DNA of 54,529 nucleotides. Origin: Candidatus Woesearchaeota archaeon (GTDB taxonomy: Archaea; Nanobdellota; Nanobdellia; Woesearchaeales; JACPBO01). Both the position numbers and the translations under genes were made by a program. Positions 1-54,529 of the stretch are shown here, piece after piece. Where the stretch lies: the NCBI GenBank assembly GCA_016180285.1, contig JACPBO010000003.1, forward strand, positions 1 through 54,529, read 5' to 3'. The notes under the pieces were generated by a model. The model worked only from the letters and a program-made list of their open reading frames with translations. It ran no database searches and was not told the DNA's origin. Each line of letters opens with the position of its first letter. Within the stretch, counting starts at the first letter, position 1.

Positions 1-51
1 CAGTTTCCAAGCACTAGAGGGAGCTAATTGTTTCTTTAATTTATTTTTTTA

Positions 52-91
52 CCATTTCAATAGAAATGGAGTCAACTCACAAGAGTTGACT
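52..91. repeat. two tandem perfect hairpins
   Basis: Two stem-loops lie end to end. The first has a 7-bp stem (CCATTTC at 52-58, GAAATGG at 63-69) and an AATA loop. The second has a 9-bp stem (AGTCAACTC at 70-78, GAGTTGACT at 83-91) and an ACAA loop. They sit 26 bases beyond the stop of the minus-strand beta-solenoid gene, and a T-rich tract (43-50) lies on their other side. They could be a 3' processing or termination structure; no function can be read from sequence. Bases 1-51 show no gene. Confidence 0.6.
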
Positions 92-117
92 TAACCCTAA
101 CTTATTTAATGCGCCGC

Positions 118-819
118 TTAACCTACTTGAGCAACATTTGTTTTTTCAAGCTGATTCTTTGCCAATTCAACTCCTTTTTCAAGAGCTTCTTCTAGGCTTT
201 TTGGAAGCCTTGCATTTGCTTTGCTGAATTCTTTCACCAGAATAATCTGAGGCTCATCTGGTGTGAAAGTTGAAATGAAATTTGAAATCTTTGCCTCATC
301 AAGACAAAGATACTGAATAATAACTCCCTCCTTCGTTGACAAATAAAACTCTTTAATGTTCGTTCTTCCTGCATAAATTCCCTTATTTGCACTAAGCCCT
401 CTCATATCAAGACTTTTGACTTCTAACTCCCCCATATTAATGTCACACCCCACCACTAATTCTCTCGCATAAACATTCTTGGCCCTTAACCCATACATCT
501 TGAGCCCACCACTAATCCTGGCGCCGTTTATATTAACACTCTTTTTAACATATAATTTGAACATCTCTACTTCACAGACATTTGAAGATGAAAGCTCAAA
601 AGCTCCATTGACTTTGGCTTTGCTCAAGTAAAGACCTTTGGCATTTAAGCCAGCCATCATAACAATTCCACCAACTTTTACTTCATTCATATAAATATCG
701 CCATTAACCTTTGAACCTTCAGCTAAAACATCACCAAGAATCTTATGACCGCAAATAAAAACTCTATCGCATTCTTCAGGAAATGCAAGATTTGTTATAT
801 TATCGCAGAATATTTTCAT
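118..819 (-). CDS. beta-solenoid repeat protein, function unknown
   Basis: This 233-residue protein has no signal peptide or membrane segment. From about residue 25 to 180 it consists of imperfect repeats of about 20 residues, alternating hydrophobic positions with G, N and K turns (for example KVNGDIYM, GLNAKGLYLSKAKVNG, GLRAKNVYAREL). This pattern is typical of right-handed beta-helix or polymer-forming proteins. The last 50 residues are charged and probably helical. It starts exactly one base after the CBS protein gene ends, so the two are surely co-transcribed as the last genes of a three-gene minus-strand set. A cytoplasmic scaffold or ligand platform is possible, but this is inference; the family is not recognised. 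Confidence 0.75.
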   Translation of the reverse strand: MKIFCDNITNLAFPEECDRVFICGHKILGDVLAEGSKVNGDIYMNEVKVGGIVMMAGLNAKGLYLSKAKVNGAFELSSSNVCEVEMFKLYVKKSVNINGARISGGLKMYGLRAKNVYARELVVGCDINMGELEVKSLDMRGLSANKGIYAGRTNIKEFYLSTKEGVIIQYLCLDEAKISNFISTFTPDEPQIILVKEFSKANARLPKSLEEALEKGVELAKNQLEKTNVAQVG

Positions 820-1368
820 TTAACTCTCTTCCTTACAATCCATGCACATCAGGACGCCGTCAAGATTAGTGACTTTATCAGCGTATTTGCCGCATATCTG
901 GCAGATGCCTTCTGACGGCTTTCGCTTGCTTAATGGCTTTCTTTCCTCCTCCCTTAATTCAAATTTTTCAACCAGCAGATCAAACAGCTGCGGCTCTATC
1001 TTGAGTATGTCTTTCAATGTCAGCAACCCTATGAATTTCTTGCCGTCAATAACAGGCAAATGCCTTATATTCAAGTCCCTCATTTTAATTAATGCATCAA
1101 AAATATCTGCCTCGGGGCTTATTGATGTCATGTCTGTTTCCATATATGCTCCGACTTTTGATTTAGATGCGTCTATGCCTTTCGCAACAGCTTTTCTTAC
1201 AATATCCTGCTCTGTTATTATGCCCTGCAGCTCTTCATTTTTTTTGATTAGCAAAGCGCCAACATGCTTTTCATCCATTATTTTAGCGCAATCCTGCAGG
1301 CTTGCTCCGGAACTGATTGTAATCGGGTTTTCCGTCATTGCATCGCAGACTTTAAAGCCGGTTTTCAT
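820..1368 (-). CDS. CBS-domain pair protein with C-terminal zinc ribbon
   Basis: The 182-residue protein has two CBS motifs, at about residues 8-60 and 72-125, which normally form a Bateman module that binds adenine nucleotides and senses energy state. After a charged linker it ends in a four-Cys zinc site (C156, C159, C175, C178). CBS plus C-terminal zinc ribbon is a common archaeal architecture, usually of unknown target. The gene lies 11 bases downstream of the nucleotidyltransferase gene and directly abuts the beta-solenoid gene. A regulatory role for one of these neighbours is plausible but not shown. Confidence 0.88.
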   Translation of the reverse strand: MKTGFKVCDAMTENPITISSGASLQDCAKIMDEKHVGALLIKKNEELQGIITEQDIVRKAVAKGIDASKSKVGAYMETDMTSISPEADIFDALIKMRDLNIRHLPVIDGKKFIGLLTLKDILKIEPQLFDLLVEKFELREEERKPLSKRKPSEGICQICGKYADKVTNLDGVLMCMDCKEES

Positions 1369-1379
1369 TTAGTTCACCT

Positions 1380-3302
1380 TCAATAGTTCACCATAACTTC
1401 GACATCCTTTCCGAAAAAGGACTTAAGGCTTTCAAATAATGGCTCTTTTATAAAAACGCGCTGAGGAATTTTCTCATTCACAAGGGCTTTTTCCATTTCT
1501 TCGATTGAAGACTCTTTTGCTGCGCCTAAGCTGCCATCTTTGTTTATAGCTGCTTTTGTAATTTCTTTTTGTTCGGCATCTATGTCGTGAATAACATACG
1601 CCTCTTTTTCAAGCAGCAGAACTTCTCCGAACTTTGTCCCATGCTTCACCCTAACCCTTGCTTTTTCTATTTCCAGGCCGCGCTTTCTCTGGATGTATTC
1701 GATCAGGAATTTTATGAAGGAAGCAGAATCTTTCTTTACCTTTTCCACTTCCACTTTTGACAGCTTCTTTTCATCATAATCTTTCTTTGCTTTTATTATT
1801 TCATTCAGTATTCTTAAAAATTTTGCAGGAATCTTCCCTTCAGCTATAAGCTTGTCCTCAAACATGCTGACAATTTCAACATCCGCAACTTTTTCAACAC
1901 CCTCTAATTTTAAAATGTCCCTTATCATTGTTACGGTTGTATCATAAATGCGAACCATATCCTCTTCTTCCTTTATCTTTTCTATCTGGCCGAACAGCTT
2001 TTTTATTCTTTTAAGATAGTCTTCTGCATTTGTCAGCAGCTCGTCAAGCTCTTTTCCTGTGAGTGATTTTTTTGTGCCATGCTCAAGCTCTTTTCTTACC
2101 TGAATGTTCTTTTCTAAAAGTTTAATATACTTCTCTTCAAGCATTTTTTCCTTGTCAACAAAGATTTCCTTCATCAATGCAGGAGTTTCCTTCGGAGTTG
2201 GAGGCGGAACGCCAAAAAGCATCAGCGCGGCCTGGCTCGGAGTGAGTATTGCATAATAAATGTCTTCCATTCCCAGATCCTGCAGCCTGAAATGCACCCT
2301 TTTCAGCATTTCTTCGCCTGATGACATGAACATATCAATTGCCTCTGCGCTTGGCTTTATCTTGCCCATTTTCAATAATTGCTTCCACGGCATAAAGATG
2401 CCCCTGTCATAGAATGGAACGCCGTCTCTAAGCAGAGTAAATATTATTGGATTTGCCTCTTTCAAGCTGTCCCAAAAGTCTGTCAGAATATAAACCTGGA
2501 TGTTCAGCTTGTTTTTAACTCCAGTTATATCGCCTGCCTCGATTCCCATGCCAATTATTATAGCCCTTAATTTGTCTTTAAGCTCAGCCCTTGTCATGCG
2601 CTTTACATCAGTGTCATCAATTACAACCCAGACATCAATATCAGATGTTTTTGTTGCCCTTCCCTGCACTAATGAGCCTGCCAGAACATATGAAACAATG
2701 TAGCGCTCGAATTTTTTCAGCACCATTGATTTATGGATTTCAGCTATTTTTATTGCCGAAAGCATTCCAAGGTCATAAACAGGGGCAGACATTGCAATCA
2801 ACTGCAGCAGATCATATTTCGCGTCATAGCAGCTCTGCCATAGCTCTGACAGAATCACTATTTCAGGAGCCAAAGACTTGTCGACATCCTCAGCCATTTT
2901 TGTTATTATTGCTGAAAGTTTTGATGCCAATTCCTGCTTCGACATCTTCTGGCTGTCAGAATCATCAACTAAAACGAGAACATTTATTTTTTCACCGCCT
3001 TCTTTTTTCTCTTCCTGCTTTTCGCTGGTTTTTTCTTCTGGATCGATTTCTTCTCCAGGCTGCGGCTGAGCAGGCTTTTCCTCGCCTTTCCTCTGCGGAG
3101 GCAGCAATGCAATCCCCATTATGTATTTATCAAACTTTTTAAGAATTTCTTTCTGGAATTTGTCAATCTTTTCCTTTATTTCCTTTATCTTTTCCTGGGC
3201 TTCTTTCGGCAGGTTTTCAGGGATCTTTAATGCCAGCTCATTGTCTGATTTTTGCTTTTCTTCAGAATTTTTTTTATTTTCCTTATATTCTTTCTTTGCC
3301 AT
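1380..3302 (-). CDS. duplicated Pol-beta-type nucleotidyltransferase domain protein
   Basis: The protein is about 640 residues, with a very charged N-terminus. The middle holds a complete nucleotidyltransferase motif, GSLVQGRATKTSDIDVWVV, with the GS and D-x-D of the Pol-beta superfamily. An upstream segment (INVLVLVDDSDSQKM then SKQELASKL) aligns with the region after the real motif (IDVWVVIDDTDVKRM then TRAELKDKL). This indicates an internal tandem duplication whose first copy has lost the GS/SD catalytic signature. The C-terminal half is helical and charged. I place the start at the ATG at 3300-3302, because GGTGG lies seven bases upstream of it; an in-frame GTG four codons earlier is the alternative. 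It heads the set with the CBS and beta-solenoid genes. The substrate is unknown. Confidence 0.82.
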   Translation of the reverse strand: MAKKEYKENKKNSEEKQKSDNELALKIPENLPKEAQEKIKEIKEKIDKFQKEILKKFDKYIMGIALLPPQRKGEEKPAQPQPGEEIDPEEKTSEKQEEKKEGGEKINVLVLVDDSDSQKMSKQELASKLSAIITKMAEDVDKSLAPEIVILSELWQSCYDAKYDLLQLIAMSAPVYDLGMLSAIKIAEIHKSMVLKKFERYIVSYVLAGSLVQGRATKTSDIDVWVVIDDTDVKRMTRAELKDKLRAIIIGMGIEAGDITGVKNKLNIQVYILTDFWDSLKEANPIIFTLLRDGVPFYDRGIFMPWKQLLKMGKIKPSAEAIDMFMSSGEEMLKRVHFRLQDLGMEDIYYAILTPSQAALMLFGVPPPTPKETPALMKEIFVDKEKMLEEKYIKLLEKNIQVRKELEHGTKKSLTGKELDELLTNAEDYLKRIKKLFGQIEKIKEEEDMVRIYDTTVTMIRDILKLEGVEKVADVEIVSMFEDKLIAEGKIPAKFLRILNEIIKAKKDYDEKKLSKVEVEKVKKDSASFIKFLIEYIQRKRGLEIEKARVRVKHGTKFGEVLLLEKEAYVIHDIDAEQKEITKAAINKDGSLGAAKESSIEEMEKALVNEKIPQRVFIKEPLFESLKSFFGKDVEVMVNY

Positions 3303-3406
3303 TAAAAGTTCCACCCTTAATCACGAAATAATCGGGTAATGTTTATAAATATTGTGGTTTTATTGATTTTGGGATTTTCATAATTTTATCTGCATAAAAA
3401 ACAAAA

Positions 3407-3474
3407 CATATATATAGAAGTGATGACTTAGGAATGGTATTAATTAAATTTAAAAATAATGATAAAAGGTGATG
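3407..3474 (+). promoter_or_regulatory. TATA box and ribosome binding site for the 3479 gene
   Basis: CATATATATAG at 3407-3417 is a good archaeal TATA box. GGTGATG at 3468-3474 is a strong Shine-Dalgarno match four bases before the ATG, so this transcript probably has a leader of about 35-40 bases. The divergent minus-strand gene starts at about 3302. Confidence 0.55.
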
Positions 3475-3478
3475 AAAA

Positions 3479-4270
3479 ATGGCTAAGAAAGCAAAAACTG
3501 TTGATGATATCATTGCGAATATCCAGGGTGTTGTTAATAAGCCATTCAAAGAAAGAATCAAGAAATTTGAAGAATTTCACGCTCCAGAAAAACAATATGA
3601 TCTGCTTTTTGCACAGCATGCCGAATATGTAGTTATGGGCAAGCCATCTGATAGAAAGTCATTTCCTGGTGCATATGAAGAGGCTTATAAGAAATTGGAC
3701 ACGATGCTTGAAGAAGATTCTTCAAAGTTGAAAAAAGAAGGCGATATCAGAGCCATTCTGGAAGTTTATGTTGATAAATTCTTGGAAAGAGCCATGGGTG
3801 AGAAGTTTAAAGATACGCTAGAGCAAGCAAAGAAAGAAGGCCTTTCTGAAGAAGATATCAGGGATATGAAAGGAAGCTTATTCAGTCAATATCACCCAAC
3901 AAGAGAAGGGATTGTGAACCCACTAAGTAAGGAGTTCATTAAACAATTTGTAGGAAAAACAAAATTAGAAGCAATAGAAGCATTAAAAGGTTTAGCCGAG
4001 AATAGTAAAAAGCTTTATGCAAGCTACTTGAATGACAGCGCTACTGAGGGGCTGATAAAGCAATACGATGTACTCGATTTAACAAAACACCTAAAGCCTA
4101 AATTTAAAGAAGCAGGTTTTAAGCCAAGGGAACACTATCTTAAAAAACGTGCACACGAATTAGAAGCGCATTATGAGGCCTTAATAAAAGGAGCCGGAGA
4201 ACAACTTCAAAAATACGGCTATGAAAAAATAACAAAGAAAGAAAACGCAAAAGACGGGAATGCTCACTAG
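3479..4270 (+). CDS. helical protein of unknown function
   Basis: This 263-residue soluble protein is rich in Lys and Glu, has no signal peptide or membrane span, and is predicted to be almost all helical. No catalytic motif is recognised. Its own TATA box and a GGTGATG ribosome binding site support it as a real gene with the ATG at 3479. It stands alone, with a minus-strand neighbour converging at 4282. The acidic and lysine-rich composition fits a small structural or nucleic-acid-associated protein, but that is only a guess. Confidence 0.75.
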   Translation: MAKKAKTVDDIIANIQGVVNKPFKERIKKFEEFHAPEKQYDLLFAQHAEYVVMGKPSDRKSFPGAYEEAYKKLDTMLEEDSSKLKKEGDIRAILEVYVDKFLERAMGEKFKDTLEQAKKEGLSEEDIRDMKGSLFSQYHPTREGIVNPLSKEFIKQFVGKTKLEAIEALKGLAENSKKLYASYLNDSATEGLIKQYDVLDLTKHLKPKFKEAGFKPREHYLKKRAHELEAHYEALIKGAGEQLQKYGYEKITKKENAKDGNAH

Positions 4271-4281
4271 CAGCAGCCAGA

Positions 4282-5127
4282 TTATTTTTCTTTTTCCATT
4301 TCATTCATTATTCTAATCGAAAAAATCCTCGATACTGTCAAATAAGGCAAAAATACTATTAAAAACAGGATAAGTGCCAATAAATAACCTATTGTAAAAG
4401 AATAGCTCAAGATCAAAAAAACTAAAAAACCAATAAAGATTAAAATAAAATAAGCGGAAAAAGCGTATTTTATTCTTTTAATGCTGATTATAAATATTTT
4501 TTGGAATAATTCCAGCAATCCGTATTTTTGAATAAGCGAATAAGCAATGATTATAAAATAAAAAACTGCTAAAAAAACAATCAAGGAAATAATGAGGGTT
4601 GTATTCTGCGGAACCGCCATTATTGATGTCATGCTGCGGCGTATGGAATCAAAAGACACTATCAAAATCAAAGAGGCAGCCAAGAATAAAATAAAGCTGA
4701 TTAAAGAAAACTTCATAAAAAAATTAAAAAATCTTGCCTTGATCTTCAGCATTTTATTCGCAATAAGCCAGCTTATTGACTGCAGGATGCACCATGCGGT
4801 AAATAAAAATAAAGCAAAAATAAAAGCCGACTGCATAATTGCATTCAAATTCTGATTCACCAGTGCATTTTGGGTAGAGAAATCAGGCTGAATGACAGAT
4901 CCTGGATTGACCGAGATCTGCTGGGCAATTGCAGAGTACTGGTTCAGTATCGGAAGGAGTATTTTCAGCGAGTCGAATATCTTTTTAACTGCAAATCCAA
5001 GCGCAGCAAAAGAAGAGAGCAAAAATAAAAGATCAAGAAAAACCGAGAGAATGAATAAGGGGATATTCTTTCTTATGGCTTGAAATGTTGCTTTAAAGCT
5101 TCTTGTTAAGATGGTTGTGAGGGTCAT
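4282..5127 (-). CDS. polytopic membrane protein of the surface cassette
   Basis: This 281-residue protein has about six hydrophobic segments (near residues 20-45, 95-120, 135-160, 175-200, 220-245 and 245-265) and a short loop between the first two. Its layout resembles the membrane protein at 13200-13949. In both, a basic N-terminus is followed by a first span of the form F-x-L-x3-LD-x2-L-x-L, then a soluble loop, then N-A-M-x-S motifs leading into span two. It lies 74 bases downstream of the giant surface-protein gene on the same strand. It may be a membrane partner or export factor for the cassette. No known family is assigned. Confidence 0.75.
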   Translation of the reverse strand: MTLTTILTRSFKATFQAIRKNIPLFILSVFLDLLFLLSSFAALGFAVKKIFDSLKILLPILNQYSAIAQQISVNPGSVIQPDFSTQNALVNQNLNAIMQSAFIFALFLFTAWCILQSISWLIANKMLKIKARFFNFFMKFSLISFILFLAASLILIVSFDSIRRSMTSIMAVPQNTTLIISLIVFLAVFYFIIIAYSLIQKYGLLELFQKIFIISIKRIKYAFSAYFILIFIGFLVFLILSYSFTIGYLLALILFLIVFLPYLTVSRIFSIRIMNEMEKEK

Positions 5128-5201
5128 TGTTAACTTCGGTTTATATGTGTTAATTTTAGTTTACATAATTTTTTGTTAAAAATTTTGTGATATTTCATGG
5201 T

Positions 5202-8200
5202 TTAAGAAGTTTGTTGGCAGCAGGTTTGGCCAGAATCGCATTTACCATTATCGGCTAAGTCAGTTAATTGCGTAAATGAAGCAGGACATACTCCGCTACT
5301 TTCAGTTGAAAGGCAAACTCCTTTTTTAGCAGGATTGCTCTTATCACTGCATTCTTTTTCCCAGACATAAGCTGTGATTGTATTTTGAGAAGTGTAGGGA
5401 TTATTTAAGGATCCACCAATAACATGGCCTTGCAACGTATATTTTCCTGCCAGTACAGGCACCCAGAGAAGGGTTTTAGCGCTCCATTCTTTTTTTGATA
5501 TTGATGAGCTTTGTTCTAATTGTAACGAGTCGGATATTGGACCTTTTACTGACATATAAGCTGAAGCAGAATCTTCTGTTGTTGTTATCTTGGCATTTTT
5601 TGCGTCATTTTTCTTTACTAAAATTGTTCCTGTCTTGTCATCTACTGTGAATGAGTTTATTATTGTTGGCCCTGTTGTTGAAGCAGTCCCTTGAGCAGAA
5701 GGATTGCATATCACTTTGAAATTCAATGATTTTTCTTGAATTGCTCCATTATATGTTGTTTTTTGCTCGGAAGGAACATATTGCCCCGTTGTATCGTCTT
5801 TTTTATAATCATATAATGCAAATACAGCATTCCATGTCTGCTCTTTGTTGTCGCACGTGAAAGTGCTTGTGGTAGTCTGGCTTGTTTGAATATGAGAATA
5901 AAATACAGTTGATGCGTCATTAGTTGGTTCCGAGTTTATATTTATCACATTATTGCCGCAAGTTACTTTATTTGAGCTTTTTTCGTAAGTGCATTTATTT
6001 GTAGTTTTTGATGATGGTGTGAAAATTGCAGTAGGGGTTGAAAGGTATGTGCCGATTTTGTATTCGAATTTTTCATTATCATTTTTTCCTGTATGGTAAA
6101 TCAATTCGAAAGTATCATCACAGGTCATAGACTTAACAGATATTGAATTTGAATATGTGACTCCTGTAGGCACACCAACATTCTCGCATGTTTTCGTTGT
6201 TGAAGTCGGCGTGCTTGTTCTTTCAAACATCTCTTTCGTTATCATAACATCAGGCAATGTAAATTGATGCTCTTTGCTTTCATAAAGCAGCTGCGGGGGT
6301 TGGTTTGATGCTGCAGTGCCGCTGCTCATTTCTGAAATCACAACACCATTCTGGTTTGTTACAGTCCATCTCAGTTGTTTTGTATAAGAACAGTATTTTA
6401 AGCCATCACTGCAATATTCGCTTTTGCGCTCTGAAGCATCTCTAGGCAATTGCTGCGCTATATTGACTGATATTCTAAGATTTTCATCTTTTTTGAAAGG
6501 CTCTGCCCTTGCAGAAGGAGCTGGGTTAAAATACGCCTCTCCTGTGTTTTGGCCGATGCTTAATCTGCACAGATAGCTTCCTGTTCCTATGTCAAAGCTG
6601 CAGAATACTGGCGGCTTTCCGCCTTCCTGCGTTATACTGCATTCCTGCTTGTCTGTTCTCTTTGCCCCTGTGTTGTCAGTCCATGCCCATTCAAGGACAG
6701 CAGTATCATACCTTACTTTTGATTCTGTTAATGGAACATAGGTATCGCTGTCGAGTATCTGGCCTGCTTTAAGCACTCCTGTGCCGCCTTCTGCAGCAAC
6801 ACCCATAGTCTGCTCTGCGCTTACGCAGTCGCACTTTCCTCCTTCGAAATCATTTGTATCGCAAGTATAGCCGCTTGAGCATTTCAGATAAACCCTGTAT
6901 GTTAAAGGGGAGCCTGCAACCAATCCGATTCCAAGATGATAGCTCCATGTTGTTAATCCAGATGGGTTGCTTACAGGATTATAGGAAACAAATCTTCTTG
7001 TGCATGGATACAATATCGGCTGGCTCTGTATATTAACAGATATGTTTTCATTCAGCAAAGTATTCACATCAAGATTCCAGTCTCCTGTAAATGCAAATAA
7101 GCAAATGGCATGCACCAATTTTCTTTCAGCAAACATTGTGCGCCATATTGTTGAGCCGCCGTATCTGCCAGAGACTGACTTCTGGACAGCTGTTCCTGCA
7201 GATGTCAATGCTCCTAAAAATCCGCCAATGCCGCCTTCAATCCTTTTTCCAAATCCGTTGCTGTACTTCTTTGTAAAGCATTTTATAACATCATAGATAA
7301 GATCGCACACATACTGCGTCAATACAGCCTGGCACACTCCTGGATTTCCGTCTCCTGTCAATAAGATTGTGTTGAAGCATGTCCTTATGGCATCCATCAT
7401 GGATCTGTAAAGCGACAGATAGCTCGTGATCCCCGGCAGGCAAACGCATTGAATTGACCTTAACAAGCCAGAGGTCGGATCAACAATGTATTTCTTGTCT
7501 GTTGTGCCAATGGCCGATAAAATCTTGTCAAAAACTTCTTGTGCATCTTTGTTAATATCGCCGTTTCCAGCTACACCAGGAATTTGCCTGGTTTCTGCAG
7601 CAACAAATACATAATCTTTTTTGAATTTTGTTAATTGGGCATTGTAGGAAGATTGTAGATTGTTTTTGTCTATTACATCAACATCTTTGATTTCATTGAC
7701 AGGCCTTAAGGGCTTAAATTCTACATCCTGCGTGACCTTGCTCGGCTGTCCTACTTGAACTGCTCCTTGTTGTGCAGTAACGTACTTTGTGTTATAATAA
7801 CCTCTTTCAACAACAACATCTGTTGTCTTTCCACTGCTATCTGTTTTTTCCGTTATTCTGTAGAATATCTCTTTTCCAAGTGCTTCTGTGTCTTTTGTAT
7901 CTTGTGGCCCTAATTCTTTATAAGTCCTAAGTCCCTTTACAAATTCTTCTTTTGGTTTTCCTTGCGGATCGCAGAATCCTGCTACAGAATTAAAGATCTT
8001 TCTCGGAGTTGTGCAGACCTTTGTATCTTCCGGATGAACTAAGCAATATGATTCTTCTATTTCATTAAACCCGAACTTAGGATAAGCTCCGCATGCAGAA
8101 TCCCATTCGCGCATGTATTCAAAGCCGCAGCATTTTGGATCATAAGGATGAAGCCCTTTGCAAGCTTGTTGATTCTGTTGATCAATATAATTATCATATA

Positions 8201-11159
8201 TTGTTTTTACTGTGTCTTTGCCAACAGCACTTTTAACAAGCCCGCAGTCGGAATTTGATTTAACAAGGTTGGCTGCGCTGCTTATGGTTTCTTTTGTACC
8301 TAAATCTGTAGCACCAAATATATCTTTGCCCTCTTTAACTTTTCCCTCAACATAATTCTGCAACGTAGGCGCAGCAGGGCAGAAGATCCTGTCGCAGATC
8401 AAATGCATTGTCTGCTCCCAGCCCATTCTTCTTTGTATTGCATCGCTGCAGGATTTACAAGCCTGATTCTTATCTTGCTCTTTGGCGGGATCAAATGCCT
8501 GATCGCACTGCCCTTGTTCTGCAACTTTTTTCATCTCATTAGCGCCAATAATGCCGCCAAGTATTGTTCCTAAGCCTCCTGAATACTCGCAGTTCCACTT
8601 TTCATTGAACCAGTTAAAAAAGGAATATGCCCAGGATCCCATGCAGCCGTAAAACACCCATGTCTTGACCTGATTTAATGGCTTCAGTATCATATCTATC
8701 AATTCTATTGTTGTATTCAGCAGTTCAACAGATGAAGTTAAAAATGCCTTTGGAATCTTGTCTGAAGGCGCTCTTCTGTCAATATTGACAATCACGTCCC
8801 AGCACTGCTTTTGGGTTAATGTCTGCGTCTGAGTTAAAGCTCCCTGCGTTCCCCCAACTCCCGGTGAGATGCTGTAGCCAGGCAAATTAGGATCGTAAAA
8901 CCTTATTGTGAGCAGCAAAGGGATCTTAATGCAGCCAAGACCAGGAACAGGGCATTCGTCTTTTCTATGGTCGCTTAAATTATTTTCTTTCTGAAGCGAT
9001 GTGTTGGCTTTTATTATCGAATCAAGCCTTTTTATTTTGAGAATAACGTAGCCTGTTCTTTTGTCGCTGCTCCATATCGCCTGCGAACTCTGCAGCCAGT
9101 CTTCATCATATTTTTCCTTCTGCTCTGCGCTTAACGGCATTATTTCCACAGTCGGGTTGGCTATTATATTTCCATTCTGATAGCCGCCCTGCCACCCTAT
9201 CTGCGAAGTTATCCCAATCTGCGACATTCCAATAAGCATCAGTTTTGGAGTAAGCATATCAGGGGTTGCTTCGCTTATGTTTACCTGCCACCATGCCCCA
9301 AATCCGCACTGCGTGTATTTTATATCACCCATTACTGGTGAGCTTTCCCTTCCAACAGAATCCTTTGCAGTTAATTTTATCTTGTTTATATAAGCAGGCG
9401 AGTATTCTCCGCTTAATCCTGTTGATGGCGTTCCGGCTATGCCTGTTGTTTCATACTCATTTAATGTGCCTTCTTTTGTCAGGCTGATATCAACGCTGAA
9501 AGTTCCGTCTGATTCTGTCGCTTTTTCATATGAAGGGGATGATCCATCATCATAGTTAAGGTAAACATAAACAGTTGCATTTTTGTTCACCTTTCCTCTT
9601 ATCGTAACATCGGGGATGTAAGACGGGCTTAATGATCCAAGGTTATTTTCAACTATTACAGGGGGGTTAGGATCAAACAAAGTTGCATTCTCATAAGTTG
9701 TCGTATGCCCGATATTGTCAATTGCCTCAATCTTTATCCTGTTGCGGCCATTCTGCAAAGCAAGGCCAGTTGAAAAATTGCCGAGCACATTGTTCAGCAT
9801 GGTTTGCGGCGTTATGATATCCAACTCAACCACAGTAGGAAGCTGAGTTATTGTGCTGCCGCCAGCCAAAGTTGTAATATAAATCATTGCTGACTTCTGG
9901 CCTTCATTCCCCGAAGCATCAACTGCGCTGGCTTGGTATGTGTATGTTTTGTTTGTGCTGACAAGAATATCTAAGAAATAATTTGAGAACGTTGTTGCTA
10001 TTCTCCCAACATCTGACCTGTAAACAGCATATTTGCTCAAGTCAGTTACATTAACAGTATTCCATGCGATCTTTATAGAACTGGCAGTTACAATGCTTTG
10101 TGAAAGATTTTCCACAGCAGGCGGCGGGGTTGTGTCAAAGCTTTCTGGGCTGACATAGAATTTTATTGTTGAATTCTTGTCAACTGTGCCGTTAACCTTT
10201 AATGTCTGTACCGGAGAAACCTGAGGAATTGGCGCTATGTCCAGGAAAGGGTAAGTTAAATCAACAGTTATGTTATAGCTTGCATCATTCTCATTTCCTG
10301 CAGCATCTTTTGCATGCAGCCTTATTTTGTTCGGCGAAACAGCAGGATCAAGCACAACAGCAGGGAACAAGAATGTTCCATTGTAATCAGTTGTCAGGGC
10401 TCTTTTCAGCGCATCATTCTGATAGAGCTGCACAGTTGTATATGCTTCTGTACTTCCGCCTATGTCAATCTGCGAAGATCCATGCAGTGCAGGGATTGTA
10501 GCATTGATGAAAGGCGGAGTTGTGTCAGCAGACTGTGCGACAAAGCTGAGCAGAGATGAGTTCGCGCAGTTATTATAGGCATCGCATGAATTTGCAACAT
10601 AGAAGTATTGCGTATTATTTGTCAAATCTGTCAATTGCACATTATGCTGAGTAAGCATTCCGCCTGCGCTTACTTCAGAGCCAAGGCCAGTTGTTCCGCC
10701 ATAATATATCTTTGAAGTCGAAGCTTCGCTTGTTGTCCAGCTTATTGTCGCAGTTTTCTCTGTTGTTGAAACTAAAATAGCCGATATAACAGGCGCAACG
10801 ATATCACCTACATTGGTATAGAAATAATAATTGTCCCCGCCTTTTGTTGCGCTGTCGCTTCCAGCTGCTGATGTTATGCTGTAGTAATATTTTGAATCAG
10901 GCAGCAAAGCAGGCAATGTTACAGCATGCTCTGTTACAAGAGCAGCATCTGAAACTGAGAATTCCCTGTAGGAATAATTGCCATATTTAACCATAGAGTC
11001 TGCAGCAGCATCTGTATCCCATAAAATATCAGCTGAGCTTGAAGTGAGGTTTTTCACCCTGATGTTTGATATTGTCAATGCATTTGCAGAATAGGCTGGA
11101 AGGAACATCATTAAGGCTATTAAAAACAGCGCAATGATTTCTTTTTTGTTTGCTTTCAT
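5202..11159 (-). CDS. giant secreted FN3/Ig-like Cys-rich surface protein
   Basis: The 1985-residue protein has a clear signal peptide (basic MKANKK, a hydrophobic core, then PAYSANA about residue 28). Its N-terminal third has fibronectin-III-like domains (SSSADILWDT at about 40, EKTATISWTT at about 128, SSIKIAWNTV near 360) mixed with Ig-like bacterial-surface-type domains. The central third is rich in Cys and contains a block of the form C-x-PGI-x3-L-x2-YR with later C-x-AV-x2-Q-x2-C, which recurs in the giant protein at 20634-23663. The C-terminal third is beta-rich and Cys-rich and ends in a C-x6-CC motif. The gene overlaps the upstream QITVF-protein gene by four bases (ATGA). It is probably exported and disulfide-stabilised. 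Adhesion or cell-cell contact is inference. Confidence 0.88.
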   Translation of the reverse strand: MKANKKEIIALFLIALMMFLPAYSANALTISNIRVKNLTSSSADILWDTDAAADSMVKYGNYSYREFSVSDAALVTEHAVTLPALLPDSKYYYSITSAAGSDSATKGGDNYYFYTNVGDIVAPVISAILVSTTEKTATISWTTSEASTSKIYYGGTTGLGSEVSAGGMLTQHNVQLTDLTNNTQYFYVANSCDAYNNCANSSLLSFVAQSADTTPPFINATIPALHGSSQIDIGGSTEAYTTVQLYQNDALKRALTTDYNGTFLFPAVVLDPAVSPNKIRLHAKDAAGNENDASYNITVDLTYPFLDIAPIPQVSPVQTLKVNGTVDKNSTIKFYVSPESFDTTPPPAVENLSQSIVTASSIKIAWNTVNVTDLSKYAVYRSDVGRIATTFSNYFLDILVSTNKTYTYQASAVDASGNEGQKSAMIYITTLAGGSTITQLPTVVELDIITPQTMLNNVLGNFSTGLALQNGRNRIKIEAIDNIGHTTTYENATLFDPNPPVIVENNLGSLSPSYIPDVTIRGKVNKNATVYVYLNYDDGSSPSYEKATESDGTFSVDISLTKEGTLNEYETTGIAGTPSTGLSGEYSPAYINKIKLTAKDSVGRESSPVMGDIKYTQCGFGAWWQVNISEATPDMLTPKLMLIGMSQIGITSQIGWQGGYQNGNIIANPTVEIMPLSAEQKEKYDEDWLQSSQAIWSSDKRTGYVILKIKRLDSIIKANTSLQKENNLSDHRKDECPVPGLGCIKIPLLLTIRFYDPNLPGYSISPGVGGTQGALTQTQTLTQKQCWDVIVNIDRRAPSDKIPKAFLTSSVELLNTTIELIDMILKPLNQVKTWVFYGCMGSWAYSFFNWFNEKWNCEYSGGLGTILGGIIGANEMKKVAEQGQCDQAFDPAKEQDKNQACKSCSDAIQRRMGWEQTMHLICDRIFCPAAPTLQNYVEGKVKEGKDIFGATDLGTKETISSAANLVKSNSDCGLVKSAVGKDTVKTIYDNYIDQQNQQACKGLHPYDPKCCGFEYMREWDSACGAYPKFGFNEIEESYCLVHPEDTKVCTTPRKIFNSVAGFCDPQGKPKEEFVKGLRTYKELGPQDTKDTEALGKEIFYRITEKTDSSGKTTDVVVERGYYNTKYVTAQQGAVQVGQPSKVTQDVEFKPLRPVNEIKDVDVIDKNNLQSSYNAQLTKFKKDYVFVAAETRQIPGVAGNGDINKDAQEVFDKILSAIGTTDKKYIVDPTSGLLRSIQCVCLPGITSYLSLYRSMMDAIRTCFNTILLTGDGNPGVCQAVLTQYVCDLIYDVIKCFTKKYSNGFGKRIEGGIGGFLGALTSAGTAVQKSVSGRYGGSTIWRTMFAERKLVHAICLFAFTGDWNLDVNTLLNENISVNIQSQPILYPCTRRFVSYNPVSNPSGLTTWSYHLGIGLVAGSPLTYRVYLKCSSGYTCDTNDFEGGKCDCVSAEQTMGVAAEGGTGVLKAGQILDSDTYVPLTESKVRYDTAVLEWAWTDNTGAKRTDKQECSITQEGGKPPVFCSFDIGTGSYLCRLSIGQNTGEAYFNPAPSARAEPFKKDENLRISVNIAQQLPRDASERKSEYCSDGLKYCSYTKQLRWTVTNQNGVVISEMSSGTAASNQPPQLLYESKEHQFTLPDVMITKEMFERTSTPTSTTKTCENVGVPTGVTYSNSISVKSMTCDDTFELIYHTGKNDNEKFEYKIGTYLSTPTAIFTPSSKTTNKCTYEKSSNKVTCGNNVININSEPTNDASTVFYSHIQTSQTTTSTFTCDNKEQTWNAVFALYDYKKDDTTGQYVPSEQKTTYNGAIQEKSLNFKVICNPSAQGTASTTGPTIINSFTVDDKTGTILVKKNDAKNAKITTTEDSASAYMSVKGPISDSLQLEQSSSISKKEWSAKTLLWVPVLAGKYTLQGHVIGGSLNNPYTSQNTITAYVWEKECSDKSNPAKKGVCLSTESSGVCPASFTQLTDLADNGKCDSGQTCCQQTS

Positions 11160-13186
11160 TTCAATACAGGCACCAGCTGCGTTTGATATTCTGGCTTCTC
11201 CAAGTCGCCTATTAAATTTATCTGATCGTCATTAGTTACAGGCATTGGAACCTTTTCAATTACATTGAACTTGATTTTTGTCTTGCCTTCCAAGTCAAGC
11301 TCGCTGACTGTCCATGTTCCCTTATAGCCGCCGATCATCTTCTCGCCTTTTGTTAAAATAAGGAATAAATTATAAGATGCACCTTCATCAAGAAGATCGA
11401 TCTTTTTGTCAGACTCGGGCATTGCGCCGGCAAAGGGATATGTCCTATATAAATTATAGCTTCCATCCTCTAGCGACAGATATATTGTAACTGACTCATC
11501 ATCTGCAAGCTGCAATTCTGATGCAGGCGCTGTTGTTTTTCGCTTTATGATTTCAAAGTCAAGCGATTTAAGCGCTTTAAGCTCTATTGCGAATGGGCTT
11601 TGTTCGAACTGCTTTATTGCTTTCAAATAGCCTGCTTTTTCTGCTTCTATGTTGCCAAATTTGCAGAATGAAGGAAGGGTTGTTATAAGCTGATAGCTCC
11701 CATATGCTTGCTTTGTCTGCCCCAGATTGCATCTGTATCTTCCGCATGTGAAGGATATATTGGCATCTTTTAATTCCATATTTGAAAGCCCTTCTCTTTT
11801 TCCGGTTGCTTTTATTTCAACCAGATCTGTTCCGCGCTGGCTGCAATATGCTGCGTCTTCTATTGGAGGATTGAATTCTGCAGGCGCAATTTCAGTTGTT
11901 CTTCTTGCTTCATTGCTTTTTACTATGACTGGAATTGCAAAATGGAATGAGAATCCATTGCCATTGAACGCAGCATCATCTGATATTATTGCTTCAACTG
12001 GATAAGAGACATCATAAGTGAAATGATAAATATTAACGCACATGAAGCTGAGGAATTTCTGCGATGTTTTCCCTGTGTTTGACTTAAGCAAGCCGTCTTT
12101 GGAAGGCCTGACATCCAAGTCAATGCCCCATATTGGCTGGTATCTGAAGCCAACTTTCAACTCGCTTGGCTGGGTTTTTGCATCCCAGAAATAATGGAAA
12201 TAATCATATGCATCTTCAGGCAAGGGGGCAGAAGGCGCTTTAACGCTGCTTAATTCTGATGAAGCATCTGGAAATTCTGTAACGCTGAAAAGCCCTTTTT
12301 CTTCTGGCAGATATTTTATATTTGCTGCTTTTTTCTGAAGCTCGTCGTAATAAGCGTCATATTCCTCATACACTGACTCTGGCGCTGAAAAAGGAACATA
12401 ATCTGTATTTTTTATTCTTATAAGCGGAGCAGTATAGTAGAGCATCCTTTGCAGCTCTGTTCTCACATCCAGAATATTCCATATAAGCTGGTCGCATCTG
12501 AAGTCCATCCCTGTCAACGGCGTTTTCGGGTTCATTGCAATCAAGCCAATAGTCATGTTTTCCAGTAAGCCGTTCTTGTTTTCTGCATCAAGGATTTTTT
12601 TTGCCAGCTCATAAATCTTTTTCAGCTTAACGTTAGAGTGCGCAGAAAAATCCTTTAATTTGGTCTCTTCTCCTGTTCTTGCATTTTTGATCTTGAGCCT
12701 GTAATCAACATTGATCACAACGTCATTTTCGGCGATCTTTGTCTGCGCAGTTGGCTGCTTTACTGTTTCAATATCAAAATCCTGCCTGAATAAATCCAAA
12801 TCCTGTATGCAGCCATTAATATTCTCCTCAACATAGTCGCTTATCTGCTGCTCCATCTGCTTTTCTGGAGGAATATGCGAAGCAGCATCATAATACCAAT
12901 ACGGCACTTTGTAGGGGCCGAAGAAGACTATGTTCTTCGCAGGGTTGTTTTTTATTGAATTTGGCAATGCAACATAGCCGCCCTGCTGGCCCAGTCTTGC
13001 AATTGCATCCTGGCTGACAACATTGATGCAGGAATCTATGTAATTGCGGATTGGCGAAATGTAAGGCGGAATTACTTTGCTTGGAAAGAACATTGTTTTC
13101 TGGGCAAATATGGAGATAAGAGTGGCGGCAAATACCACAATTACTAGTGCAACTATCATGAAAACTGTTATCTGCGCTCTTTTCAT
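11156..13186 (-). CDS. QITVF-type N-anchored surface protein (paralogue 1)
   Basis: The 676-residue protein begins MKRAQITVFMIVALVIVV, a short basic head and one long hydrophobic helix. This looks like a pilin-like or uncleaved signal anchor, and the rest would lie outside the cell. It is clearly homologous to the protein at 23672-25804. Shared segments include PIR-x3-x-SCI, an HGGY/QGGY motif, K-[VI]-PYWYY, a V-x-VDY-x-L-x-IK strand, YDVSYPV, and a carboxypeptidase-regulatory-like domain with LKDA-x-ISF or ISY and paired Cys. It precedes the giant protein with a four-base overlap and follows a membrane protein. Type IV pilin-like assembly is a possible reading but not proven. Confidence 0.85.
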   Translation of the reverse strand: MKRAQITVFMIVALVIVVFAATLISIFAQKTMFFPSKVIPPYISPIRNYIDSCINVVSQDAIARLGQQGGYVALPNSIKNNPAKNIVFFGPYKVPYWYYDAASHIPPEKQMEQQISDYVEENINGCIQDLDLFRQDFDIETVKQPTAQTKIAENDVVINVDYRLKIKNARTGEETKLKDFSAHSNVKLKKIYELAKKILDAENKNGLLENMTIGLIAMNPKTPLTGMDFRCDQLIWNILDVRTELQRMLYYTAPLIRIKNTDYVPFSAPESVYEEYDAYYDELQKKAANIKYLPEEKGLFSVTEFPDASSELSSVKAPSAPLPEDAYDYFHYFWDAKTQPSELKVGFRYQPIWGIDLDVRPSKDGLLKSNTGKTSQKFLSFMCVNIYHFTYDVSYPVEAIISDDAAFNGNGFSFHFAIPVIVKSNEARRTTEIAPAEFNPPIEDAAYCSQRGTDLVEIKATGKREGLSNMELKDANISFTCGRYRCNLGQTKQAYGSYQLITTLPSFCKFGNIEAEKAGYLKAIKQFEQSPFAIELKALKSLDFEIIKRKTTAPASELQLADDESVTIYLSLEDGSYNLYRTYPFAGAMPESDKKIDLLDEGASYNLFLILTKGEKMIGGYKGTWTVSELDLEGKTKIKFNVIEKVPMPVTNDDQINLIGDLEKPEYQTQLVPVLK

Positions 13187-13199
13187 CTATCCTCTTTTT

Positions 13200-13949
13200 T
13201 TAAGCACCATCAAGCACCATTGCTGTATAGCTTCTGAACCAGGCAAGGCAGTACAAAATCACTATTGCCGCGATTATTGATGCTGCCGGAATGCCCAGCA
13301 AGGCTATGGAGTTTGAAGCGTAAGCCACTATCCCCAATATAAGCGGGGCTATGAAAATATAAAGCTCTTCCACACCTAACTGCAATGCTGTTTTTATTGA
13401 TTTAAATACTTTTCCTCTTTTTGCGAGCAATATGTACAGGATATTTGTGAAGTAGATTGCTAATAGGAATGCCAGCAGAAATAGGCCGATCATTATGCTT
13501 TCCCTGAACAATTTAAAAATTGCAAAAAACAAGAGCAAAAGCGCAGGAATCCATATAATATTTGCCAAAAAGAAGCTTATAAGGTATTTTAAATCTGGCT
13601 TTTTGCCTAATAAAACAGTGTAAACAATGCTCTGGAAAATTACAACCATGAAAAATGCAAACAAAGCGAATAAAAAAGCATACAAATACAGCGACTGGAA
13701 GAATGACTGCATCGCATTTGTTGTTGCTTCTAATTGGGTCAATGATGTTGTTGCGAGATCATCTATATTGTTTTTTTTGACTTCCAATGCCGCCTTGTCT
13801 ATTCCGTACATAAGAAGATAGGCTGCATTGGCCAGCAGGAACAGGAGAATAAAGTCGAGAACCATTATAAGCATAAAGCGCGGCTTCGGAATAAAAGAGC
13901 GGAGTAATTTCCTTAACCAGCTTTCTGTCTTTTTTGTTGTTTTTGGCAT
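13200..13949 (-). CDS. polytopic membrane protein heading surface cassette 1
   Basis: The 249-residue protein has about six membrane spans after a basic head (MPKTTKKTESWLRKLLRSF). The layout is like the protein at 4282-5127: a first span with VLDFILLFLL, a loop with a TNAMQSF stretch, and then clustered spans. It lies 13 bases upstream of the QITVF-protein gene and so probably opens the operon 13949 to about 4282. The paired membrane proteins at both ends of the cassette suggest a role in insertion or assembly of the large surface proteins. That is context only, as no enzyme motif is visible. Confidence 0.78.
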   Translation of the reverse strand: MPKTTKKTESWLRKLLRSFIPKPRFMLIMVLDFILLFLLANAAYLLMYGIDKAALEVKKNNIDDLATTSLTQLEATTNAMQSFFQSLYLYAFLFALFAFFMVVIFQSIVYTVLLGKKPDLKYLISFFLANIIWIPALLLLFFAIFKLFRESIMIGLFLLAFLLAIYFTNILYILLAKRGKVFKSIKTALQLGVEELYIFIAPLILGIVAYASNSIALLGIPAASIIAAIVILYCLAWFRSYTAMVLDGA

Positions 13950-13950
13950 T

Positions 13951-14571
13951 TTAATTTCTTTTTAATTCATCTAAAATCTTGCTCTTTTTAAGCTTTAGCT
14001 GCCTCGGGTTTAGCTCAAGATATTGCATGTCTTTAAAATTTCTTATTATTTCAATTAATCTGTATTTAAAATGTTCTATTTTGTATTTTTTGAGCAGCTC
14101 AAAGTATTTTTTAAAATTCACATCTGTAAAACACAATAAAGTCATGATGTCGATCCTGTCTTTTCCGCCCTTAACTGATTTTTCCCTGTCAATTTCTGCG
14201 CCTTGCTTCAGTATAAGCAAAACTTCAGGAATTACAACATTAAAGTTCTCTACTTTTGTGGAATAGCTCTTAATATCTTCCACAGGAATCGCCAATTTTG
14301 AGAAAAAAGGGGCATAAATATCAACATCAATCTCTTCAAAGCTTATTTCATATTTTTTAAGATTGTCATTCTTTTTCAGATTATAATTTTCCTTCAGGTA
14401 TTCCAATTGCTTCAAATCTGTTAATGCTATATCGAGGTCTTTTGATTTATGCAGCCTTGTCCATAGATAAGCAGCCCAGCCGCCAATGACTATAAATTTG
14501 AATGGCTTTTTATTTAATTCAACAAGAATGTTCCAGCTCTTTTCCGTCAATAAGCTATTCCAGAATTCCAT
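13951..14571 (-). CDS. AbiEii-like nucleotidyltransferase (putative toxin), module 1
   Basis: The 206-residue protein carries a nucleotidyltransferase signature: GG at residues 30-31 followed by KSKDLDIAL with D45 and D47, then a third acidic strand VDIYAPFFS. Its C-terminal half is helical. This is the compact family often annotated as AbiEii-type toxin or minimal nucleotidyltransferase. Its 5' end overlaps the 3' end of the winged-helix gene by 17 bases, with antitoxin first and toxin second, as in AbiE systems. Family members transfer nucleotides to RNA; the target here is unknown. It ends one base before the surface-cassette gene at 13949. Confidence 0.8.
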   Translation of the reverse strand: MEFWNSLLTEKSWNILVELNKKPFKFIVIGGWAAYLWTRLHKSKDLDIALTDLKQLEYLKENYNLKKNDNLKKYEISFEEIDVDIYAPFFSKLAIPVEDIKSYSTKVENFNVVIPEVLLILKQGAEIDREKSVKGGKDRIDIMTLLCFTDVNFKKYFELLKKYKIEHFKYRLIEIIRNFKDMQYLELNPRQLKLKKSKILDELKRN

Positions 14572-15139
14572 TTAACCGCTTCTCCAGGGCTTTTAAAAAC
14601 TCCTTCGCATACCATTCTTTTAAATTCCACAAATCAGCAAATAACTGGGCTGTTGTTGAGCTTTTGCCATATTTATCTATGGCGTTGTCTTTTTTTAACA
14701 CAAATAAGTTGGGGCTGTTGATGTTTTTTGGAAATCTTTTTTCAATTTCTTCATCGCCATAAACATAAACTTCTGAATAATCAGCAGGGACATCCTTGAA
14801 TTTAAACTTATAGGCAGAATATGCACCATATACAATATTGTTGGGCATCTCAGATTCTATTTGGGTAACGGGCTTGTTGACCCGTGTTTTATATATTATA
14901 TCTTTTTCGAAATTCCGTATACTTGCCCAATAATATAAAATCTTTTTTAAATCAATAATACGAAAACCTCTTAGCCGGATATCTACTGAATTCATCTTTA
15001 CCAGCGGCTTTAAGGCAAGATTTACTGTGCTTAATGAGATCATCAAATTTTTTGATAGTTCGGACTGCGTAAAATTGTACTTTTTCTTTTCCATAAACTG
15101 GTACAACATTTCCCTGTATACGAATTCGATCTTTTTCAC
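14555..15139 (-). CDS. winged-helix AbiEi-like regulator (putative antitoxin), module 1
   Basis: The 194-residue protein has a winged-helix N-terminus (about residues 8-65, with SELSKNLMISLSTVNLALKPL as helix-turn-helix). A second domain, with VYGAYSAYKFKF and a YGDEEIEKRFP strand, resembles the antitoxins that accompany AbiEii-type nucleotidyltransferases. The start is a GTG at 15137-15139, with a TATA box (ATTTATAAAT) 22-31 bases upstream, so the message is probably leaderless. A perfect palindrome at 15207-15227 could be its operator. It overlaps the toxin gene by 17 bases, consistent with coupled translation and autoregulation. Confidence 0.78.
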   Translation of the reverse strand: MKKIEFVYREMLYQFMEKKKYNFTQSELSKNLMISLSTVNLALKPLVKMNSVDIRLRGFRIIDLKKILYYWASIRNFEKDIIYKTRVNKPVTQIESEMPNNIVYGAYSAYKFKFKDVPADYSEVYVYGDEEIEKRFPKNINSPNLFVLKKDNAIDKYGKSSTTAQLFADLWNLKEWYAKEFLKALEKRLNGILE

Positions 15140-15160
15140 GATTTAAATTAAAAAGTCTTT

Positions 15161-15227
15161 ATTTATAAATCTTTCGATTTTATAAGAAAGATATTTAAGT
15201 TAGATCATAGTAACTTAAAGTTACTAT
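15161..15227 (-). promoter_or_regulatory. promoter and palindromic operator of TA module 1
   Basis: The minus-strand TATA box ATTTATAAAT lies at 15161-15170. Upstream of it is a 21-base palindrome at 15207-15227 (ATAGTAACTT, one A, then the reverse complement). This spacing suits an activator or autorepressor site for the winged-helix protein. Confidence 0.5.
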
Positions 15228-15299
15228 ATAGAAACTAACAGTATGAGTGAGCTTTCGCTTTTTGGTGAAAGGTATAAAAGTAATCGATAGAGTGTATAA

Positions 15300-15320
15300 T
15301 TTACCAATCTTCCCAGGAAG
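15300..15320. repeat. direct repeat, copy 1 (relic of a gene 3' end)
   Basis: Twenty-one bases (TTTACCAATCTTCCC then AGGAAG) are identical to 17049-17069, and five more match after one mismatch. On the minus strand they read as the last codons Ser-Trp-Glu-Asp-Trp-stop of the surface protein at 17050-19488. No gene remains attached here. This copy and the other bracket the AbiE-like module, so it looks like an insertion or recombination footprint. Confidence 0.8.
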
Positions 15321-15342
15321 ATGTTTAAGGGATTTTTTATAT

Positions 15343-16269
15343 TTATAGCTCCATTTCGATTTCTTTAAGGAATTTTTGCAAAAATAGCCTGAGCCTTGCT
15401 GCAAAATCTTCAAACTCTTCTTTTTTCAATTCCTGAACTATTAAGTGCTTTACTTCATCATAAGAAAAATCAATATTGCCGGTTTTTTCCCTGATTAGTA
15501 TGAGGCTCTCCTTGTATTTTCCATAATATTTGGTTGCGAAAGCTATTTTTTCTTTTGCCTCTTCTGCCAAATCTTCCGGTTTTATCTTGAATCTTTGATA
15601 AATAAAAAAAAGATCAATGGCATCTCTTGATTTTTTGGCTTTTCTTGTAACTAAAGAGCGTATCTTTTCTGCTGCAATTTCTTTGATATCATAAGCAAGA
15701 AGCTCCCTTTTTTCATAAAAAACAATAAGCTCCTGAAAGTAAATCTTTTCCTCGCTTCTTAGGCTCTCTTTTATCAGGGAGAGCGTTTCCCTTGATTTTA
15801 CTTCAAACTTAATTTTTTCCAGAAAGTTAATTTGCAGCTTTATGAAAGAAAAGGCGCCTGTAAAAACCGACTCGTACCAGACTTTAAATGTAACAAGCTT
15901 GTTATTGCTCCCTATCTCCACATATTTTCGGTCAGCCTTATCAAAAACAAAATTTAAGCCAATAGCTTCAAGCTGTTTTCCAAGATCATTTATCTTCTCC
16001 TTGCAAAGTTTCTTTATCTGGTTTGTAGATTTGTTCTCCAATAATTTTTGATTTGCAAACGTAAAATCCAAATCTTCCGAAAATCTGAAATAATCAAAAT
16101 AGATTTTTGCCAGGCAGGTTCCCCCTTTGAAAATGTACTCCTCAAGATTTAATTTTGATAAAAGCACATTCAGGTAAAAATCCTTTTCAATAAGCTCAAG
16201 AGAGGCTGTTCTTGCCTTCTCGCTGATAAACAGCAGAAATTCCCTCAGCTTAGTTTTGCTTATTTCCAT
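15343..16269 (-). CDS. AbiEii nucleotidyltransferase toxin, module 2
   Basis: The 308-residue protein has the AbiEii hallmark motif: FKGGTCLAK (GGT at 49-51) followed by RFSEDLDFT (residues 62-70), whose S-E-D-x-D forms the metal-binding nucleotidyltransferase site. It also has the conserved EIAAEKIRSLVTRKAKKSRDAIDLFFI region (about residues 197-223; E-x2-A-x-KIR and RDAIDL). Length is normal for the family. In characterised AbiE systems the protein is a GTP-dependent nucleotidyltransferase toxin countered by AbiEi. It lies 107 bases downstream of the AbiEi-like gene, and that gap holds two large inverted repeats, unlike the overlapping layout of module 1. Confidence 0.9.
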   Translation of the reverse strand: MEISKTKLREFLLFISEKARTASLELIEKDFYLNVLLSKLNLEEYIFKGGTCLAKIYFDYFRFSEDLDFTFANQKLLENKSTNQIKKLCKEKINDLGKQLEAIGLNFVFDKADRKYVEIGSNNKLVTFKVWYESVFTGAFSFIKLQINFLEKIKFEVKSRETLSLIKESLRSEEKIYFQELIVFYEKRELLAYDIKEIAAEKIRSLVTRKAKKSRDAIDLFFIYQRFKIKPEDLAEEAKEKIAFATKYYGKYKESLILIREKTGNIDFSYDEVKHLIVQELKKEEFEDFAARLRLFLQKFLKEIEMEL

Positions 16270-16305
16270 TGTAAAATCTGATTCGCCCTCTTTTCTGTTG
16301 TACTG

Positions 16306-16340
16306 AAAAAAGTTGAAAATTTCTCATTTTCAACTTTTTT
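16306..16340. terminator. 15-bp perfect hairpin with T-run between AbiEi and AbiEii
   Basis: AAAAAAGTTGAAAAT (16306-16320) and its exact reverse complement (16326-16340) flank a five-base loop. Read on the minus strand, the hairpin follows the antitoxin gene and ends in six T before the toxin gene. It looks like a terminator or attenuator that would lower toxin expression. Confidence 0.6.
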
Positions 16341-16344
16341 GGCA

Positions 16345-16393
16345 TATTGGAAATTAAGTTATAAATAGGAAATTTTTTACTTAATTTCCAATA
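16345..16393. repeat. 15-bp inverted repeat overlapping the AbiEi stop codon
   Basis: TATTGGAAATTAAGT (16345-16359) is the reverse complement of 16379-16393, with a 19-base loop. The right arm encodes the last residues (Leu-Glu-Ile-Lys-stop) of the AbiEi-like protein. The left arm is therefore an inverted copy of that gene end. Confidence 0.6.
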
Positions 16394-16964
16394 ATCTGCC
16401 GTATCTGGGCAGATATTTTAAAAATATTTGCTTGCTGAATTTATATTCCTTCAGGTCAATGCCCCTTTTTAAGTAAATGAAGTCCAATAATGTTTTTTCC
16501 AGATCGCTGTAATTTAAAAAAAGCTTATTTGAAGTTTTTATCCTTTTAAGCCCAAAAAAAAGGGAGGGCTTTACTTTAATGAAAAGAAAGCTTGTGCCGG
16601 CAATTTTCATAGGCTTGAGCCTGTTAAACTTGTCATTGATAACATAGTTTACTGGAAAGACTTCATGTGTAAGATTCAGGAATTTTAATGCTGAATTCAG
16701 CCCAAAATACCATTTTACTCCCTTAAGCTTCAACCCTGCTGACAATAATTCATACGGAGAGTATCCGATTCCATTGAGCTTTTTTTCTTCATAGCTTTTA
16801 AGGTAGTATATCCCCCTGAAGATAGTTGCCAGGTAGCCTTTGTTCAGCAAAAGTTTTCTTAAAGAGAGCCTGTTAAACCCGTACTTATCGGCAAGGCTGT
16901 CTAAATCTCTTCTTAGTATAATCTTGCTTTTCATCTCTCTTAAGGCAATCTCTGTTTTTTTCAT
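16377..16964 (-). CDS. AbiEi-like winged-helix antitoxin, module 2
   Basis: The 195-residue protein has the AbiEi layout. A helical N-terminus and wing end in a Y-L-x3-FRGIYYL motif (about residues 44-55), followed by an effector domain with WYFGLNSALKFLNL and a late DLEKTLLDFIYLKRG motif, which is typical of AbiEi-type antitoxins and transcriptional repressors. AAAGGTGG lies about nine bases upstream of the ATG, and a TATTTAAAT box lies at 17001-17009. It is the first gene of the pair with the AbiEii toxin. Its stop codon is embedded in an inverted repeat. Confidence 0.82.
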   Translation of the reverse strand: MKKTEIALREMKSKIILRRDLDSLADKYGFNRLSLRKLLLNKGYLATIFRGIYYLKSYEEKKLNGIGYSPYELLSAGLKLKGVKWYFGLNSALKFLNLTHEVFPVNYVINDKFNRLKPMKIAGTSFLFIKVKPSLFFGLKRIKTSNKLFLNYSDLEKTLLDFIYLKRGIDLKEYKFSKQIFLKYLPRYGRLLEIK

Positions 16965-16973
16965 ATTACATTT

Positions 16974-17009
16974 CCACCTTTTAGTTGAAATATGATATAC
17001 TATTTAAAT
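16974..17009 (-). promoter_or_regulatory. TATA box and ribosome binding site of TA module 2
   Basis: The minus-strand TATA box lies at 17001-17009 (ATTTAAATA) and AAGGTGG at 16974-16980, ahead of the ATG at 16962-16964. The promoter lies inside the DNA bounded by the two direct repeats, so the module carries its own expression signals. Confidence 0.5.
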
Positions 17010-17048
17010 GTTTTGTTTTACTTTAAATCAGAACTATATGAAATTATG

Positions 17049-17069
17049 TTTACCAATCTTCCCAGGAAG
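17049..17069. repeat. direct repeat, copy 2 (3' end of surface-protein gene)
   Basis: This is the second copy of the 21-base repeat at 15300-15320. Here it is the genuine 3' end of the 812-residue surface-protein gene and encodes its last residues SWEDW and the stop. Together the copies bracket 1.73 kb that contains only the AbiE-like module. Confidence 0.8.
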
Positions 17070-19488
17070 TTGTTGTGCCGCCAGTGGTTGTTGTGCCTGT
17101 TTCTGCACCTGTAAGCACTACTCCGCTTGATTCGGGTATTGCGTTGCATGTATTGGAGATATCGCCTGATTCAAAGACAATGCAGATTGTATCATAATAA
17201 CTAAAGCTGTACTTTGTGATTATTGCGTCTCCGGTTAGAGAGAATGATTCGCCTTCATTAAGGGATTTTGTTTCGTTAAAGATTGGCTTGTTAAAATTCG
17301 AGCTGCTGACATAAATGTTGAACTTTGTATCATCTTCAACTGCCTTGACATAAGCGGATATTTTATATAAGTACTGGAATGCATTCTGCGTTATGTTTAT
17401 TGTTGCATTTTCAAAAGGAACAGCAGGAGACCTTTCTGCGGATACTGTAGCTGCTGCCTGGAAAACTCCCGGTGCAGTTTCAACCATTGCAACATTTGAC
17501 GGAACTGATTCAATGCTTGACTTGCATATCTCGCTTGTCCAGTATTCTGTGCCTAGATAGGCGCTTGCAAAGAGCTTGTCAACATTCTCTCTCCATTCAT
17601 TCAGCTGATCATCACCCCAGATCAATGATGAGAATCCCGACAACCCGGAGAATTTTGTGAGAGCAAAGTCAAGGCGGCCAAAGAAGTCGCGCACTGCTCT
17701 CTGATTTTGAGCTGTATCTGCTTCTGCCATTATTTCGGCTTTCTTTTTATCATCCCCACAATTGCCTTTACAGTCCGTGGCTTTTCCATTTTCAAAAGTT
17801 ACAACAGCAACACCTGACGGGATAGTGCTAACTCTTCCTGTAGTATCAACAACACCATTCAAATCAATATTATTCAAATTTGCTCCGCTAACATAAAAAT
17901 ACTGCGTTCCAGGAGCTCCGCTGAATATAAGGTTAGATGTATCTGCATATATATCGGCATATTTCGTATAACTTATCATTGCAGCAGTTTCAACACCATC
18001 TTCAGTATAATAAGAATAGTCATAATTTATTTTTCCGATTTCTTTGCCTGCGACATCTGTAATTGTCCCTGTATGTGATGTGTGGGTTGTTTTCTTATCA
18101 GGATATTTATCTTTTTCTTTTTGAGTTTTTAATTTATTGTAATCATCAACGCTGATTGAATTGCCTTGAGCATCATAATAGCGGGTCTCGAATATTTCTG
18201 TTATTGAAATATGACTATTTGCATTTGAATTGTCTGTTGTCACTCGCCTTATTGGCGTTGTTCCATCGCTGGCCATAAACGTAACTGTTGATTTCTCATC
18301 AGTTTGACCGCCATGGGTTATAGTTGCTGTTCTTAAATTAGTTCCGTCTTTATTTATTACGCTTAATGTATCAGTACCAGTAGCTGTTACGATATCGCCC
18401 GCCGCCGTATTTACTCCAAGACTGCTATAAACACCAGGAGTCATAGTAGCCATGACCATACTACTGCCTTCCCAGGTCATTATAACAACAGACCCTGCTG
18501 TGAAACTCTTGTCTTTATCATTAAATTTGTAGTTTTCTGTTACTGTTGTGGCGGTTCCATATTTTGTGACTTTTATAACTGTTCCATCATTTGCAACTGG
18601 ATTCCAGTTACTGCCATCATATTGCCAATAGTTTCCATCAGTTGTTTTCATTACAGGCGTTACTCCATCTGAAGAAACATAACCTGCGTCAGAAGCCCCA
18701 ACATGACCAGCCGTAAATGTATTAATGTTTTCAGTTTTTTTAGCTTCTGCGTTTAGAATAGTTGACCTCTCTTTTGCAGCTATTTGTGTAGCATAAACTG
18801 TTGTATCGCCCCCTACTATCATGTAGCCAATAACTTTATTAGCATTATCTTTAACTTCTTTGACATCATAAGTTGGTGATTTCGCTGTTGCGCCTTCAGT
18901 AGTTGTCAAACCAGGTATGTACACGTTTTTATAAGCAGCACTTAATTGCTCATCAGTTAAACCTGAATCATGGTTTGATTTTTTAAAGTCTGCTTCTGAT
19001 ATCAGTGTTGTTGTTTTTACTATTACTGCCTCTGGCGCTACTTGTGTTTGTATATCTGATTTTTCGTTTATCGATTCTGAAGCTGCCTGATAAGTGGGCT
19101 GTAAAAAATTAGCCAACCTAACATCTCCTTTTTTATAGGATTCCCATTCAGACCATCCCGTACCGCCATCAGTACTATATTTTATGTTGTCATTATTGCT
19201 ATATGTACCTGCGTCAGATGTATCCACTAGTTTTTGAACTCCTTCTTTGAAATCTAAGTATTTTAATGTAGTACTATCTGAATACTCTTTGTTATCTTTA
19301 CTGTACAACCATTTTCCGTCAGAACTCCATTTATAATAACCTTCCATATAAGTCCATCCCCTGCCTCCAGTAAACCCAATAGCTGCATCATATCGAATAA
19401 TTATTTTATCAGTCCCGATAACATTACTTAAACTAACCAGCCAGAGTAACAATACAACTGCAACCACCGCCGATATTGTCTTTTTCAT
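17050..19488 (-). CDS. secreted repeat-rich surface protein ending in SWEDW
   Basis: The 812-residue protein has an N-terminal signal peptide or anchor (MKKTISAVVAVVLLLWLVSL). The first 500 residues are Thr-, Asp- and Gly-rich and beta-rich, with short repeated turns such as the YSTDGGTGWSEW type. A distinct C-terminal domain follows (about residues 600-700, with LDFALTKFSGLSGFSSLIWG and an ICKSS motif). The protein closes with a Thr/Gly linker and the terminal SWEDW. It overlaps the upstream 380-residue gene by four bases and is the last gene of the second surface cassette. A cell-surface location is well supported; the function is unknown. Its 3' end is duplicated at 15300. Confidence 0.85.
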   Translation of the reverse strand: MKKTISAVVAVVLLLWLVSLSNVIGTDKIIIRYDAAIGFTGGRGWTYMEGYYKWSSDGKWLYSKDNKEYSDSTTLKYLDFKEGVQKLVDTSDAGTYSNNDNIKYSTDGGTGWSEWESYKKGDVRLANFLQPTYQAASESINEKSDIQTQVAPEAVIVKTTTLISEADFKKSNHDSGLTDEQLSAAYKNVYIPGLTTTEGATAKSPTYDVKEVKDNANKVIGYMIVGGDTTVYATQIAAKERSTILNAEAKKTENINTFTAGHVGASDAGYVSSDGVTPVMKTTDGNYWQYDGSNWNPVANDGTVIKVTKYGTATTVTENYKFNDKDKSFTAGSVVIMTWEGSSMVMATMTPGVYSSLGVNTAAGDIVTATGTDTLSVINKDGTNLRTATITHGGQTDEKSTVTFMASDGTTPIRRVTTDNSNANSHISITEIFETRYYDAQGNSISVDDYNKLKTQKEKDKYPDKKTTHTSHTGTITDVAGKEIGKINYDYSYYTEDGVETAAMISYTKYADIYADTSNLIFSGAPGTQYFYVSGANLNNIDLNGVVDTTGRVSTIPSGVAVVTFENGKATDCKGNCGDDKKKAEIMAEADTAQNQRAVRDFFGRLDFALTKFSGLSGFSSLIWGDDQLNEWRENVDKLFASAYLGTEYWTSEICKSSIESVPSNVAMVETAPGVFQAAATVSAERSPAVPFENATINITQNAFQYLYKISAYVKAVEDDTKFNIYVSSSNFNKPIFNETKSLNEGESFSLTGDAIITKYSFSYYDTICIVFESGDISNTCNAIPESSGVVLTGAETGTTTTGGTTTSWEDW

Positions 19489-20627
19489 TTTTTTAAGCTA
19501 TACATCGCCCTTCCGATCTCCCTGATTTCGCTTGGTTTAAGTTTTGACAAGTCTATCAAATTTTCAGGTATATCTGGATGCACGTCTTTATAATCTTTGT
19601 TAATGGAGATTATATTTTGAAATCTGTTTCTCAGATTTTGCTCTGTCCTTAAGTATGAAGAGACCATGTTAAGGGCATCAATTGCAACTTCTCTTGTGGC
19701 TATTCCATCATCTTTCTCAAAAGCATAAAAATAAAATAAGGGCATAAATGCAGCAGGCCCCAGTGTTCCATGATGCAACCTAAATCCAATTGCACACAAA
19801 TCTTTTGTCTTATCACCGGTGCCCCTTTCTGATTCATCTATTATGAAGTGATAGACTGCCTCCCATATGTTGTCTTCTATAAACTGATTTGCTACGATAT
19901 TTATAAACTCATCTTTGCCTCTTGCTAGTTTGCTTGTTCTTTCATAAAGTTCCAGAAAGTCTGGTTTTATAAATTCTTTGTAGAAAAGTTCATCAAAACT
20001 CCCTTTTTCTTTCAATAATATGTCAGGCGTGTCTAGCAATGACCATGCTCCATCACCTATCGCCATATAACCGCTTAAATCGTGTACAATGACTCTCTGT
20101 TCAGCATCGTAACAAACGGGAAGTAAGGCTGCTGCATTTGTTTTGGGGCTTCTTAAAATAATGTGAGTGTAGCTGACTAATTTATCTTCAATTGTCAAAC
20201 TCTTTTCTTTTTTCTCTATGATAGTTCCAAAAACAACCTGTGGGCTATCGTTATGTTTTGTTTTAATACGGGTTACAAATAAGTATTCGCCAAAGTCAGC
20301 CAGATACATGTTGATATCTTCTAAGCTCTTTGCATTCATTCCAAGATTATTTGTCGAATATAGCAGGTCTGTAATTATTTCATCATGGCGTTTTGTGCGC
20401 TTTTCGGATATTTCATCAATACTTTCTTTCTGAAGCTCTGCAATTTTTTTTAGCAACTCATCATGCTCCTGCTGATTCATGACATATTTTCTTTGCATTT
20501 CCTGGCCAAGTTTAGTTTTTAATTCTTCCCCCTTCAATGCCGTTGGGACCAAGGATAGAACAATTCCAAAACATAAGGCACTTATGGTCTTTCTTTGCAA
20601 ATTTGATGTTTTTATTGTTTCATTCAT
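19485..20627 (-). CDS. secreted helical protein of unknown function, surface cassette 2
   Basis: The 380-residue protein begins with a basic stretch and a hydrophobic segment (ISALCFGIVLSLVPTAL, about residues 15-31), probably a signal peptide. A coiled-coil region follows (about 35-90), then a globular domain with an HHGTLGPAAFMPLFYFYAF segment. No family is recognised. The gene lies six bases after the 1009-residue surface-protein gene and overlaps the 812-residue gene by four bases, so it is translated as part of the same operon. It might be an accessory or processing factor for the exported proteins, but this is context only. Confidence 0.78.
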   Translation of the reverse strand: MNETIKTSNLQRKTISALCFGIVLSLVPTALKGEELKTKLGQEMQRKYVMNQQEHDELLKKIAELQKESIDEISEKRTKRHDEIITDLLYSTNNLGMNAKSLEDINMYLADFGEYLFVTRIKTKHNDSPQVVFGTIIEKKEKSLTIEDKLVSYTHIILRSPKTNAAALLPVCYDAEQRVIVHDLSGYMAIGDGAWSLLDTPDILLKEKGSFDELFYKEFIKPDFLELYERTSKLARGKDEFINIVANQFIEDNIWEAVYHFIIDESERGTGDKTKDLCAIGFRLHHGTLGPAAFMPLFYFYAFEKDDGIATREVAIDALNMVSSYLRTEQNLRNRFQNIISINKDYKDVHPDIPENLIDLSKLKPSEIREIGRAMYSLKK

Positions 20628-20633
20628 TTTATC

Positions 20634-23600
20634 TCAAATCTCCTTGCAATAATCCTTGTCTGTCAGCTTCCATCCTTTGCCAATTGACTTGAAATCTTGT
20701 ATAATATCGCCTATTAATGAAAGTGTGTCAGTTATTGTACAAAACATATAACCTGGGCCTGAAGTTCCGACTAATGGCTTACAATACCACGCTGCAAGTG
20801 TCCCTAATAAACTCAGCGGATCAGACAGCATATCCTTAATCATGCCCATATAATAATCAAACATTGCAGTGTAGGGAAATACCTTAAAGATTTCTCCTAC
20901 AAAATACTTGCATGTTTCCTGGCTTTGGACTGCATCACAAGCGGAAATTGGAATTCCCTGCGGCACTTCATTCTTTAGGCAGTCTATGTACTGGCATTTT
21001 ATCTGCCTGTATTTTTCAAGGTTATATATGATGCCAGGAACGCAGAATGTCAGCATACTCAATACAATGCTGTCTTTAGGATTCATATAGCCTCCAGGGT
21101 CTCTGCCTGTAAATTGCCCTTCATAGCTAAGGGGAGTTTTTCCAGTCCAATCATGAAGAAAATCGCCACCCATTTTTCCAATTATGTTCTCGCTTGTCCA
21201 CTTTTGATATTGTCCAATAATATTTTTATCGCCATAATAAAGATTGCAGGAAACGAATTTGCAAAAGCCATCCAATAGATCCGCCGCGCCTTTTAAACCA
21301 GTTGATGAAATCTCGGTTGTTGCATCAGTTTTTGCCTTTATTATACTGGTGACGCCTATAGGAATAAAAGACAGAGCAGTTGTGATCTTGCCAAGAGCTT
21401 CCAATAGCGCTTTTAACTTTCCGAATGTATACAGCAATCCGCAGATCTTCTCCGCATAATAAAGAAATTTCTTCAATGTGCTTATCCATTTATTGCCCAC
21501 AATCCAGTTGTCTTTTTCTTTCTTTATTTTATCCTCAATGTTCTGCCCGAATTCGCCAAGATCGCTTTTATAGAAATTCACAGCCAAGCTCAGATTCTCA
21601 ACTTCAGGGTAGCCGGCTATTGTATTGCCGACCTGCGACATTATGTTAAGCGAACAGTTATAGGTTAGCTCTGTAAGATTGTCTGCTGTTGCTGCAAACT
21701 GCAGTAAAACATAAGGGTTTGTGCTCTGCTCTGCGTTTATCAGCGAAGGAGTTTCAGACAAATAATTTGTATCGCCAGCGCAGCTTCCCAGCTCCATGCT
21801 AAGAATCTGCGCATCTGGGTTTAAAGCAGTCAAAGGAATGCTGAAGTACATCCTCTGCTCGATAAGGTCCATCACGCCCAAGTCAAGCGCATAAGGCATT
21901 GCCACTACATCTCCGACTTCCCAGTAATTCGGAGAAGTTTCATTGCCAACAGCAAGAATAACAATCGGGTAAGAATAAAGCAATGAATTTCCAAAGGGAT
22001 CTGAAAAATTAAATTTCAAATAAGCTGACAAATAGCCAGATGCAACTGCTGAAGTCTGCCATGAGCAGCTCCATTTTGAGCTTCCTAAATCAACACATGC
22101 GCCCGGCTCAGCTTCCCCTAAGCCGATGCCTGAAAAATTAGCATTTGCATTTAAATCCTTGTCTTCTGTTACATTAACAACAATAGTCAATAAATCCCCT
22201 GATTTTGTATAGTTATGGCTGCCCAAGGCATCATAGGATGATGCAATTATTGAATCAAGCGAAGGCGTTAATAAGTCTGCTTTTACTGTTCCATAAGTAA
22301 GGCCAGTGTAAGCATTGCCTGACCTGTCCTTTAAATCGCCGTAGATCAATATCTTGCCTTCAGCATTGTTTGCGAGCGTTGAAGTTATATTGTACCAATA
22401 GCAATTCCATGTTGATCCGGATACTGTGCAGTTGTTTGATTTTACAGACGCCCCCCCACCAATAGCGCTTAAGTCAAGATAAACAGCATCAATGCCGGAC
22501 TCTGCTTCTGTTATTGTAACCTTCAATGTATTATAGCCGGAAACAACATAGCTCGTGCTGTTATGCATATTGGTTGTCCCAATGAATGTTACATCAGGAG
22601 CAGTATTATCAATCCCAAAAGTATATGTTATCTGCTCTGTCTTTGCATTGCCTGCGCCATCAACTGCTGTTACATTTATGACCTTAGTTGAATTTGCCGT
22701 TACAATCCTGCTGTTCCAATAGCATGTGAATGGCCCTGGCCCAGTGCAGCTGTCTGCTGTAACTGACGCAGCATAGCTTGGATTTATTTTCGACAAGTCA
22801 GCTGAAACAGTTGGAACTGTTCCTGAATCATCATTAACATCAACTGAGATGGTTGCTGAAATTCCTGCAGCAGGGATATAATAAACTGAAACATCATTGC
22901 TTTTTATTGCGAATGATGCTGCGTCAATCGTAGGCGCGCTTAAATCAACAGATAATGTCTTGCATGAAGCAGATGATGAAAAATTAAATTTGTCATAAGC
23001 AGTTATGCAGACTGAAACATCGCTGCTTGCTGCTGCCAGCTGCGAGGAATTAACGCCGAATGCGCCTGAAACAGCGCATAATGATGAATTCAGGATTATT
23101 TTCTGCAAAAACGCATTATTGCCGTAAACATCAATATTGTTTATCCCTGAGCATTTTCCGGAGCATGTTGAATCGGCGCATGCCGTGTCATTTATAGAAT
23201 AAGAAAAAGAAACATTTGCTATTCCGACAGATGTCTGTGCTGCGCCAAAAGAGGAAATAATTGGAACTTGGTTGTCCACTGTTATCTGGGAAGCTTGTGT
23301 TGCCTGCGAAACATTAGCATCATTCCATAAATAAAGCGTTACAGTGTAGCTTTTCGGAGTTATCGGGAATTGTGTGGAAGAGTAGCTGCATTGGAACAGC
23401 CCGCCGCCTACATTAACACAATTTGAAAAATTGTCAGTTCCAAACCTGACCTGATTCGGGGTTATATCAGAATCTCCGTCAAGATCTGCCTGGGCGGTTA
23501 TTAATGTTTTGTCATCTTGTCTTCTATATCCATTAACGCCATCCTTGCCGCTTATTGTATAAACAGAAAAGCTTGTTGCAATTGCATTTGCGCTGTAAAC

Positions 23601-23663
23601 AGGGATGAGAATAATCAAAGCTATCATAAAAAGGGCAATCGAAACAATTTTCTTATTCAACAT
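20634..23663 (-). CDS. large secreted Ig-like Cys-rich surface protein (paralogue of 5202-11159)
   Basis: The 1009-residue protein has a signal peptide (hydrophobic core, then PVYSANA about residue 27) very like that of the 1985-residue protein. Several Ig-like beta domains follow (to about residue 600) with spaced Cys pairs and repeated DNTAP or DLSAP-type domain boundaries. Helical and Cys-rich modules come after that. The block C-x-PGI-x3-L-x2-YR (near residue 880) with C-x-AV-x2-Q-x2-C is shared with the giant protein at 5202. It follows the QITVF gene at 23672 by eight bases. The pairing of QITVF gene then giant gene is the same as in the other cassette, so the two loci are probably duplicates that diverged. 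Confidence 0.87.
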   Translation of the reverse strand: MLNKKIVSIALFMIALIILIPVYSANAIATSFSVYTISGKDGVNGYRRQDDKTLITAQADLDGDSDITPNQVRFGTDNFSNCVNVGGGLFQCSYSSTQFPITPKSYTVTLYLWNDANVSQATQASQITVDNQVPIISSFGAAQTSVGIANVSFSYSINDTACADSTCSGKCSGINNIDVYGNNAFLQKIILNSSLCAVSGAFGVNSSQLAAASSDVSVCITAYDKFNFSSSASCKTLSVDLSAPTIDAASFAIKSNDVSVYYIPAAGISATISVDVNDDSGTVPTVSADLSKINPSYAASVTADSCTGPGPFTCYWNSRIVTANSTKVINVTAVDGAGNAKTEQITYTFGIDNTAPDVTFIGTTNMHNSTSYVVSGYNTLKVTITEAESGIDAVYLDLSAIGGGASVKSNNCTVSGSTWNCYWYNITSTLANNAEGKILIYGDLKDRSGNAYTGLTYGTVKADLLTPSLDSIIASSYDALGSHNYTKSGDLLTIVVNVTEDKDLNANANFSGIGLGEAEPGACVDLGSSKWSCSWQTSAVASGYLSAYLKFNFSDPFGNSLLYSYPIVILAVGNETSPNYWEVGDVVAMPYALDLGVMDLIEQRMYFSIPLTALNPDAQILSMELGSCAGDTNYLSETPSLINAEQSTNPYVLLQFAATADNLTELTYNCSLNIMSQVGNTIAGYPEVENLSLAVNFYKSDLGEFGQNIEDKIKKEKDNWIVGNKWISTLKKFLYYAEKICGLLYTFGKLKALLEALGKITTALSFIPIGVTSIIKAKTDATTEISSTGLKGAADLLDGFCKFVSCNLYYGDKNIIGQYQKWTSENIIGKMGGDFLHDWTGKTPLSYEGQFTGRDPGGYMNPKDSIVLSMLTFCVPGIIYNLEKYRQIKCQYIDCLKNEVPQGIPISACDAVQSQETCKYFVGEIFKVFPYTAMFDYYMGMIKDMLSDPLSLLGTLAAWYCKPLVGTSGPGYMFCTITDTLSLIGDIIQDFKSIGKGWKLTDKDYCKEI

Positions 23664-23671
23664 TTTATTTT

Positions 23672-25804
23672 TTACTCCCTGCTGAAAAGCGGCTCTAATT
23701 CAGGCCTTCTGTATTGCGCGCTATAATCAGATGTTTTGCCCATCTGCTCCAGATCCTCAATGTGCCTGAAGCTGTAAGGATCTGCCTGCACTATATAAAA
23801 TGTCACAAGATTGCTGCTGTCAAGCGAAGCAGCATTCACATTCCACAGCCCTGTTTCATTATTGAGCATAAGGCCGCCTGCTGTTACGCCGTCTTCTGCT
23901 TTGAACTTAACTTCAGGGATCGTATATTCAATATCGTCATGAAATAATCCTCCGCTTTCCTTTCTTGTTTCCTTCGGTATTGTTATTGCATCGTATAATA
24001 TATCGTTGACTGTAACTTCATATTTCCCCGGAATCAGGCTTATCTCAAATGTTTCACTGATGTTTTTTCTAAACTCAGATGCCTGCACAAAATCAACATC
24101 ATATGCAGAATTAACTCTGCTGAGCACCAGGCTTGAAATTTCTTTATCCGACAGGCTTAAAGGATTTGTATTCAGCACCCAATCTCCGGCTGCATTTTTC
24201 CTAAGCACTTTCTTCTTTATTGTAAAGTTCAATGTCCTATAAGGCTCCATGGATATTTTAACTGCTTTGTCTTCATTAAGTTTTGTATCCAAAGCAGACA
24301 GAGGAGAGTAATAATTCTCTTTCGCAAATGAAACAAGCCCGCCTGTGCAAATAGGAAACTTTGCATTTAATATTCCGTTCTCATCTGTGCTTCCGATAAA
24401 GCATGCATTTTCACCGCAGCCATAGCTTATCTGGGCATCTTTCAAGGCGGCTTTTGTTTTTGCATCTGTAATATTCATCGTTATATTGCCCGAATTTCTC
24501 TGATTTTGATTGCAGAAAAGCGACTTGCCAACATCTTCCTGTTTTTGCGCCGTATAGCTTTCGTTGAATGCTGCATTATTTCTTATATTCGCTTCAAGAG
24601 CTATCCAGAAAGTATAGCCTCTTTTATTCAGGTCATTCGGGCTTTTGATTTCAACAACAACAGGGTAAGAAACATCATAGTAGAACTCATACTGCTGCAT
24701 TCCGAAATTGAAGCTTTTAAAGCTGGTTGATGCTGATGCCGGAGTTATAAGCTCGCCTTCGCTGTTTATGTCAAAGTAAATCGGCCAGCCAAGGTAATTG
24801 AATCTGAATGAAAGGCCATTTGAAATTTCAGGAAGCACAACTTTATTGTAAAGCGCATCCTGATAGCCGCTGCCTGTTGTTATTCTTTTATAAGCCAGTG
24901 ATTTATTGACCTGCATTAAAGGAATATAAGCCATTAGAATTCCTTCGATCTTGTTTTTTGTTTCTGTTTTTGTCCAATATGTGCTTGGGCCAAAATCAAA
25001 CCTGTACTCAGATATTGTAGGAAGCTTTGACCTGTCAACATCTGAGAACGCTGAAATAAGATTCATCGTGTATCTCTCAAGATATCCGAAAACAGGCTCC
25101 ATCAATGCCAAATTCATCGCAGCATCATAAACATTTTTTAAATTTACAGGGACTTTGGCATTAAAATGCTGCATTGCATTTGTTGTTTGCTTCTTGATTG
25201 TAAGAGGGTAATCAACTGCGATAATGACCTGGTCTGTTATCAGCACTTTTGCATCTGCATTGGCAGTCGGCGTTATTGTAAATTCCGGGCTGAATGTTTT
25301 GTAATTATTTAGGCATTTTGGGAGTTCCCTGTTCACATATCTTTCAATCTGGGCTTTTATTGAAGTGCTGCCTTCCTCAAGAGGAGGAATCTTGCCAAAG
25401 CTGAATCGGCAGTTGCCGGAGCATGCATTCGGAGAGGTCATATAATACCAGTAAGGGATCTTGAAATTGCTGCCAGGAGAAAAGGCAACTGCATCTGATT
25501 CTGTCGGGTTGTTTGTCATTATGAAATATTGCGTATTAAGCAAATAAGAATCATCTAAGCTGATATAGCCGCCATGCTTTCCTATTTCCACAACAGCCTC
25601 TTCACCCAGCTTTGCAATGCACGATTCAGTGAATGTCCTTATTGGCTCAAGCTCTGCAGGAATCTGGTCTATAGTCGGCTTGAATTCTTGTTTTTTTTGT
25701 CCGACAAAAATAAGAATCCCTGCTGCAATGACGATGATCAGGCCGATTATTATAAATACTGTTATCTGGGCCTTTCTGCCTGAAAAACCTCTTTTAATGG
25801 GCAT
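23672..25804 (-). CDS. QITVF-type N-anchored surface protein (paralogue 2)
   Basis: The 710-residue protein has a basic head and KAQITVFIIIGLIIVIAAG as an N-terminal membrane helix (about residues 11-35), with the remainder predicted outside the cell. It aligns along its length with the protein at 11156-13186 (EPIR, SCIAKLG, HGGY, PYWYY, VDYPLTIK, YYDVSYPV, LKDAQISYGC). A carboxypeptidase-regulatory-like fold is suggested near residues 430-500 by the DENG-x-L-x-A motif and paired Cys. It opens the four-gene cassette down to 17050. The promoter has a palindromic TATA box (CTATATATAG) at 25835-25844. Confidence 0.86.
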   Translation of the reverse strand: MPIKRGFSGRKAQITVFIIIGLIIVIAAGILIFVGQKKQEFKPTIDQIPAELEPIRTFTESCIAKLGEEAVVEIGKHGGYISLDDSYLLNTQYFIMTNNPTESDAVAFSPGSNFKIPYWYYMTSPNACSGNCRFSFGKIPPLEEGSTSIKAQIERYVNRELPKCLNNYKTFSPEFTITPTANADAKVLITDQVIIAVDYPLTIKKQTTNAMQHFNAKVPVNLKNVYDAAMNLALMEPVFGYLERYTMNLISAFSDVDRSKLPTISEYRFDFGPSTYWTKTETKNKIEGILMAYIPLMQVNKSLAYKRITTGSGYQDALYNKVVLPEISNGLSFRFNYLGWPIYFDINSEGELITPASASTSFKSFNFGMQQYEFYYDVSYPVVVEIKSPNDLNKRGYTFWIALEANIRNNAAFNESYTAQKQEDVGKSLFCNQNQRNSGNITMNITDAKTKAALKDAQISYGCGENACFIGSTDENGILNAKFPICTGGLVSFAKENYYSPLSALDTKLNEDKAVKISMEPYRTLNFTIKKKVLRKNAAGDWVLNTNPLSLSDKEISSLVLSRVNSAYDVDFVQASEFRKNISETFEISLIPGKYEVTVNDILYDAITIPKETRKESGGLFHDDIEYTIPEVKFKAEDGVTAGGLMLNNETGLWNVNAASLDSSNLVTFYIVQADPYSFRHIEDLEQMGKTSDYSAQYRRPELEPLFSRE

Positions 25805-25834
25805 TTTTAGTATTAGCGATAACCTTTAAGATCA

Positions 25835-25943
25835 CTATATATAGTTTTCGGTTTTGGCTGGCTTTGATTTTCGTCACCAATATGCGGCGATGAAAAATGG
25901 AAAAGTATAAAAAGAAGTCAAATTAAGCAAAATAGAGGTGGGG
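25835..25943. promoter_or_regulatory. divergent promoters of surface cassette 2 and guaB
   Basis: CTATATATAG at 25835-25844 serves the minus-strand cassette, 31 bases before its start. AGTATAAAAAG at 25904-25914 and AGAGGTGGGG at 25934-25943 serve the plus-strand IMP dehydrogenase gene, which uses a TTG start at 25949. The strong ribosome binding site fixes that unusual start. Confidence 0.6.
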
Positions 25944-25948
25944 TTTGA

Positions 25949-27496
25949 TTGGCTAAAGTCAGTAAAAAAATATCTGAGAGTTTAAGTGAATATCTTGTTT
26001 TACCAGACTGGGTTAAGTGTAAACCTGCTGATGTTTCTCTGCAAACTAAACTTGGCGATTCTATTGAGTTGCAATATCCCTATATGACTGCAAGGATGCA
26101 GTGTGTTGTTGGCCCAGATATGGCTGTGGCGGCTGGAAGAAATGGCATATTAACTATGATTCCAAAAAGTTTGAGAGATGAAGACAAACAGGCAATTCTA
26201 GATGAAAACAAAAATGCACGTCTGCAGAAAGGCGACGTAGAATTTCAGGAAAACCCCGTGGTTGCGATGTACGACTCAACACTCGAAGATGTCATAAAGC
26301 AAGTTAACAGAACAGGACATTCCGTTATTCCAATCGTGGATAGAAAATCGAAGATATATGGGGTTTATATTCATGATCCTGATAAGCCTGCAGTTCCGCC
26401 ATCTACTCCAATAAAAGAAGTAATGATTCCATTACGAAAGAGTTGCTCTAGAGGCATCCCGCATTTGGTAAACGGCGAAAATAAATGCAAGATAAAAGAG
26501 ATTATTTCGAGAGAGGACAAAAAATTCCTCCCCATAGTAGATGTAGTAAAGGGAGATAAGATTCTAAATAAAATAGCTTTCTTGCAAAAATATGACACTA
26601 ATTTTATCGGCATGTCAATAACGACAGGAAAAGATTGTAAAAAAGAAATTGAAAAATGGGGACCTTATGTTGATACTCTAACAATAGACTCTTCAAATGC
26701 TTGCTTCGATGATGCCATTAAAATTCTTAAATATGCTAAGAAGAGATTTCCCGACAAGCCATTCGGCGTAGGCAATATCGTTCAAGGAAAACATTTTCTA
26801 ATATTTGCTGAGGCAGGCGCTGACTACATTTTTGGCGGCATGGGTGTGGGCTCTATTTGCAGAACAGGCAGCAAAAGAGGAAATGGCCGCGGCCAGTTTA
26901 CTGTAGCAGAAGAACTTGCAGAAGCTAGAGACCGCTATTACAAAGACAAAAGAAGATATGTTCAGCTTGTAATTGATGGCGGCATTAAAACAGTTCTGGA
27001 CATGACAGTTGCCCTTGCTTTTGCTGATTTCATTATGATGGGCAATTATTTCAACAGGTTTTATGAGGCTGCGGGAAATAAACTTGGCGAAGATAAAAAT
27101 CTTACTTCTGAAGAAAATAGCATAAAGTATGTTGAAACATGGGGGGAAGGTCATCCAAAAGCTTGGCTTTTGGGTATGGCGGGGATGGGTTATGCAGAAG
27201 CTTATGATAAAACTAAGCTAAAAAACATTTCAAAGGCAGTAGAAAGATATTTGCATTCAAGCTTTGCAAGCTCAACAATTGAAGGAGTTACAGGTGTTGT
27301 AAAATACAAAGGTAGGTTGAAGCCTTGTGTAGAGTATGGCGCCCGCTATATAAGAACAACAATTGCAAATGCAGAAGCAGCAAATTTGGAAGAGTTTAGG
27401 CAATTGGCAGTGGTAGAGAAGGCCTCAAGAAAAACATTAGAAGATATGTATCCTCATGATATTTTATATGAAGATAAAGAAGAAAAAGAAACTTAA
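25949..27496 (+). CDS. guaB: IMP dehydrogenase family protein
   Basis: The 515-residue protein oxidises IMP to XMP with NAD in family members, the first step to GMP. It shows a CBS region (about residues 95-225), the active-site loop GVGSICRTG with catalytic Cys304, the IDGG strand that binds the IMP phosphate, and an ERY (Arg433-Tyr434) that matches the mobile-flap Arg-Tyr of IMP dehydrogenases. That dyad is absent from GMP reductases. Sequence is divergent: IDSSN replaces the usual DTAHG/DSSQG, and the loop reads GNGRGQ. The start is TTG, with AGAGGTGGGG ahead. Eight bases separate it from purA, so both branches from IMP are co-transcribed. Confidence 0.86.
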   Translation: MAKVSKKISESLSEYLVLPDWVKCKPADVSLQTKLGDSIELQYPYMTARMQCVVGPDMAVAAGRNGILTMIPKSLRDEDKQAILDENKNARLQKGDVEFQENPVVAMYDSTLEDVIKQVNRTGHSVIPIVDRKSKIYGVYIHDPDKPAVPPSTPIKEVMIPLRKSCSRGIPHLVNGENKCKIKEIISREDKKFLPIVDVVKGDKILNKIAFLQKYDTNFIGMSITTGKDCKKEIEKWGPYVDTLTIDSSNACFDDAIKILKYAKKRFPDKPFGVGNIVQGKHFLIFAEAGADYIFGGMGVGSICRTGSKRGNGRGQFTVAEELAEARDRYYKDKRRYVQLVIDGGIKTVLDMTVALAFADFIMMGNYFNRFYEAAGNKLGEDKNLTSEENSIKYVETWGEGHPKAWLLGMAGMGYAEAYDKTKLKNISKAVERYLHSSFASSTIEGVTGVVKYKGRLKPCVEYGARYIRTTIANAEAANLEEFRQLAVVEKASRKTLEDMYPHDILYEDKEEKET

Positions 27497-27504
27497 AATT
27501 AAAA

Positions 27505-28872
27505 ATGCCAAACACAATCGTCGTAGGACTGCAATGGGGAGATGAAGGCAAGGCGAAAATTCTGGATGAGTTAGTCCAAGAAGCAAAACAGATCAACAAT
27601 AAAAGAATATGGGTTGTGAGATTTCAAGGAGGCCCAAATGCAGGCCATACAATGTACATCCCTATGCCTGACGGCAAGCTTATACGATTTGTAGCTCATG
27701 CTGCACCAAGCGGCTTGACTAGTAATTCAGAAATAGGAATAGGCCCTAATGTTGCTTTTGACCCTGAAAGATTCATAAAAGAAGTTGAAGAAGCAAGAAG
27801 TGTATTTGGTTATAGTGCCGGAATTCATATCTCAGAGAGAACAGGAATATTGTTTGATTATCATAGAAAGCTAGATGCCTGGCAGGAGAGCTTAAGAACT
27901 GGCGATTCAAAGATAGGAACAACAGGTTCAGGAATTGGGCCTTTCTATATGGACAATGCTAACAGGGCAACAAGAATAACATTTGCAGAGTATGTAAGTG
28001 ACAATTTCCATGATATATTATCAAAAGTCCTGGAACAAAAAAGCTATGAGCTAGTAGCAGCAAGAATATCCAGCTTGGTAACTGGCAAATATATTGATGA
28101 GTTGATTGCAGTACACGATCCTATACGAAAAGAATTAAGAAAATGTGCCTGTGAACTTGAATACAGATTAAGGGAAGCATTGGAAAAAGGAGAAAATATA
28201 ATCCTTGAAGGAGCTCAAGGGTCAATGTTGGATATTGATATGGGAACTAATCCAGACCAAACTTCTTCTCACCTTTTAGCTACAGATCCACTAGGAGGGT
28301 TAGGCTTGCCGAGAAAGGCATTCAGGATATATGGCGTTGAAAAACTTTATCCCACAAGAGTTGGCGAAGGCGTTATGCCAACATTGGCAGAAGATGATTT
28401 TGGAATTGAAACCCAAAGAAATGCAGGAGAAGCCGGAGCCACAACAGGGAGAAAAAGAAGAGTGGGCTATCCTGATTGGGTTATAGTAAAATATGCTGCA
28501 ATGATTAATGATATAGATGGAATTTATTTAACAAGGGCGGATAATGTACAGGATAAAAACATAAAAGTCTGCACAGCCTATGACGCCAATGGGAAAAGAA
28601 CAGAAAAGGTTCCTTCAAAATTAGAAACCGTAAATCCAATTTATTCTAATAAAATTTACAGATGGCACTTATGGGATGGTCCATCTGATTTATCAAAGCC
28701 CGAAGAAGTTGACAAAGCGCTTCATGACAAAAGAGCAGCTTATGTTAAAGGCGGATGTGAAAGCCTTCCTAAAGATCTGAAAGAATACATTGTCGATCAT
28801 GAAAGATATATCAAAAACCCCATTATCGGCATGTCAATAGGTCCGGCAAGAGGAGAAATAGTTAAACTATAA
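27505..28872 (+). CDS. purA: adenylosuccinate synthetase
   Basis: The 455-residue enzyme condenses IMP and aspartate with GTP, the committed step to AMP. The N-terminal GTP-binding loop reads QWGDEGKAKILD with catalytic Asp13, RFQGGPNAGHT supplies catalytic His48, and GTTGSGIGPFYMD and LEGAQGSMLDIDMGT are the IMP-binding segments. Length is normal. It deviates from the usual GDEGKGK (Ala for Gly) and GTTxRGIGP (Ser for Arg), which suggests a divergent but likely active branch of the family. It follows guaB by eight bases. No de novo IMP synthesis genes are in the window. Confidence 0.92.
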   Translation: MPNTIVVGLQWGDEGKAKILDELVQEAKQINNKRIWVVRFQGGPNAGHTMYIPMPDGKLIRFVAHAAPSGLTSNSEIGIGPNVAFDPERFIKEVEEARSVFGYSAGIHISERTGILFDYHRKLDAWQESLRTGDSKIGTTGSGIGPFYMDNANRATRITFAEYVSDNFHDILSKVLEQKSYELVAARISSLVTGKYIDELIAVHDPIRKELRKCACELEYRLREALEKGENIILEGAQGSMLDIDMGTNPDQTSSHLLATDPLGGLGLPRKAFRIYGVEKLYPTRVGEGVMPTLAEDDFGIETQRNAGEAGATTGRKRRVGYPDWVIVKYAAMINDIDGIYLTRADNVQDKNIKVCTAYDANGKRTEKVPSKLETVNPIYSNKIYRWHLWDGPSDLSKPEEVDKALHDKRAAYVKGGCESLPKDLKEYIVDHERYIKNPIIGMSIGPARGEIVKL

Positions 28873-28899
28873 CCCCGAAACATAAATATGTCAAAAACT

Positions 28900-29082
28900 G
28901 CCCATCATAGATGGGGCGGCATGTTGCTACGTTCATAATATCAGGTGGTTAATTGGAAATGTTCACATTTCAAATTTGCTCAAAAATGTTGCATTTTTGA
29001 CATTTGAGCATGCTCAGAATTTTCCACATACGAAAAAGGTTGGCTTTCTGCCACCAGTCAAAGACTGGATGGAAAATTCTGA
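28900..29082. other. hairpin-rich intergenic region, possible structured RNA
   Basis: No gene is seen in 28873-29226. The first part holds a run of stems: CCCATC/GATGGG (28901-28915), GAAATG/CATTTC (28956-28971), a 9-bp stem TCAAAAATG/CATTTTTGA (28980-29000), a 12-base palindrome TGAGCATGCTCA (29005-29016), and a 13-bp stem (29014-29026 with 29070-29082). The last encloses CCAGTC-AAA-GACTGG (29054-29068). The density suggests a structured RNA after purA, or the ends of a small mobile element. The strand cannot be decided. Confidence 0.45.
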
Positions 29083-29117
29083 CATTCATATAAAAACCCA
29101 AAATTCTCTGTGTCAAT

Positions 29118-29204
29118 ACTAACAGAAAATGTTGTTATTGTTAACAGAATAGTATGTTAAGATTAACGGAAAAATATGTTAATATTAACAGAAAGATTTA
29201 AATA
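29118..29204 (+). promoter_or_regulatory. four 22-bp-period repeats with TATA box (operator array)
   Basis: Four direct repeats start at 29118, 29140, 29162 and 29184, exactly 22 bases apart. The core is TTAACAGAAAAATATGTTA with few changes (the third copy has AACGG). The last copy runs into the TATA box GATTTAAATA (29195-29204), which is 22 bases before the ATG at 29227. A period of two helical turns directly upstream of the promoter is typical of cooperative repressor binding. The adjacent nucleotidyltransferase operon is the likely target. Confidence 0.65.
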
Positions 29205-29226
29205 GCCGGGCATCATAAGATAGAAT

Positions 29227-29880
29227 ATGACAAAAATGAAAAAGAATGAGATGTTTTCATATATCGGTGATTTTTTATCTGTTTTGTATTTTAAAAAGGA
29301 TTTTTTAGATAAAATAAATAATGTCATATTGTTTGGCTCTGTTGCCAGAAAGGATTTTGATAAAGACAGTGATATTGATCTTTTTATTGATGTAAAGAAT
29401 GTTGGAGAGATTAAAAAAATAGAAGAGCTTGTTGATTCGGCGCTCAACGAGTTCGAAATAAGAGCAAGGGAAGTCTGGCATATACGCAATATTAAAAACC
29501 CAATAAAATGCGTTATCGGGGCACTAAAGGACGAAAAGTGGAGGGAGCTTAAGAAGGAGATTCAGTCTTACGGCATTGTGCTTTATGGCAGCTTCAAAAG
29601 CGGTTATGAGAATCTTGAATCGCACAGCTTGTTCGAATACTCGCTTAAGGACTTCAAGCAGAAAGACAGGGTTGCTTTCTTGAGGAAGTTGGTAGGATAT
29701 AAATCAAGTAAAAAGAAGAAAACATACGTTCACGAGGGGATGATTAAAAAAATAAACGGATTAAAGCTGGAAAATAACAACATAATAGTTCCATCAAAAG
29801 AAGCCGTTGTTGTGCAGAAATTTTTTACAAAGAAGAAAGTAACACCCAAGATTACAGAGATTTGGGTTAGAGAAAAATGA
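29227..29880 (+). CDS. Pol-beta nucleotidyltransferase (MNT-like)
   Basis: The 217-residue protein has the motif FGSVARKDFDKDSDIDLFI (GS at 37-38, metal-binding D49 and D51), the signature of minimal nucleotidyltransferases. The remaining half is basic and probably helical or winged, and may recognise the RNA or protein target. The ATG lies 22 bases past a TATA box, so the transcript is likely leaderless, and it is preceded by a four-repeat operator-like array. The gene overlaps the DUF4416 gene by four bases. A toxin-like or RNA-modifying role is possible; the substrate is not readable from sequence. Confidence 0.82.
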   Translation: MTKMKKNEMFSYIGDFLSVLYFKKDFLDKINNVILFGSVARKDFDKDSDIDLFIDVKNVGEIKKIEELVDSALNEFEIRAREVWHIRNIKNPIKCVIGALKDEKWRELKKEIQSYGIVLYGSFKSGYENLESHSLFEYSLKDFKQKDRVAFLRKLVGYKSSKKKKTYVHEGMIKKINGLKLENNNIIVPSKEAVVVQKFFTKKKVTPKITEIWVREK

Positions 29881-30380
29881 AAATTATCACAGCCCATCCG
29901 GCAAAGCTCTTCATCGGCATCATGTTCTCGGATAAGAAGCTCTATAGCAATGCTGTGAATGATCTAAAATCCAGATTCGGAGATATTGAAGCTGAAAGCC
30001 ATGAATACGAATTCTCAAAGATAACCGATTACTATGCAGATGAAATGGGCAAGAGGATTTTAAAAAAATTTTTAGTTTTTAAAGATAAAATAGATAAAAA
30101 CAAGCTAGCGGATATAAAACTTATTACAACAGAGATCGAAAAAAAATATTCAAAAAACAATAAAAGGCGGATTAACCTGGATCCTGGCCATTTAACAAGC
30201 AATGCCTTGGTTCTGGCTTCATTCAAGAAAGGGACAAATTACAAGGAGCAGATAAGCGAGAGGGTTTATGCTCATAAAGTGCTGGAATTCAAAGAAGGGA
30301 AAGCAATCGCATTCTGGCATACGTTTCCGGATTATAGAACCAAAGAAAACCAAGGGTTTTTTATACGTTTAGTTTTTTGA
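29877..30380 (+). CDS. DUF4416 family protein
   Basis: The 167-residue protein matches the DUF4416 pattern from memory: PAKLFIGIMFSD at the start, then ITDYYADEMG, a K-F-L-x-F strand, IKLITTEIEKKY, the highly conserved RRINLDPGHLT, VLASFK and a late FPDYR. Length is normal. The family is widespread in bacteria and archaea, with unknown activity. Translational coupling (ATGA overlap) to the nucleotidyltransferase gene suggests the two act together. Its 3' end overlaps the convergent GGEEF gene by 12 bases. Confidence 0.85.
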   Translation: MKIITAHPAKLFIGIMFSDKKLYSNAVNDLKSRFGDIEAESHEYEFSKITDYYADEMGKRILKKFLVFKDKIDKNKLADIKLITTEIEKKYSKNNKRRINLDPGHLTSNALVLASFKKGTNYKEQISERVYAHKVLEFKEGKAIAFWHTFPDYRTKENQGFFIRLVF

Positions 30381-31292
30381 ACACACAGATCTTACCCTGT
30401 TTCTTCCATCTTTTTTAGCTAAATAATTACCTAAATCTGCCGCTTCTTTCAATGCCTTGGCGTCATGCAAAATGTTTTCTCTTTTGCCATGGGGAGTGTA
30501 ATATGTGTTTGTAGTTGCAACACCGATGCTGGCAGTTAATCCTTCCAGCCGTTGCGGCATCCCTTCTCTTTTCTCCATGGTCGGTATTGGCTCATAACTA
30601 TTGAAAAATCCGTTGAATGTTTGTTCTGTTTTAAACCTCAGCCTTTCACCAACAATTAATGCCTCTTCAAATATTGTATTTGGTAAAACTACATAAAATT
30701 CTTCTCCACCTTCTCTGCCAGTCTGAGCTTCCATACTTATTTTTTTATCAATGGAGAATCTTTTTAACTTTTTATCAAGAAAAACATGATCATACCCCCT
30801 TAAATTATTTGGCAGTATTTCTTTTACTTTTTCAAGAACAAGATCTCCACATTTATGGCCATATATATCATTAACCAGTTTGAAGCAGTCTAAATCAAAG
30901 GCGATTAAAGAAACAGGAGCCACTATAATTTCTGATTCCTTGACTACAGCATCTAGATACATATTAAGATATTTTCTATTAGGAATGCCTGTTAAATAAT
31001 CCTGAAATGCTGCGGTTTTTAAGACTTTGTTTTCTATTTCAAATGTTTTTTGTCTTTTTAATGATGTTTTATGGTGATCAACAATAAGATTATTTATGGC
31101 ATCTATACCTTCTTGGCTCATGCCTAAGCTTATCGAGGTTGTTAAAATATCTAATGCCCTGTGAAAAGAATCGGCCTTATAATTAGCTAATATGTTCTCA
31201 ATCGTACTTATTACCTTTTTTTCCTTGTCTATCAATACCATCTCTCCTATGTAGTTATCGCTACTATTTAAATCTTTCGGTTTTATTGTCAC
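30369..31292 (-). CDS. GGDEF-family (GGEEF) diguanylate-cyclase-like protein
   Basis: The 307-residue protein has a helical N-terminus (1-95) without a membrane span and a GGDEF domain. The domain shows DYLTGIPNR (98-106), DLDCFKLVND (133-142, metal and nucleotide binding), YGHKCGD, the signature GGEEF (195-199), SIGVA and a final AKKDGRNRV. All catalytic positions look intact, so it could make cyclic di-GMP. About 25 extra residues lie between the GYDHV segment and GGEEF, and no RxxD inhibitory site precedes the signature. GGDEF proteins are rare in archaea. It may be related functionally to the HD-GYP-like protein at 35485. Confidence 0.9.
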   Translation of the reverse strand: MTIKPKDLNSSDNYIGEMVLIDKEKKVISTIENILANYKADSFHRALDILTTSISLGMSQEGIDAINNLIVDHHKTSLKRQKTFEIENKVLKTAAFQDYLTGIPNRKYLNMYLDAVVKESEIIVAPVSLIAFDLDCFKLVNDIYGHKCGDLVLEKVKEILPNNLRGYDHVFLDKKLKRFSIDKKISMEAQTGREGGEEFYVVLPNTIFEEALIVGERLRFKTEQTFNGFFNSYEPIPTMEKREGMPQRLEGLTASIGVATTNTYYTPHGKRENILHDAKALKEAADLGNYLAKKDGRNRVRSVCSKN

Positions 31293-31351
31293 TTTTAAGT
31301 GGTTATTTAAAATAATAAAACTTTATAAACAAGCCTCTACAACAAAACTGC

Positions 31352-32185
31352 ATGCTGATAAAGGCAAGAGTTGACTTCAAAAAGCCCAATTTTAAGGCGC
31401 TGAAAAGAAAGAAATTCACAGCTGTCGACATGCATGTTCATTCGCGCCATTCTGACGGCATAAACAAGGTTAAAAGCATTCTAAACAGGGCCAAAAAGCT
31501 CGGAATTGGAATCGCCATAACAGACCATAATGAAATTAAGGGCTCAATAGAAGCGCACAAAAGCGGAAAAGTTCTCGTCATTCCTGGCATTGAAACAAGC
31601 TCAAGCGAAGGCATTCATGCATTATTTTATTTCTATACGATAAAAGACCTTAAGGGTTTTTATAACAGCGTTGTTCTTCCGAACAAAGTGAGGAGGGACT
31701 TCTTTTTAAGAATAGGCATAAAGGATATCGTGAAGGCATCCTCTGAGTTCAAATGCATAATGGCAATTGCGCATCCTTACGCCCCCGGCTGGACAGCTAT
31801 GTTTAATAAGGTTCACAGCAAAATTGTCAATAAAAAGCTGATAAACTGCTTTCACGCAGTTGAAGTTTTGGCTGCTTCGAATTTAAGAAAAAGAAACCTG
31901 AAGGCATTGGATCTGGCAGAAAAAATAAAAAAGCCGATAACTGCAGGATCAGACGCCCACACATTGAGGGAACTGGGAAGGTCAGTCGCATATGTAAAAA
32001 AAGAGCAAGGTTTAAATGGGTTCTTGAATTCTATCATAGATAACACCAACTTTGTTGTTGGAAAAGAGAGGAGATTTTTGCCCAATGCAGCCTCGCAGAC
32101 GCTTAAAGTAAGGAAACATTTAAGAAAGCCTTATGTCCTGCTTAAAAGAGGCGTAGGGTATTTCAGGGCAATTTCAAGAAGGTAG
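31352..32185 (+). CDS. PHP-domain metal-dependent phosphoesterase
   Basis: The 277-residue protein has PHP motifs in order: DMHVHSRHSDG (His28, His30, Asp35), AITDHNE, PGIETSS, IAHPYAPGW, and a late GSDAHTL. These are the metal-binding motifs of the polymerase-and-histidinol-phosphatase fold. Related small PHP proteins are phosphatases or nucleases with varied substrates; nothing here decides which. Its stop codon (32183-32185) is separated by one base from a tRNA 5'-half relic. A basic C-terminus (RKHLRKPYVLLKRG) could bind nucleic acid. Confidence 0.85.
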   Translation: MLIKARVDFKKPNFKALKRKKFTAVDMHVHSRHSDGINKVKSILNRAKKLGIGIAITDHNEIKGSIEAHKSGKVLVIPGIETSSSEGIHALFYFYTIKDLKGFYNSVVLPNKVRRDFFLRIGIKDIVKASSEFKCIMAIAHPYAPGWTAMFNKVHSKIVNKKLINCFHAVEVLAASNLRKRNLKALDLAEKIKKPITAGSDAHTLRELGRSVAYVKKEQGLNGFLNSIIDNTNFVVGKERRFLPNAASQTLKVRKHLRKPYVLLKRGVGYFRAISRR

Positions 32186-32186
32186 T

Positions 32187-32234
32187 GCCCCTATAGTTCA
32201 GCCTGGATAGAAAAATTTAAATATAAGGGCACCA
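32187..32234 (+). pseudogene. truncated tRNA relic (acceptor plus D arm only)
   Basis: From 32187 the sequence reads like a tRNA 5' half: acceptor GCCCCTA, U8-A9, and a consensus D arm GTTCAGCCTGGATAGAA (G10, A14, G18-G19, A21). It then breaks off at about position 24-25 and enters an AT-rich stretch that also serves as TATA box for the next ORF. At 32224-32230, TAAGGGC pairs with the acceptor (one C-A mismatch) and is followed by ACCA. So acceptor and D arm are present while anticodon and T arms are missing. The ACCA match could be chance. Confidence 0.5.
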
Positions 32235-32244
32235 CTCCAACATT

Positions 32245-33360
32245 ATGAGGCTGCTTTTATCAAAAGATTCAAGAAAAAGGTTGTTTTATTTTTTAAAGAA
32301 AAAGCGCAATGCAAAAAATTTTTCAGATCTATCAAAGAAGATAAATGTTTCACTTAAAACACTAAAAAAATGGATGTATGCTGAACTTTATCTGCCCGAT
32401 AAAATAATTCCTAACGATGTTGGTCCGTTGGAAATATTGGACAAACAAGAAAACAAGTGGGGAGCCATAAAGGGGGGTAAAACTGGAGGAAAAAGATGCG
32501 CCGAAGTTATGAAACACAGGCTTGGGAAAGAAGCATATTCTTATCTAATGGCACAAAGGGGTAAAAAAACGATCAATACGCTTTATAAAAGATATAAAAA
32601 AGAAGATTTAATGAAACTGATTTTTAATGGCAAAATGAAGAAACGAGAACTGCAAAGCAAGAAATTAGAGCAAGAAAACGATTCTTTTTTCACCAATAAT
32701 AAGGTTATTTTTGATTTAGAAGAGGTCAATTATAGTAAAATTGATAGAGCCAAACATATTATGTTTCCAAAAGAAATGACAAAAGAACTTGCAGAAGAAA
32801 TCGGCATACATCTAGGAGATGGCTGTATGTCATATAACAAAAATTATTTTTCAGTGAAAACCAACAAAAAAGAAGAAAGATATGTCACTGATTTTTTATT
32901 TCCACTATACAAAAAATTATACAATCTGGACCTAAAATTAATGCGATTAAGAAGTGTTTCGGGATTTGAAGTTTATTCAAAAGCTATTTGCGAATTTAAG
33001 AATAAAATTATTGGTCTGCCCTATGGAAAAAAAGTGGAAAGAATAGAGATACCCCAATCCGTGTTAGAGACAAAAAACAAAGAGGTATATCGCTCACTTA
33101 TAAGAGGCTTATTCGACACTGACGGCAATGTATCGGTTATTAGAGGAAATTACCCGAGAATATCGATAACGATAAAGTCTAGAAAGTTAATTGAGAAATT
33201 AAATGATATATTAAGAAAAATGGGATTTATTCCCTATTCAAATAGCGAGTACTTATCATTAAATGGCCCAACAATGTTTAAAAAGTGGCTAAAAGAGATA
33301 AATTCAAATAATCCGAAAAATATCAACAAGCTAAATTGGGCGAATAGTTTAGTTGGATAG
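32245..33360 (+). CDS. LAGLIDADG homing endonuclease overlapping tRNA-Arg
   Basis: The 371-residue protein has a helix-turn-helix near residues 25-45 (DLSKKINVSLKTLKKWM) and two LAGLIDADG motifs, LAEEIGIHLGDG (about 183-194) and LIRGLFDTDG (about 284-293), each with a metal-binding Asp. It is therefore a single-chain homing endonuclease. A TATA box (ATTTAAATATA) lies about 20 bases before the ATG. The last codons, encoding WANSLVG and the stop, lie inside the 5' part of the tRNA-Arg gene: the stop TAG is in the D loop. It sits between a tRNA relic and an intact tRNA, which suggests the tRNA gene is its target or home. Confidence 0.85.
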   Translation: MRLLLSKDSRKRLFYFLKKKRNAKNFSDLSKKINVSLKTLKKWMYAELYLPDKIIPNDVGPLEILDKQENKWGAIKGGKTGGKRCAEVMKHRLGKEAYSYLMAQRGKKTINTLYKRYKKEDLMKLIFNGKMKKRELQSKKLEQENDSFFTNNKVIFDLEEVNYSKIDRAKHIMFPKEMTKELAEEIGIHLGDGCMSYNKNYFSVKTNKKEERYVTDFLFPLYKKLYNLDLKLMRLRSVSGFEVYSKAICEFKNKIIGLPYGKKVERIEIPQSVLETKNKEVYRSLIRGLFDTDGNVSVIRGNYPRISITIKSRKLIEKLNDILRKMGFIPYSNSEYLSLNGPTMFKKWLKEINSNNPKNINKLNWANSLVG

Positions 33361-33410
33361 AATTCGGGTTTGCGGAACCCGAGACCGGGGTTCAAGTCCC
33401 CGTTCGCTCA
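33338..33410 (+). tRNA. tRNA-Arg(GCG)
   Basis: The cloverleaf is complete. Acceptor GGGCGAA (33338-33344) pairs with TTCGCTC (33403-33409), with one G-U. The D arm runs GTTT to GAAT with GG in the loop. Anticodon stem CGGGT/ACCCG (33365-33369, 33377-33381) has loop TTGCGGA with anticodon GCG at 33372-33374. T arm CGGGG-TTCAAGT-CCCCG follows, and the discriminator is A at 33410. No CCA is encoded and a T-run follows directly. No intron is present. It reads CGC/CGU Arg codons. Its first 23 bases are shared with the endonuclease ORF. Confidence 0.95.
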
Positions 33411-33504
33411 TTTTTATCATTAACGAAAGTGAGATAGCTTGTAGGGCGTTTGAAAGCGAATAACATTTAAATACATATGTGCATTAATAATTAAGGGGGC
33501 AATA

Positions 33505-34869
33505 ATGAAGCTAGTTGCAATCGGCTATGACAATTTCCTTAAAAAAGATGTAAAGAAGATAAACTTTGAAAGCAGCGATCTCCCTAAAGTCCAGCTCTTC
33601 AATACAGCCGATGTAATAGCAGGCAATCCTAATTCCAACATTGCGATAGCATTTGTTTACAACTGGAAAACAGATAATGCCCCTGAAGATATAAGAAATC
33701 TGTTTCAAAAGCTGTCGAATTATGCTGCGCTGACTGGCTACTGGCGCACTACAAACGGAGCAAGATATGCATTTGCAAATATTCTTGCAAACCCAAACAT
33801 AAACAAGATTTTATTGTTGGTTTTTGAAAATGAAGATAACGGCCATCTCTTAGCCGATGCATTAAGGAACTTCTGGAAAAATGGAATTAATGAAAACAAC
33901 GTGATAATCAGCTCAAAAGCCCCGAATCCAAAATTCGAGCAGGTTCCGAAAGAAGCATTGGAAAGAATAAGGCAGCAATCCGACTTATTAATTTTAAAGA
34001 ATATAAAGGGCAATTATGATGAAATTGAGGCCTTGTTGAAAGAATTGATCCAGGAGCCGGAAAATGCAATCAGCTTAAATGAATTTGAAAAATTAAGTTT
34101 AGAATTCCACTCAAACACGATAAAGAACAACATGCTTTATGATGATGGCGCAAGGTTTGAAAAGCCTTTTATCCTGGACCTTTCTACATCAGCCCAGAAT
34201 GTCAGGTTTGAGCAGAAGAATTTGATTGCATCTGTTGGGCAGTCAGTGCAGGCAAGCAATCTTAAAGATGCCTTGGAAAACACAGTGGCTTTCATCTTAA
34301 AAAACGGCTCTGCAATGCTTGATCAAAGAAACATTATAACAATGGAATGCAGGTCGATAGCAATAACCATATTAAACCCTCTTGAAAAAATCCCGGACAA
34401 TTTTTCAAAAGAATATCTTGACAAATACCTCGACGAATTCCTTAACGGCAGGGGAGAGAAGCTTGATGAATTCGTTTATACGTATCATGAAAGAATATTC
34501 AAAAAATGGGGCAACCAGCCTGAAAAAATAATTGCTCTGCTAAAGCAAAACCCAAATACAAGAAGGGCGTTAATAGCATTATGGGATCCTGATGACGATC
34601 TGGGAAACGAAAGCCCGCCGTGCCTTGACTTCATATGGGCGGTTATAAGGGATAATTCCCTTGAGCTTCATGTTGTTTACAGAAGCCACCATATTGCAAC
34701 TGTAACAGAAGACGGAAAATTATTGCCCGGGGAAGGCGCTTTTGTCCCGAATATTTATGCAATTGCTTCATTGCAGCATACTATGGCGAAAGCCTTAAAT
34801 ATTAAATCCGGCCCATTAGTTTTGACAGACTTCAGCGGGCATCTGTATGTCAGCAGAATAAAGTGTTAA
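33505..34869 (+). CDS. thymidylate synthase family protein with N-terminal DUF4346-like domain
   Basis: The 454-residue protein ends in a thymidylate-synthase-like domain: an RALIALWDP motif, SPPCLDF with candidate nucleophile Cys373, a YRSHH segment in place of the usual QRSxD, FVPNIYAIASLQ and a terminal DFSGHLY. The first 170 residues resemble the DUF4346 domain found with archaeal thymidylate synthases (a YWRTTNGARYA motif and an AGNP loop). Reductive methylation of dUMP to dTMP is the likely role. It is one base from tmk, and dut is also in the window. SD-like AAGGGGG precedes the ATG. Confidence 0.8.
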   Translation: MKLVAIGYDNFLKKDVKKINFESSDLPKVQLFNTADVIAGNPNSNIAIAFVYNWKTDNAPEDIRNLFQKLSNYAALTGYWRTTNGARYAFANILANPNINKILLLVFENEDNGHLLADALRNFWKNGINENNVIISSKAPNPKFEQVPKEALERIRQQSDLLILKNIKGNYDEIEALLKELIQEPENAISLNEFEKLSLEFHSNTIKNNMLYDDGARFEKPFILDLSTSAQNVRFEQKNLIASVGQSVQASNLKDALENTVAFILKNGSAMLDQRNIITMECRSIAITILNPLEKIPDNFSKEYLDKYLDEFLNGRGEKLDEFVYTYHERIFKKWGNQPEKIIALLKQNPNTRRALIALWDPDDDLGNESPPCLDFIWAVIRDNSLELHVVYRSHHIATVTEDGKLLPGEGAFVPNIYAIASLQHTMAKALNIKSGPLVLTDFSGHLYVSRIKC

Positions 34870-34870
34870 A

Positions 34871-35491
34871 ATGCAAAAAGGAATCTTCATTGTTTTCGAC
34901 GGAATGGACGGAACCGGCAAAAGCACAAATCTTTACAAGTCAGCAGAGTATATATTTGAAAAGACAAAGCAGTACACTCATTTATTATTGACCAGAGAGC
35001 CGACTTATTCTCCTTACGGGCAGGAATTGAGGAAAATGCTAAGAGAGGAAAAAGATCCGCTTAAAAATGCCAAAATGTGCTTTGAGCTTTTCATAAAAGA
35101 CAGAAAGCACCACATTGACAATATGATCTCTCCTGCGCTTAAATCAGGCCAGATTGTTCTTATGGACCGCTACAAGTATTCAACAATTGCATTCCAGCAG
35201 ACTCAGGGAATAGACAAGAAAGAGCTGATCGAAGCAAATGCAAAGTTCATAGTTCCTGATCTGGTTATAATCCTGGATCTGGATCCTGAAGCTTCATTGG
35301 TCAGGATAAAAAACAGAAGCGAAACAGAGAAATTTGAAAATCTTGGATTCATGAAAAAGTTGAGGCAGAATTTTTTGAATTTAAAAAAAGATCTTTCAGA
35401 TGAGAACATAGTGATCATAGACGCTTCTAAGACGAGGGAAGAAGTTTTTAATGCGATAAAGAAAGAGTTGGATAAAGTGCTGCCTTATTGA
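34871..35491 (+). CDS. tmk: thymidylate kinase
   Basis: The 206-residue kinase phosphorylates dTMP to dTDP. The P-loop GMDGTGKST lies at residues 11-19. The DR(Y/x) motif is MDRYKYSTIAFQ, with the typical TREP substrate segment (LLLTREPTYS), and the late strand LVIILDLDPE ends the core. Length is normal for the family. It begins one base after the thymidylate synthase stop, so the two steps of dTTP synthesis are coupled. Its last seven bases overlap the convergent HD-domain gene. Confidence 0.93.
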   Translation: MQKGIFIVFDGMDGTGKSTNLYKSAEYIFEKTKQYTHLLLTREPTYSPYGQELRKMLREEKDPLKNAKMCFELFIKDRKHHIDNMISPALKSGQIVLMDRYKYSTIAFQQTQGIDKKELIEANAKFIVPDLVIILDLDPEASLVRIKNRSETEKFENLGFMKKLRQNFLNLKKDLSDENIVIIDASKTREEVFNAIKKELDKVLPY

Positions 35492-36126
35492 AAAATGCCT
35501 TTATTGTATAATTCATTGATAAAATATTTTTGATCTGGATTATTCTTTAAAATAAGTTTCTTTGCCTCTTCTTTTTCCGGTAATCGCGGGTTGCCGGGAT
35601 TGAATTTATCGTTCTTCCTGTGCGTCACAGCATCATAAAAATCAATAAGGCCCAATATTCTTGCGTAATACAGTATATTAGATTCAGAGCCTCTGCAAAA
35701 ATTTATTTCTGAATGCGGGATATTTTTTGGGTAGCCTTCGCCAACATAACGATGATGGAAAAGCAGTATTCTGGCAGAAAAATCATGGATATTCTTCAAC
35801 AATCTATAGCCGTCTATCGGATGCTTTTTCAATTCTTCCATATCCTTTTCATCAAATCCTGCTATCTTTTTAAGAGATTTATAATCAGTAAGCGCCTTCC
35901 CAACATCATGCAAAAGGCCCGAATAAAATAAGGCCTTGGGATCAACAACATGCGTGTATCTTGCTACTTCAACACCTTTTAATCCAACTCTTGCGGAATG
36001 CTCGTATGTGGCTTCATCCTTATTTCTGATCAAAGCAACATATGTTTGTATCGAATGCCGCTGTTTATTGGAAATCTTCAATTCTCTGAAAGTTCTATTC
36101 AATTTTTGTTCAAGTGATTGCATCAT
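35485..36126 (-). CDS. HD-GYP-like phosphohydrolase
   Basis: The 213-residue protein has HD-superfamily metal ligands in order: EHS (His43), LLHDVGK (His73-Asp74), KHPIDGYRLL (His102), FHHRYVGEGYP (His124-His125) and FYDAVTHR (Asp165). The HH...GYP and the late YDA motif match the HD-GYP subgroup of cyclic-di-GMP phosphodiesterases, although the usual HHE and DGxGYP read HHR and GEGYP. No receiver or membrane domain is attached. With the GGEEF protein in the same window it could form a cyclic dinucleotide circuit, but other phosphomonoesters remain possible. Its start follows a decayed gene end. Confidence 0.8.
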   Translation of the reverse strand: MMQSLEQKLNRTFRELKISNKQRHSIQTYVALIRNKDEATYEHSARVGLKGVEVARYTHVVDPKALFYSGLLHDVGKALTDYKSLKKIAGFDEKDMEELKKHPIDGYRLLKNIHDFSARILLFHHRYVGEGYPKNIPHSEINFCRGSESNILYYARILGLIDFYDAVTHRKNDKFNPGNPRLPEKEEAKKLILKNNPDQKYFINELYNKGIFQ

Positions 36127-36197
36127 TTTAGCACTTCATAAATCAAATTGCAAACCCTCTCTGCTGCCTTTCCGTCTGATGACAGCTGTTTTCTTTT
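36123..36197 (-). pseudogene. C-terminal remnant, epimerase/glycosyltransferase-like
   Basis: An open frame of 24 codons after a stop reads KRKQLSSDGKAAERV, then CNLIYEVLK and stop. The SDGKAAERV-x3-I-x-EVL pattern is the usual C-terminus of UDP-GlcNAc 2-epimerases and related GT-B enzymes. The rest of that gene is absent; a SUKH gene lies directly upstream. The stop overlaps the ATG of the HD gene. It is too short to be certain and could be an unrelated leader. Confidence 0.35.
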
Positions 36198-36224
36198 TCA
36201 TGGTATTTTGCACAAAAAGCGCAT

Positions 36225-36827
36225 CTATAAATCATATAATGGTCCGGTTAGGTTAGACTCAGGATATTCCCTGACAGGATTAAAACTTGGTCTGCACCAA
36301 TACATAGAACCATCAACGTCTAAAGTTTCTTTTCCAAATTGAACTTTATCAACGGTTATTTTTGAACCTTGAATCATACTGTATAAGAATTCTCCAAAAC
36401 TTTTTGCAATTACTTTTGTCTCTCCATCTTCATGAAAAGTGTCAAGTATGTCTCTTCTATTGCCATCTTTTGCTCCTGAGGGAGTTTGCAGATTTATCGA
36501 TATGGGATTCCCATTTTCATCAGCTATAGGGTAGATTTTATCGTGCTTTCTTTCTCTTCCCGCAGCATCAACAAACTCAAGAGTGTGCCTTTTAAGGTCA
36601 TTAAGCCCATAAAATTCCAACCCAAACAATTTACCGCCATTTGAATACTTTAAGATGGCCTTGTAATCTTCGGGAAGTGTGACTCCATATTCTTTCTCAA
36701 AATCTTGGATTTTAGAATCAGATGCGCCCTTATTGAGAATAATATCTGCTCTTTCTTTACTTAACTTTGTTATTTCCACCAATACATCATCTATTGAAAC
36801 TTTGTGGTATAAATCAGTTTTTGCCAT
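36225..36827 (-). CDS. SMI1/KNR4 (SUKH) domain protein
   Basis: The 200-residue protein shows the SUKH pattern: I-x-DFEKEYGVTLPEDYKAIL (about residues 42-60), YSNGG, a central LYGLNDL-type strand, a PIADENGNPI strand, and a final SFGEFLYSMI helix. SUKH proteins are immunity factors for secreted nuclease toxins in bacteria, and scaffolds elsewhere. No toxin gene is visible next to it. It has no signal peptide. It sits upstream of a gene-end remnant, so it may have inserted there. A role in immunity is therefore inference. Confidence 0.8.
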   Translation of the reverse strand: MAKTDLYHKVSIDDVLVEITKLSKERADIILNKGASDSKIQDFEKEYGVTLPEDYKAILKYSNGGKLFGLEFYGLNDLKRHTLEFVDAAGRERKHDKIYPIADENGNPISINLQTPSGAKDGNRRDILDTFHEDGETKVIAKSFGEFLYSMIQGSKITVDKVQFGKETLDVDGSMYWCRPSFNPVREYPESNLTGPLYDL

Positions 36828-36892
36828 TCGTCTATAGACGAACCCGCTAGTATTTAAATCTTTCTCTTTTTTACAACTTTAGAGTAATAAAA

Positions 36893-37606
36893 CTAAACCT
36901 CAATCCTCAAATTCGGGTTTTTCTTCAAACAGTAAGCTTTCAGATTTTCAAGAAACTCTTTAGAGGGCGATTTGATGTTCTCAAATTTTGGATCAGCAGT
37001 CTTCTCATCCGAGCTGAACTGCTGCAATCTCCACATGCAGTTGATGTCTTTTATTTCATCTCCAATTCGCGCAATATCCTCTTTTTTATAGATAAGCGAA
37101 GGCACAATTGTTGTTCTTATCTCAACATCAACCTTCGATTCGCTCTCCTTCAGGATCCTCAGGGTTTTCCTGATGCTTTCAATTATTTCTTTTGTTTTTT
37201 TAAAAAAAGTATTTGATCTTGTTGCATTTTCAAATATGCTTTCAATCAAAGGGGCTTTAAGATCTAATTTTATCGCATCAACCAATTTTTTATTGATTAA
37301 TTCTGCCATAACATCCGGATTGCTTCCATTGGTTTCGAGGATAATTTTTTTATTTGATTTTTTGCAAAAAGACATTAATTCAGTTAAAACATCTTTCTGC
37401 AGGCACGGCTCTCCGCCTGAAAAAACAACATAGCCCGCTTTATTTTCCTTAATGTCTTTTTTTATGATTTTCAAGTCATTCAGAAACTTTTTGTCAAAAT
37501 TTATCAATTCAGATTTATTGCAGAACGGGCATTTAAAATCGCAGCCTGCAAAATTAACAGTGCAGAGATCCTTCTTAGCAACTATATCGCTGATGTACCC
37601 CTCCAT
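36893..37606 (-). CDS. radical SAM protein, NrdG-like activating enzyme
   Basis: The 237-residue protein has the radical SAM cluster Cys22-x3-Cys26-x2-Cys29 (GCDFKCPFC), a SAM-binding FSGGEP motif (about 63-68), LETNGS and a KLDLKAP strand. This compact form is the family of activating enzymes for anaerobic ribonucleotide reductase and glycyl-radical enzymes. The reductase itself is not in the window, so the partner is unproven. It needs a 4Fe-4S cluster, suggesting anaerobic life. No operon partner is close on the same strand. Confidence 0.86.
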   Translation of the reverse strand: MEGYISDIVAKKDLCTVNFAGCDFKCPFCNKSELINFDKKFLNDLKIIKKDIKENKAGYVVFSGGEPCLQKDVLTELMSFCKKSNKKIILETNGSNPDVMAELINKKLVDAIKLDLKAPLIESIFENATRSNTFFKKTKEIIESIRKTLRILKESESKVDVEIRTTIVPSLIYKKEDIARIGDEIKDINCMWRLQQFSSDEKTADPKFENIKSPSKEFLENLKAYCLKKNPNLRIEV

Positions 37607-37753
37607 GGCATATAGAAATAGCTGTTTGTTTTTATAATTTATTGTTTTTCTGTTTTAATTCGTTCTTTATTTTCTCAGGAATATTCAGCAAAAACACAGC
37701 CTTTATTCACTTGGTAAAACATCATCTTTAAATATAAGATAAAAAACACAAAT

Positions 37754-38050
37754 ATGATGCAAGATATTTTTAAAGAAGGATTAAAGGATGGGGCATATAT
37801 AGGCATCTTGGGCGGATTATTAGCAATGACTATCACAGCATTGCTTAGAAACCCTGATGAATTTAATAATTTAGAGTTGATTCTAAGCTCACTTAAAACA
37901 ATCACTTGCACAACAATAGCTGGCTCTGCTGGAGGATATACTGGAACAGCAATAGGTTATTATAGCGATAAACTTGCTGAACACACAAATAAGCTTACTC
38001 AGAGATACAGGCAAAATAATTTAAATGCAGATGTTAATCATTTATTTTGA
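37754..38050 (+). CDS. small Gly-rich two-span membrane protein
   Basis: The 98-residue protein has two likely membrane helices, at about residues 14-31 and 48-68. Both are rich in Gly and Ala (YIGILGGLLAMT and TTIAGSAGGYTGTAIGYY), reminiscent of the glycine-zipper type. A polar C-terminus follows. A TTTAAATATAAG box at 37727-37738, just upstream, supports it as a gene. No family is recognised. Opposite-strand neighbours mean it is transcribed alone. It could be an envelope stress or channel-like protein, but there is no direct evidence. Confidence 0.65.
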   Translation: MMQDIFKEGLKDGAYIGILGGLLAMTITALLRNPDEFNNLELILSSLKTITCTTIAGSAGGYTGTAIGYYSDKLAEHTNKLTQRYRQNNLNADVNHLF

Positions 38051-38056
38051 AATCAA

Positions 38057-38173
38057 TTATTCTTCAGTTGTTTTCTTAATGTCATCTTTCTTTTTGCCAA
38101 AAAACCCTTCTAATGTCTTATTGCTCACTATTGTCTTGTAGCTTATCTTTTTTGCCTTTTCTTTGTCCTTCAT
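38057..38173 (-). CDS. small basic protein, 38 residues
   Basis: This short ORF starts ATG at 38171-38173 and reads MKDKEKAKKISYKTIVSNKT then LEGFFGKKKDDIKKTTEE. It has a near-perfect Shine-Dalgarno, GAGGTGA, six bases upstream, the best such signal in the neighbourhood. The protein is highly charged with a short hydrophobic middle. It follows dut by 15 bases and probably shares its transcript. The function is unknown. The ribosome binding site is the main reason to accept it. Confidence 0.6.
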   Translation of the reverse strand: MKDKEKAKKISYKTIVSNKTLEGFFGKKKDDIKKTTEE

Positions 38174-38188
38174 TAAAATCACCTCTTT

Positions 38189-38611
38189 TTACAGCCCTGT
38201 GCTTCCGAATCCTTTCTCATTCCTTGCTGTCTCATCCAATGCTTCAGCTTCTTCAAGTTCAGCCTTTTCAACTTTCTGCACAAGCATCTGGGCTATCTTC
38301 ATTCCCTTTTTAATCATAAAATCTTCCTTGCCAAGATTAACCATTACAACCTTTACCTCGCCCCTGTAAGAAGAGTCAATAACTCCGCCTTTTGTCTTAA
38401 TGCCGTGGTTCAGAGCAATTCCGCTCTTGTCCCACACTAATCCGACATAGCCATTTGGAATGGCAATCTGCACTCCTGTCTTGATCGCAGCCCTTTCGCA
38501 TACTTTCAGAATAAAATCCTCATCAGAGTAAAGATCCAGCCCGGCATCCCCTTCATGCGCGTATGAAGGCAGTTTTGCATCTTTGCTTAGCTTTTTTATT
38601 TTTATTTTCAT
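38189..38611 (-). CDS. dut: dUTPase (dUTP diphosphatase)
   Basis: The 140-residue protein converts dUTP to dUMP and diphosphate. All five trimeric-dUTPase motifs are visible: AGLDLYS, DKSGIAL (usually RSG), GVIDSSYRGEVKV with the catalytic Asp, KGMKIAQMLV and the C-terminal GFGSTG. The open frame extends upstream by 47 codons, but those residues are not dUTPase-like, and the family start MKIKIKKLS is at 38609-38611. A TATA-like TATTTAAAT lies about 30 bases upstream of it. It supplies dUMP to the thymidylate synthase at 33505. Confidence 0.93.
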   Translation of the reverse strand: MKIKIKKLSKDAKLPSYAHEGDAGLDLYSDEDFILKVCERAAIKTGVQIAIPNGYVGLVWDKSGIALNHGIKTKGGVIDSSYRGEVKVVMVNLGKEDFMIKKGMKIAQMLVQKVEKAELEEAEALDETARNEKGFGSTGL

Positions 38612-38765
38612 AGGAGAACAAAAATAAAGCATTGAGCTGCATTTAAATACATTATCAAAGTTTAAACTATAGTATGGAAAAACTAGGTTGAAGTTTAAAA
38701 AAGAAAGCAAACATTTAAAAATAAGCATAACTCCATAACAAAAATCAAACAAAGAGGTGGTCTAA

Positions 38766-39515
38766 ATGCCATATTCGCTATATGTCGCAGGAACAATAAT
38801 CTTCTTTTTCTTATTGTCTGGAATTAAGCTGCTATACCAGTATGAAAGGGGGGTTGTTTTCACTTTGGGAAGATACAGCCATGTTAAAAATCCCGGCTTA
38901 AGGTGGGTTATGCCTGTAATCCAAAATATGAGAAAAGTTGATATCCGCATTAAAACTGCAGATATTCCGCGCCAGGAAGTTATCACAAAAGACAATATTC
39001 CGCTTCTCGCAAACACAGTTGTTTATTTTAAGGTTGAAAAGCCGGCAGATGCCATTATAAAGATCGAGGATTTTGAGTATGCTGTAAAGCAGTACACGCA
39101 GGCTGCATTAAGGGATGTTATTGGCAACTCAGAGCTTGACTTTGTCTTGACAGAGAGGGAAAAGATAGCAAGCAGCATTAAAAAAATAGTTGATACAGAA
39201 ACCTCTGGCTGGGGCGTTGATATAGAATCAATAAAAATACAGGAAATAGAGCTCCCGGCTGAAATGAAAAGGGCAATGGCAAAGCAGGCTGAAGCAGAAA
39301 GGGAGAGAAGGGCAGTCATTATTGATGCTGAAGGAGAGCTGAAAGCTTCGGAAAATCTGAAAAAAGCCTCTGACAACTTATCCAAAAGCCCGGCTGCTGT
39401 TCACCTTAGAACCCTGCAGACTATACGGGACATTGCAGCAGACCCATCAGAAAAAATTGTTTTGTTTCTGCCTTCAGATACAGCAGGCCTGATTAAAAAA
39501 TTCACCAAGAAATAG
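38766..39515 (+). CDS. SPFH/stomatin-like membrane protein
   Basis: The 249-residue protein has an N-terminal membrane helix (about residues 3-22) followed by an SPFH domain (about 25-180), with YERGVVFTLGRYSHVKNPGLRWVMP, KVDIRIKT, DIPRQEVITKDN and a late GWGVDIESIKIQEIELP. A coiled coil rich in EAERERRA and a short C-terminal tail follow. This is the stomatin/prohibitin family, which forms large membrane-bound rings; its partners are usually an NfeD-type protease, which is absent here. GAGGTGG precedes the ATG. The next gene follows after 11 bases, so the two are an operon. Confidence 0.92.
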   Translation: MPYSLYVAGTIIFFFLLSGIKLLYQYERGVVFTLGRYSHVKNPGLRWVMPVIQNMRKVDIRIKTADIPRQEVITKDNIPLLANTVVYFKVEKPADAIIKIEDFEYAVKQYTQAALRDVIGNSELDFVLTEREKIASSIKKIVDTETSGWGVDIESIKIQEIELPAEMKRAMAKQAEAERERRAVIIDAEGELKASENLKKASDNLSKSPAAVHLRTLQTIRDIAADPSEKIVLFLPSDTAGLIKKFTKK

Positions 39516-39526
39516 GAGGCGCTTAA

Positions 39527-40192
39527 ATGCTGGAGCAAAAAACCCGTTATTTACAGATAGCTTTCAATGATGATCTGGCATTAATAAACAGGATTCTCCC
39601 TGCAATCCCGGAAGATGACAGAATTCTGATTGAAGCAGGAACTCCCTTTATCAAAAGAGAGGGTTTTGCAGGAATAAGAAGAATCTCTGAAATATGGGGC
39701 GGCAAAATTGTTGCAGACCTGAAAACAATGGACGGCGCATTAGAAGAAGTTGACCTTGCCTATAATGCAGGAGCTTCTGCAGCAACAGCTCTGGGAAGCG
39801 CATCAGCTGAAACAACAAACTTATTCATACAAAGGTGCAAAGACCTTGGTTTAGACCCGATGATTGACATGATCAATGTCGAAGAGCCTTTGAAAGCCAT
39901 ATTAAAGCTAAAGCAGCCTCCAAGAGTTGTTATCCTCCACAAAGGCAGAGACGAAGAAACTACAAGGGGCAAGCTAATACAGTACAAGCACATAACCGGA
40001 ATAAAGAGCAAATATGATGTTTTAATCTCTGCTGCCGGAGGTGTTGATTTAAAAGAAGCAAGAAGCGCAATCTTCAACGGCGCAAATATTGTTGTTGTGA
40101 ACATCGTATCTGCAGCAGACCCCTGGACCGGGATCAGGTCAGACGAGAATGTTGCTGAGATAGCAAGGCAGTTTTTAAGGACAATTGAATAA
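39527..40192 (+). CDS. 3-hexulose-6-phosphate synthase / OMP decarboxylase-like barrel
   Basis: The 221-residue protein fits the OMP decarboxylase superfamily TIM barrel. The motif IVADLKTMDGALEEVDLAYNAGA carries the D-x-K-x2-D catalytic array. Other signatures are LIEAGTPFIKREG at the first strand, an AAGGVDLKEA phosphate-binding loop and a late NIVVVN strand. Motif order best fits hexulose-6-phosphate synthase, which in archaea can run in reverse to make ribulose 5-phosphate. No Fae or isomerase partner is in the window. AGGAGG precedes the ATG. Confidence 0.82.
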   Translation: MLEQKTRYLQIAFNDDLALINRILPAIPEDDRILIEAGTPFIKREGFAGIRRISEIWGGKIVADLKTMDGALEEVDLAYNAGASAATALGSASAETTNLFIQRCKDLGLDPMIDMINVEEPLKAILKLKQPPRVVILHKGRDEETTRGKLIQYKHITGIKSKYDVLISAAGGVDLKEARSAIFNGANIVVVNIVSAADPWTGIRSDENVAEIARQFLRTIE

Positions 40193-40205
40193 AATGACAG
40201 CATTC

Positions 40206-40403
40206 TCATTTATGCTTTAAAAGAGCATGAAAATGTTTTTTATTTTCCTTTATTATAAGCCAAATCATAATTATGGCAAGAAAGATCAACCCAATCAGAA
40301 CTATCAAGTTAACCTCTCCTTTATGTGCGATTAGCTTGTCCTGAATATCTAAATACTCACATCCTCCTGTAAGGCATTTATTTGCAATTTCGTTTACATT
40401 CAT
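40206..40403 (-). CDS. small single-span membrane protein
   Basis: The 65-residue protein has a Cys-containing head (CLTGGC) and one hydrophobic helix at about residues 32-52 (LIVLIGLIFLAIIMIWLII). A basic, His-containing tail ends in ALLKHK. Its ATG lies next to a perfect 22-base palindrome and a symmetrical TATA box shared with the divergent winged-helix gene. This strongly suggests the two are one regulated unit. The function is unknown; it could be a small membrane effector controlled by the regulator. Confidence 0.65.
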   Translation of the reverse strand: MNVNEIANKCLTGGCEYLDIQDKLIAHKGEVNLIVLIGLIFLAIIMIWLIIKENKKHFHALLKHK

Positions 40404-40439
40404 TTACATCGTTATAACGATGTAATACTTTTATATAAA
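40404..40439. promoter_or_regulatory. 22-bp palindromic operator plus bidirectional TATA box
   Basis: Bases 40404-40425 are a perfect palindrome (TTACATCGTTA then its reverse complement). TTTATATAAA at 40430-40439 is itself symmetrical and lies at about TATA distance from both divergent starts (40403 minus and 40458 plus). Binding at the palindrome would cover the minus-strand start. The adjacent winged-helix protein is the natural candidate regulator. Confidence 0.7.
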
Positions 40440-40457
40440 CATTACTCTTTTGGACGC

Positions 40458-40718
40458 ATGTCTGTATTCAGGTTTAAAGAGCTAACGTGCATGTTGGGGA
40501 TATTGAGGATATTAAATAAAGGCAAATCCACTTATTCTGATATGTACAGGTCAACTAAAGTTTCTCACACAACTTTACAGAGGGCATTGAAGAATCTTGC
40601 CAGTAAAACCCTTGTTCTAAGGCGCAATAAGGGGCATATGCTGGTTGATTATGAGATCACAGATAAAGGAATGCTTTTGTTGGAGCATCTGGAAAAAATA
40701 AAGAAATTGGTTGATTAG
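40458..40718 (+). CDS. winged-helix transcriptional regulator
   Basis: The 86-residue protein is a bare winged helix-turn-helix. The recognition region (YSDMYRSTKVSHTTLQRALKNL, about residues 31-52) is followed by a basic wing (VLRRNKGHMLVDYEIT) and a C-terminal helix for dimerisation. The sequence is of the MarR/HxlR/PadR type. It lies divergent to a small membrane protein across a palindromic operator, a classic autoregulated pair. The signal it senses is not visible; there is no ligand domain. The ATG is about 19 bases after the TATA box, so the transcript is nearly leaderless. Confidence 0.83.
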   Translation: MSVFRFKELTCMLGILRILNKGKSTYSDMYRSTKVSHTTLQRALKNLASKTLVLRRNKGHMLVDYEITDKGMLLLEHLEKIKKLVD

Positions 40719-40817
40719 GTTTCTAGCCAGATATTGCGCATAATATTAGTTCGATGCTCAATTGCAAGTCCGCAGAAAAAAGAATAATTTTTATATAAGT
40801 ACGGATATTCAAGTCAT

Positions 40818-41504
40818 ATGGTTAAATATAGAATGACTTTATTAAGTGTTTTTATGATTTTTTTAGTTCTGCTTTCTGGATGTGAATCTGCTATGCAATC
40901 AGGTTTATTTTCAGGTACAAAAATAAAAGATATAATTGCGGATTACTCAAAATTTGAAAATAAAAATGTAACATTAAATGCAATTCATCAAGGCTATGCC
41001 TCACGGTATAATTCATTATTAAACCACGATTATAAGTATGTCGTTTTTGAAGATAAAGATGGTTATCAGATTGATGCTTTGTTAGATATCAAGAATAAAG
41101 ATTATGTAGGTAGAGAATATAAAATAAAAGGAACCATCAAAACTTTAGAATTATGCCAATGTATGATTCAAGATAAATTTTTTATTAGACTACTAACTAT
41201 GGAAGAATTAATGACTTATGGAAATACCAACCCTAACATTGGGACTGAAAAAATATTAAATATATCTGATTGGTATAAGTATCAACCTACTTCACAATAC
41301 AATCCTGAAGGAGGCGTGGATGATTTACCACAATTAAATGGATTAACATTTTCCGATATATGTATTGGAAAAAAGACATCACATCCTTATACGACTAAAA
41401 AAATTCCTGCGGATACAACATTTTGGTGGATAAGATATTATAAATGTGGAGAACCAAATAAAGAGTTCTATTATCTTCATGTTTATGATTTAGAAACAAG
41501 TTGA
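40818..41504 (+). CDS. predicted lipoprotein, OB-like fold
   Basis: The 228-residue protein has a signal peptide with a lipobox-like VLLSGC (Cys22), so it is probably a lipid-anchored surface protein. The segment from about 45 to 125 (NVTLNAIHQGYASRYN, YVVFEDKDGYQIDALL, YKIKGTIK) looks like an OB-type beta barrel of the kind found in small nucleic-acid or ligand-binding lipoproteins. The second half has two Cys and a WW-rich strand. A TATA box (TTTTTATATAAG) lies 20-30 bases upstream. Short inverted repeats (TTGCAAGTC and GACTTGCAA) flank the gene at 40762 and 41521. Confidence 0.72.
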   Translation: MVKYRMTLLSVFMIFLVLLSGCESAMQSGLFSGTKIKDIIADYSKFENKNVTLNAIHQGYASRYNSLLNHDYKYVVFEDKDGYQIDALLDIKNKDYVGREYKIKGTIKTLELCQCMIQDKFFIRLLTMEELMTYGNTNPNIGTEKILNISDWYKYQPTSQYNPEGGVDDLPQLNGLTFSDICIGKKTSHPYTTKKIPADTTFWWIRYYKCGEPNKEFYYLHVYDLETS

Positions 41505-41620
41505 TAATTAACTTTCGGCGGACTTGCAACTCTTCGGACGAAGTTTGACCACACTACATCTGGAAAAAGAGTTTAACAAGAATTTCATATGTTAAGTCCA
41601 ATCGCTGACTACGGGCGTCC

Positions 41621-42115
41621 CTAGAATAATTTTTCAATATCTTCTTTTACCCTCTCTAAGGTTTTTAATGCATCTGCCGGAGTAATAACTGGTGGAGAAG
41701 TCAAATGTGAAAAAGAGTTCCTTAATTCTCTTGAAATATCATAAATAAATTTATCTTCTTTTTTAATAATACCTTTCTCTGCTAATTTCATAACTACTTC
41801 TTTAAACGACACAAAAATTTTAGATTCTCTAAAAAGTTGATTATACTTATTTCGTAGAGCTGATTCTAAAGAAAGAAGAGCATAATGATTGGAAATTGTG
41901 AAAAAATAATAACGAAAATAGCCAAATAAATACAAATCTTTGGCTCCGTTAAAAACTCGTTTGACTTCTTCAGGGATTTTTGAACTTAAAACAATAGTAG
42001 ATATATGTTGTTGTAAATCTTCCAATTCTATACTTTCTGATTTACCTTCTTTATCAATTTTTACAAAAGCATCAAAAATTTTGTCTTTTTTAAGTATCTC
42101 GGACATCATGATCAT
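41621..42115 (-). CDS. HEPN-like RNase domain protein
   Basis: The 164-residue helical protein ends with RELRNSFSHL, in which Arg132 and His137 form the R-x4-H motif of HEPN ribonucleases. The flanking helices (ALLSLESALRNKYNQLF and SFKEVVMKLAEKGI) are typical of HEPN/DUF-type stress and toxin proteins. Its gene overlaps the upstream small membrane protein gene by four bases, so both come from one transcript. HEPN proteins often cut tRNA or other RNA and pair with a partner that controls them; here the partner would be the membrane protein. Confidence 0.68.
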   Translation of the reverse strand: MIMMSEILKKDKIFDAFVKIDKEGKSESIELEDLQQHISTIVLSSKIPEEVKRVFNGAKDLYLFGYFRYYFFTISNHYALLSLESALRNKYNQLFRESKIFVSFKEVVMKLAEKGIIKKEDKFIYDISRELRNSFSHLTSPPVITPADALKTLERVKEDIEKLF

Positions 42116-42345
42116 TTTTTCTTTTTAGACCATGATTCGATAGCGCCATTAATAAAGCATACCGTTCCTAACAAAAAGAAAATATATGGAAATGGGGCAA
42201 ATACTTGTTGCCTTATACATGAGATAGGTTCTTTTTCAAAATTATAACCACAATAAGTGTTCCATTGAAGGCCGATACCTGCAAGAATCATACCAAGAAT
42301 CATAAATGCTATTCCAAAGACAGACCATTGACTTGCTCTCATCAT
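42112..42345 (-). CDS. two-span small membrane protein upstream of HEPN gene
   Basis: The 77-residue protein has two hydrophobic segments, at about residues 9-27 and 49-67, separated by a loop with two Cys (TYCGYNF and SCIRQ), and a Lys-rich end. A TATA-like TATTTAAAG lies about 20-25 bases upstream, so the start at 42345 is supported. It overlaps the HEPN gene by ATGA. The unusual pairing of a small membrane protein and a HEPN RNase could be a membrane-sensing toxin module. That is inference; no family is recognised. Confidence 0.62.
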   Translation of the reverse strand: MMRASQWSVFGIAFMILGMILAGIGLQWNTYCGYNFEKEPISCIRQQVFAPFPYIFFLLGTVCFINGAIESWSKKKK

Positions 42346-42463
42346 AAATTAAACATATATTGAGCTTTAAATATATTTCTATTTTTGGGGCACCAAATTA
42401 TTTTTTTACTTAATAATAAACAACATACAAACTTTTATAAATCCCTTCTCTTTCTTATCGCCT

Positions 42464-43561
42464 ATGGCAGATGCAAAGCTGAAATTCAAGCTGAAGAAAG
42501 TAATAAAGGAATTAGATCAGTATAGAGGCAGGCATACAGAATTAGTCAGCGTCTATGTTCCGCAGGATTATGATCTCAACAAGATAATCCAGCATCTTGA
42601 CCAGGAAAAAGGCACTGCAACAAACATAAAGTCAACCTCTACAAGAAAGAATGTTATTGATGCATTGGAAAGAATGATCCAGCATTTAAGGCTTTTCAAA
42701 AGAACCCCGGAAAATGGGTTGGCTGTTTTTTCAGGCAATGTAGCTGAGAGGGAAGGCCAGAGCGACATAAAAGTATGGAGCTTGGAGCCGCCTGTTCCTC
42801 TAAAGATAAGAATCTACAGGTGCGACAAGGAATTTGTTTTAGACCCGTTAAGGGATATGCTTGAAATAAAAGAAGTGTATGGCCTTGTTGTTTTAGACAG
42901 AAGAGACAGCACAATCGCCATGCTGAAGGGAAAATCAATTATTCCGCTTATCAGAACTCATTCAACAGTGCCTGGAAAGTTCAAGGCCGGGGGACAGAGC
43001 GCAAAAAGATTCGAAAGCAACCGTGAATTGGCAGCAAAAGAATTCTACCATAAAGTTGCTGATTATATGAAAGACCAGTTCTTGACAAAAATAACTGAAT
43101 TGAAAGGCATCTTAGTAGGCGGCCCTGGCCCGACAAAATATGAATTAGTAGAGGGCGATTACATAACAGGCGATTTAAAGAAGAAAATAATTGCAATAAA
43201 AGATATCAGCTATACAGATGAATTCGGCCTGCAGGAATTGCTTGATAAATGCCAGGATATTCTTGCGCAGGAGGGCATTGCAGAGGAAAAGGCAGTAATG
43301 GCAAGATTCTTTGAACTGCTGGCCACAAAGCAGGGAATGACAGGCTATGGCAGGGAAGAAGTTACTAATGACCTGAAAATGGGCGCAGTTGATGTTCTGC
43401 TCCTGTCTGAGGATTGTGAAGATTCTGTTGTTGAGGAATTTGAAAAAGAGGCAGAGAAAGTAGGCACAAAAGTAATGATGATCTCAACTGAAACAAGAGA
43501 GGGTGTGCAGCTTAGAGACATAGGCAAGATAGCCGCTATACTGAGATATGAAGTGAGGTAA
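42464..43561 (+). CDS. prf1: peptide chain release factor aRF1
   Basis: The 365-residue factor recognises all three stop codons and triggers peptide release. It shows NIKS (residues 54-57), the YRCDKEF (YxCxxxF) motif and GGQ (176-178), so all key features of eRF1/aRF1 are present. It is shorter than the usual 400-415 residues; the missing part seems to be in the C-terminal domain that contacts aRF3/aIF-type partners. A TATA box (TTTATAA) lies about 25 bases before the ATG. The next gene starts after one base, so they are co-transcribed. Confidence 0.95.
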   Translation: MADAKLKFKLKKVIKELDQYRGRHTELVSVYVPQDYDLNKIIQHLDQEKGTATNIKSTSTRKNVIDALERMIQHLRLFKRTPENGLAVFSGNVAEREGQSDIKVWSLEPPVPLKIRIYRCDKEFVLDPLRDMLEIKEVYGLVVLDRRDSTIAMLKGKSIIPLIRTHSTVPGKFKAGGQSAKRFESNRELAAKEFYHKVADYMKDQFLTKITELKGILVGGPGPTKYELVEGDYITGDLKKKIIAIKDISYTDEFGLQELLDKCQDILAQEGIAEEKAVMARFFELLATKQGMTGYGREEVTNDLKMGAVDVLLLSEDCEDSVVEEFEKEAEKVGTKVMMISTETREGVQLRDIGKIAAILRYEVR

Positions 43562-43562
43562 A

Positions 43563-44225
43563 ATGGATCTCATTACGGAATCCTTCAAAAGGCTTTGTCC
43601 TGAAAAAGAGCCCGGCTTTAGCCCCTCATTAAAGTATTCAGGAAGGTTCAGCGGCTATAACGCAAATATAAGGTTCAATAAGCTTTCAAATAAGCTTGAA
43701 ATAAGCCTGAGCAAAAAATGGAAAAAAATTGATGATGAAATCCAGATCGGCCTGGTGCAGTCCCTGCTTCTTAAGATTTTCAAAGATAAAAAGAATACGG
43801 CAAATATCAATATGTACAATATTTTTATGAAACGGATCCACATAGCCATTCCAAAGGTTTATTCCGATCCTGCTCTTGATGAAAGCTTCAATAGAGTGAA
43901 TGAAAAATATTTTTTCAGCCTTATTGAAAAGCCGAATCTAAAATGGGGCTCTCACTCAAAAGCAAAGCTGGGCTGCTATGATTATGGCAGCGACACAATT
44001 ACAATAAGCAGGGTGTTTGAAAATAATATAGACCTTCTAGACTATATCATGTATCACGAAGCGCTGCACAAGAAGCACAAGTTTGAAAACAGGAATGGAA
44101 GGAATTATTCGCACACTAAAGATTTCAGGCTCAAAGAAACTGAGTTTGAGAATGCAAAAATAATTGAAAATAAAATCTCAAGATTAATAGCAAGAAGAAG
44201 GGTTTTTGACTTCATAGGATTTTAA
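43563..44225 (+). CDS. SprT/YgjP-like zinc metallopeptidase
   Basis: The 220-residue protein contains HEALH (His165, Glu166, His169) with a third ligand candidate in YSHTKDF (about residue 182). The upstream WGSHSKAKLGCYDYGSDTITISR strand matches the substrate-side motif of SprT-like and YgjP-type proteases. The N-terminal 110 residues have no catalytic signal. It lies one base after aRF1. Related proteins act on DNA-bound proteins (SprT type) or are of unknown function (YgjP). Its 3' end is copied in inverted orientation at 45822-45841. Confidence 0.8.
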   Translation: MDLITESFKRLCPEKEPGFSPSLKYSGRFSGYNANIRFNKLSNKLEISLSKKWKKIDDEIQIGLVQSLLLKIFKDKKNTANINMYNIFMKRIHIAIPKVYSDPALDESFNRVNEKYFFSLIEKPNLKWGSHSKAKLGCYDYGSDTITISRVFENNIDLLDYIMYHEALHKKHKFENRNGRNYSHTKDFRLKETEFENAKIIENKISRLIARRRVFDFIGF

Positions 44226-44236
44226 TGGGGAGAAAA
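44216..44236. repeat. inverted repeat, left arm (end of SprT-like gene)
   Basis: AGGATTTTAATGGGGAGAAA (plus one A) spans the stop codon of the SprT-like gene. Its reverse complement, with one T fewer, lies at 45822-45841. The arms enclose the TrmB module (1.6 kb). Confidence 0.7.
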
Positions 44237-44286
44237 CTTTAGAGATATATCTGCTGAAAGAACAAAAACTACGGATTAATCGATCA

Positions 44287-44388
44287 TTACTGATTCTCTC
44301 GAACTTTTGGAAATCCTTTATCTAACAACTTTCTTGTATTTGCTATGGCCTCGTTCACTTTTGTTTCCCCTAGCCCTGTTTCTTGCAT
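44287..44388 (-). CDS. short ORF overlapping the end of the coiled-coil protein gene
   Basis: A 33-residue ORF (MQETGLGETKVNEAIANTRK and LLDKGFPKVRENQ) overlaps the last 19 bases of the gene at 44370 in another frame. The peptide is protein-like in composition and helix-forming. It could be the true C-terminal part of that gene after a frameshift, or a separate small gene. No ribosome binding site is obvious. Confidence 0.3.
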   Translation of the reverse strand: MQETGLGETKVNEAIANTRKLLDKGFPKVRENQ

Positions 44389-44945
44389 TGTTGCTGTTTT
44401 CCAATATCATACTTTTCTAAAAGATAGAAGAGAGCTTCTCTTCCTCTCAATATATGAGGCTTTTTGCTAGATCTGATTTCATTGGCTTTTCGCGAGTAAT
44501 GCATAAACCGAAATAGAGCAGTTAAGGCCACTGGAATTCCAACCACAGTTAAGACAGAACAGAAATATACGTTTTTGCAAATTTTTTTTCTTTTGACATT
44601 CCTTGTATAATCCCTAAATGTTTCTTCGTCAACATCTTGCCAAAGTGAAACTGCATGCCCCCATTCCTTGTAATATAAGTCTGCATCCTCACCTAATTCT
44701 ACACCTATCTTCCTAGTTTTATCATAGAATAATCTATGGATATCCATATCTAAGGTACTTTTTATCGTTCCAACTAGTTCGAAGTTATCTTTGGTATAAT
44801 TATAAACAACTTCCTTCGCTTCTCTCTCTAAACCCTTGACAGTGTCATTTACTTCTCTTAATACTTCATTTTGTTCAGCAACTGTCCTGGAAAGATCATC
44901 TTTTCGCCCATACGCTTCTCTCAATCTTAATGTTAAATTTTCCAT
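44370..44945 (-). CDS. coiled-coil membrane protein of unknown function
   Basis: The 191-residue protein begins with a coiled coil (about residues 1-50, DLSRTVAEQNEVLREVNDTV), then a polar region. It has one hydrophobic segment near 127-146 (FCSVLTVVGIPVALTALF) and a basic tail. GAGGTAA lies about 10 bases before the ATG, and a GATTTATATAC box lies further upstream. It is divergent from the TrmB-type regulator and lies within the same inverted-repeat-bounded segment, so the regulator may control it. The very end may be frameshifted, since an overlapping open frame continues for 27 more codons. Confidence 0.6.
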   Translation of the reverse strand: MENLTLRLREAYGRKDDLSRTVAEQNEVLREVNDTVKGLEREAKEVVYNYTKDNFELVGTIKSTLDMDIHRLFYDKTRKIGVELGEDADLYYKEWGHAVSLWQDVDEETFRDYTRNVKRKKICKNVYFCSVLTVVGIPVALTALFRFMHYSRKANEIRSSKKPHILRGREALFYLLEKYDIGKQQQCKKQG

Positions 44946-45074
44946 TTTCTTTTACCTCATTCAATCTATGTTAGTTATTATGATGAAGTAGTAACTAAAA
45001 GTATATAAATCTTTGTTGTTTATTTTGAACTACAATAGAAAGATTTAAATAAATGCTCAAATATAAACAAAATA

Positions 45075-45818
45075 ATGAACAACGAAGTATTAAAAAACAT
45101 TGGGCTTTCTGATCATGAAATAAAGGTTTACCTTTCTCTTCTTAGATTAGGGAGCGTAACAGCAACAAAAGTAGCACAAGAAACAAACACTGATAGAGCC
45201 ACCACATATAGATTCTTGGACTCACTAATCACCAGAGGTTTAGTAAATTATGTTATCCTCAACAATGTTAAATACTTCAAAGCAGTTCATCCGAAAAAAA
45301 TAAGTGAAGATCTAAAAAATCTTAAAGAAAGTTATGATCAGGTTTTGCCAGAATTGGAATCATTACTGAAATTACCCAGAGAGGAAACAAAAGTAGAACT
45401 ATACAAGGGAAAAGAAGGTCTTAAAACCATCATGAAAGATATTCTTAGAGAAAAGAAATCTTATACTTTTATTGGTGAAGTTGAAAAATTTTTCACAGAA
45501 TTATCTCCCTACATCATACAATGGTTGAAACGTGTAGAAGAAGCAAAAATAAGAGGTAAACTTATTTGTATAGAGGGGACATCATTTAAAGTAGCAAAAA
45601 CAGAACAATATAAATTAATATCTAAAAAATTTATTTCAAGGGTTTCCACATGGACATATGGTTCTAAGACGGCCTTATTTATCTGGTCTAACCCTTTATT
45701 TGGAGTTTTGATTGATAATGAAGATGTTACTAAAAGCAATTCATTACTATTCGATTTTCTATGGGGTTTAGCAAAAAAACCTACAAAACAACATGAAAAT
45801 AAAACAAGATTGGAATAA
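45075..45818 (+). CDS. TrmB-family transcriptional regulator
   Basis: The 247-residue protein has the TrmB-type N-terminal winged helix (about residues 5-70: GLSDHEIKVYLSLLRLG and TDRATTYRFLDSLI). A coiled linker and a C-terminal sugar- or ligand-sensing-like domain follow (about 100-240, with VELYKGKEGLKTIMKDIL and ALFIWSNPLFGVLI). The family regulates sugar metabolism and transport in archaea by binding ligands. The natural target is the divergent coiled-coil membrane protein. The stop codon is four bases from the right arm of an inverted repeat. Confidence 0.85.
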   Translation: MNNEVLKNIGLSDHEIKVYLSLLRLGSVTATKVAQETNTDRATTYRFLDSLITRGLVNYVILNNVKYFKAVHPKKISEDLKNLKESYDQVLPELESLLKLPREETKVELYKGKEGLKTIMKDILREKKSYTFIGEVEKFFTELSPYIIQWLKRVEEAKIRGKLICIEGTSFKVAKTEQYKLISKKFISRVSTWTYGSKTALFIWSNPLFGVLIDNEDVTKSNSLLFDFLWGLAKKPTKQHENKTRLE

Positions 45819-45821
45819 ACA

Positions 45822-45841
45822 TTTTCTCCCCATTAAATCCT
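45822..45841. repeat. inverted repeat, right arm
   Basis: TTTTCTCCCCATTAAATCCT is the reverse complement of 44216-44236 with one T missing. It begins four bases after the TrmB stop. An inverted copy of the end of the SprT-like gene therefore marks the far edge of this accessory segment. Confidence 0.7.
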
Positions 45842-45859
45842 GATTTTTTGGAACTATGG

Positions 45860-45954
45860 TGCCTATTCTTTCTGCACGGTAAAAAACAACTTCTCGCTTA
45901 CTGACGTTCGCTCGACCTGTACATAAAGTGCAGGCAACATAACGGCGATAGGCA
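45860..45954. ncRNA. GC-richer structured intergenic element (possible RNA)
   Basis: In the gap between the convergent TrmB and glnA genes, TGCCTAT (45860-45866) pairs with ATAGGCA (45948-45954). Nested inside, CTGCAC (45872-45877) pairs with GTGCAG (45928-45933). The stretch is GC-richer than the flanks. The nested pairing suits a small structured RNA or shared 3' structure; no known family is recognised and the strand is undecided. Confidence 0.3.
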
Positions 45955-46005
45955 GAATATCTCGTGTTTTAAAATAACATCATTAAACAAAATAAAAAAA
46001 CAAAA

Positions 46006-47496
46006 TTAAATATCAAAATAAAGGTAAAACTCATAAGGATGCGGCCTTATTCTGATTGGGTCTATTTCCTTTTCCTTTTTATACTCAATCCATACATCTA
46101 TGACATCTTTTGTAAATACCCCTCCTTTCAAGAGAAACTCATGGTCTCTCTTTAATGCGGCAATCGACTCTGTTAAAGACCCCGGAACTGTGGGAACTTT
46201 AGCTGCATCTTCTGGCTCTAACTCGTAAGTATTTTTATCTAAGGGCTCGCCCGGGTCAATCTTATTCTGTATGCCATCCAGCCCGGCCATAAGCATCGCA
46301 GAAAATGCAAGATACGGGTTACAGCTGTTATCAGGCGGCCTGAACTCTATCCTTTTAGTCTTAGGATTTTCTGTGTAAACAGGAATGCGTATTGCAGCAG
46401 AGCGGTTTCTTTGCGAATATGCCATATTGACTGGAGCTTCATATCCGGGAACCAGCCTTTTGTAAGAGTTTGTAGTGGGCGCGCAGAATGCCATTAGCGC
46501 AGGCGCATGCTTTAATAGCCCTCCGATATAATATTTGGCGGTCTGGGAAATTAACGCGTAGCCGTCTGCATCAAAAAATATATTTTTGCCATCTTTCCAC
46601 AGGCTTTGATGCGTATGCATTCCAGATCCGTTATCGCCAAACAGCGGCTTGGGCATAAATGTTGCAACCATATTGTTTTTCTTGGCAATATTCTTTACTA
46701 TGTACTTGTACAGCAGGCATTTATCAGCCATCCTGACAAGGCTGTCAAACCTCATGTCAATCTCGCATTGCCCTGCAGTCGCAACTTCATGATGATGCAC
46801 TTCTATGCCGATGCCTGCTTTTATCATCGTCAGGATAATGCTGCTTCTCAAATCCTGCAGCGAATCATGCGGCGGGACTGGAAAATACCCTTCCTTGTAT
46901 CTGGGCTTATAGCCGAGATTCGGCTTTTCATCTTTGCCAGAATTCCATTCTCCTTCAACAGAGTCTATAAAATAATAGCTGGAATTTTCTGTCTGGTCAA
47001 ACTTTATGTCATTGAAGATGAAGAATTCCATTTCAGGCCCCCAGAAGCTTTGGTCAGCAATGCCTGTGCTTTTTAAATATTCCATAGCTTTTTTTGCAAT
47101 GTAGCGGGGATCGCGCGTATAGGGCTTTTTAGTTATCGGGTCATAGATATCGCAAATAATGCTTAAAGTCGGCACTTCGCATATTGGATCAACAAAAGCA
47201 GTTAAGGGGTCTAAATGCAGAATCATATCAGATTCCTGAATCTTCTGGAAGCCCCTGATGGAAGAGCCATCAAATCCAATCCCTTCAAACCAAATGGACT
47301 TGACAGGATCATCGATTTCTGCAAGCTCTGAAACAGGAATGGAAAAATGCTGCCATAAGCCAGGCAGGTCGTTAAATTTTAGGTCTATGATTTGAATGTT
47401 GTTGTCTTTAATAAGCTGCTCCACTCTCCGGATATCTTGCTCCTGAACTTCGCCATTCCACCGCGAAGAATTATTTAAAGATGCATTTTTTGGCAT
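46006..47496 (-). CDS. glnA: glutamine synthetase type I
   Basis: The 496-residue enzyme makes glutamine from glutamate, ammonia and ATP. Motifs seen include [10 protein letters not shown] (substrate), PEMEFFIF (metal Glu), the [16 protein letters not shown] metal and nucleotide region, [17 protein letters not shown], the NRSAAIRIP and [19 protein letters not shown] segments. The adenylylation-type loop KNTYELEP with Tyr424 is present, as in GSI-beta enzymes. It is the last gene of amtB-glnK-glnA, 14 bases after glnK with a GGTGA site. Confidence 0.96.
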
Positions 47497-47510
47497 TTAG
47501 CTCACCATTT

Positions 47511-47897
47511 TCATTTTTGTAATTTATTAAGCTCTTCTGACTCGCCGCCAATTGCAGCAACGCCCCTCTCTCCAGTTCTTATCCTTATGCAGTCTTCAAG
47601 GTCCACTATAAAAATCTTTCCATCGCCAACCTTGCCTTCTTTGCCATTAGTTCTTGCTCCTTTTGTAATTGCTTTAACTGTTTTTTCAACATAGCTTTCA
47701 TTTACTGCGATAAGCAGCATAACTTTCCTGTGCAATTCCACTTCTTCAATAACTCCCCTATATTCCTCTATAAACCCCTTTTGCTGGCCGCAGCCCCTTA
47801 CGTCTATCACAGTCATCATATGGATTTTTTCCTTAAACAGCTCTTCTTTTACATCCCTTAGTTTTTCCGGCCTCACTATAGCGATTATTAATTTCAT
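47511..47897 (-). CDS. glnK: nitrogen regulatory PII protein GlnK
   Basis: The 128-residue PII protein has the first strand KLIIAIVRPEKL, the T loop (CGQQKGFIEEYRG, with Tyr46 near the modification site), the B loop TNGKEGKVGDGKIFI that binds ATP/ADP, and a C-loop RIRTGERG. Length and motifs are typical of GlnK. PII binds 2-oxoglutarate and nucleotides and plugs the AmtB pore when nitrogen is plentiful. It lies 11 bases after amtB, the universal amtB-glnK arrangement, and before glnA. Confidence 0.96.
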   Translation of the reverse strand: MKLIIAIVRPEKLRDVKEELFKEKIHMMTVIDVRGCGQQKGFIEEYRGVIEEVELHRKVMLLIAVNESYVEKTVKAITKGARTNGKEGKVGDGKIFIVDLEDCIRIRTGERGVAAIGGESEELNKLQK

Positions 47898-47908
47898 TTT
47901 TCACCACT

Positions 47909-49246
47909 CTAATCATTTGCAGCTGATATCGGGAAATCAGCATAGGCTTCTGCATTGTGCTCTGACAAGTCCAGGCCTTTAAGCTCGTCTTCTTTGCTTA
48001 CCCTTAATCCAATTATCATATCTATCAGCTTAAAAAACAAAAGCATGCTTCCTAAAACAAATACCGCTACACTAACCACTCCAACAAGCTGGCTAATAAG
48101 CTGGCCAAATCCGCCTCCAAAAAATAGCCCGTTAACTCCGCCAAATTCTTTTTGCGCAAACAAGCCAACTGCCAAAGTTCCCCATACTCCATTAACTGCA
48201 TGGCATGATACAGCGCCTACAGGGTCATCTACCTTAATTCTGTCAAAAAATGCTACTGCAAGAACATATAATATGCCTCCTATTGCCCCTATTATTATTG
48301 AGCTTGCTGGACTGACATTCGCAGTTCCGGCAGTTATCGCAACTAATCCGCCTAGTGTTGCCCCTAATGTTAATCCAACATCCGGCTTTTTATATTTTAT
48401 CCATGTAAAAATCATTGCGCTTACTGCAGCAGCGCATGCTGCCAAAGTAGTTGTAACTGCAATTGCTGCAATGCTCCAGTTATTTGCAGATAATGTTGAG
48501 CCTGGGTTAAAGCCATACCATCCAAACCACAAAAGGAAAACTCCTAAAGCTGCCAAAGTCATTGAATGCCCTTTTATTGGCTTGATTGTCTTGCCTATAT
48601 ATTTCCCTATTCTTGGGCCTAATATGATTGTTCCAGCCAAACCAGCATATCCTCCAACGCTATGCACAACTGTTGAGCCTGCAAAATCTATAAATGGCAT
48701 TGGCAGTTTGCTCAGCCAGCCGCCACCCCATATCCAATGGCCCACCAAAGGGTAGATTAGTGCTGTAATAAATACAGTATAAAATATATACCCAATAAAT
48801 TTAATCCTCTCGGCAACTGCCCCGCTCACTATTGTTGCTGCTGTTGCTGCAAAAACAACCTGGAACATCCAAAAGGCATACTGCCACATATCAGTTCCTC
48901 CAAAAAAGAAGTTGGTTTTGCCAAAAAATAAATTTCCAACTCCAAACATTAACCCAAAGCCAATAGCCCAGTATGCTAGCGCGCCACAGCAAAAATCCAA
49001 AAGGTTTTTCATCATTATATTACAGGCGTTCTTTGCCCTTGTAAAGCCAGTTTCAACCATTGCAAATCCTGCCTGCATCATAAACACCAAAAATGCAGCT
49101 ATCAAGACCCAAACAAAATCAATAGACTTTGCTGTCTTTTCCAATGTTATTTCTTGCGCAAAGGCGTATGAAGGCAGGAGAACAATAAAAAGAGAGCAGA
49201 TAATTGCGCCAATCAGTATTTTTACGGTTAATTTTTCTTTTATCAC
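47909..49246 (-). CDS. amtB: ammonium transporter
   Basis: The 445-residue protein has an N-terminal signal-like segment (MIKEKLTVKILIGAIICSLF) followed by the eleven-span Amt fold. Landmarks include AAFLVFMMQAGFAMVETGFTRAKN (first span), the FWMFQVVFAATAATIVSGA span, VHSVGGYAGLAGTIILGPR with a pore-lining His, and CHAVNGVWGTLAVG with the second pore His. The start is a GTG at 49244-49246 with AAAGGGG ahead. It is the first gene of the nitrogen operon and is preceded by a palindromic operator next to a TATA box. Confidence 0.96.
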   Translation of the reverse strand: MIKEKLTVKILIGAIICSLFIVLLPSYAFAQEITLEKTAKSIDFVWVLIAAFLVFMMQAGFAMVETGFTRAKNACNIMMKNLLDFCCGALAYWAIGFGLMFGVGNLFFGKTNFFFGGTDMWQYAFWMFQVVFAATAATIVSGAVAERIKFIGYIFYTVFITALIYPLVGHWIWGGGWLSKLPMPFIDFAGSTVVHSVGGYAGLAGTIILGPRIGKYIGKTIKPIKGHSMTLAALGVFLLWFGWYGFNPGSTLSANNWSIAAIAVTTTLAACAAAVSAMIFTWIKYKKPDVGLTLGATLGGLVAITAGTANVSPASSIIIGAIGGILYVLAVAFFDRIKVDDPVGAVSCHAVNGVWGTLAVGLFAQKEFGGVNGLFFGGGFGQLISQLVGVVSVAVFVLGSMLLFFKLIDMIIGLRVSKEDELKGLDLSEHNAEAYADFPISAAND

Positions 49247-49267
49247 ATCAATCCCCTTTTTGATGAA

Positions 49268-49349
49268 ATCTGAAAAATTTCAGATGTTTATATACTTTTT
49301 CATCAGATTATTAAACAAAAAGCTAAAAATATCAGAAAAATTTAAATAT
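49268..49349. promoter_or_regulatory. divergent promoter and operator between amtB and Lrp gene
   Basis: ATCTGAAA-AA-TTTCAGAT at 49268-49285 is a perfect palindrome lying between the amtB start and its minus-strand TATA box (GTATATAAAC, about 49286-49296). A similar half (ATCAGAAAAATTT) lies beside the TATA box AATTTAAATATAT (49337-49349) of the plus-strand Lrp-family gene. This layout suits repression of the nitrogen operon and autoregulation by that regulator. Confidence 0.6.
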
Positions 49350-49390
49350 ATGTTTAGTTATATCATAAAAAATAAACGAAAAATAAACAA

Positions 49391-49849
49391 ATGTCAAACT
49401 CAAAAATTGGGCTGGATAATGTAGATAAAGAGATAATAAACATCCTGATAACCGACCCCAGATTGTCATACCGGGAAATAGCAAAAGCCGTAAAAGTTTC
49501 AGCTGCTACTGCAATGAACAGGATAAGAAAACTGGAAAAAGAGAAAGTAATTAAACGGTATACAACAATACTGGATTATGATGAGATCGGCTTTGACGTT
49601 GAGGTTTTAATTGAAATAAGGATATCCAAGGGAAAATTATTTGAAGTCGAGAAAAAAATAGCCAGCCACCCCAATGTATTTGCCGTTTACGATATTACCG
49701 GGGATTTTGATGCCTCCATCTTGGCCAGATTCAAAAACAGGAAGGAAATGGACAGCTTTCTTAAAAAGATACAGACGTATGATTTTGTAGAGAGAACATT
49801 CACAAAATTCATTCTTCATACGATCATGGAAAAAGAAATCAGCCTGTAA
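49391..49849 (+). CDS. Lrp/AsnC-family transcriptional regulator
   Basis: The 152-residue protein has an N-terminal helix-turn-helix (LDNVDKEIINILITDPRLS, YREIAKAVKVSAATAMNRIRKL) and a RAM/AsnC ligand domain (about 70-150) with the V-F-A-V-YDITGDFDASILARFKN motif. Size is normal. Family members bind amino acids and act as octamers on AT-rich palindromes. It is divergent to amtB-glnK-glnA across a palindromic operator, so a nitrogen or amino acid response is the likely role. Confidence 0.92.
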   Translation: MSNSKIGLDNVDKEIINILITDPRLSYREIAKAVKVSAATAMNRIRKLEKEKVIKRYTTILDYDEIGFDVEVLIEIRISKGKLFEVEKKIASHPNVFAVYDITGDFDASILARFKNRKEMDSFLKKIQTYDFVERTFTKFILHTIMEKEISL

Positions 49850-49903
49850 TTTTATTTGTCAAAACAAAAATGTTTATAAACTACCTTGCTCACATTCAAA
49901 GCC

Positions 49904-50758
49904 ATGTTAGAAGAGCTTTATTCGCTTGATTTTATTGAAAGGCATTCTATAATCGCATTTGTAATGGGTCTTGCCTATTCTGTGATCGGCATTGGAGCTG
50001 CCCTTATCCTGTTTCCTGAGGATCCTGCTATTGTTGCTGTGGCATTTACATCAATAATGATGCTGCCTACATTGAGGAAATTGCTGAAGCGCGAGGAAGA
50101 AAATGAGAGCAAGAAAGAAGGCTTCAGCTTGTTTGGATTTTTCTTTGAGCATAAGGCCCTGTTCAAGGTCTACACATTTTTATTTTTAGGCATTTTACTG
50201 TCATTCTCGATTTTTGCCTTGATTCTGCCGAGCCTTGCAACAAACCACATCTTCAGGAATCAAATAGGCGTGCTTTATGGAGCTACAGCCGGCGGAGCAA
50301 TATTCAGCTCAGGCTTGTTTAAAGACATTTTTTTCAACAATCTCGGCGTTTTAATATTGTGCTTTATCGCTGCCTTTATCTTTGGCGATGGAGCAATCTT
50401 CCTGCTCACTTGGAATGCCTCTGTGTGGGGCACAATATTTGGGAATCTGGCTAAAACAGCTGCCTTGAATGCGGGCCAGAATCCGTTCATCTACTTTATC
50501 GTTGTTTTTGTTGTTGTTTTCCCGCACATGATATTGGAAGCATTCTCTTACTTCTGCTCAGCTTCAGCAGGCGGAATAATATCAAAGGCAATAGTTAAGG
50601 AAAGCTTTTTCTCAGAAAAATTCCTCAGGATAATAAAGAACACACTGATCCTGTTCGTATTCGCAGTCATAGTTCTGGTCATTGCTGTATCGATTGAAAC
50701 TTATGTTCTCGGCAACGTAGAAGTCTATAAGATAATAATTCAGAGGAGCTTTTTATGA
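49904..50758 (+). CDS. SpoIIM-like (DUF95) membrane protein
   Basis: The protein is about 284 residues with six membrane spans. The core pattern FFNNLGVLILCFIAAFIFGDG then LLTWNASVWGTIFG and FPHMILEAFSYF matches stage II sporulation protein M / DUF95 (NN, FG-x-G, W/LN-x3-G and PH-x3-E). The ATG at 49904 follows TATA box ATGTTTATAAAC (about 49869-49880) at leaderless distance; a TTG 18 bases earlier is the alternative. In archaea SpoIIM-like proteins are widespread with unknown function, perhaps in vesicle or membrane remodelling. It is monocistronic. Confidence 0.82.
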   Translation: MLEELYSLDFIERHSIIAFVMGLAYSVIGIGAALILFPEDPAIVAVAFTSIMMLPTLRKLLKREEENESKKEGFSLFGFFFEHKALFKVYTFLFLGILLSFSIFALILPSLATNHIFRNQIGVLYGATAGGAIFSSGLFKDIFFNNLGVLILCFIAAFIFGDGAIFLLTWNASVWGTIFGNLAKTAALNAGQNPFIYFIVVFVVVFPHMILEAFSYFCSASAGGIISKAIVKESFFSEKFLRIIKNTLILFVFAVIVLVIAVSIETYVLGNVEVYKIIIQRSFL

Positions 50759-50837
50759 AGAGTATAACGGTAATCTTCTAACAAATTTTCATTAAAAATA
50801 GTAATATTTAAATACTAGTATTACTTTATTACCTTAT

Positions 50838-51083
50838 ATGGGAGAAGTAAAAACTATAAAGGGAGTGGATGCTGATAGCTGGAGCTTTTTTAAAAGCATT
50901 GCCGCCAAAAATAACATGAAGATGGGAAAATTATTTGAGAATATGGTGGAAGCATACAAAGAAAAATCCAGCAATGCATGGGATAAAATATTAAATCCAG
51001 GGTATAAGATTAGTGAAAAAGAAGCGGCGTATATGAAAAAAGCGATAAGGAAAATCAGAAAGGACATTGGGTTCAGGGCATGA
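50838..51083 (+). CDS. VapB-like antitoxin
   Basis: The 81-residue protein is rich in Lys and predicted helical, with a small ribbon-helix-like start (VKTIKGVDADSWSFFKSIAAKN). It overlaps the downstream PIN-domain gene by four bases (ATGA), the usual layout of vapB-vapC. The ATG follows a TATA-like ATTTAAATACTAG segment by 25-30 bases. The DNA-binding family cannot be named from sequence alone; the context is the main evidence. Confidence 0.65.
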   Translation: MGEVKTIKGVDADSWSFFKSIAAKNNMKMGKLFENMVEAYKEKSSNAWDKILNPGYKISEKEAAYMKKAIRKIRKDIGFRA

Positions 51084-51478
51084 CGTTAGCATTGAACAGC
51101 TCCATATTGATGAGCATTGAAAAAGGAAATGCTGACATTAAGAAAAAGCTAAAGGAGCTGTCAGAGAAGCATGAGGGGCCGCCAGTTATAACTTTCATTA
51201 CATATTTTGAATTCTTAGTGGGCATACAGGAGAGAAGCGCTAAAAACAGGGAAAAGGCTTTGTCTTTTATTAATGAATTCGGGGTTTTAAAAATCAATAA
51301 GGAAACAGCCCAAATTCTGTCTGATTTAAAATACAAGTATGACGAAAAGGGAATAACCCTGCCTTTAGCTGATTTTTTAATTGCAGCACAGGTAATCGAG
51401 AATAATATGCTGCTTGTAACAGCTGACAAGGATTTTGAAAGGATAGACGAGCTAAGAAAAACGGTAATAGCCGAATAA
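51080..51478 (+). CDS. PIN-domain VapC-like toxin with Asn at first catalytic position
   Basis: The 132-residue PIN protein has the late catalytic segment LPLADFLIAAQVI (Asp98) and LLVTADKDFERI (Asp116, Asp118), and Glu44 in the YFEFLVG strand. The first acidic residue, normally the Asp of LDT or LDS near residue 6, is Asn6 (LALNSSIL). That change would weaken metal binding, so this copy could be inactive or specialised. It is translated with the overlapping VapB-like gene. Family members are Mg-dependent RNases that cut tRNA or rRNA. Confidence 0.8.
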   Translation: MTLALNSSILMSIEKGNADIKKKLKELSEKHEGPPVITFITYFEFLVGIQERSAKNREKALSFINEFGVLKINKETAQILSDLKYKYDEKGITLPLADFLIAAQVIENNMLLVTADKDFERIDELRKTVIAE

Positions 51479-51536
51479 AATCCAAAAACCTTATAAATAA
51501 AACAATAACTTTCATGCTAACCAAAAACAAGGTGAT

Positions 51537-51938
51537 ATGATGGGAGAGATAAGGCAGGCAAACGCTGTTTCAATGAAGAAAGGCAATTACATAATAATAG
51601 ACGGCGTGGCATGCGTTGTCAATGGCACGCAGACTTCAAAGCCCGGAAAGCACGGCCATTCAAAAGTAAGGATTGATGCTGAAGGCATCTTGGACGGCAA
51701 AAGCAGGCAGATTGTCATGCCTGGCCAGGATATGGTTGACATCCCCATAATAGACAAAAGGACTGCTCAGGTTCTTTCAATACACGGCGATGCTGCCAAT
51801 GTTATGGACTCTGAGACTTACGAAACTTTTGACTTAAATATTCCGGAAGAATTAAAGGGCCAGGTTACAGAAGGCGTTAATGTGCTTTACTGGACTGTTT
51901 TGGATGAAAAGGTCATGAAGCAGATAAAAACAGGTTAA
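51537..51938 (+). CDS. translation initiation factor aIF5A
   Basis: The 133-residue protein has the two-domain eIF5A layout. The hypusine loop SKPGKHGHSKVR contains Lys38 (counting from the first Met) in PGKHG, the modified position in archaea and eukaryotes. A C-terminal OB domain follows. It helps the ribosome pass difficult peptide bonds. Two ATGs in a row (51537 and 51540) follow AAGGTGAT; the second has the better spacing. It is followed after two bases by the L40e gene, so translation factors are grouped. Confidence 0.95.
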   Translation: MMGEIRQANAVSMKKGNYIIIDGVACVVNGTQTSKPGKHGHSKVRIDAEGILDGKSRQIVMPGQDMVDIPIIDKRTAQVLSIHGDAANVMDSETYETFDLNIPEELKGQVTEGVNVLYWTVLDEKVMKQIKTG

Positions 51939-51940
51939 AA

Positions 51941-52102
51941 ATGGTAAAATTTCCAGAAGCTGATATGAGAATTTTCCGCAACAAGTTTGTATGCAGGAGA
52001 TGCAACACTGTAATCAGCTCTTCAAATCTGAAGATAATTGCTGGCAAGATCAAGTGCAGGAAATGCCATGGAAGGGCATTCAGGCCTAAAAGGAAGAAAT
52101 AA
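51941..52102 (+). CDS. ribosomal protein L40e
   Basis: A 53-residue protein begins MVKFPEADMRIFRNKFVCRR and has C18-x2-C21 and C39-x2-C42 zinc pairs with a C-terminal FRPKRKK. The first line matches the archaeal L40e start (M-[AV]-[KR]-FPEA) and the zinc layout fits. It lies two bases after aIF5A and three before the site-2 protease gene, in one operon. Confidence 0.92.
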   Translation: MVKFPEADMRIFRNKFVCRRCNTVISSSNLKIIAGKIKCRKCHGRAFRPKRKK

Positions 52103-52104
52103 GA

Positions 52105-53316
52105 ATGAATATTGCTGATATTGTCTCAATAAGCGCGTTTGTATTGCTGATGGCTTTCTTCTTATATAAGAAAAGAGATAAAATTGCCATTGAAAAAATT
52201 ATTTATCCTGCGCTTTACATGATTATGTACAGGACTTCTTTCGGCCTTAAATTCATGAACAGCTTTGCAAAAAAGCGCAGAAACCTTGTGCAGTTTTTAG
52301 GCTATACTTTTATCGGCCTTGCTTTTTTAGGCATGGTTTACATATCTGTTGCAATAATCATTGTCATAATTATGTTTTTAATAAAGCCCGCTGCTGTTGA
52401 CACTGGCTTTGTGCTTGTTCTGCCCGGCACTTCAATCCCCGGCATCGGTTATTTATCGTTCTGGTACTGGATCATCTCAATTTTCATACTTGCGCTTGTC
52501 CATGAATTTGCGCACGGCATTGTTGCAAGAGCGCATGATCTTGACCTTAAAAGCAGCGGCTTTGCTTTTCTCGCAATATTCCTGCCTGTAATTCCTGCTG
52601 CCTTTGTTGAGCCTGATGAAAAAAAATTAGTCAAGCGAAAAGACATTGTGCAGTATTCTGTATTTGCAGCAGGCCCAATGGCAAATCTTATCTTAGCTTT
52701 AATTATCTTTTTATTGATGCCATATGTGTGGAACCCGTCTGCTTATGCCCCTTTTGAAACGAAGATTACGGAGGCGGTTGGCTTTTCATTCTCTGTCCCG
52801 AATGCAACAGCTCCAAGCGCAATTGCCGGAATAGAGTCAGGCATGGTTTTCAATTCAATAGACCATGTAAATGTTACTGATTCAATGCTATTCTTAAGAA
52901 CAATGCTCAGCCTTAGGCCAAACCAGACTGTTGTTTTGGAAAGCAATAATAAAACGTACACTGTTGCAGCAGCAGAGCATCCTGATTTGAAAGGGGCGGG
53001 TTATTTTGGCGTTAACTTGAACAGCATAAAGAACGAAAGAAGGATAAAGAACGAATACAAATCAATTTCTCCTGCTTATTATTGGTTTAAAGGCCTGTTC
53101 AAATGGCTTTTCATCCTGAACTTTTTGATCGGCCTTGCCAACTTGCTGCCTCTCGGCGTAGTTGACGGCGGAAGGATGCTGCAGGTTGCATTGCACAATA
53201 TAATGAAAGACAAGAAAAAAGCAAATAAAGTATGGGGATTCATAACATTATTATTTATTCTGCTGCTTGTTGTCGGTTTAGCAGGCCATTATCTGAAAGC
53301 CTGGGGAGTGTTCTAA
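52105..53316 (+). CDS. site-2 protease (M50 family, membrane zinc protease)
   Basis: The 403-residue protein is an intramembrane zinc protease. HEFAHG carries the HExxH motif (His133, Glu134, His137) and LLPLGVVDGG carries the second-site Asp354. Between them a soluble stretch with FSVPNATAPSAIAGIESG resembles a PDZ-like domain (about residues 220-310). Several membrane helices flank the active site. It shares the operon with aIF5A and L40e. Substrates in archaea are largely unknown; regulation of membrane-anchored factors is likely. Confidence 0.9.
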   Translation: MNIADIVSISAFVLLMAFFLYKKRDKIAIEKIIYPALYMIMYRTSFGLKFMNSFAKKRRNLVQFLGYTFIGLAFLGMVYISVAIIIVIIMFLIKPAAVDTGFVLVLPGTSIPGIGYLSFWYWIISIFILALVHEFAHGIVARAHDLDLKSSGFAFLAIFLPVIPAAFVEPDEKKLVKRKDIVQYSVFAAGPMANLILALIIFLLMPYVWNPSAYAPFETKITEAVGFSFSVPNATAPSAIAGIESGMVFNSIDHVNVTDSMLFLRTMLSLRPNQTVVLESNNKTYTVAAAEHPDLKGAGYFGVNLNSIKNERRIKNEYKSISPAYYWFKGLFKWLFILNFLIGLANLLPLGVVDGGRMLQVALHNIMKDKKKANKVWGFITLLFILLLVVGLAGHYLKAWGVF

Positions 53317-53364
53317 CGTTTTAAAATAAAAATATTTAAATATGGGAGATAAATTCATTACGCT

Positions 53365-53724
53365 ATGGGCAAGCTAGTTAAATTGACCGAGAGAATTGAA
53401 CATCTGGCCAGAAGGCTGGGAAATGTTTATGATGTAAAAATTGGTTTTATTGCTATGAGCCACTATATCAATTCATGTTATGATCTGGTCAATAAAGGAA
53501 TAATGGAAAGAGAAGCAAAGGCAATGATTAACTTTGATTATGATGGGATAACGAAATCAAGTGCGGATCTTCTCAGCATAGAAAATAATTTCAATCACGA
53601 ATTTCCAAATTCATTCTTTGGAGAAGTGGGTGGTTTGGCATATTGCATCTCCAGAATCAAAAGAGTACGTAAAGTTTGTGAGCATTTTGAATCTATTGAC
53701 TACAAGCTATCCATTCTTCAATAA
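53365..53724 (+). CDS. small helical protein of unknown function
   Basis: The 119-residue protein is mainly helical and mixed-charge, with four Cys-containing or aromatic-rich helices (HYINSCYDLVNKGI, GLAYCISRI). No known family is recognised. A TATA-like TATTTAAATA lies about 20-25 bases before the ATG, so it is transcribed on its own and the start is supported. It could be a small nucleic-acid or signalling adaptor, but that is not indicated by any motif. Confidence 0.65.
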   Translation: MGKLVKLTERIEHLARRLGNVYDVKIGFIAMSHYINSCYDLVNKGIMEREAKAMINFDYDGITKSSADLLSIENNFNHEFPNSFFGEVGGLAYCISRIKRVRKVCEHFESIDYKLSILQ

Positions 53725-53798
53725 TTTCTCTCAATGCACGATTGTATAAGAGTTTCCAACCAACAACATTTAAATAACCCTTCTTATTCCCCTAATCC

Positions 53799-54494
53799 AT
53801 GTTATCAATTGTCTTAATCGAGCCAGAGTATCCGTCCAACATCGGCGCAATTGCCAGAGCCATGGCTAATTTTGATTTCAATGACCTTATCCTGATCAGC
53901 CCGAAATGCAATCATCTGGATAAAGAAGCCATATTAAGGGCAAAGCACTCTTCATCGAAAATCCTGAAAAATGCGAAAATAAAGAATTTTTCTTATTTAA
54001 ACAGCTTTGATTATCTTATCGGAACAACCTCGAGAATAGGCACAGATTATAATATTCCCAGATCTCCTCTGAATATTGATAAATTTCTGAGTATTTTAAA
54101 AAAAATAAACACTAAAAAGTCAAAAATCGCATTATTGTTCGGCAGAGACGGCGCTGGCTTAAACAACAAAGAAATCCAGAAATGCGACTTTATCGTCGCA
54201 ATTCCCTCTTCTCCAAAATACACGGCATTGAACATAAGCCATGCTGCTGTTATTTTGCTTTATGAAATCTTCAAAAATTCAAAAAACAGCAAAATAGGGG
54301 AAAACATAGCTTTTGCCAACAAAAAAGACAAGGATGTTGTTTTGAATTATGTTTATAAGGCATTGGACAAAATGACTTTCCAGACAAAAGCAAAAAAAGA
54401 AACTCAGAAGAAAATCTGGAAAAGAGTTATTGGAAAATCAATGCTAACAAGAAGGGAGGCATTTGCTCTGTGCGGCTTCTTTAAGAAAATATAA
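53799..54494 (+). CDS. tRNA (cytidine/uridine-2'-O) methyltransferase TrmJ
   Basis: The 231-residue protein is a SPOUT methyltransferase. Motif 1 EPEYPSNIGAIARAMANF (about 8-25), motif 2 LLFGRDGAGLNN (about 111-122) and motif 3 AIPSSPKYTALNISHAAVILLYE (about 132-155) form the trefoil-knot SAM site. The layout and length match TrmJ, which 2'-O-methylates position 32 of tRNA. A short C-terminal extension follows. ATTTAAATA lies about 25 bases upstream of the ATG. Confidence 0.9.
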   Translation: MLSIVLIEPEYPSNIGAIARAMANFDFNDLILISPKCNHLDKEAILRAKHSSSKILKNAKIKNFSYLNSFDYLIGTTSRIGTDYNIPRSPLNIDKFLSILKKINTKKSKIALLFGRDGAGLNNKEIQKCDFIVAIPSSPKYTALNISHAAVILLYEIFKNSKNSKIGENIAFANKKDKDVVLNYVYKALDKMTFQTKAKKETQKKIWKRVIGKSMLTRREAFALCGFFKKI

Positions 54495-54513
54495 CCACCA
54501 AAAAGTGATAAAA

Positions 54514-54529
54514 AAACGAAAGATTTATA
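54514..54529 (+). promoter_or_regulatory. possible TATA box of a gene beyond the window
   Basis: The window ends in GAAAGATTTATA, an archaeal TATA-type sequence preceded by an A-rich segment. It suggests that another plus-strand gene begins just outside. Bases 54495-54529 contain no gene. Confidence 0.35.

Follow-up and report, generated by a model that had tools for sequence, protein, structure and literature searches.

The closest described counterpart of the arrangement reported here is the tRNA-Thr(GGU) locus of Caldiarchaeum subterraneum, in which a 5' tRNA fragment (nt 1–27), an insert with a single ORF and a reconstituted tRNA follow each other on the same strand (Sugahara et al. 2012, PMC3293823). 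The 5' part of the reconstituted tRNA-Thr is foreign, the 3' half is unchanged, an intron has been gained in the D arm, and strains free of the insert exist (PMC3293823). SVMProt placed the ORF, designated 'b' (813 bp), among the DNA recombinases, and a plasmid of the pNOB8 type was held responsible for the event (PMC3293823). The layout, including the relic of nt 1–27, is that of the locus described below, and it concerns one locus only.

Replacement of gene ends has been reported for mobile ORFs in fungal mitochondria (atp6 of Allomyces; atp6, atp9, cox2 and nad3 of Glomus), which encode LAGLIDADG or GIY-YIG endonucleases and bring a foreign gene end in place of that of the host (PMC3630166). 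The likeness lies in the native gene end, which remains as a relic close to the sequence of relatives; the difference is that those are mitochondrial protein genes, whereas here the genes are archaeal chromosomal tRNA genes, often replaced over their whole body, on the 5' or the 3' side. The free-standing homing endonuclease gene (HEG) segB of phage T4 lies among tRNA genes and drives the inheritance of the tRNA region (PMC2988022), but it is a phage gene of the GIY-YIG type with an intergenic target between tRNAs and has no pair of tRNA relic and replacement. The LAGLIDADG HEGs of archaeal rRNA introns likewise belong to the LAGLIDADG_3 family, and two of their products, I-Tsp061I and I-DmoI, are structural matches to the protein found here; unlike these intron-borne genes, the present ORF is not contained in an intron and adjoins or overlaps a tRNA gene. 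No prior description of a HEG/tRNA family of this kind was found in a search of mainly open-access literature.

The window, which is the whole stretch of 54,529 nucleotides that was analysed, is contig C3 of the genome of a DPANN archaeon (G000; 1.33 Mb, 96% complete). A genome of the same genus, G001, was used as the reference for the empty site. The features of the locus, all on the forward strand, are as follows.

31352..32185 (+): upstream flanking gene, which we take to be PHP-domain-like (our own naming); 88% identity to the G001 protein, directly 3' of which an intact tRNA-Arg(GCG) is present
32187..32212 (+): relic, GCCCCTATAGTTCAGCCTGGATAGAA, of the 5' end of the former tRNA-Arg(GCG), 26 nt, equal to nt 1–26 of the G001 tRNA
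32216..32225 (+): TTTAAATATA, which reads as a TATA-like box, some 25 nt 5' of the ATG
32245..33360 (+): predicted LAGLIDADG homing endonuclease ORF, 371 aa, ATG to TAG, with two LAGLIDADG motifs
32788..32823 (+): first LAGLIDADG motif, LAEEIGIHLGDG, with D192
33091..33126 (+): second LAGLIDADG motif, SLIRGLFDTDGN, with D293
33338..33360 (+): overlap, in which the final 7 codons and stop of the ORF are tRNA nt 1–23
33338..33410 (+): intact intronless replacement tRNA-Arg(GCG), acceptor GGGCGAA/TTCGCTC, complete, 60.7 bits
33441..33449 (+): candidate remnant, from the 3' side, of the former tRNA (GTAGGGCGT, compared with GTAGGGGCGT), in the expected place; p = 0.08
33505..34869 (+): downstream flanking gene, with a syntenic orthologue in G001

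The insert is approximately 1.25 kb, and the LAGLIDADG gene is the only sizeable ORF within it. LAGLIDADG_3 (PF14528) is found in the ORF at 40.4 bits (cut-off 22.5), and both D192 and D293 are invariant in an alignment of 31 sequences. The protein is helical over its N-terminal 150 residues, the start of which is HTH-like, a feature also of the clade at tRNA-Thr(CGT). In the AlphaFold2 model (pLDDT 86) the top compact endonuclease matches are I-Tsp061I (TM 0.71 by target) and I-DmoI (about 0.67). On the strength of its Pfam domain, its motifs, its predicted fold and its presence or absence at the site, the ORF is a LAGLIDADG homing endonuclease, which would be expected to cleave site-specifically. 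By the rules for archaeal promoters, TTTAAATATA is the probable leaderless promoter of this gene. A 6-bp inverted repeat, GTGCCC at the start of the relic and GGGCAC at 32226–32231, spans the relic and this promoter (32186–32231) and is perhaps due to chance. Elsewhere in the window, at 13951–16964, is a cluster of nucleotidyltransferase-like and winged-helix ORFs, which by eye resemble AbiE-type pairs.

The endonuclease ORF does end in the D loop of the tRNA, as an earlier note on this DNA had it, the stop TAG being at 33358–33360 and the 23 bases from 33338 to 33360 being common to both genes. The same note had drawn attention to nine bases, TGGATAGAA, that occur in the relic and again at the junction, and these are indeed present at 32204–32212 and 33354–33362. 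The relic to which they pointed is real and is 26 nt long; the nine bases are a motif conserved in the D arm of tRNA-Arg and not an independent target duplication.

The comparison of tRNA-Arg(GCG) loci with and without the ORF that had been called for is provided by G001. At the orthologous place there is one tRNA-Arg(GCG) between the same flanking genes and no endonuclease, the order being the upstream ORF, 4 nt, the tRNA with a 31-nt intron in its anticodon loop, and the orthologue of the downstream gene. The flanks of the site are 87–88% identical between the two genomes. The relic at 32187–32212, which covers the tRNA from nt 1 to the D arm, matches the 5' end of the G001 tRNA-Arg(GCG) at 26/26 nt, and this identity ends exactly at the start of the endonuclease's own leader. 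Because the match is to the orthologous tRNA and is complete, the relic can be taken beyond chance as the front of the former resident tRNA. A genome scan of G000 found no mismatch-free copy of it other than this one, and the tRNA at 33338–33410 is the sole tRNA-Arg(GCG) found in that genome. The nine bases at 33441–33449 were considered as a 3' remnant of the old tRNA and rejected; the position fits, but the match is not significant.

The tRNA that has taken the place of the old one differs from it in both halves. The acceptor strand of the relic is GCCCCTA, as in G001 (GCCCCTA/TAGGGGC), against GGGCGAA in the present tRNA, and between the present tRNA and that of G001 there are 17 exon mismatches, across both halves. 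The acceptor strand at the 3' end, TTCGCTC, fits the new 5' half and is unable to pair with the relic; the 3' half is therefore foreign too. That both halves, including the acceptor stem, are divergent means that the cassette carried a whole tRNA and not a 5' half. The locus shares two features of the Allomyces and Glomus mobile ORFs: part of the native gene persists as a relic that matches the relative, and the gene is rebuilt from divergent incoming sequence, the new tRNA matching the complete model. It had been supposed in the earlier note that only a replacement 5' half is brought in, the 3' half being the host's own. Such a model suits other loci: L128, where an identical 22-nt 5' half is found on both sides of the HEG, one copy lying immediately 5' of it, and the Caldiarchaeum tRNA-Thr, in which the insert reaches to nt 27 and leaves the 3' half as it was (PMC3293823). 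Here it is contradicted by the acceptor strands and by mismatches over both halves, and the tRNA bodies are replaced at the Gly-GCC and Arg-TCG pairs described below as well, which leaves it improbable. A search of 353 genomes revealed no donor lineage for the GGGCGAA tRNA, and that acceptor is absent from the other Woesearchaeales tRNA-Arg recovered from them.

Five HEGs of the family that are not inteins were found in G000 and G001, and each of them is present at a tRNA gene in one genome and absent there in the other; G000 has two (Arg-GCG, Gly-GCC) and G001 three (Thr-CGT, Arg-TCT, Arg-TCG). At Thr-CGT, a divergent intron-bearing tRNA precedes the HEG in G001, and the HEG stop is followed at once by a 3' portion of the former tRNA, identical to the intact intronless tRNA of G000. 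At Arg-TCG, a 15-nt 5' relic, equal to the G000 tRNA, is followed by the HEG and a complete divergent tRNA in G001, where G000 has one tRNA. At Gly-GCC, the tRNA of G000 has another acceptor and a D-loop intron, with the HEG downstream, and the G001 tRNA is plain. At Arg-TCT, the G001 tRNA is interrupted in its D loop, by an intron between CTGG and ATAGAG, and a HEG follows it directly; in G000, which lacks the HEG here, the intron is in the anticodon loop. The exons of this pair are equal (0 mismatches) and the difference between the tRNAs is limited to the introns. The tRNA body has been replaced at 4 of the 5 sites, with 14–19 exon mismatches between the genomes. The control is a set of about 11 tRNA pairs, clearly orthologous and not near HEGs, which have 0–4 exon mismatches; a few best matches in the table they come from are non-orthologues. 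At any one locus an assembly error is still conceivable, these being single genome bins, though the pattern recurs in many genomes.

The D-loop introns in the HEG-linked tRNAs Gly-GCC (L078, G000:C26, 2034–3283) and Arg-TCT (L079, G001, 2853–2953 in HEG orientation) are not present in the HEG-free orthologues of these tRNAs. HEG insertion may be a route by which non-canonical tRNA introns arrive. Gain and loss of introns also occurs independently of HEGs: in the HEG-free tRNAs Lys, Gln, Val-TAC and that of L023 (called Phe), a whole intron of 27–46 nt differs between G000 and G001 with 0 exon mismatches. The presence of an intron was rejected as a mark of HEG-linked tRNAs, since nearly all tRNAs at control loci carry one and HEG-free orthologues gain and lose them too.

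Matches to the family are present in 93 of 193 order-level relatives, some of them being inteins. LAGLIDADG matches at G000:C36:32933–35146 lie within an open frame of 2070 aa, which is probably an intein-bearing protein. There is a tRNA within 50 nt of the HEG in 44 of 72 loci, within 350 nt in 52 of 72, and overlapping it in 24 of 72. For control ORFs of similar size, taken from 400 kb of the same genomes, the corresponding counts are 2/208 within 50 nt and 4/208 within 350 nt. About a quarter of the family members have no nearby tRNA with the detectors used. The usual position of the tRNA is at the 3' end of the HEG, in either orientation, and two lengths of overlap recur, 10 nt where the genes are in the same sense and 20 nt where they are antisense, because the stop codons sit in conserved parts of the tRNA, as TAG at nt 8–10 or as TGA opposite the T-loop TTCA. 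The overlap of protein and tRNA, present at 24/72 loci, is thus a recurrent by-product of the HEG abutting a tRNA without spacer and is not necessarily functional.

A second sample, from a search with the Arg-TCG clade and sharing part of its loci with the first, gave 56 of 79 within 50 nt of a tRNA, with 35 overlaps. Its records are named Woesearchaeota, Pacearchaeota, Nanoarchaeota, Diapherotrites, Micrarchaeota and Aenigmatarchaeota, among others, and the HEG clade upstream of tRNA-Arg(TCG) is present in several DPANN lineages. Two archaeal-looking HEG/tRNA loci (L213, L240) are under records titled Aminicenantes or Falkowbacteria, which are probably mislabelled bins. The clades of the HEG follow tRNA identity: on the HEG tree there are 31 changes of tRNA isotype, for which some labels were hand-curated, where all of 300 shuffles gave at least 35 (0/300), and 16 changes of the side of the tRNA, where all of 300 shuffles gave at least 19 (0/300). 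Viral contigs contained distant LAGLIDADG matches only, at 21–33% identity, and a single-protein scan of genome contigs found no match. That the element is not an intron, as had been suggested, is borne out by the family, in which none of the loci checked has a HEG inside a tRNA intron (0 loci with a tRNA only spanning the HEG). At the main locus the ORF is not between two exons, and a compact intact tRNA adjoins it.

Relics were sought on the far side of each HEG by comparison with its flanking tRNA (52 loci, p < 0.02). Same-sense matches were found at 10/52 loci, with 1/52 in the opposite-sense control. Of these ten, nine are incomplete tRNAs, all (9/9) of the half and on the side that the geometry predicts; the tenth, at L033, is a second complete tRNA. 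In G000 and G001 the halves kept are 5' at Arg-GCG and Arg-TCG and 3' at Thr-CGT. In the Arg-TCG clade a 5' relic is kept in 6/40 loci (each p < 0.01), and at L280 (archaeon GW2011_AR20, CP010426.1) a 5' half of about 30 nt is followed by the HEG and a full tRNA. A recognisable relic is kept at a minority of HEG loci only. In L225, also of the Arg-TCG clade, an intact tRNA-Arg(TCG) is followed in turn by a 5' tRNA relic, the HEG and another tRNA-Arg(TCG). In L146 (1772–2880 in HEG orientation) a long, near-identical direct repeat flanks the HEG, from the 3' end of the tRNA to about 65 nt into the downstream flank, which suggests a recent event at the same locus.

A fragment and a reconstituted tRNA around an insert are the hallmark of elements with a tRNA-targeting integrase, of the SSV or pNOB8 type (PMC3293823), and the locus might be the remnant of one, an origin of the sort put forward for the Caldiarchaeum insert. 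This is quite improbable, in that the insert of about 1.25 kb has the LAGLIDADG ORF alone and no integrase gene, relics are 5' or 3' according to the side of the HEG, and the LAGLIDADG family itself tracks tRNA genes. Tandem tRNAs are known in these genomes, and an unrelated HEG could have inserted between the copies of a duplicated tRNA; with a single tRNA at the G001 site, linkage to tRNAs across the family, and the half and side of the relic predicted by orientation in 9/9 relic loci, this is very improbable. That the 5' relic serves the cell as one half of a trans-split tRNA, as archaea have split tRNAs and it ends near a known split region, can practically be dismissed, because no 3' partner (TTCAAATCTCCGTAGGGGC, up to 3 mismatches) exists elsewhere in G000 save one unrelated 3-mismatch site, and an intact tRNA-Arg(GCG) is present.

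The preferred reading, which we hold to be highly probable, is that a free-standing LAGLIDADG HEG and a tRNA gene of its own move together as a cassette, presumably through cutting of the resident tRNA gene and repair from a donor. The earlier note's proposal of insertion in the D arm by an element that supplies substitute tRNA sequence agrees with the empty site in G001 and with the same geometry at many independent loci. On this model the enzyme would cut the uninterrupted tRNA-Arg(GCG) gene, probably in the D arm, and the break would be mended from a donor molecule that holds the endonuclease and a tRNA-Arg(GCG) presumed resistant to cleavage. The left end of the break would persist as the 26-nt 5' relic and the incoming tRNA would take over its function. 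As the incoming tRNA serves the cell, the host would retain a working tRNA and could not easily lose the cassette. A HEG upstream of its tRNA would leave a 5' half, from a break in the D arm, and one downstream would leave a 3' half, from a break near the variable or T region. The family would likely account for the single Caldiarchaeum case also, judging from the common layout.

A wider reading has an even chance of being right: that several DPANN lineages harbour a large family of tRNA-borne LAGLIDADG cassettes, specific to isoacceptor and cut site, which continually put their own versions in place of the tRNA genes of their hosts and are a main source of odd tRNA gene structure there. The odd structures to which that reading extends, with the same balanced odds, are foreign isoacceptors, non-canonical introns such as those of the D loop, and orphan halves that possibly seed split tRNAs.

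The family would also be a source of many candidate meganucleases with predictable natural targets, in the tRNA D arm and the variable/T region. If the preferred reading is true, the cassette is a selfish element, a parasite of essential tRNA genes that is retained through the tRNA it supplies, comparable to a natural gene drive. It would offer a possible route to the horizontal replacement of tRNAs, to introns at unusual positions and to orphan tRNA halves, and would bear on the origin of the disrupted and split tRNA genes of archaea.
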